Below are positions 1 through 21,944 of a stretch of 21,944 nt of DNA, in pieces (positions within the stretch are counted from its first letter, which is position 1; the number at the start of each line of letters is the position of its first letter). The position numbers and the translations under genes were made by a program. A model generated the notes under the pieces. It was not told the DNA's origin. It searched no databases and saw nothing but the letters and a program-made list of their open reading frames with translations. The stretch is taken from positions 1-21,944 of the IMG/VR virus record IMGVR_UViG_3300038701_001334, one strand, 5' to 3'. Source of the stretch: a virus.

Positions 1-92
1 GGAAACGCTGGATCAGCTTGTGCGGGTTTTGACGCTAATGTTCCAACCAAAAGACAGATTGCCATTAATGGGATTGTTAAAATTTTCTTCAT
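1..92 (-). CDS. Secreted small protein, N-terminal part only
   Basis: The reading frame starts at the ATG complementary to 90-92 and runs off the left edge, so only 30 residues are visible. They form a signal peptide: a KK N-region, a hydrophobic core (ILTIPLMAICLLVGTLA) and an A-Q-A site before DPAF. A strong ribosome binding site (AGAAGGAAG) lies just upstream on the minus strand. The gene follows the 67-aa membrane protein and the lysis genes in the same direction. A spanin-like or other envelope role is possible from position alone, but nothing visible proves it. Confidence 0.6.
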   Translation of the reverse strand, partial: MKKILTIPLMAICLLVGTLASKPAQADPAF

Positions 93-105
93 GATTTTCT
101 TCCTT

Positions 106-309
106 CTATTTTATGAATTTACTTACAAGACTACGACCACCAATGGTTGCCCATCCTGTTGTGATCAAGGCCCATTGATCCGAGACACCAAGAACCGAAA
201 TGGCTTCAATGTCAGGAATTTCAGTAACAATTTTTAATGCTCCAACGAGAATCGCAAATGCACCGAGGATATGGATCTTATAACCGTCTAAGAAATTAAA
301 GTTAAACAT
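106..309 (-). CDS. Small membrane protein near lysis cassette
   Basis: This is a 67-aa protein beginning MFNFNFLDGYKIH. Residues about 12-30 are hydrophobic (ILGAFAILVGALKIV), and a second weaker apolar stretch near 45-58 contains ALITTGWATIGG. The 'FLDGYK' start followed by one or two membrane spans resembles small holin-like proteins beside phage endolysins, but I cannot assign a family. The start has a good SD (AAGGAGAAACAC before ATG, minus strand). It lies downstream of the endolysin in the same direction, so it may be an accessory holin or antiholin; that is inference. Confidence 0.55.
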   Translation of the reverse strand: MFNFNFLDGYKIHILGAFAILVGALKIVTEIPDIEAISVLGVSDQWALITTGWATIGGRSLVSKFIK

Positions 310-358
310 GTGTTTCTCCTTATTTGGTTTTGTTCAGTATTGAACAGTTAATAGCATA

Positions 359-880
359 TCATACAGTTTGCGTTGTTGGAAGTCTCCTATTATTTTCAGC
401 AATTTCCTGTAAAAGTGCCATTTTGAAGGCTGTAGTACGCTTTGGTGTCTGTTTATGCCATAAACTATTCATAACACTATTTATTACGCGCTGGTATCGA
501 CCATTAACCAAATTATTCCAAGTGTTGGGCCATTTCTTATACCAGTAAATCCCAAGCTGAAAATTTACATGTGTGAGTGCTGTAATGAAATCTTTTTCAA
601 ACTCACCAATTTGTTTTGCTTGGTCAATTGCAGCCAATATTGCGTCAGTCACATCATCTTTGAATAACGCTTCTACCCGCTGCGTAGATATTCGATCACC
701 CACTTTCAAATTATCTTCTGGTTTAACCAGATGTCCAATACCAACTGTTGGATAACCAAGACTATCCAAATAAACATCATTTCTGATGCCCTCTTTTTCA
801 ATCATGCTTTTTCTGATGTCTGCAAAAACATCATCAAACATTTCTTGATCTTTATCTATCTTTTTTCTTAGGAAGCACAT
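359..880 (-). CDS. Endolysin, T4-type lysozyme (GH24 muramidase)
   Basis: This 173-aa protein hydrolyses the glycan strands of peptidoglycan to release progeny. The GH24 catalytic triad is visible in the block E30-G-I-R-N-D-V-Y-L-D39-S-L-G-Y-P-T45-V-G-I-G-H50, with the same spacing as Glu11, Asp20 and Thr26 of T4 lysozyme. The C-terminal block SLWHKQTPKR (about residues 139-148) matches the T4 'SRWYNQTPNR' region. There is no signal peptide or SAR segment, so export should depend on the holin. AAGGAGACAAA precedes the ATG and supports this start, although M14 is a possible internal start. The first 29 nt overlap the end of the holin-like gene, which suggests translational coupling. Confidence 0.93.
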   Translation of the reverse strand: MCFLRKKIDKDQEMFDDVFADIRKSMIEKEGIRNDVYLDSLGYPTVGIGHLVKPEDNLKVGDRISTQRVEALFKDDVTDAILAAIDQAKQIGEFEKDFITALTHVNFQLGIYWYKKWPNTWNNLVNGRYQRVINSVMNSLWHKQTPKRTTAFKMALLQEIAENNRRLPTTQTV

Positions 881-1100
881 TTTTGTCTCCTTGACTTAGG
901 GCTTGTTTGCGTTTTCTCCACGCTGATTCAATTTGCAACGTCATGTACACACCTGTCAAGATTGCTACCAACAAACCCGCAAGATCATTAATTGTCATGG
1001 CTGCAAAAGAACCAAATAAACCTACACCACTTTTAGGCACTAAAACCGCCATATCTATGTTTGACTGTTGAACCAGTTCTTTCGCTGTTTGCTTCATCAT
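852..1100 (-). CDS. Holin-like membrane protein (T7 gp17.5-like layout)
   Basis: This is an 82-aa protein with a polar N-terminus, one clear transmembrane segment (about residues 37-55, INDLAGLLVAILTGVYMTL) and a strongly basic tail (WRKRKQ ... PKKKDR). The arrangement 'GLFG-x-x-hydrophobic span-QI-x-charged' resembles the class II holin of T7 (gp17.5). Holins permeabilise the inner membrane at a set time so that cytosolic endolysin reaches the wall. The gene lies directly upstream of and overlaps the GH24 endolysin, the usual holin-lysin order. The assignment rests on topology and position rather than a conserved motif. Confidence 0.72.
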   Translation of the reverse strand: MMKQTAKELVQQSNIDMAVLVPKSGVGLFGSFAAMTINDLAGLLVAILTGVYMTLQIESAWRKRKQALSQGDKNVLPKKKDR

Positions 1101-1109
1101 GCAATACCC

Positions 1110-2804
1110 TTATGTTTTTATAATATAGTTTAGAATTATTGTTGGTTGCACGTTGTTGTGTGCCGTACCAGAACCCTGTGATGCTGTCGCACCCGTCATG
1201 GCGTGGGTGTGTGAACCAGCCGAATTAACAAGTTCTGAATTGGTTGATGAAATGCTGTTTCTCAACGAGCTTGTTTGGAAACCATCATTACCACCTGTAC
1301 CAGAACTAGAAAAATCTAATGTATGTGAGTGAGAACCACTAGATGCTGTTACAAGTGTACCACTATCATGCGTGTGAGCCGCATTTTCACCAGCCACAAG
1401 AGCGTGTGTTTCGTCACCACCAACATTACCAAGACCATCACCATCAACACCACCAGATTGATTTGTTAATCGGTCAGCTGATGTACCACCCATATTATCT
1501 TTACCAGCTGCAACGCGACCACGAAGATCTGGTAAGTTAAATGTTGTTGATCCGTCACCAGATCCATATGTTGTCCCAATCAGTGCATAAAGTGTTGCAT
1601 ATGTTGTTCTGTTTACCTCTTGTCCGTAACACATCAACCAGCCTGATGGTGCAGCTGAACCAGCATATGGTGTCAAAGATCCTGTTGGAACTGTTGGGAC
1701 AAGCGCGATAAGATCTGCCAGTGTTGCTTTTTTAGTATTATTACTGTCAGAGTTATCACCAAATAAAAATTCATCTGCTACAGCTGGTGATGCTGAGGTT
1801 GCACCATTGATTACACCATTTGCGCGAACAATGTTTCCAATTGTTGCCTTACGATCAATATTGGTATCGCTCACATCAGCAAAGACAAGAAAATCAGACG
1901 GTGTTGGTGTCACTGTTGTGTGTGACACAACATCTTCCAAAACAGTGATTGATTCAAACGCGTAAATCTCAACAACATCTGACGCACTTAGCGCGGTAAT
2001 ACCTGTGATGGACGTACCTGTTGTTGCGGTCACATTTTGTGTTTCCAAAACACCATTGATATAAACTTGGATTTTACCTGGTGTGTAAGCAAGCGTGTTG
2101 GCATTATCGTCTGCACCAGACACGGACGTTTCACCACCTGTTGCTGTGTAAACGAATACTGGCAAATTGGTCGCGCCAATAGAATCACCAAAAGCAGAAC
2201 CATTATAAACACGAATAGAATTTGTTGACGTGTTCCAATAAAACGCACCAGTTGTGAGCGCGTTACCATCATTGTCCACTGTTGGGTCACTCGATTTTGC
2301 ACCAAGATAAATATCTGTGAACTCATCCAGCGCGTTTTCTGCACCAGTTTCAGCCAATTCAGCTGCTGTTTGTGCTGTCTCCGCTGCGTCTTTGGCTGCT
2401 TCAGCATCTGTTAAAAAATCAGAATAATCTGCGACCAAAATCCATTTTGCAGCAGCCAAATCCGTTGCGAAAACACTTGATGTGTGGGCTATTGCGCAAC
2501 GATAAAGCGCATTTGCCTCAATAACAGTATCGTTCACCGCATAAGCTGCACCGTTGGACCACGCAACAGGAGATGCCAAGCCAATTGTTAATTCTGTTGC
2601 CAAGTTTTCGGCTTTAACCACACCATTTACTAATGTTCCGTCTGATTTTTGCAACAAATTAAGATTGGTGATGATCTCACCAGTCGTGGTTGCAATATCG
2701 TTGAACTGTATCTCGATCTGATCCGCTGGCAACGGTGTTGACGGATTAGCTGATTGAAACGATGTAAAATCGTAACTCAATGTGTAAATTGTGGGTGAAG
2801 TCAT
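1110..2804 (-). CDS. Tail fibre protein with phage tail-collar domain
   Basis: This 564-aa protein is the probable receptor-binding fibre. Residues about 1-75 form an N-terminal region that may attach to the virion. Residues about 82-125 (AAYAVNDTVIEANALYRC...W) resemble small carbohydrate-binding repeats. Residues 131-160 are an Ala/Glu-rich coiled coil. Residues about 373-431 are a phage tail-collar domain (GWLMCYGQEVNR ... FNLPDLRGRV). After it come three H-x-H motifs (His477/479, 492/494, 532/534) and a terminal NNVQP-ILNYIIKT strand; such H-x-H motifs bind metal ions along T4-type fibre needles. No strong SD precedes the ATG, and an inverted repeat (2802-2845) covers the start. The long low-complexity Ser/Thr/Gly region is normal for fibres. 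Confidence 0.9.
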   Translation of the reverse strand: MTSPTIYTLSYDFTSFQSANPSTPLPADQIEIQFNDIATTTGEIITNLNLLQKSDGTLVNGVVKAENLATELTIGLASPVAWSNGAAYAVNDTVIEANALYRCAIAHTSSVFATDLAAAKWILVADYSDFLTDAEAAKDAAETAQTAAELAETGAENALDEFTDIYLGAKSSDPTVDNDGNALTTGAFYWNTSTNSIRVYNGSAFGDSIGATNLPVFVYTATGGETSVSGADDNANTLAYTPGKIQVYINGVLETQNVTATTGTSITGITALSASDVVEIYAFESITVLEDVVSHTTVTPTPSDFLVFADVSDTNIDRKATIGNIVRANGVINGATSASPAVADEFLFGDNSDSNNTKKATLADLIALVPTVPTGSLTPYAGSAAPSGWLMCYGQEVNRTTYATLYALIGTTYGSGDGSTTFNLPDLRGRVAAGKDNMGGTSADRLTNQSGGVDGDGLGNVGGDETHALVAGENAAHTHDSGTLVTASSGSHSHTLDFSSSGTGGNDGFQTSSLRNSISSTNSELVNSAGSHTHAMTGATASQGSGTAHNNVQPTIILNYIIKT

Positions 2805-2845
2805 CTCGCGCTTCCATAAATTCAGATATGACCACTGGCGAGATG
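2802..2845 (-). promoter_or_regulatory. Inverted repeat covering the tail-fibre start codon
   Basis: CATCTCGC at 2802-2809 and GCGAGATG at 2838-2845 form a perfect 8-bp inverted repeat with a 28-nt loop. In the minus-strand mRNA the 3' arm contains the fibre ATG, so pairing would hide both the start codon and the weak GGAAGCGCGAG ribosome-binding region. It may limit fibre translation. With such a long loop, formation is uncertain. Confidence 0.35.
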
Positions 2846-2893
2846 GTTAAATTCTGCCCATATTCATCAAATTACAGCATTACGACTATTTGG

Positions 2894-3142
2894 TCAATCT
2901 TTCTTCGCTTGTTGCTGTTTTGATGGTATGCTGTGAAGTTTAGCTTTTCGCTTTTTGATAAATTCATAAAACTTTTGGGCTTTTTTCACAATCGCGTCTG
3001 ACCTTGTGCCAACTTTTGACACAGTGATGGCAAGCGATAGCGCATCGGTTCGTGCTTGCTGTTCATCAAAGTCTGTCCACTCTTCTTCGTCCATATCACA
3101 ACAACATTTCTGGTCTGATGACAGATCTGGCAACCTCACCAT
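2894..3142 (-). CDS. Hypothetical 82-aa charged protein
   Basis: I do not recognise a family. The protein has an acidic, cysteine-containing N-terminal third (CCCDMDEEEWTDFDEQ) and a helical, strongly basic C-terminal half (KKAQKFYEFIKKRKAKL ... KQQQAKKD). There is no signal peptide or membrane span. The start is supported by AAGGATC before the ATG, and the gene overlaps the end of the upstream phosphoesterase gene by 47 nt in another frame, typical of packed phage genes. Position between the HTH-phosphoesterase and the tail fibre hints at a late role but does not prove one. Confidence 0.7.
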   Translation of the reverse strand: MVRLPDLSSDQKCCCDMDEEEWTDFDEQQARTDALSLAITVSKVGTRSDAIVKKAQKFYEFIKKRKAKLHSIPSKQQQAKKD

Positions 3143-4223
3143 GATCCTTATGATATGTTATCACATTTGCGCCTCTGGTTGAACCATGACCACCACGCGC
3201 TGAATGTGCGTCTTTGGCTGCCAAAGTAGAATGTTGTTCCACAATAGCCATATTATTTTCTTTTCGGTCAATGTGGTGCAAGTGCCCCGTGTGGATATAA
3301 GAATATTTTGTTGATCCATAAAGATCTCTGAACATTCCAACAATCGTTTCTGACACATTCCCCATTCTGCGCTTATGACCATGATGATAAAACAGTGAGA
3401 CATTACCCCAACCATAAGCATAATACGGAATATCGCTCATGTCGAAAGTAATACGTGGTTCGTTTTCGTATTTCCGCGCAATACACCTTGTCATCCAGTG
3501 AGATGATGATTCATTGTGATTACCTTCACAAATTATCACATGGACACTTTCGTGATGTCGCAATAATCGCCTGATCATGAAATCAAAGCATGAAATTGCG
3601 ACATCAATCACTTCGTGAAAACGACCAGAAGCATCCAGCACGTGTTTTGAGGCGGGTGTTAAAGGTAAAAGCCCATCTGCGTGTAAAAAATCACCAAGAT
3701 CGACCAATAATGCCTGTTTCGCTCTTGGTGATGATCTGACTGCCTGATTAATCCATGCGCAGATTGTGTCATGTGCCATTTCAAGATCCCACGGTTCGCC
3801 CGTTTCGCTTTGGGATGAGTATTGTCCAAGGTGGTAATCAGAAATAATATAATTACAACACAGATCTTTGATCTTTTTTCCTTTGTAGGGTTTTGCCTTG
3901 ACTGGTTTTATTTCTTTAATCAGTCCTTTTGCAAGCCGTTCCAACTTCTCAGCAATGTCGGTAGCTTCAGTATCAGATTTGAGCCACTGGCGTTCAATCT
4001 TACCTTCTTTGTTGTATTGGACTGTTGTTTTTTTGACAAAATGTTGATCTGGTAAAAAGCCATCTTCGAGGATGGCTAAATGTTTATACTGTCTCTTCCA
4101 TCGTGATAGCGTCCTGTTCGCGACACCATATTTCTTTTTAATTCCATTTGCTGTTAATCCACCAATGTGTTCTCGAACAATTTGAATTCTATCTTCTGTG
4201 CTGTATTGAGATAATGAGGCCAT
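3096..4223 (-). CDS. HTH + calcineurin-like metallophosphoesterase fusion
   Basis: This 375-aa protein has two parts. Residues about 5-48 look like a transposase/terminase-type helix-turn-helix (YSTEDRIQIV ... GIKKKYGVANRTLSRWKRQY). Residues about 120-330 are a calcineurin-like metallophosphoesterase with the full metal ligand set: S-D129-Y-H131, G-D178, G-N235-H236-N, the H280-H281-G-H283 block and H311-T-G-H314-L-H316. Such enzymes hydrolyse phosphodiesters, often as Mn-dependent nucleases, and the HTH would direct it to DNA. A good SD (AGGGAG) precedes the ATG. It sits in the late arm rather than with the replication genes, so a role in packaging, genome-end processing or host DNA attack is possible. 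A second, unrelated-looking phosphoesterase is encoded at 11142-11654. Confidence 0.85.
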   Translation of the reverse strand: MASLSQYSTEDRIQIVREHIGGLTANGIKKKYGVANRTLSRWKRQYKHLAILEDGFLPDQHFVKKTTVQYNKEGKIERQWLKSDTEATDIAEKLERLAKGLIKEIKPVKAKPYKGKKIKDLCCNYIISDYHLGQYSSQSETGEPWDLEMAHDTICAWINQAVRSSPRAKQALLVDLGDFLHADGLLPLTPASKHVLDASGRFHEVIDVAISCFDFMIRRLLRHHESVHVIICEGNHNESSSHWMTRCIARKYENEPRITFDMSDIPYYAYGWGNVSLFYHHGHKRRMGNVSETIVGMFRDLYGSTKYSYIHTGHLHHIDRKENNMAIVEQHSTLAAKDAHSARGGHGSTRGANVITYHKDHGEVARSVIRPEMLL

Positions 4224-4261
4224 ATGTTACTTCTCCCTGCGTTAGCAAGATCATAACATAA

Positions 4262-4438
4262 TTACTTGGTAGAGGCTATTGGAATTATCTCCACAAACAT
4301 TGTTGTTGTGTTCAACGAGTAAATGGATTTTGCAAATTTAGCAGACCAGAGCCACCAGTAGTTGTCGTGAATTTCATATGCTCCACCACACAGACTATCA
4401 TAGCAAATTATTCTGACAGAATATTTATATTCAAACAT
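4262..4438 (-). CDS. Small 58-aa aromatic-rich protein
   Basis: This short minus-strand gene is preceded by an excellent SD (AAAGGAGAAACACG before ATG). Its 58 residues start MFEYKYSVRIICYDSLCGG and contain a dense aromatic patch (NYWWLW) near residues 26-31 followed by AKFAKSIYSL. There is no signal peptide. No family recognised. An operator-like element (4454-4467) and an AT-rich promoter-like region lie immediately upstream, so the gene could be the first of the transcript that runs into the HTH-phosphoesterase and tail genes. Confidence 0.6.
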   Translation of the reverse strand: MFEYKYSVRIICYDSLCGGAYEIHDNYWWLWSAKFAKSIYSLNTTTMFVEIIPIASTK

Positions 4439-4453
4439 CGTGTTTCTCCTTTG

Positions 4454-4467
4454 TTGGAATTATCCTA
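4454..4467. promoter_or_regulatory. Operator-like element, site 1
   Basis: The sequence TTGGA-ATTA-TCCTA fits the recurring TTGGA-N4-TCCAA dyad with one mismatch and sits 15 nt upstream of the 58-aa gene. On the minus strand it overlaps GATAAT, a possible -10 box, so a bound repressor would block that promoter. Confidence 0.45.
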
Positions 4468-4498
4468 CATGAGTTTTTGAAAATTGCAAATTTTTTCT

Positions 4499-4558
4499 TG
4501 GCGGGGGGCACGTGAATTCTGTAGGGCCAGCACCCCTCCCCCAGGGGGTCGGGACTGG
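4499..4558. other. GC-rich island in AT-rich intergenic DNA
   Basis: The 246-bp gap between 4438 and 4685 holds no convincing gene. Its centre is a short GC-rich island in otherwise AT-rich DNA, with a run of six G (4503-4508), GGGCC (4524-4528), CACCCCTCCCCC (4531-4542) and GGGGG (4544-4548). CCAG (4527-4530) and CTGG (4555-4558) bracket an ACCCC/GGGGT stem. It lies beside a terminase-small-like gene, so a cos or terminal-repeat site is one reading and a structured regulatory element is another. Further right, GTGTGATAACAC (about 4586-4597) is a short dyad. Confidence 0.4.
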
Positions 4559-4684
4559 TATTATAGGACAGCATACCTATCCAGTGTGATAACACATATT
4601 ACGACAATTGCAGTTTGCTTATATATCAAGGGTTTAACTAAGAATGAGTATTGATAATCGTTTTACCAGAGTTTTGGAAAGACA

Positions 4685-5125
4685 TTATGTTAACATATCA
4701 TCCATATCTATGACCCCGTTATCCACTGGTTTGGCGCGTTCGTTTACCTCTTTTTGCAACTCATTCAGGCGGCGTTTTAGTTTGTCTTGCGACATGGTAG
4801 CTGGTGACTCATCAACGCCTTGTAACTCTTTTATTTCAAGGCTTTTACTCAATAATATCTCTGCTGCTCTTATGCGAGGATTAGCCCCTATAGTCTCATC
4901 ATTCGATAACTGTGACAAAATTGCAACACTCCTCAAAGCCGCAGATTTTAGCCGTTTTTCGATCAACTCACCGCTGAGTGTTGCAAAAATGTCACTACCT
5001 AAAACCGATTGTGTTGCAAAAATGTCACAGTTTAGCTCTTTACATATACTCTCTTCAGATTCACCATTTAAGAGTTTATTAAGGATTTTATGCTCTAATT
5101 CGCTTGATTTGATAACGTCATTCAT
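4685..5125 (-). CDS. DNA-binding protein, possibly terminase small subunit
   Basis: This 146-aa, mostly helical protein begins with a helix-turn-helix-like segment (LEHKILNKLLNGESEESICKELN, split here as residues about 10-32). The middle contains NPRIRAAEILL (about 83-93), a pattern common in small terminase and HTH packaging proteins, and a coiled coil follows (KLKRRLNELQKEVNE, about 114-128). Residues 34-49 contain a duplicated DIFAT unit coded by an 18-bp direct repeat. Small terminases recognise the packaging site and hand DNA to the large subunit, but no large subunit is visible in the window. The ATG has no SD; a -10 box lies 6 nt upstream, suggesting a leaderless transcript. A different transcription regulator is an alternative. 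Confidence 0.5.
   Translation of the reverse strand: MNDVIKSSELEHKILNKLLNGESEESICKELNCDIFATQSVLGSDIFATLSGELIEKRLKSAALRSVAILSQLSNDETIGANPRIRAAEILLSKSLEIKELQGVDESPATMSQDKLKRRLNELQKEVNERAKPVDNGVIDMDDMLT
4978..5028. repeat. 18-bp perfect direct repeat inside the terS-like gene
   Basis: GTGTTGCAAAAATGTCAC occurs at 4978-4995 and again at 5011-5028, exactly 33 bp apart (11 codons). An inverted partial copy, TTGCAACAC, lies at 4921-4929. The repeat encodes the duplicated DIFAT residues. Some phages place the packaging recognition site within the small-terminase gene (P22 pac), so these could be protein-binding repeats; simple duplication is the alternative. Confidence 0.55.
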
Positions 5126-5131
5126 ATTGTG

Positions 5132-5159
5132 ACTATAGCATTTACAACGATTTAATCAA
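5132..5159 (-). promoter_or_regulatory. Minus-strand promoter of the terS-like gene
   Basis: Read on the minus strand, TTGATT (complement of 5154-5159) is followed after 16 nt by TATAGT (complement of 5132-5137). Six nucleotides then separate the -10 box from the ATG at 5125, so transcription should start at or next to the A of the start codon. Confidence 0.55.
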
Positions 5160-5173
5160 ATAAATAAAAAATG

Positions 5174-5187
5174 TTGGAAATATCCAT
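5174..5187. promoter_or_regulatory. Operator-like element, site 2
   Basis: TTGGA-AATA-TCCAT lies directly against, and by one base inside, the TTGACA -35 box of the left early promoter. Its flanks (ATG before, TGACA after) match those of site 4 and of site 3 read on the minus strand. It also lies upstream of the divergent minus-strand promoter at 5132-5159. Confidence 0.55.
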
Positions 5188-5220
5188 TGACAATAACGAA
5201 TCAATATGAGATATTATAAT
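5187..5220 (+). promoter_or_regulatory. Left early promoter
   Basis: A consensus -35 TTGACA (5187-5192) is followed by an AT-rich -10 region, GATATTATAAT (5210-5220). GATATT gives a 17-nt spacer and TATTAT (5212-5217) a 19-nt spacer; the exact -10 cannot be fixed by eye. It would drive the plus-strand operon from 5273 to the terminator at 7016-7050. Confidence 0.65.
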
Positions 5221-5272
5221 CATATGTCGGGGTTTACTCGATAAAACATTGAAAACAAACGGAGAAAATAAA

Positions 5273-5614
5273 ATGACTTTAGTAAACAGCTATATACCAG
5301 ATTCACAACTATATCATGACCTTAAACAAATGGGCCGTGATAACTTCTCATATGATGGTGCATTAGCCCTCATGGAATACCTTGAACAACTAAGCGAGGA
5401 TATTGGTGAAAATATTGAATATGACCCGATTGCTTTTTGTTGTGATTTTGCAGAATATTCTGACGCTTTAGAATGTGTCGAGGGTGATGGATATGATTGT
5501 GATTTTTCAGACTGTGAAGACGAAGAAGACAAACAAAAAACTGCTATTGAATTCTTACACGAAAATACAACTGTTATAGAATTTAACGGTGGCATTATTG
5601 TCCAGGCGTTTTAA
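5273..5614 (+). CDS. Acidic early protein, conserved phage type
   Basis: This 113-aa protein is very acidic (for example DFSDCEDEEDK near residues 78-88). It has the pattern 'ALMEYLEQLSEDIGENIEYDPIA-FCCDFAEY', split here, which I recall from uncharacterised proteins in other phages and mobile elements; no function is known to me. The ATG at 5273 is chosen because GGAG (5261-5264) sits 8 nt upstream. A TTG at 5249 would add eight residues but lacks an SD. It is the first gene of the left early operon and could mimic DNA or bind a host protein, but that is only suggested by its acidity. Confidence 0.8.
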   Translation: MTLVNSYIPDSQLYHDLKQMGRDNFSYDGALALMEYLEQLSEDIGENIEYDPIAFCCDFAEYSDALECVEGDGYDCDFSDCEDEEDKQKTAIEFLHENTTVIEFNGGIIVQAF

Positions 5615-5616
5615 TC

Positions 5617-5739
5617 ATGTTGAAAAGAGTAAAAGAATTTAATTTATCCCACTGGTTGTTAAATCAACGGGCTAACTATTACACACTTATGGCTGATAAG
5701 GCCGTTAACAGATACAAAAAGAAAGCAGGTTTAAAATGA
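5617..5739 (+). CDS. 40-aa basic microprotein
   Basis: The short frame starts two bases after the preceding stop codon and its TGA overlaps the next ATG (ATGA at 5736-5739), a typical coupled phage junction. The 40 residues are basic and amphipathic (MLKRVKEFNLSHWLLNQRAN ... NRYKKKAGLK). The upstream SD is weak, so translation probably depends on coupling. No family recognised. Confidence 0.5.
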   Translation: MLKRVKEFNLSHWLLNQRANYYTLMADKAVNRYKKKAGLK

Positions 5740-6281
5740 GACAAGAAACAATAAACATATTCAAATATGAAGAATTAAACGACGAAGCAAAAGAAAAAGC
5801 GCGTCAATGGTTTTCAAATGGTCAAGAATATCATTGGTGCGACGAAGCTATTAACAGCTTAGAAGCCATTCTTGAATTATTCAGAGCACGCATAAATGAT
5901 TATAGTTTAAGCCCGTATAGTCATTCATATATCGACATTGAATTCTTTTGTGATGATATTGAAAACCTAAAAGGCATAAGAGCCTATAAATGGATTAAAA
6001 ACAATATCGAAGGTTGTAAGGGTCAATATGGTGATATTCTCAAAGAATGGTACAATTGCCCCCTAACGGGATATTGTGGCGATTACGACGCATTAGAGCC
6101 TATTCACAAGTTTATGACTGCCCCCTCTGATATAACCATTAATGAGTTATTGCAGCAATCAGCTGAGGCAATAAAAGAACATATCATAAAAGATATGGAA
6201 TATCAGGATTCACAAGAATCAATTGAAGAAAACATAATCATTAATGATTATGAATTCACTGAAACGGGGGATAGATATTAA
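5736..6281 (+). CDS. Conserved phage protein ('ELNDEAKEKAR' family)
   Basis: This is a 181-aa acidic protein. The N-terminal signature I-x-x-F-K-Y-E-E-L-N-D-E-A-K-E-K-A-R-x-W (residues 7-25) is shared by a widespread group of uncharacterised phage and proteobacterial proteins that databases sometimes label 'antitoxin-like N-terminal'. The label is weak evidence and I do not assign antitoxin activity. The middle holds conserved-looking YDIEFFCDD-type residues, and the C-terminal third is Glu/Asp-rich. An SD (GCAGGT) lies within the overlapping 40-aa gene. It is the largest gene of the left early operon. Confidence 0.78.
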   Translation: MRQETINIFKYEELNDEAKEKARQWFSNGQEYHWCDEAINSLEAILELFRARINDYSLSPYSHSYIDIEFFCDDIENLKGIRAYKWIKNNIEGCKGQYGDILKEWYNCPLTGYCGDYDALEPIHKFMTAPSDITINELLQQSAEAIKEHIIKDMEYQDSQESIEENIIINDYEFTETGDRY

Positions 6282-6283
6282 TC

Positions 6284-6424
6284 ATGTTTGATCATCCCCT
6301 ATTCACATTATTTTTTGACGTTACCGCCAATAACGGCTGGAACATTACAGCCTGGTTTATATGGCTCTTAATCGCTTTTATGTTATTTGGTGCAGTTTTT
6401 GACTTACTAACAAAGGAGAAATAA
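6284..6424 (+). CDS. 46-aa single-span membrane protein
   Basis: This short gene fits exactly between its neighbours: it starts two bases after the previous stop, and its final codons (AAGGAGAAATAA) supply the SD of the next gene. The peptide has one strong membrane span (about residues 21-42, ITAWFIWLLIAFMLFGAVFDLL) ending with a charged TKEK tail. It could be an inner-membrane effector such as a superinfection or lysis modulator; its role is unknown. Confidence 0.6.
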   Translation: MFDHPLFTLFFDVTANNGWNITAWFIWLLIAFMLFGAVFDLLTKEK

Positions 6425-6426
6425 AA

Positions 6427-6633
6427 ATGACAATTGAAAACATAAATGTAAGATTTTTCGCTTATTTCAATGATGATGAAAACGGAATTGAAATAAAAGA
6501 AATAAACAATCAAAAATTTGAAGAATTAGCAAATGATTTTCATGTAAGTTATGAAAGACATTCTGTTTTTGCTAATGGTGTAAGACAAATTTGTCTTACA
6601 ATTGACAACATGTATCAAGCTATAGACGAATAA
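6427..6633 (+). CDS. Hypothetical 68-aa early protein
   Basis: This is a small acidic protein (MTIENINVRFFAYFNDDENG ...) with alternating beta-like and helical segments and no membrane span. AAAGGAG 9 nt upstream supports the start. No family recognised. It belongs to the left early operon and shares its very AT-rich composition. Confidence 0.7.
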   Translation: MTIENINVRFFAYFNDDENGIEIKEINNQKFEELANDFHVSYERHSVFANGVRQICLTIDNMYQAIDE

Positions 6634-6646
6634 GGAGAATAAAAAA

Positions 6647-6928
6647 ATGACTAAAGTTATATTTAAAAAAGAAGGTGATTCTTTTTTAGCCGTATTCCCT
6701 CAAGAGCCAGGCACAATCAATGTATATAAAGATTGCATGTGTTATGCCCATATAGGTCAACATTCATCTTGTGACATTGATTATGTGCTTGGTTTACCTG
6801 CTGCGCCCGATGATGAATTACAACCGCTATGGAACGAATTAAAATCTATTGGTTATGATGATTTAAAACGTGGCTTTCATATCACCCATAAAGATTTTGA
6901 AAAAAGAAAGGTGGCCCTTTATGCGTGA
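6647..6928 (+). CDS. Small conserved mobile-element protein
   Basis: This 93-aa protein opens KVIFKKEGDSFLAVFP and contains CMCYAHIGQHSSCD near residues 30-43. It ends with a helical part (WNELKSIGYDDLKRG). The combination of an N-terminal 'V-I-F-K ... A-V-F-P' strand pair, a 'C-x-x-Y-x-H-x-G-Q-H' block and a 'L-x-x-I-G-Y' helix resembles small uncharacterised proteins I recall from phages and integrative elements; no activity is known to me. AAGGAG (6632-6637) precedes the ATG. Confidence 0.75.
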   Translation: MTKVIFKKEGDSFLAVFPQEPGTINVYKDCMCYAHIGQHSSCDIDYVLGLPAAPDDELQPLWNELKSIGYDDLKRGFHITHKDFEKRKVALYA

Positions 6929-6998
6929 TAAAATCATTCACGCGTTTAGCGCGTCCTATATCCTCTGCCTTTTATTAATGGCTATTGGTATATTATAA
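6921..6998 (+). CDS. 25-aa hydrophobic peptide, operon end
   Basis: A 25-codon frame overlaps the previous gene by 8 nt, with AAAGGTGG upstream as a plausible SD. The peptide (MRDKIIHAF then SASYILCLLLMAIGIL) is a short positive N-terminus followed by one membrane-length hydrophobic segment. It is immediately followed by the operon terminator. At this length chance cannot be excluded. Confidence 0.4.
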   Translation: MRDKIIHAFSASYILCLLLMAIGIL

Positions 6999-7015
6999 AC
7001 AGTTTTCCCCGTGTA

Positions 7016-7050
7016 AACGCCTCTCATTAATTTGAGAGGCGTTTTTTATT
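7016..7050 (+). terminator. Strong intrinsic terminator of left early operon
   Basis: AACGCCTCTCA (7016-7026), loop TTAATT, TGAGAGGCGTT (7033-7043) form a perfect 11-bp stem followed by a T run (7042-7047) and TATTT. It ends the plus-strand operon. It lies just past the stop of the converging minus-strand gene at 7046, where the stem is followed by only a short T run, so it may also act weakly in that direction. Confidence 0.92.
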
Positions 7051-7444
7051 TCATCATGTTTCTAAACCATTTAGGCAAATGTTTATATTTGACCCATAAA
7101 TCATAACCTAGATCAATTTGCTCTTGTGTCACAAACTTATTCTTTTTAGCCAGCCTATAGCCACGGGGAACAGCCTTAAAGGGTTTTTCAGTTAACCTAT
7201 ATAAATATTCCTTCTGTACATACTGCCCCCTTATCAACTCTCTAGGCTTTAATGCTCTCTCTACAAAACCATTCTTAATTAAAACTTTCATCCAGCATGT
7301 AAACGACATAGGCACGTCGTCAATATTCTGGTTTTCATTCCTTGCGATATTCTGTCTAAGCATTTTAGAACTATGCCACAACTTTCGCCCATCCTGAGAC
7401 TTTAGCCCGTCAACAATCTTTTCCTGCCAACTCTTTCTTTTCAT
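7046..7444 (-). CDS. Basic winged-helix-like protein next to primase
   Basis: This is a 132-aa, strongly basic protein. Residues about 48-85 (SFTCWMKVLIKNGFVERALK ... YLYRLTEKPF, split here) look like a winged helix: a recognition-type helix, 'NGFVER' and a beta wing ending in YRLTE. The rest is helical and rich in Lys, Trp and Tyr. No named family recognised. It lies downstream of the primase-helicase on the same strand, and the 223-bp gap before it carries the TGGACA/TGTCCA array, so it could bind that array as an initiator or autoregulator (inference). The start has only GGTGAAAAG upstream, a moderate SD. Confidence 0.68.
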   Translation of the reverse strand: MKRKSWQEKIVDGLKSQDGRKLWHSSKMLRQNIARNENQNIDDVPMSFTCWMKVLIKNGFVERALKPRELIRGQYVQKEYLYRLTEKPFKAVPRGYRLAKKNKFVTQEQIDLGYDLWVKYKHLPKWFRNMMK

Positions 7445-7538
7445 CTTTTCACCATAACAACTTTAAACACTAAATCAAAAATCATTTTAAAAATAAATAA
7501 ACCTCAATTAAGCATCAATTTTACGGGTCAATTTTTAA

Positions 7539-7651
7539 TGGACATTTCGAGGGTTTGGACAACTGGACATACCTAAAGGTATATGTCCATTGTGTCCAAT
7601 GAAGACCCTGCTTGTACATCTATTCTGTCCATGCTTTGTCCACATTGTCCA
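7539..7651. repeat. TGGACA/TGTCCA element array with 45-bp dyad
   Basis: Eight copies of one hexamer lie in 113 non-coding bp: TGGACA at 7539, 7556 and 7564, then its complement TGTCCA at 7584, 7593, 7626, 7637 and 7646. The inner copies build an imperfect palindrome, 7555-7599, centred on TAAA (7574-7577), with arms TTGGACAAcTGGACATACC and GGTATATGTCCAttgTGTCCAA. Three more hexamers occur in the primase 3' end (7700, 7712, 7775). An AT-rich stretch (about 7440-7540) adjoins. The gap 7445-7667 contains no credible gene. It may be a replication origin with iteron-like sites or an operator array. Confidence 0.6.
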
Positions 7652-7667
7652 ATCAACTGCTAACCCC

Positions 7668-9869
7668 TTATTTAAAAACAATTTTTTCCATTACTTCTTT
7701 GTCCACTAACTTGTCCAATGCACGTGTAAATGCCTTCATTTCACTCTGTGTCGGTTTGCTCATAATAGAGGCATTGGACAAATCCCAAACCCCGACACGT
7801 TCCCCTTCTGTACTCTTTAAAACACCATTCTCATTTAAACAATCAAGATACATTCTTGTCATTAATTCCTTCTTTGTAAGGTCATACGTGTCGGGGTTTG
7901 GATCTTGCATTAAATAAACATTGACCGCTTCATATGCTGCTTTTTCTTTCTCATTTAATCCATCTGTTGCCTCTGGTGATAGGTCTTCAAAGTCATTATC
8001 GTTTGGCAATACAACATGACATGTGGTGATTGGGTCATTATCTTCATCCCTGCCCAATTCAATAACTTTGAGGTTAAACGGTAATTCCGTATCGCTTTCA
8101 CCATCACGCTGTTTCTTTGTTCTGATCTTCCGATTGTACTTTTCACCCTGTTTTGTGCTTGTGACTTCCAATTCTGTATCTGTAGCGGCCCTCAATGACG
8201 AATGACCACGTGCACCAGCGGCTTGGTCTTTACCGCTGTGATGAACGACGAGCACAGCTGATTGGGCATGTTCCTGGATAAACTTCATATGCTCGATATA
8301 TTTACCCATATCTTCAGATGAGTTTTCATTACCACCACTAAATGTTGTGGCAAGCGTGTCAATAACGATCAGACCAACTGGTATGCCAGTGCGCTTTTCT
8401 TGCTCTTTGGCGAGGATAACCACATCTTTAATATCGTCTTTGGGCGTTAAGAAATTAACCCCCATCGCGACATATTCATAAGGGAACTTCTTTAACCCGC
8501 ATGTTTCGGTGATGCCCAATCGCTCTCTTAAAGCAGCAATACGACGACTATAAGACATGCCAGCCTCAGCACAGATATAAAGCACACCAAATTGTTTCGG
8601 TATTTTATGTTCACCCCAATTACGCCCTGTTGCGACGTGTCCAGCTATATCTGTAGCGACAAATGATTTACCTGTATTCGATTGACCATACATAACAACA
8701 ATTGTCTTCTGATCGATCAGCTTCTTAACAAGTGGTCGGCTGTCCAGCTTCCACTTCGCATTATATGCAGCGATTGTTTTTAACCGCTTTGTTGTCGCGC
8801 CCTCTTCAGGCGGTTCAATATGATTCGGTTTCTCTAACGGATTGACCTGCTTTTCAATTTGAGCGACATAATCAGGATCAATGTCTGTGAAGTCCTCAGC
8901 AGCGCGACCATAACAACGTGCAATTTCACGTGGTGTCTGCTCTTTGCCCTTCCCATGTTCAAAACAATACATGATTTGGGCTGTCTCATCTAAAGAATAG
9001 CCCAATAACTTTAACTCATCAGCAAGCGCAAAATCCCAATCAGAACGATCATCACTCTTCATGAGCGTACCATTCCAAATCTTGTTTAATTTACCATGTT
9101 GTTGACAATGTGATGTTAATCTTGATTTGAGATCTTGCGGTATTTCTTCTTTTAATTTGGACATATCGTAATCATTTATGTCCTGTTCATTCTGTGCGGC
9201 TTCAACTGGCTTAATGAACTTCACTTCTTTATATCTATAACCGCGTGGTGATTGTGCGTGTAAGACCTTAGCAAGTGATTTTGTGCGGCCCTGGTCCAGC
9301 TTCTTTTGTGTCGGCACGTTGGTCGTATAAGGTATGCGCATAATGCGGTCAATGTTTTGCACCTTATCAGTATCATACTTATGTGCCAGGCCGCGTGATA
9401 ATGCCTCACAGTGTGTGATATTCGCTTCTGTAGCTTCAATAGGTTTGTCGAATAACCAGAACGATTGAATACCACCACCACTGTCAATAATATATGTCGG
9501 TGGATTTTCTGCCTCACTCAACTGATTCGCAAAATGATTTAACCGCACCTTTTCATCAGCAAACGGCACACCTTTTTTAGGATCTGCATCAATCCATAAG
9601 CCGTGTATCTTAGCGACATCGGCTTTCTTTAATTTACCTGTTGGTGATGCGTGGTCCGATGGCTCGTTGACCATAAAATATAAATTACACGTGCCCTCAT
9701 TGGCTGCAATGAACTTCTCAATGTAAGGATCTGATATGGGCTTTGTTATCCCATTGACTTCGCCTGATTCGGGATGGATGGCGACGACATTAATATTACC
9801 TTGTTCTCTAAAGGCTTTTAGGAAAGCAACTGCTTTTTCTGCATTGCTTGTATCTTTCTTTTCTGCCAT
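7668..9869 (-). CDS. Primase-helicase (RepB-like primase + RecA-like helicase)
   Basis: This 733-aa two-domain replication protein primes and unwinds phage DNA. Residues about 1-220 match a RepB/AEP-type primase: GLWIDADPKKG (D94 and D96 as metal ligands), SGGGIQSFWLF (130-140) and DRIMRIPYTTNVP (174-186). Residues about 380-610 are a RecA-like/AAA_25 ATPase: Walker A G395-QSNTG-K401-S402, Walker B VGLIVID504T, HHSGK (543-547) and a possible arginine-finger region RGHSSLRAATD (554-564). The C-terminus (about 620-733) is helical. It is read opposite to the other replication genes. A minus-strand promoter (9953-9982) and a 5' stem-loop lie upstream, and AGGA precedes the ATG. Confidence 0.93.
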   Translation of the reverse strand: MAEKKDTSNAEKAVAFLKAFREQGNINVVAIHPESGEVNGITKPISDPYIEKFIAANEGTCNLYFMVNEPSDHASPTGKLKKADVAKIHGLWIDADPKKGVPFADEKVRLNHFANQLSEAENPPTYIIDSGGGIQSFWLFDKPIEATEANITHCEALSRGLAHKYDTDKVQNIDRIMRIPYTTNVPTQKKLDQGRTKSLAKVLHAQSPRGYRYKEVKFIKPVEAAQNEQDINDYDMSKLKEEIPQDLKSRLTSHCQQHGKLNKIWNGTLMKSDDRSDWDFALADELKLLGYSLDETAQIMYCFEHGKGKEQTPREIARCYGRAAEDFTDIDPDYVAQIEKQVNPLEKPNHIEPPEEGATTKRLKTIAAYNAKWKLDSRPLVKKLIDQKTIVVMYGQSNTGKSFVATDIAGHVATGRNWGEHKIPKQFGVLYICAEAGMSYSRRIAALRERLGITETCGLKKFPYEYVAMGVNFLTPKDDIKDVVILAKEQEKRTGIPVGLIVIDTLATTFSGGNENSSEDMGKYIEHMKFIQEHAQSAVLVVHHSGKDQAAGARGHSSLRAATDTELEVTSTKQGEKYNRKIRTKKQRDGESDTELPFNLKVIELGRDEDNDPITTCHVVLPNDNDFEDLSPEATDGLNEKEKAAYEAVNVYLMQDPNPDTYDLTKKELMTRMYLDCLNENGVLKSTEGERVGVWDLSNASIMSKPTQSEMKAFTRALDKLVDKEVMEKIVFK

Positions 9870-9919
9870 AATGTTCCTGTAGGTTTTAGTTTATTTTTAA
9901 TCTCCTTGTTTCAATAAAG

Positions 9920-9949
9920 AGAACCCTGTTTCACCGCGAATGGGGTTCT
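9920..9949. promoter_or_regulatory. Stem-loop at the 5' end of the primase transcript
   Basis: AGAACCC (9920-9926) and GGGTTCT (9943-9949) pair across a 16-nt loop. On the minus strand the primase transcript should start near 9946, so this hairpin would form its very 5' end, followed by an AAGGAG motif (complement near 9902-9908) about 35 nt before the ATG. On the plus strand the same stem is followed by seven T residues, so it also looks like an intrinsic terminator for transcription entering from the left. Confidence 0.6.
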
Positions 9950-9952
9950 TTT

Positions 9953-9982
9953 TTTATACCTCAATACATCATCCACAGTCAA
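9953..9982 (-). promoter_or_regulatory. Minus-strand promoter of the primase-helicase
   Basis: On the minus strand TTGACT (complement of 9977-9982) is followed after 18 nt by TATAAA (complement of 9953-9958). Operator-like site 3 abuts the -35 box. The predicted leader is about 75 nt long. Confidence 0.6.
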
Positions 9983-9996
9983 TTGGAATTTTCCAA
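9983..9996. promoter_or_regulatory. Operator-like element, site 3 (best copy)
   Basis: TTGGA-ATTT-TCCAA has perfect TTGGA/TCCAA arms. It adjoins the -35 of the leftward primase promoter and lies 10 bp from the -35 of the rightward early promoter. Its minus-strand reading AATGTTGGAAAATTCCAAT closely matches site 2. Confidence 0.58.
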
Positions 9997-10005
9997 CATT
10001 TTTTG

Positions 10006-10033
10006 TTGACACCATTTTTCATCGGTGTATGTT
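10006..10033 (+). promoter_or_regulatory. Right early promoter
   Basis: Consensus TTGACA (10006-10011), a 16-nt spacer and TATGTT (10028-10033). An inverted repeat, ACACC (10009-10013) and GGTGT (10024-10028), spans the spacer, and operator-like site 4 overlaps the -10 and start region. It would drive the long plus-strand operon starting at 10090. Confidence 0.6.
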
Positions 10034-10045
10034 GGGTATATCCAA
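10032..10045. promoter_or_regulatory. Operator-like element, site 4
   Basis: TTGGG-TATA-TCCAA, with the same flanks as site 2 (ATG before, TGACA after), covers the likely transcription start of the right early promoter, where a bound protein would block initiation. Confidence 0.55.
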
Positions 10046-10046
10046 T

Positions 10047-10061
10047 GACACACGGTGTGTC
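10047..10061. promoter_or_regulatory. 15-bp odd palindrome in the right early leader
   Basis: GACACAC-G-GTGTGTC is a perfect palindrome around a central G, just after the predicted transcription start. With a one-base loop it is a poor RNA hairpin, so a DNA-binding dyad distinct from the TTGGA-type operator is more likely. Confidence 0.45.
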
Positions 10062-10089
10062 GGTAAACGTAGATAAAAATAGGTGAACA

Positions 10090-10311
10090 ATGAGACATCG
10101 GGATCAACGACCAAAAAGAAATAACCCGCGTGTTAAAGTAATAAGATCGCTTGGTCCTGATGTTATTATTCGTGGCAACATTCAGCAGATTATTGAAAAA
10201 TATCACACACTAGCTGATGAGGCAGACAAGAATAGAGACACTGTAATGCACCATACATATATGCAACATGCTGAACATTACAAAAGAGAATTGAACAATG
10301 CTATCGCCTGA
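10090..10311 (+). CDS. DUF4167-domain small protein
   Basis: This 73-aa protein is almost only the DUF4167 core: a basic N-terminus (MRHRDQRPKRNNPRVKV), then GPDVIIRG (22-29), IIEKYHTLADEADKNRD (34-50) and YMQHAEHYKREL (57-68). In alphaproteobacteria the domain is the N-terminal part of a longer, low-complexity, basic protein usually linked to RNA or nucleic acid binding by composition; its biochemical role is not established to my knowledge. Here the long C-terminus is missing. AGGTGA precedes the ATG. It is the first gene of the right early operon, so an early host-interaction role, such as competing with the host protein, is plausible inference. Confidence 0.85.
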   Translation: MRHRDQRPKRNNPRVKVIRSLGPDVIIRGNIQQIIEKYHTLADEADKNRDTVMHHTYMQHAEHYKRELNNAIA

Positions 10312-10456
10312 ACAAAAACAAAAGAAATTACAGGAAGCCATTGGTCGTGGTTTTATCATTAAACATGACGACCCCGATGGGATTAATAGATATGAATTAA
10401 CAGCACTTGGAAAGATGCAGTGGATCTATGAGATATATCACAAAAGAAGTCGTTAA
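10298..10456 (+). CDS. 52-aa winged-helix-like protein
   Basis: The small frame overlaps the end of the DUF4167 gene by 14 nt. Its middle, RGFIIKHDDPDGINRYELTALGKMQ (split: residues 17-41), has the pattern of a winged-helix wing: 'GFI-x-x-D-D-P-D-G-x-x-R-Y-x-L-T-x-L-G-K'. It probably binds DNA, but it is too short to carry a complete winged helix plus other domains. An AAGAGAA purine stretch serves as SD. Confidence 0.55.
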   Translation: MLSPEQKQKKLQEAIGRGFIIKHDDPDGINRYELTALGKMQWIYEIYHKRSR

Positions 10457-10727
10457 ACGAATAGAGAAGAGGATCACAATAGATGAAAACGGATGCTGGA
10501 ATACGTCGGGTTGGTCGGACGGAAAGGGATATGCAAATATTTCTATCAACTCTAAAACCTGTAAGGTGCATCGTATCATGTTCCAATGGTTTTATAGGCG
10601 GACCGTCAAGAAATTGTCTATCGACCATATCTGTTGTAACAGAAGCTGTTGTAATCCACTGCACCTTCAGGCGGTAGCCCATAAAACGAATTGTAGATTA
10701 AGAAATAAGAGAGCGAGGAAAAAATAA
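10428..10727 (+). CDS. HNH endonuclease, small free-standing
   Basis: This 99-aa protein has the HNH fold signature of phage endonucleases: GCWNTSG (residues about 22-28), a central strand pair with HRIMFQWF and the core L-S-I-D-H-I-C-C-N-R-S-C-C-N-P-L-H-L, ending in a KTNCRLRN helix. The His and Asn of the core and the paired cysteines would coordinate metal and zinc. Free-standing HNH proteins of this type act as homing or nicking nucleases in phages. The ATG at 10428 is preferred because the alternative TTG at 10407 lies deep in the upstream gene. The stop overlaps the next ATG (TAATG). Confidence 0.85.
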   Translation: MRYITKEVVKRIEKRITIDENGCWNTSGWSDGKGYANISINSKTCKVHRIMFQWFYRRTVKKLSIDHICCNRSCCNPLHLQAVAHKTNCRLRNKRARKK

Positions 10728-11149
10728 TGGGAATGTACACAGAATTATATATGTCATTTTGTTTAAAGAAGGAAATACCAGAAGAAGTAAAACACATTGT
10801 TCGTTTTCTTTTTGATAATCATTATTCTGAGCCAATTCATCATCAAGATCATGAATTTTTTGATTGTCACAGATGGCGGTCAATTGGTAATGGTGCTAGT
10901 TATTATTTCACACCCGTTAGTACAAAAAATTTGTACTTTGACAACCGTGTTACTCAACAATATTACATCACCTTTAGATGCGATTTAAAAAACTATGATG
11001 GTGAGATTAAGAAGTTTTTAGACTGGATTATGCCGTACATTGATAACATGAACGGGGATCACATTGGTCACTACAGGTATGAAGAGGACGATCAACCAAC
11101 AATGATTTATATGAAAAGAGAAGATGAACCAGAGGTAACAAATGGCTAA
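10727..11149 (+). CDS. Conserved phage protein ('MGMYTE' family)
   Basis: This 140-aa protein starts MGMYTELYMSFCLKKEIPEEV, a beginning I recall from a family of uncharacterised phage and bacterial proteins with a ferredoxin-like alternation of strands and helices. Further in are HRWRSIGNGASYYF (about 48-61) and a C-terminal IGHYRYEEDDQP strand. No catalytic motif is evident and its function is unknown. GAGGA lies 8 nt upstream of the ATG. The gene overlaps the next by 8 nt. Confidence 0.78.
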   Translation: MGMYTELYMSFCLKKEIPEEVKHIVRFLFDNHYSEPIHHQDHEFFDCHRWRSIGNGASYYFTPVSTKNLYFDNRVTQQYYITFRCDLKNYDGEIKKFLDWIMPYIDNMNGDHIGHYRYEEDDQPTMIYMKREDEPEVTNG

Positions 11150-11654
11150 GTGGTTTATATCAGATACACATTTCGCGCATCAAAACATATTAAAGTTCGA
11201 GGCAGAGATGCGCCCGTTCAAAGATATTGATGAGCACGACGAGTATCTTATTAAAATGTGGAACGCGCTGGTCAAAGAAACAGATACGATCATTCACCTT
11301 GGCGACGTGTGTTTTAAACCAGCAACAAAATTGATGGAGATCATGCCCCAACTAAATGGGAAAAAGATTCTCATTCGTGGCAACCATGATACTCTCAATG
11401 CCAAGGCATACTTGACACATTTTGAAGACGTGTTATCGGTGTTAGAGGACAAGAAGAACGGTATTATTTATTCACACTATCCACTTCACCCATCACAGTT
11501 GGAGTTTCGGTATAAATATAATGTGCATGGTCATTGTCACTCACATACAATTGATGACCCGCGCTATATAAACATTTGTGTTGAACATACTGGCCTCGCG
11601 CCTGTGCACCATGATTACATTTTAGATCAAATCAAACATAGGAAAGTCAAATGA
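11142..11654 (+). CDS. Calcineurin-like metallophosphoesterase
   Basis: This 170-aa single-domain phosphoesterase has all metal ligands in order: FIS-D8-T-H10-F, HLG-D55-V, IRG-N81-H82-D83, YS-H112-YPLH and HG-H131-C-H133-SH. Such small YfcE-like enzymes hydrolyse phosphodiesters or phosphomonoesters, and in phages may act on nucleotides, RNA or signalling nucleotides; the substrate cannot be read from the sequence. GAGGT precedes the ATG inside the upstream gene. It differs from the HTH-fused phosphoesterase of the late arm in size and layout. The stop overlaps the next start (ATGA). Confidence 0.88.
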   Translation: MAKWFISDTHFAHQNILKFEAEMRPFKDIDEHDEYLIKMWNALVKETDTIIHLGDVCFKPATKLMEIMPQLNGKKILIRGNHDTLNAKAYLTHFEDVLSVLEDKKNGIIYSHYPLHPSQLEFRYKYNVHGHCHSHTIDDPRYINICVEHTGLAPVHHDYILDQIKHRKVK

Positions 11655-11794
11655 CAACAGAAGAAAAAACTGAAACAAAAAGGTGTGCTGAATGTAGCAA
11701 AGTTTTTGTTGTAAAAGATTATGGTTCAACAACTTATTGTCACAATTGTTCTTTGATTATTATGGACAAGTTGAACAGTGGGGTACATAAGTGA
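11651..11794 (+). CDS. 47-aa zinc-ribbon protein
   Basis: The peptide has two CxxC pairs, C12-A-E-C15 and C30-H-N-C33, separated by 14 residues, a classical one-zinc ribbon (KRCAECSKVFVVKDYGS, then TTYCHNCS). It overlaps both neighbours: its ATGA joins the phosphoesterase stop, and its TGA overlaps the GTG of the next gene. It may bind nucleic acid or a host protein; the target is unknown. Confidence 0.65.
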   Translation: MTTEEKTETKRCAECSKVFVVKDYGSTTYCHNCSLIIMDKLNSGVHK

Positions 11795-12108
11795 GTAGAG
11801 GAAAAATGTTTTATGAGTTGCGTTTGAAGGGTCAGACAAATATTCAAATAGGTATTCAGTTTGGTATAAAACCACACAGCGTTGGATCTCAGGTTTGTCA
11901 ATACAGAAAGAAGCACAAACTGCCAGCCTTACCGAAACAGAAGACCTGGAAGCCGACCAACTCATTTAGTAAGATTGCAGAAGATGAAGAAAAAATTAGA
12001 GAGAAGAATATGGCGAAAGCGATAAGGCGTAAAGATGGTGTATTAGAATGTCCCACAATGACATGTGAGGGATTTGGATTTGATAAAAACTTAGATTTAG
12101 AAAGGTAA
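11791..12108 (+). CDS. HTH-containing 105-aa protein
   Basis: Residues about 5-45 (MFYELRLKGQTNIQIGIQFG, then IKPHSVGSQVCQYRKKHKLP) look like a helix-turn-helix of the 'G-x-S/T-x-x-x-I-G-x-x-F-G-x-x-x-x-S-V' kind, loosely reminiscent of GcrA or sigma region 4 helices. The C-terminal half is charged and carries a lone CPTMTC. Translation starts at GTG 11791, four bases into the overlap with the zinc-ribbon gene; ATG 11806 is an alternative. It is probably a DNA-binding early regulator. Confidence 0.68.
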   Translation: MSRGKMFYELRLKGQTNIQIGIQFGIKPHSVGSQVCQYRKKHKLPALPKQKTWKPTNSFSKIAEDEEKIREKNMAKAIRRKDGVLECPTMTCEGFGFDKNLDLER

Positions 12109-12113
12109 CATTA

Positions 12114-12266
12114 ATGTCAGATAAAAAAGAACAATATGCTGCGTGGTTAAAACTACCAACAGTTTACTTCCCCAAATGGGCATGGTTTGTTGCTGTGAAA
12201 AAACAGCCAGAAAAATATTCAAATCAGTTACCCATCTATAAAGATCAGCGAGTGATATTAACATGA
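12114..12266 (+). CDS. 50-aa hypothetical protein
   Basis: The small gene has a good SD (GAAAGG, 12101-12106) and ends in an ATGA overlap with the next start. Its sequence (MSDKKEQYAAWLKLPTVYFP then KWAWFVAVKKQPEKYSNQ) is aromatic-rich and basic. No family recognised. Confidence 0.55.
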   Translation: MSDKKEQYAAWLKLPTVYFPKWAWFVAVKKQPEKYSNQLPIYKDQRVILT

Positions 12267-12424
12267 GTGTAGGAAAATCAGTAAAGGCAGCTGTTGACTT
12301 TTATAACAGGTGTAAATCAGTAGAAGAGACAGCCACGTTTATGTTGTACGACAAGAACGGTGCTGTTGAAGTTAAAGTCACTAGAAAAATGAAAAGAGAG
12401 GATGACAAATGCGAAGAGTTATAA
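12263..12424 (+). CDS. 53-aa hypothetical protein
   Basis: The frame starts within the stop of the 50-aa gene (ATGA) and overlaps the next gene by 16 nt; its 3' end supplies that gene's SD (GAGAGGA). The product (MSVGKSVKAAVDFYNRCKSV then EETATFMLYDKNGAVEVKVT) looks like a short helix plus a beta hairpin. No family recognised. Confidence 0.55.
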   Translation: MSVGKSVKAAVDFYNRCKSVEETATFMLYDKNGAVEVKVTRKMKREDDKCEEL

Positions 12425-12720
12425 TTGAAAGCCCATATGCGGGTGAAGTTGCAAACAACAAAAGGTATTTACACGAATGTGTTAAAGATTGCCTGAAGCG
12501 TGGTGAATCACCATACGCGTCACATGGTTTTTTCACACAGTTTTTAGACGACAATAAACCAGATGAGCGCGAGTTGGGTATTAAGGCTGGTCTTGCGTGG
12601 GGTGATGCGGCAGATTTGATCGTCGTGTATGAAGATCTTGGTATTTCTGAGGGAATGAAACGCAGTATCAAAGAACACCAGCGTAAAGGTCGTCAGATCG
12701 CATATCGGAGCATCCGATGA
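12409..12720 (+). CDS. DUF7768-like, nucleoside deoxyribosyltransferase-like
   Basis: This 103-aa protein has the conserved outline I-I-E-S-P-Y-A-G, N-x-x-Y-L-x-x-C, R-G-E-S-P-Y-A-S-H, L-D-D-N-K-P-D-E-R-E-L-G-I-x-A-G, and V-V-Y-E-D-L-G-I-S-x-G-M. This is a common phage family related to the deoxyribosyltransferase-like/DUF1937-type fold. By fold these proteins may bind or process nucleotides, but no activity has been established for this group as far as I know. GAGAGGA precedes the ATG and the stop overlaps the next ATG. Confidence 0.82.
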   Translation: MRRVIIESPYAGEVANNKRYLHECVKDCLKRGESPYASHGFFTQFLDDNKPDERELGIKAGLAWGDAADLIVVYEDLGISEGMKRSIKEHQRKGRQIAYRSIR

Positions 12721-12917
12721 TCTGTTATCGTGACATGACATTTTGTGTTTCACCAGATTGTGAAAATAAATGTGGTAGAAAATTAACACCTGATATACGG
12801 GCAGCAGCCGATAGATGGTGGGGTAAATGCGAAGGCGAAGCACCAATTGCTGTGTCTTGTTTTTGTGGTGGTGATTTAGAGGAAGTGATGAACCAAAAGA
12901 AAGGAAGTGAAGTATGA
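12717..12917 (+). CDS. 66-aa cysteine-rich protein
   Basis: There are seven cysteines in 66 residues: C3, C10, C15, C19, C38, C48 and C50. The N-terminal block C-x6-C-x4-C-x3-C and a following RAAADRWWG helix suggest a small zinc-bound fold, a pattern seen in other small phage proteins. GGAG precedes the ATG. ATGA overlaps join it to both neighbours. Function unknown. Confidence 0.68.
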   Translation: MICYRDMTFCVSPDCENKCGRKLTPDIRAAADRWWGKCEGEAPIAVSCFCGGDLEEVMNQKKGSEV

Positions 12918-13237
12918 TTAGAAAATTAGCAATTGCGGCAACAGTCGTGTTAATGCCAACTTTTGCAGAGGCACACCAATTGCGTTGTGCACGTGATGGT
13001 GCGGCAATGGTTGAGAATTTGAGCCAAGCATGGGGTGAAGTAGCGGTTGGTGAACCACGACTTGTTAACCCCAATGTTTACCTTCAAGAATATGCAAATA
13101 CAGAAGAGGGTAATTGGACAATTCTCAGTCATGGTCGTGACGGATCTGCGTGTATTCAACACGCTGGTGTAGGATATGGTGGTGTTGATCCATCTAAAGC
13201 CCGTACACAACCAAGACCAGCGGGATTAGATTTGTAA
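12914..13237 (+). CDS. Small exported protein, alphaproteobacterial type
   Basis: This 107-aa protein starts with a clear signal peptide (MIRKLAIAATVVLMPTFAEA, cleavage expected after A20). The mature part has Cys25 and Cys80, which could form a disulphide, and the motif GNWTILSHGRDGSAC (66-80). A similar 'ETGTWTI ... G-x-x-C' arrangement occurs in small exported proteins of alphaproteobacteria that I recall as uncharacterised. An exported product within an early operon is unusual; it might alter the envelope, for example in superinfection exclusion. AAGGAAG supports the start. Confidence 0.78.
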   Translation: MIRKLAIAATVVLMPTFAEAHQLRCARDGAAMVENLSQAWGEVAVGEPRLVNPNVYLQEYANTEEGNWTILSHGRDGSACIQHAGVGYGGVDPSKARTQPRPAGLDL

Positions 13238-13443
13238 TGGGTAACTATGTTCTTAAATCTGGTCAAATCAATTTTGAGAACAAGGATCATCCTGGTGCGT
13301 TCGCGTGTGTCGTCATTAAAGATGGAAAGTTTCATAATATGAAACCCGAACATAAAGATATGATACAGGCGGCATTGGATTGTGAACACGAAGTGGACGC
13401 ACCAGATGAACCACCAATTGTTTTGGAGGATATGTTTGGCTAA
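13237..13443 (+). CDS. 68-aa hypothetical protein
   Basis: The ATG overlaps the previous stop (TAATG). The first half looks like beta strands (YVLKSGQINF ... FACVVIKDGKFHNM), and the C-terminal tail is acidic (DAPDEPPIVLEDMFG), ending with a Phe-Gly like an interaction tail. No family recognised. Confidence 0.62.
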   Translation: MGNYVLKSGQINFENKDHPGAFACVVIKDGKFHNMKPEHKDMIQAALDCEHEVDAPDEPPIVLEDMFG

Positions 13444-13627
13444 GATTCACGAGGACATTTTAGAGAATTGGGAAGCTGATGATTGGACAGCATCAAACGA
13501 AGTTGAAGATGATGGGCGATCCCGATTCACATTATTGCGTCAAGGCAGAATGATCGTTAGTGACACATTGTTGAACCTACATCTCAAAGGCATGGAACGC
13601 GCAATAGAAAAGATGAAAAAAGAATGA
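13436..13627 (+). CDS. 63-aa hypothetical protein, TTG start
   Basis: GGAGGA (13425-13430) lies 5 nt before TTG 13436, and no SD serves the upstream GTG at 13382, so the protein is read as 63 aa starting MAKIHEDILENWEADDW. It begins eight bases before the previous stop ends. It is acidic at the N-terminus, with a beta-like middle (SRFTLLRQGRMIVS) and a basic helical end (RAIEKMKKE). No family recognised. Confidence 0.6.
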   Translation: MAKIHEDILENWEADDWTASNEVEDDGRSRFTLLRQGRMIVSDTLLNLHLKGMERAIEKMKKE

Positions 13628-13635
13628 AATAGTTG

Positions 13636-13665
13636 TTGACAGTACCCAACAATGAAGGATATAAA
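13636..13665 (+). promoter_or_regulatory. Internal promoter of the HTH gene with operator-like site 5
   Basis: TTGACA (13636-13641), an 18-nt spacer and TATAAA (13660-13665) form a strong promoter; transcription should begin near 13672. TTGAC-AGTA-CCCAA (13636-13649) is a diverged copy of the 14-bp operator-like element, and TTGTTG/CAACAA (13633-13638, 13647-13652) form arms around it. The element sits right before a gene for a Cro/CI-sized HTH protein, as expected for autoregulation. Confidence 0.6.
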
Positions 13666-13672
13666 CATAAAG

Positions 13673-13873
13673 ATGAAGATACCTGATAACAAACAATTCA
13701 TAGCGTTTATTAAGAAGTACCTGAAAGAGACTGGTGAAGCACCTTCAGCTTTTGGTCGTCGTGTACTTCGCGATAGTGGTGCTATCCCAAGATTACTCAA
13801 TGGTCGTGATCCAAGATTATCGACTGTCAAAAAAATTGCAGATGAAATCAATGGTGATGACAATGCAAAATGA
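13673..13873 (+). CDS. Small Cro-like HTH protein
   Basis: This 66-aa protein is a single helix-turn-helix of a kind I associate with alphaproteobacteria: FIAFIKKYLKETGEAPSAFG, then RRVLRDSGAIPRLLNGRDPR, LSTVKKIADEI. The 'A-F-G-R-R ... I-P-R-L-L-N-G-R-D-P-R-L-S-T' block is the recognition region. Its own promoter (-10 at 13660-13665) ends 7 nt before ATG 13673, so this start would be leaderless; ATG 13652 is possible only for read-through transcripts from upstream and adds seven residues. It is the best candidate in the window for binding the TTGGA-N4-TCCAA sites. Confidence 0.75.
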   Translation: MKIPDNKQFIAFIKKYLKETGEAPSAFGRRVLRDSGAIPRLLNGRDPRLSTVKKIADEINGDDNAK

Positions 13874-14066
13874 TTCAGAAAGATTAGCGTCGTATAATCC
13901 TAAAAAGAATTTTAATTATAATTGTGAGGGTTGTGGTGAAGAGATGGCTGGTATAATTAAACCGCTACCACACAATCAACATAAAGACCGAGTAGCAAGA
14001 CGATTTTGTAAAGAATGTGAACAAGAAATGTTGGAGATGGATGACCGTGATGTTACTGGCACTTGA
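13863..14066 (+). CDS. 67-aa zinc-ribbon protein
   Basis: Two CxxC pairs, C21-E-G-C24 and C49-K-E-C52, 24 residues apart, mark a zinc ribbon with a basic linker (HNQHKDRVARRF). ATG 13863 is taken as start; in-frame ATGs at 13851 and 13857 are equally possible. Both ends overlap neighbours in other frames, and its 3' end carries the SD of the RuvC-like gene. It may be a DNA- or RNA-binding accessory to the downstream recombination genes. Confidence 0.62.
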   Translation: MQNDSERLASYNPKKNFNYNCEGCGEEMAGIIKPLPHNQHKDRVARRFCKECEQEMLEMDDRDVTGT

Positions 14067-14505
14067 TTTGGGTACGAAGACGGGTTGGGCAACAACCGAT
14101 GGTAAGAATGAGCAATCTGGTACACATGATTTTTCTGATACCCGTTTTTCTGGTGGTGGTATGCGCTATCTTAAATTTGAGAAGTTCCTTGGTGAATTTC
14201 CGAAACCATCCCAAGTGGTGTTTGAAGAGGTAAGAAAACACAACGCAACGGACGCAGCACACGTTTACGGTGGTTTTTTATCCACTTTGACCAGTTGGTG
14301 CGAAAAGAACAATATACCCTATCAGGGTGTCCCTGTGGGGACAATTAAGCGGCATTTTACTGGCAACGGTAATGCTGGTAAAGACAAAATGATTGGTGAG
14401 GCCAAAAAGCGTGGTTATAAACCAAAGAATGATGACGAGGCAGACGCGATTGCATTACGCGACTACTGGGTCAATGAGGGAGTGTTTGATTTGTTAATGC
14501 AATAA
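14041..14505 (+). CDS. RuvC-like Holliday junction resolvase
   Basis: This 154-aa RNase H-fold nuclease resolves branched DNA before packaging. Visible features are LALD9LGTKTGWA (first catalytic Asp), VVFE62E63V (catalytic Glu), TGNGNAGKDKM (108-117, as in RuvC 'TGNGxAxK') and NDDEADAIAL (130-139, catalytic Asp pair). The length fits phage RuvC proteins. GGAG (14033-14036) lies 4 nt before ATG 14041; GTG 14047 or ATG 14050 with longer spacing are alternatives. It begins inside the zinc-ribbon gene. Confidence 0.9.
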   Translation: MTVMLLALDLGTKTGWATTDGKNEQSGTHDFSDTRFSGGGMRYLKFEKFLGEFPKPSQVVFEEVRKHNATDAAHVYGGFLSTLTSWCEKNNIPYQGVPVGTIKRHFTGNGNAGKDKMIGEAKKRGYKPKNDDEADAIALRDYWVNEGVFDLLMQ

Positions 14506-14538
14506 CTGACTAAAATTACTAAAAAGAAAAAATTAATA

Positions 14539-15933
14539 ATGGAACAAATGATACCACGACCATATCAAGAAGAGGGAATTGATTTCCTTGCCAATAATGT
14601 CTATGCGTCCTTGTGGGATGAGCCTGGCCTTGGCAAGACATTTCAAACCCTAATGGCAGCAAAGAAGATCAACGCTGTTCAGATCCTCGTGGTGTGTCCA
14701 GCGTCAGTTAGACTTGTATGGGCTGAAGAATGTAAGAAAGTTGGTCTTCCATATAATATCATTACCGATGGTGTCAGTGTTAAACCGAATGTTGTGAATA
14801 TCGTAAGTTTTGATGGTGCAGCTGATGGTTATTATGACGATATTATGGACGCTGAAACAATTCTATTAAAACTGAGTGAGGATTGTGATGAGATCCTTGA
14901 TTATAAATGGGAAGTGTTGGTAATTGACGAAGAACACTTTTTAAAAGGATTCAACTCACGCACAGTCACAGAAGAATTAAAATCTGGTAAAGAGATTAAA
15001 GTAAAAGTTCCAACCAAACGAACTGAAGCAATATTTGGTCGTCATTGCGATCTTAAAAATTGTATTGGTCAAGTGGTGTTACGAATATGGGGGCTTACTG
15101 GTACACCAATGCCCAATGACCCGTCTGAATTATATGCTGTTATTAGAGCAAAATTTCCTGACGTGTTGATAAAACCAAACGGCATTATGATGTCTTACAA
15201 TGAGTTCATTAGTAAGTATTGCAAAACACGTGGTTATGGGTGGGATCTAAAAATAGTTGGTGGTAAGAATTTACAGGAATTGCGTAAAAAACTTGAGGGT
15301 CGTGTTTTGCGACGCAAGAAGTCAGAGGTTGCAAAAGATCTACCTGAAATTCAATACAGCATCTTGCCCGTAGAAGGGGATCTATCGGACATACCAGAAG
15401 AAGAATTGGAGTGCGTGAAAGAATGTTTAGCGGCTAAAGATCCAATGCTTGAGTTAAAAGAGAATGTTGAATATATTTCGTCGCTTCGTCGCTTCACGGG
15501 CATGGCAAAAGTTAAAGCTGTGAAGAAATGGGTTGAGGAAGCAAATCATGAAAAGATCGTTATATTCGCACATCATAAAGTCGTTATTGACGAACTATGC
15601 AGCATGGCAAATACAGTGCGGATTGATGGATCTTGCACTCAAAAACAAAGAGAGAAAGCCGTTGAAGAATTTCAAAACGGAAAAGCACAAAGATTAGTTG
15701 GTCAAATACAATCCGCTGGAACGGGCCTTACATTGACAGCAGCCAACACATTATTATTTATTGAATACTCGTGGACACCCGCTGAGAACAGACAGGCCGC
15801 AGATCGTATTCACCGCATAGGACAACAGAACAACTGTTTGGTTTATTTCGCTACCGTACCAAACAGTATTGATGAGCATATAATGAAGGTAGTAAAACGC
15901 AAAACTGAAACATATAAGGAGTTAGGATTATGA
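14539..15933 (+). CDS. SNF2-family DNA helicase/translocase
   Basis: This 464-aa superfamily 2 ATPase has the SNF2 set: an RPYQ-type N-terminus (7-10), Walker A D27-EPGLGKT34, motif Ia VVCPASVRLVW, box II D130-E-E-H133, motif III LTGTP (186-190) and motif VI Q419-AADRIHRIGQ429. Similar compact SNF2 proteins in phages assist recombination-dependent replication. Residues about 138-180 may form an insertion between box II and III. The 33-nt gap before the ATG has no SD, only an A-rich leader. The stop overlaps the next gene's ATG. Confidence 0.93.
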   Translation: MEQMIPRPYQEEGIDFLANNVYASLWDEPGLGKTFQTLMAAKKINAVQILVVCPASVRLVWAEECKKVGLPYNIITDGVSVKPNVVNIVSFDGAADGYYDDIMDAETILLKLSEDCDEILDYKWEVLVIDEEHFLKGFNSRTVTEELKSGKEIKVKVPTKRTEAIFGRHCDLKNCIGQVVLRIWGLTGTPMPNDPSELYAVIRAKFPDVLIKPNGIMMSYNEFISKYCKTRGYGWDLKIVGGKNLQELRKKLEGRVLRRKKSEVAKDLPEIQYSILPVEGDLSDIPEEELECVKECLAAKDPMLELKENVEYISSLRRFTGMAKVKAVKKWVEEANHEKIVIFAHHKVVIDELCSMANTVRIDGSCTQKQREKAVEEFQNGKAQRLVGQIQSAGTGLTLTAANTLLFIEYSWTPAENRQAADRIHRIGQQNNCLVYFATVPNSIDEHIMKVVKRKTETYKELGL

Positions 15934-16556
15934 GCGTACAATTAATCATAGATGGTAACAGTGTTACCGACGTTATCGCGCAGGTGAATTTGCTTGCCGA
16001 AGCAACAGGCACAGGTAAAACTGTTGTCACAGCAGTAACTAAGGCTAAGGATTTACCCTTGCCAAAAAATACAGAATTAGCAGATAATGTTGATCCTGAA
16101 TCAGAAGTAAAACCAGGTGGTATTGTTGAAACAAAACCAAAAGTTGCACCAAAAAATCTTTCAACGAAAGAGCAGAAAGCAGCTGTTACGGAAATGATTG
16201 AAGCTGGTCAAAAAGATGATCGTTATGATCGCATGAACGCCACAAATCAGAAACGTGTTGACACCGCACTTGCTAAAGCTGAAGAAGTAGCAGATGAGCC
16301 AGAGCAAACTGACATTGAAGAAGCTATTGAGCAAAAAGTTGAAGCAGAGAATAGTGTAGAAGTAACACTTGACACTATTCGTGAAAAAATGTCTCAGCTT
16401 GGTAAAGACGGTGACGGTAATGATAATCGTGATAACTTAATCGCAATTCGTGAGTTACTTGTTAAGTATATCCCCGAAGGTGAAGACGTGAAAATCTCAA
16501 ATATTCCTGAAGATCAAATGGTCAATTTTTATGAATCAATCAGTGAGTTGGGATAA
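15930..16556 (+). CDS. Hypothetical 208-aa acidic protein of recombination cluster
   Basis: No family recognised with confidence. An N-terminal strand (MSVQLIIDGN) leads to 'LAEATGTGKT' (22-31). This resembles a P-loop, but no Walker B or ATPase fold follows. Residues about 45-140 are low-complexity, Lys/Glu-rich and probably disordered, and the last 60 residues (DTIREKMSQLGKDGD ... LIAIRELLVKYIPEGEDVKI) look folded. AAGGAG precedes the ATG. Its place between the SNF2 helicase and RecB-like nuclease, with overlaps on both sides, suggests an accessory factor of the recombination complex. Confidence 0.72.
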   Translation: MSVQLIIDGNSVTDVIAQVNLLAEATGTGKTVVTAVTKAKDLPLPKNTELADNVDPESEVKPGGIVETKPKVAPKNLSTKEQKAAVTEMIEAGQKDDRYDRMNATNQKRVDTALAKAEEVADEPEQTDIEEAIEQKVEAENSVEVTLDTIREKMSQLGKDGDGNDNRDNLIAIRELLVKYIPEGEDVKISNIPEDQMVNFYESISELG

Positions 16557-17698
16557 TGGGATTTCATAGCTTAAATAGCCCATCATCTTTTGCAAGACGC
16601 ATTGGTTGTCGTGGTTCTGCAAATATGGAGAAGGATCTACCTAATGAAACTTCTCCATATGCAGCAGAAGGTACAGCAGCACATGAACTTGGCGAACGGT
16701 GTTTAGGGACTGGTCGCGATCCTGAAGAATTTGAAGGTGAGATGATCACAGTTGAAGAGTTTGGTGATTTTGAAGTCACACCAGAAATGATTAACGCTGT
16801 TAAAGTATATGTTGATCATTGTCGTGAAGTCATGTCTGATAATTACGCAATTGAGGAACGCCTTGACCTTTCTTTCTTGGGTGAAGGTCAATCTGGTACA
16901 GCCGATTTTGTCTCACTGGACAATAAGATATTACACGTTATCGACTATAAACACGGAAAAGGTGTCCCCGTTGATGTAATTGGTAACGTCCAAGGAATGT
17001 GTTATGGGCTTGGTGCTAAAAAGAGATTTGATAATTATGATTGGCAGACATTGCGCATTACAATTGTTCAACCTCGCGCACCACATGCTGATGGCGGTGT
17101 GAGATCATGGGATATACCTCGTGAAGAGTTGTTTGATTACATGATGACTTACGCTCAAATTGCAAAGGAAACAGAAGATCCTGACGCACCACTGCGCGTC
17201 GGTGATTGGTGTCGTTTTTGTAAAGCCAAACCAATGTGTCCACAACAAATGAAAAATGCTGAGGAGATGATGCAGATGGATTTTGCAGATGAAACGTCCC
17301 AACCTGTCGATATTAAATTTTTATCAAAAGAGCAGCTTGCTGATTTGGCATTGAACAAGGTCAAAGCAATCGAATTGTGGTGTAAATCTGTTAAAGAACA
17401 CGCACAGAAGGTCGCTGAAGCAGGTGATCCTCTTCCTGGTACAAAACTGGTGCACACCAGAACATCACGTGCGTGGAAAGACCCCGCGCAAGCAGAGAAG
17501 TTCTTTGAGCAACAGCTTGGTGAAAAAGTGTTTGAGAAGAAGTTTATGACAGCACCGAAGATTGAAAAATTAGTAGGTAAAAAGAAATTCGCGGAGTTTG
17601 GTGAGATGGTTGATAGTTTTCCAACTGGTGTCACTTTGGTCCACGAATCAGATCCGAGGGCAAATATTCGCCCGTCGGTAGAAGATGAGTTTGCGTAA
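16556..17698 (+). CDS. RecB-like PD-(D/E)XK nuclease (DUF2800 family)
   Basis: This 380-aa nuclease probably resects DNA ends. Core residues include AEGTAAHE (38-45, conserved His43), GTAD117F and VID130-Y-K132-HG (the D-x-K motif), followed by GNVQGMCYG (the Q-containing motif). Cys18 together with C219-x2-C222-x5-C228 (DWCRFCKAKPMC) forms the pattern of the AddB/Cas4-type 4Fe-4S cluster. The C-terminal third is helical. In other phages DUF2800 genes accompany a DUF2815 SSB and a polymerase, as here. It joins both neighbours by TAATG overlaps. Exonuclease polarity cannot be read from the sequence. Confidence 0.9.
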   Translation: MGFHSLNSPSSFARRIGCRGSANMEKDLPNETSPYAAEGTAAHELGERCLGTGRDPEEFEGEMITVEEFGDFEVTPEMINAVKVYVDHCREVMSDNYAIEERLDLSFLGEGQSGTADFVSLDNKILHVIDYKHGKGVPVDVIGNVQGMCYGLGAKKRFDNYDWQTLRITIVQPRAPHADGGVRSWDIPREELFDYMMTYAQIAKETEDPDAPLRVGDWCRFCKAKPMCPQQMKNAEEMMQMDFADETSQPVDIKFLSKEQLADLALNKVKAIELWCKSVKEHAQKVAEAGDPLPGTKLVHTRTSRAWKDPAQAEKFFEQQLGEKVFEKKFMTAPKIEKLVGKKKFAEFGEMVDSFPTGVTLVHESDPRANIRPSVEDEFA

Positions 17699-17826
17699 TG
17701 ACTGAAGCGGAGGAGTTAACTGCACTTTGGGATGAGATTCGCAAATTAAAACAACAAGTCAAGGAATTAACCGAACTTATTATAGAAAAAGAAATAAGTG
17801 AGGATAATGACCCGCTGGTTGGGTGA
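17698..17826 (+). CDS. 42-aa coiled-coil microprotein
   Basis: The frame starts within the stop of the nuclease gene (TAATG). Its 42 residues form an almost continuous coiled-coil heptad pattern (LTALWDEIRKLKQQVKEL then TELIIEKEISE). The SD is weak, so translation is probably coupled. It could be a small oligomerising partner of nuclease or SSB; no family recognised. Confidence 0.55.
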   Translation: MTEAEELTALWDEIRKLKQQVKELTELIIEKEISEDNDPLVG

Positions 17827-17876
17827 GTAACCAGAACTTAAAACGTCTAAACAGCTAAAATGAAAGGAAAGCTAAA

Positions 17877-18527
17877 ATGACTGATATGAAAAAAGCAACC
17901 GTTGCCAAATCGGGTAACATCATTACTCCAAAAGGTCGTCTGTCTTATGCACAATATTTGGAAAAACCAAATAAAAATAAGAAGACGGGCGCAGAGAAAT
18001 ATCAACTGTCAATCCTAATGCCAGGTGATGTTGATCTTGTGGAGTTGAAAAATGCAATGGGTAAAATTGCAATTTCAAATGTAAATGGTGATCAAACTCG
18101 CGCTAAGAAACTCGTTGAGAAACGCTTTTTAGATCCAAACGATCTACCTCAAGGTGGTAAGCCAGCTGGCCCACAATTTGAAGGATGGATTTTGGTTCGT
18201 GCGTCGTCTGATTATAAACCAAAATTTGCATACCCGAATGGCACGTCAATTCCTGATGAAGAGATCCAAAAGGAACTTTACTCAGGCCGTTGGGCACGTG
18301 CGACACTGAACCCTTACTGGTCGAACAATGATGAAAATCCAGGTGTCTTCCTTGGGCTTCAGAATGTTCAACTGTTGGATCATGATGAAAACATGGGTGT
18401 TAGATTACCTGATGCGGAAGAAGAATTCGATGCTGTTGATGGTGTCGATGCTGGTTCTGGTTCTGCACCACAGAATGATTCATCTAATGCCGCTGGTGAC
18501 AGCGACGTTGACAAGATGTTCGGTTAA
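17877..18527 (+). CDS. Single-stranded DNA-binding protein (DUF2815)
   Basis: This 216-aa OB-fold SSB of the DUF2815 type has the Enc34-phage SSB as its characterised relative. Recognisable features are an N-terminal KGRLSYAQYLEKP strand, KYQLSILMPGD, YSGRWARATLNPYW (about 135-148) and GVFLGLQNVQLLDHDE. The C-terminal 40 residues are a disordered acidic tail ending DVDKMFG, the usual protein-interaction tail with a terminal aromatic. It would coat single-stranded DNA during replication and recombination. AAAGGAAAG precedes the ATG after a 50-bp gap. A strong stem-loop follows the stop. Confidence 0.92.
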   Translation: MTDMKKATVAKSGNIITPKGRLSYAQYLEKPNKNKKTGAEKYQLSILMPGDVDLVELKNAMGKIAISNVNGDQTRAKKLVEKRFLDPNDLPQGGKPAGPQFEGWILVRASSDYKPKFAYPNGTSIPDEEIQKELYSGRWARATLNPYWSNNDENPGVFLGLQNVQLLDHDENMGVRLPDAEEEFDAVDGVDAGSGSAPQNDSSNAAGDSDVDKMFG

Positions 18528-18534
18528 CACGTTT

Positions 18535-18573
18535 GGTGAGAGGTTACTTCGTTACGGTGTGTGACCTCTCACC
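18535..18573 (+). promoter_or_regulatory. Strong stem-loop after the SSB gene
   Basis: GGTGAGAGGT (18535-18544) pairs perfectly with ACCTCTCACC (18564-18573), and three further inner pairs (one G-U) extend the stem to 13 bp around a 13-nt loop. No T run follows, so it is not a standard intrinsic terminator. It may protect the SSB mRNA 3' end or mark a processing site that sets SSB expression above that of the downstream genes. Confidence 0.65.
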
Positions 18574-18593
18574 ATCTCAACAAGGAGAAAAAC

Positions 18594-18857
18594 ATGACAC
18601 AAGATAAAATTATAGGTGGTGGAGTGCCAATCATTGGCGCAAAAAAATCATCACGACAAGATTTAATTATTAGGTTTGAAAAACAAGCAAACGGCGATGG
18701 TGGGATAACATTTCATTTTGATCCCGATATTCCAGCAGAACCAGCAAACGCTGAACAACAGGCTGCAATTAATGTTGCAAAAGCAATAATTGATCATTTT
18801 AATTTAGATAAAACAGAGGAGAAACAAAATGCCAAATCAACAACAGAACTCCAATGA
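18594..18857 (+). CDS. Hypothetical 87-aa protein
   Basis: AAGGAG lies 7 nt before ATG 18594; an upstream GTG (18561) is inside the stem-loop and is rejected. The protein has a Gly-rich start (GGGVPIIGAKK), a basic beta segment (DLIIRFEKQ ... ITFHFDPDIP) and a C-terminal helix (AAINVAKAIIDHFNL). No family recognised. The 3' end overlaps the GapR-like gene and carries its SD. Confidence 0.68.
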   Translation: MTQDKIIGGGVPIIGAKKSSRQDLIIRFEKQANGDGGITFHFDPDIPAEPANAEQQAAINVAKAIIDHFNLDKTEEKQNAKSTTELQ

Positions 18858-19128
18858 TGATATTATCCACATTGGTGACAACACTTCTGCAAGGCTTAAC
18901 GGATTTGTGGAGCGCATTGAACGGATGCAAGAGGAAATAGATAACCGAAAAGAAGACCAGAAAGAAATTTATGCTGAAGCAAAATCTATTGGGCTTGAGG
19001 TCGGTATTATTAAAAAAGCCGTTGCGCGTCGTAAGAAAGATCGTGAGGCAGTGCTTAATGAAGACGCATTATTAGCTACGTATGAAAAAGCACTTGGTGA
19101 ACGAGTTTTAGATGAAATGATGGAGTAG
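18829..19128 (+). CDS. GapR-like nucleoid-associated protein (DUF2312)
   Basis: This 99-aa protein has a DUF2312/GapR core (residues about 20-91): ARLNGFVERIERMQEEIDNR, then KEDQKEIYAEAKSIGLEVGI, IKKAVARRKKD and LATYEKALG. In Caulobacter, GapR forms a multimeric clamp around overtwisted, AT-rich DNA and supports topoisomerase action during replication and transcription. All core helices are present and the Arg/Lys-rich third helix is kept. The N-terminal 19 residues are polar and probably disordered; an extra ERVLDEMME tail follows. GAGGAG precedes the ATG. Position directly after SSB suggests a role in phage DNA replication. Confidence 0.9.
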   Translation: MPNQQQNSNDDIIHIGDNTSARLNGFVERIERMQEEIDNRKEDQKEIYAEAKSIGLEVGIIKKAVARRKKDREAVLNEDALLATYEKALGERVLDEMME

Positions 19129-19131
19129 AAA

Positions 19132-19344
19132 ATGAGAATTAAAGAAATTACAGTTGGTGCGTCAAGAACCATAAATCTTGGTAATTATAATTCAATCAAA
19201 GTTGAAGGTCGTGCGACTATCGAACTTGAAGCGGGTGAAGATGAATCACCGTTCATTGAACGTGCGCGTGAAAAAGCTATTGAAGAGGTGCGTTGTCAAC
19301 TCAAAGAAGCATACACAGCACTTCAACCACCAAAGAAAGCATAA
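19132..19344 (+). CDS. Conserved small phage protein ('NLGNYNS' type)
   Basis: This 70-aa protein has the outline M-R-I-K-E-I-x-V, R-T-I-N-L-G-N-Y-N-S-I-K-V-E (12-25), an acidic GEDESP and a C-terminal helix ERAREKAIEEVRCQLKEA. The pattern is familiar to me from small uncharacterised phage genes near replication proteins. GGAG precedes the ATG, three bases after the GapR-like stop. Function unknown. Confidence 0.75.
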   Translation: MRIKEITVGASRTINLGNYNSIKVEGRATIELEAGEDESPFIERAREKAIEEVRCQLKEAYTALQPPKKA

Positions 19345-19347
19345 ATC

Positions 19348-19722
19348 ATGAACGAACAAAAATGGACACCAAAAGATTTTACAGATAAGCCTGTGAAAAA
19401 CGTGCTCGAACGGGCAAACGATATTGTGCAACAGCGTGGTGAATCGTATGGTCATCCACATGATGATTTTACAAAGACAGCAATGATTTGGTCAGCGATA
19501 CTTGGTATTGAGGTGCGACCAGATCAAGTTGCGCTCTGTATGATGGGTGTGAAAATGTCCCGTTTAGCGGAGACACCAGATCACCAAGATTCGGTTGATG
19601 ACATTGCTGGCTACACGTGGTGTCTTGATGAAGTTCTAAAGAAAACAAAGGAAATATTAAAATGCGATACAGATCTAAGCCTCACACAATCGAAGCGTTC
19701 CAATTCACTCTCGAAAACCTAA
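19348..19722 (+). CDS. DUF6378-like helical phage protein
   Basis: This is a 124-aa helical protein with the family outline V-L-E-R-A-N-D-I-V, R-G-E-S-Y-G-H-P-H-D-D-F (31-42), T-A-M-I-W-S-A-I-L-G, D-Q-V-A-L-C-M-M-G-V-K-M-S-R-L, and H-Q-D-S-V-D-D-I-A-G-Y. The regularly placed Glu/Asp/His residues recall all-alpha (MazG-like) nucleotide pyrophosphohydrolases, but the link is not certain. The last ~20 residues (TDLSLTQSKRSNS) overlap the next gene and look unlike the family. Confidence 0.75.
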   Translation: MNEQKWTPKDFTDKPVKNVLERANDIVQQRGESYGHPHDDFTKTAMIWSAILGIEVRPDQVALCMMGVKMSRLAETPDHQDSVDDIAGYTWCLDEVLKKTKEILKCDTDLSLTQSKRSNSLSKT

Positions 19723-19955
19723 AACAAACAACAATACCAAAATGGTTCGATGATGCTCTTAAAGACAACAGGGCACAGATAACTATTAATTCAAAAGATC
19801 AATATATATGTTTGTACTCACCCGACGGTGGTGTCAGAAAAGCATACATTGATGATTATATTTGTTTGAACAGTGTTGGTATTATTTTTCCATTGCCAGA
19901 AGAAGAGTTTGAAAAGGACTTTGAGTTAGATGACGTGTGCCAAGACAATAGTTAA
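19662..19955 (+). CDS. Conserved phage protein ('YRSKPHTIEAFQ' type)
   Basis: This 97-aa protein starts MRYRSKPHTIEAFQF, followed by WFDDAL, a beta-rich middle (ITINSKDQYICLYSPDGGVR) and a 'DDYICLNSVGIIFPLPEEEFEKDFE' end (split here as residues about 65-89). It resembles the common phage family whose members read 'Y-R-K-K-P-x-x-I-E-A ... G-D-Y-I ... G ... Y-P-x-x-x-x-x-F'; function unknown. AAAGGAAAT precedes the ATG, and the gene overlaps the DUF6378-like gene by 61 nt. Confidence 0.75.
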   Translation: MRYRSKPHTIEAFQFTLENLKQTTIPKWFDDALKDNRAQITINSKDQYICLYSPDGGVRKAYIDDYICLNSVGIIFPLPEEEFEKDFELDDVCQDNS

Positions 19956-20226
19956 GTGTAAAATAATAGCAACCGATGGGACTGTTTTTACTGGTGAAAA
20001 CTATTGTAATAATCCTCAATTAATCTGCCCAAGGGGTGTTGGTGAAGGATATGAAAAGTGTTCTACAATTTGTAAACAAGTTGGTCATGCTGAAGTTGTA
20101 GCTTTAGAAAAAGCTGGTAAAAAAGCACTTGGTGCAACAGCTGTGTTAATTGGGCATGATCATTTTTGTAGAGAATGTCAGATAGCACTATTTGATACTG
20201 GTGTTAAATATTTAATGAGAGAATAA
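19930..20226 (+). CDS. Cytidine/dCMP deaminase-like protein
   Basis: This 98-aa protein has the zinc-dependent deaminase signature H53-A-E55 followed by C80-R-E-C83, with the proton-shuttling Glu between. The usual Pro before the first Cys is replaced by Phe79. Additional cysteines (C26, C33, C44, C48) surround an insertion (CPRGVGEGYEKC) which I recall from phage deaminases of this kind. It may convert dCMP to dUMP for dTMP supply, or act on another cytosine base. It begins 26 nt inside the previous gene with a weak SD and is followed at once by the cytosine methyltransferase gene. Confidence 0.8.
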   Translation: MTCAKTIVKCKIIATDGTVFTGENYCNNPQLICPRGVGEGYEKCSTICKQVGHAEVVALEKAGKKALGATAVLIGHDHFCRECQIALFDTGVKYLMRE

Positions 20227-20227
20227 A

Positions 20228-21370
20228 ATGATTGTATTATCTTTATTTGACGGAATGTCTTGTGGTTTAGAAGCATTAAAACGTGCTGGTATTCCTGTTA
20301 CCAAATATTATGCTAGTGAAATAGATAAATATGCTATTCAAATTTCACAAAAAAACCATCCTGAAATTATTCAGTTGGGTGATGTATCTGGTTGGAAAAA
20401 ATGGGACATTAAGACACCAGATTTGATAATTGGTGGATCACCTTGTCAGGGTTTTTCTTTTGCTGGTAAGCAATTGGCATTCGATGATCCGCGATCCGCA
20501 TTATTTTTTACAATGATAGATATAATTAAATATTATAATCCAAAATATAGATTGCTCGAAAATGTTAAAATGAAACAAGCATATTTAGATGTAATCACTG
20601 AATATATGAATTGCGGTGAACCAAATTTAATTAATTCAGCTTTAGTTTCAGCACAAAATAGAAAAAGATATTACTGGTGTAATTGGGATGTGTCAGTTCC
20701 CGAAGATAAAAATATTTTGTTAAAAAATATTGTACATGAAAATTGTGATGATATTATTGATAATATTGTGGTAAATTTTAATATAAATCCGTCTGGTAGA
20801 GGTATGAACGGTGATGTTAAATGTGTCAATAATCTTAAATCCCGAACAATAACAACAAATAAGGGCGAAGGACAAAAAATATCAATTCCTTTAAATGAAT
20901 ATATTGTTCCGTTTGATAAAACTTTACAGATTTTAGATAAAGAAGTTGAACGCGGAAAAGTTGGTTATTTTAGAAAAGATAGTCAGGCGAATAGGGTTTA
21001 TTATATACATGATAAATCAGTGACATTAACGGGTTGTTCTGGTGGTGGGGCGGCGAAGATGGGTCAATATCTTTTTGGGTGTATAACACCAGATAGAGTA
21101 AACAAACGCCAAAACGGACAACGATTTAATAATGGTAAAAAGTTTTATACGCTTACCGCGCAAGACAAACATGGTGTTTTAATTGAGGGTTACATTCGTA
21201 AATTAACTCCAATTGAATGTGAACGACTTCAAACATTACCCGATAATTATACGGAAGGTGTTTCTAACACACAACGATATAAGATGTTAGGAAATGGATG
21301 GACTGTTGATGTTGTCTCACACCTTTTTAAATCTATTCCGTTATCACCATTAGAGGAGATGATGGTATGA
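20228..21370 (+). CDS. DNA C5-cytosine methyltransferase
   Basis: This 380-aa enzyme transfers methyl groups from SAM to C5 of cytosine. Motif I is LFDGMSCGLEAL (6-17), motif IV GGSPC73QGFSFAG with catalytic Cys73, motif VI LLE111NV and motif VIII QNRKRYYW (143-150). The long variable target-recognition region runs from about 155 to 330, and motif X is MLGNGWTVDVV near the C-terminus. All catalytic motifs are intact. No paired restriction enzyme is visible, so it is probably an orphan phage methyltransferase that protects phage DNA or alters host regulation. The gene is visibly more AT-rich than the adjacent replication genes. Confidence 0.95.
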   Translation: MIVLSLFDGMSCGLEALKRAGIPVTKYYASEIDKYAIQISQKNHPEIIQLGDVSGWKKWDIKTPDLIIGGSPCQGFSFAGKQLAFDDPRSALFFTMIDIIKYYNPKYRLLENVKMKQAYLDVITEYMNCGEPNLINSALVSAQNRKRYYWCNWDVSVPEDKNILLKNIVHENCDDIIDNIVVNFNINPSGRGMNGDVKCVNNLKSRTITTNKGEGQKISIPLNEYIVPFDKTLQILDKEVERGKVGYFRKDSQANRVYYIHDKSVTLTGCSGGGAAKMGQYLFGCITPDRVNKRQNGQRFNNGKKFYTLTAQDKHGVLIEGYIRKLTPIECERLQTLPDNYTEGVSNTQRYKMLGNGWTVDVVSHLFKSIPLSPLEEMMV

Positions 21371-21944
21371 GAGATCTTATCCACGATGCTGAAACTTATA
21401 TAAATCTTTTCTCGATTGTTTTTCTGAACACCCATACGGGCGAACTCAAGATCTTTGAGATGTCGCCTTGGAAGAATGATTGGGAAGAGTTTAAATCGTT
21501 TGTGCGCACCTGCTCAAGTGGGTGGGTGAGATGGGTTGGTTTTAACAATTATGAGTTTGATTACCCTGTCATCCATTTCATGCTTAAATCTTTTGCTCTT
21601 GGTAAAGTCGATGGTGCGACACTCGCGTATGCTGCTCATCAAAAGGGTAATAGATTGATCCGTTGCTCAAAAGAAGACAAATTTCAGCAGATCATATGGG
21701 ATAACAACCAGCTTGTGCCACAGGTTGATCTTTATAAAATACACCATTTTGATAACGTAGCACGTGCCACGTCGCTTAAAGTTCTCGAATTCAACATGAG
21801 ATCTAAAACAATTAAAGATCTACCATATGACCCTGAAAAACCACTCACATATGAACAGGCGCGTGAGGTTATTGAATACAACATTCACGATGTGCGTGAA
21901 ACATATAAGTTTTGGGAAAAATCAAAAGATATGATTGCGTTTCC
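21367..21944 (+). CDS. DNA polymerase, 3'-5' exonuclease part (truncated)
   Basis: The gene starts in an ATGA overlap with the methyltransferase stop, behind GAGGAG, and runs off the right edge with 192 codons visible. The DnaQ-like proofreading motifs are present: D7-A-E9-T (Exo I), GFNNYEFDYPVIH (58-70, Exo II) and YNIHDVRETYKFW (Exo III), with VPQVDLYKIHHFDN between them. The same spacing occurs at the N-terminus of phage replicative polymerases. The polymerase domain itself lies outside the window, so family A or B cannot be decided, and a stand-alone exonuclease remains possible. Confidence 0.82.
   Translation, partial: MRDLIHDAETYINLFSIVFLNTHTGELKIFEMSPWKNDWEEFKSFVRTCSSGWVRWVGFNNYEFDYPVIHFMLKSFALGKVDGATLAYAAHQKGNRLIRCSKEDKFQQIIWDNNQLVPQVDLYKIHHFDNVARATSLKVLEFNMRSKTIKDLPYDPEKPLTYEQAREVIEYNIHDVRETYKFWEKSKDMIAF

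Follow-up and report, generated by a model that had tools for sequence, protein, structure and literature searches.

A cluster of one hexamer, TGGACA and its inverse TGTCCA, occupies positions 7539-7651 of the window (the whole 21,944-bp stretch analysed, an IMG/VR virus record that is a fragment of a genome), between the 3′ end of the gene for a 733-aa primase-helicase and the gene for a 132-aa protein, both of which run leftward. The locus raises the question of what these sites serve and which protein reads them. The initial annotation had proposed an initiator-controlled replication origin, with a transcription operator of the 132-aa protein as its main alternative. The origin is supported here as the best reading, on comparative evidence only: the array is likely a phage replication origin read by the C-terminal HTH domain of the phage's own primase-helicase, an inference drawn from sequence alone. 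The operator reading is weakened, as the 132-aa protein is limited to the window family and the array is far wider.

The array and its neighbours in the window

The features of the locus are listed below.

7046..7444, − strand: 132-aa winged-helix protein, MarR/PadR-like fold (predicted), beside the array only in the window family
7445..7538: flank with 78% A+T, inferred candidate for the unwinding region
7539..7544, + strand: outer iteron TGGACA (sequence match)
7555..7599: 45-bp imperfect palindrome made of 2+2 iterons flanking the hairpin, arms offset by 2 nt
7556..7561, + strand: iteron TGGACA, central 2+2 dyad
7564..7569, + strand: iteron TGGACA, central 2+2 dyad
7569..7582, no strand assigned: central mini-hairpin ATACCTAAAGGTAT, with the CCTWWAGG core at 7572-7579
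7584..7589, − strand: inverted iteron, central dyad
7593..7598, − strand: inverted iteron, central dyad
7626..7631, − strand: iteron, helicase-proximal group of three
7637..7642, − strand: iteron, helicase-proximal group of three
7646..7651, − strand: iteron, helicase-proximal group of three
7668..9869, − strand: primase-helicase, 733 aa, proposed initiator, with an N-terminal primase-like part, an AAA_25/RepA-type ATPase (residues 377-550) and a C-terminal HTH
7700..7705, − strand: iteron within the 3′ end of the helicase gene
7701..7748, − strand: predicted recognition helix (helicase residues 708-723), including Lys712 (codon 7734-7736)
7712..7717, − strand: iteron within the 3′ end of the helicase gene
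7775..7780, + strand: additional TGGACA in the helicase gene, in the opposite orientation

The hexamer array is real and far above chance expectation. When the whole window was shuffled 300 times with dinucleotides preserved and every hexamer, not TGGACA alone, was scored, the best of any hexamer reached 3-5 copies in 113 bp and 4-7 copies in 250 bp, versus 8 and 11 observed copies of TGGACA, respectively. Outside the array the hexamer is near chance (17 sites versus 14 expected for the whole window), therefore the window holds a single array; no second TGGACA cluster was found in the window, and since the record is a fragment, one elsewhere in the genome is not excluded.

The sequence features that the initial annotation had described all held: eight hexamers in 113 bp, three in + and then five in − orientation (positions exact); a 45-bp imperfect palindrome; three extra hexamers in the adjacent coding end (starting at 7700, 7712 and 7775, of which the isolated last may be chance because of its other orientation); and an AT-rich flank, which lies on the array side away from the helicase and ranks in the top 0.6% of 94-bp windows by A+T content. 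GC skew, which it had suggested as a check, follows gene direction in the window and was thus dropped as origin evidence.

The only Pfam match of the 733-aa protein is AAA_25 (1e-28); its N-terminus has primase-like matches in PHROGs, and comparison with Pfam and PHROGs gave no match to Toprim. A profile of the ATPase plus C-terminal half matched RSF1010 RepA (1g8y; E=3e-11), and the predicted model of the helicase matches the same structure by fold (Foldseek E=5e-9). By homology the helicase belongs to the RepA-type hexameric class, with hexamer formation itself inferred. Its C-terminal part is predicted with high confidence as a helical HTH-like domain, whose winged-helix nature rests on the family pattern.

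A tblastn search of phages with the 132-aa protein gave no relative. The 132-aa family is present only in the five window-family loci and absent from all other loci with the same array type, therefore it is not a general reader of the array. Further downstream, a good intrinsic terminator at 7015-7044 separates the 132-aa gene from the convergent gene at 6647-6928.

Arrays behind related helicases

A DNA-level search of public phages with the array region gave no match, and no relative emerged when viral contigs were scanned with single proteins of the window. A pattern scan with the 2+2 dyad returned five viral contigs, of which only L008 is a true relative (helicase 44% and 132-aa homologue 35% identical to the window's); an alignment query added three further relatives. 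The gene order of helicase, array and a 130-140-aa gene is kept in all five members of this window family, four of which carry TGGACA arrays. In the fifth, L023, the architecture is the same and TGGACA is replaced by TGGAACA, a change of the word in concert.

The best public helicase matches, the Roseobacter phages CRP-811 and CRP-823, carry about ten copies of ACTACAAA in the place equivalent to the window array, and in most of 80 viral contigs related to the CRP-811 helicase an array begins at the helicase stop codon. Each lineage has its own word: ACTACAA (in Roseobacter phages), TAGGACA, TTCACAT, TTTCATACA, TTTCTACA, TTTTACAC, CGTACCA, ATACCA, CGTAACA, TTTCCGACA, AAACCCGAC, TTTATACA, CGGACA (in Bradyrhizobium elements and plasmid pMRAD08) and CGGGACA. 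Rhizobium phages 16-3 and RHph_X2_25 have 14 copies of CGTGACA, the array word of 16-3 being GCGTGACA. One end of most words is ACA or CCA (TGT or TGG on the other strand).

An array was called when one hexamer occurred at least six times within 300 bp after the helicase stop. By this unbiased k-mer counting, 31 of 37 non-redundant AAA_25 relatives (representatives below 85% identity) have an array behind the helicase, versus 7 of 716 control windows drawn from the same loci; the position of the array behind the helicase in most relatives is thereby shown. The arrangement recurs in dozens of related phages, prophage-like elements and two plasmids. No clear array was seen behind the AAA_25 helicase of Caulobacter GB2A, Corynebacterium phi673, mycobacteriophage Knocker, Gordonia Widow and others; the loci without one include L004, L108, L110, L112, L114, L115, L216 and several Bradyrhizobium loci. 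Therefore the rule covers a large part of the family and is not universal.

Several further loci were noted in the course of these scans. The circular Methylobacterium plasmids pMRAD08 (L213, NC_010507) and pD (L214, NZ_CP107536) carry an AAA_25 helicase followed by GGACA-type arrays, and pMRAD08 also bears a terminase gene. Two iteron groups are found in the Bradyrhizobium elements L016 (4769-4822) and L107, with a long G+C-rich hairpin, CACACCACCCCCAAAGGGGTGTG, between the two groups of L016. Iteron matches in Bacteroidetes, acidobacterial and other genome contigs (L010-L015, L018-L022) were rejected as dispersed or simple-repeat-like, or as having the helicase unchecked, and were left out of the counts; two Bacteroidetes MAG contigs among them (L014:5521-7199 and L020:6469-7582) hold many dispersed TGTCCAtttTGTCCA...TGGACActTGGACA units that are REP/BIME-like.

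Three TGGACA dyads, with another helicase type or with none visible, count against the origin reading. In L005 (6557-6597) a 2+2 dyad without a CCTWWAGG centre precedes a Toprim/VapE-type (SF3-like) helicase gene by ~230 bp, a pairing of the word with a different helicase class that remains unexplained. Those in L007 (20-121) and L009 (3714-4014) have G+C-rich centres (CCCCCTTAAAAAGGG and CCCCTAGGGG), and no helicase is visible in the adjacent DNA examined.

The reader of the word and the central hairpin

Across relatives, the array word tracks the C-terminal HTH domain of the helicase and not its ATPase core. This link is shown by sequence analysis, without binding data: the word correlates with the C-terminus given the ATPase (partial Mantel r=0.24, p=0.0002), but not with the ATPase given the C-terminus (r=−0.12, p=0.99). 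A caveat is that the ATPase core changes more slowly than the C-terminus, and this difference by itself could favour the C-terminus in such a test. In a tree built from the helicase sequence as far as the ATPase core, loci with TAGGACA (L035, L038 and L041) are interleaved with loci with ACTACAA (L002, L029 and L032), and supported branches force at least four word changes over the whole tree. The pair L032 and L041 has ATPases 91% identical and C-termini 41% identical, with ACTACAA and TTTAGGACA arrays, respectively, while the gene across the array from the helicase is clearly similar in the two; the pair is interpreted as a natural swap of C-terminus plus array.

Among the 402 alignment columns of ATPase plus C-terminus, the one holding Lys712 has the strongest association with GGACA-type words: Lys or Arg is found there in 11 of 12 GGACA-type loci versus 0 of 26 others (Fisher P=1e-8). 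The exception, L006, has TGGACA iterons yet Ser at the aligned position, where the alignment is poor and uncertain; L023, whose word contains GGAACA, has Val. The same held in loci fetched afterwards (Bradyrhizobium genomes, Methylobacterium plasmids and two phages), with Lys or Arg in 14 of 14 with GGACA arrays versus 0 of 10 with other arrays (P=5e-7); one later locus without an array carries Lys at this position. Both P values are uncorrected for kinship; several changes arose independently on the tree. No iteron overlaps the codon for Lys712. Together with the natural swap, this rule places the reading head in the helicase itself, again in the absence of binding data.

Alignment of 22 loci around the array centre revealed a conserved layout of two iterons, ~5 bp, the core and inverted iterons. 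The core is CTTTAG in 12 loci, CTATAG in eight, and CTAAAG and CTTAAG in one each. Outward from the core, stem positions 2-5 show complementarity in 20, 15, 20 and 15 of the 22 loci, respectively (6.9, 6.8, 12.6 and 9.4 expected from shuffles), and show up to four pair types. The stem thus covaries, and it is pairing, not sequence, that is kept over a hairpin of ~14-16 nt. Positions further out, within the iterons, do not keep pairing. As single-stranded DNA the 52-nt dyad of the window folds at −13 kcal/mol (z −5.2). A single long conserved hairpin with the iteron arms paired in register was rejected, as there is no covariation at positions 6-12 from the centre. A resemblance of the central hairpin to the primase-specific ssi hairpins of RSF1010 (PMC4434180) is inferred, as is its recognition by a primase. 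Separately, 11 of 37 arrays (for example L002, L041, L051, L058 and L026) contain another conserved block, TCAATGNNTTA, placed close to the iteron groups or between them, and no function is assigned to it.

The initial annotation had held that lack of conservation of hexamer order in relatives would refute an origin. The outcome was unlike that expectation: the layout is conserved and the word is not. The concerted change of the word is itself shown, and under a conserved architecture it is the strongest evidence for an origin, from sequence alone.

A proposed initiator-origin pair, its rivals and its precedents

In the proposed mechanism, the TGGACA copies would be iterons bound by the C-terminal HTH of the helicase whose gene lies immediately upstream of the array, with the GG of the iteron probably read by Lys712 of the recognition helix. 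Helicases would collect on both converging groups of iterons, form rings there and open the adjoining A+T-rich DNA. The CCTWWAGG mini-hairpin would arise from the exposed central strand and may be where the fused primase begins primers, by analogy with RepB′ at ssiA/ssiB of RSF1010. Every step here, from binding, ring loading and melting to hairpin priming and the start of replication at the array, is inferred only, without binding, melting or replication data.

Four other explanations were considered. The first, that the array is an autoregulatory operator of the 132-aa protein and unrelated to replication, has in its favour that the array lies 95-207 bp upstream of the start codon of this gene, that the product is a predicted MarR/PadR-like winged helix and that all five window-family loci keep the gene next to the array. 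However, the sites do not co-occur with the regulator, such arrays being widespread without the 132-aa family; the words follow the helicase C-terminus and the arrays precede unrelated genes; a simple operator would not be expected to spread 8-15 sites, in both orientations, across >100 bp; and the promoter-like match in the region is no better than chance. This reading is very unlikely.

The second accepts an origin and has the iterons bound, in the window family, by the 132-aa protein as a RepC-like accessory initiator. RSF1010 does pair a separate iteron-binding RepC with RepA and RepB′ (PMC4234260), and the 132-aa gene is adjacent with a predicted winged-helix fold. Yet the Lys712/GG rule and the natural swap point to the helicase, and other lineages lack the 132-aa protein, so this too is judged very improbable, although a helper role within the window family alone remains possible.

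The third, that the array serves partition, packaging or recombination-dependent steps and not origin firing, draws on the fact that clusters of binding sites can have such roles; it is all but ruled out, as the word follows a replicative helicase and not a terminase or ParB, and is also found behind the same helicase type in the Methylobacterium plasmids. The fourth, that the central palindrome serves to terminate transcription and that the hexamers arose by chance or are left over from duplication, finds support in the G+C-rich, terminator-like CCTTTAGG hairpin of the distant loci L109, L111 and L113, and is virtually excluded by hexamers far above chance and conserved as arrays and by the lack of a predicted terminator at the array (the sole match being that at 7015-7044); promoter and terminator readings of the array are thus both unsupported.

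The preferred reading, an origin read by its own primase-helicase, has several precedents. In SaPI Rep and SCCmec Cch2, the C-terminal domain binds iterons that directly follow the helicase's own gene (PMC7581432). Similarly, the window iterons lie directly downstream of the initiator-helicase gene and the helicase C-terminal domain appears to set the origin word, binding being inferred. Those proteins, however, are of DUF927 or Primase_Cterm/D5 type, whereas the window helicase has the AAA_25/RepA-type RecA fold; Cch2 has three iterons and the window more, and a CCTWWAGG centre hairpin is conserved in window-type arrays. P4 alpha combines primase, helicase and a winged-helix domain that binds origin repeats in one protein (PMC4234260), a combination that the window protein would share if it binds as inferred. 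The P4 primase is of Toprim type, unlike the window's AAA_25 helicase with a primase-like N-terminus free of a Toprim match. P4 alpha is an SF3 helicase, unlike that of the window, and P4 has a second cluster of the same repeats, crr; no crr-like second cluster is present in the 22-kb window fragment. By its RepA/RecA-fold helicase the window system is thus not a member of the SaPI Rep/Cch2 or P4 alpha groups, though similar in working.

At RSF1010 oriV, RepC, RepA and RepB′ act with iterons and with ssi stem-loops recognized by the primase (PMC4234260, PMC4434180). The window helicase is homologous to RepA, and iterons and a hairpin are present; the differences are that RSF1010 uses three separate proteins, with RepC on the iterons, whereas primase, helicase and iteron reader appear fused in the window protein, and that the one covarying mini-hairpin lies inside the iteron array. 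The adjacent 132-aa winged helix invites comparison with RepC but is limited to the window family. Finally, pRN1 ORF904 and phage BIP-1 have a primase-helicase with a C-terminal winged helix and a downstream origin with a stem-loop (PMC4234260), comparable to the array and hairpin behind the window helicase's own gene; they differ in their SF3 helicase and in that no iteron structure was found there (PMC4234260).

Origin annotation is absent in the phages inspected, and a 2025 paper on the closest cultured relatives, CRP-811 and CRP-822, makes no mention of iterons or repeats. The literature search yielded precedents for SaPI, SCCmec, P4, pRN1 and RSF1010, and nothing on the AAA_25/RepA-type helicase class. 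A bolder reading, towards which the evidence tips only slightly when all its parts are taken together, is that of a widespread unannotated origin class in phages, prophage-like elements and phage-plasmids, in which (i) each RepA-type (RecA-fold) primase-helicase would have its own iteron array directly behind its gene, in a fixed layout around a CCTWWAGG hairpin; (ii) C-terminal domain and array would be exchanged together as one specificity cassette; (iii) Lys or Arg at 712 would read GG, making the origin word predictable from the protein; and (iv) the fused primase would start at the central hairpin. If true, the origin could be read from the sequence behind the helicase gene, initiator-origin specificity would be directly testable via natural swaps (such as L032/L041) and the single-residue code, and self-recognizing initiator helicases would extend from the SF3/D5 and DUF927 types to the RecA-fold RepA type.
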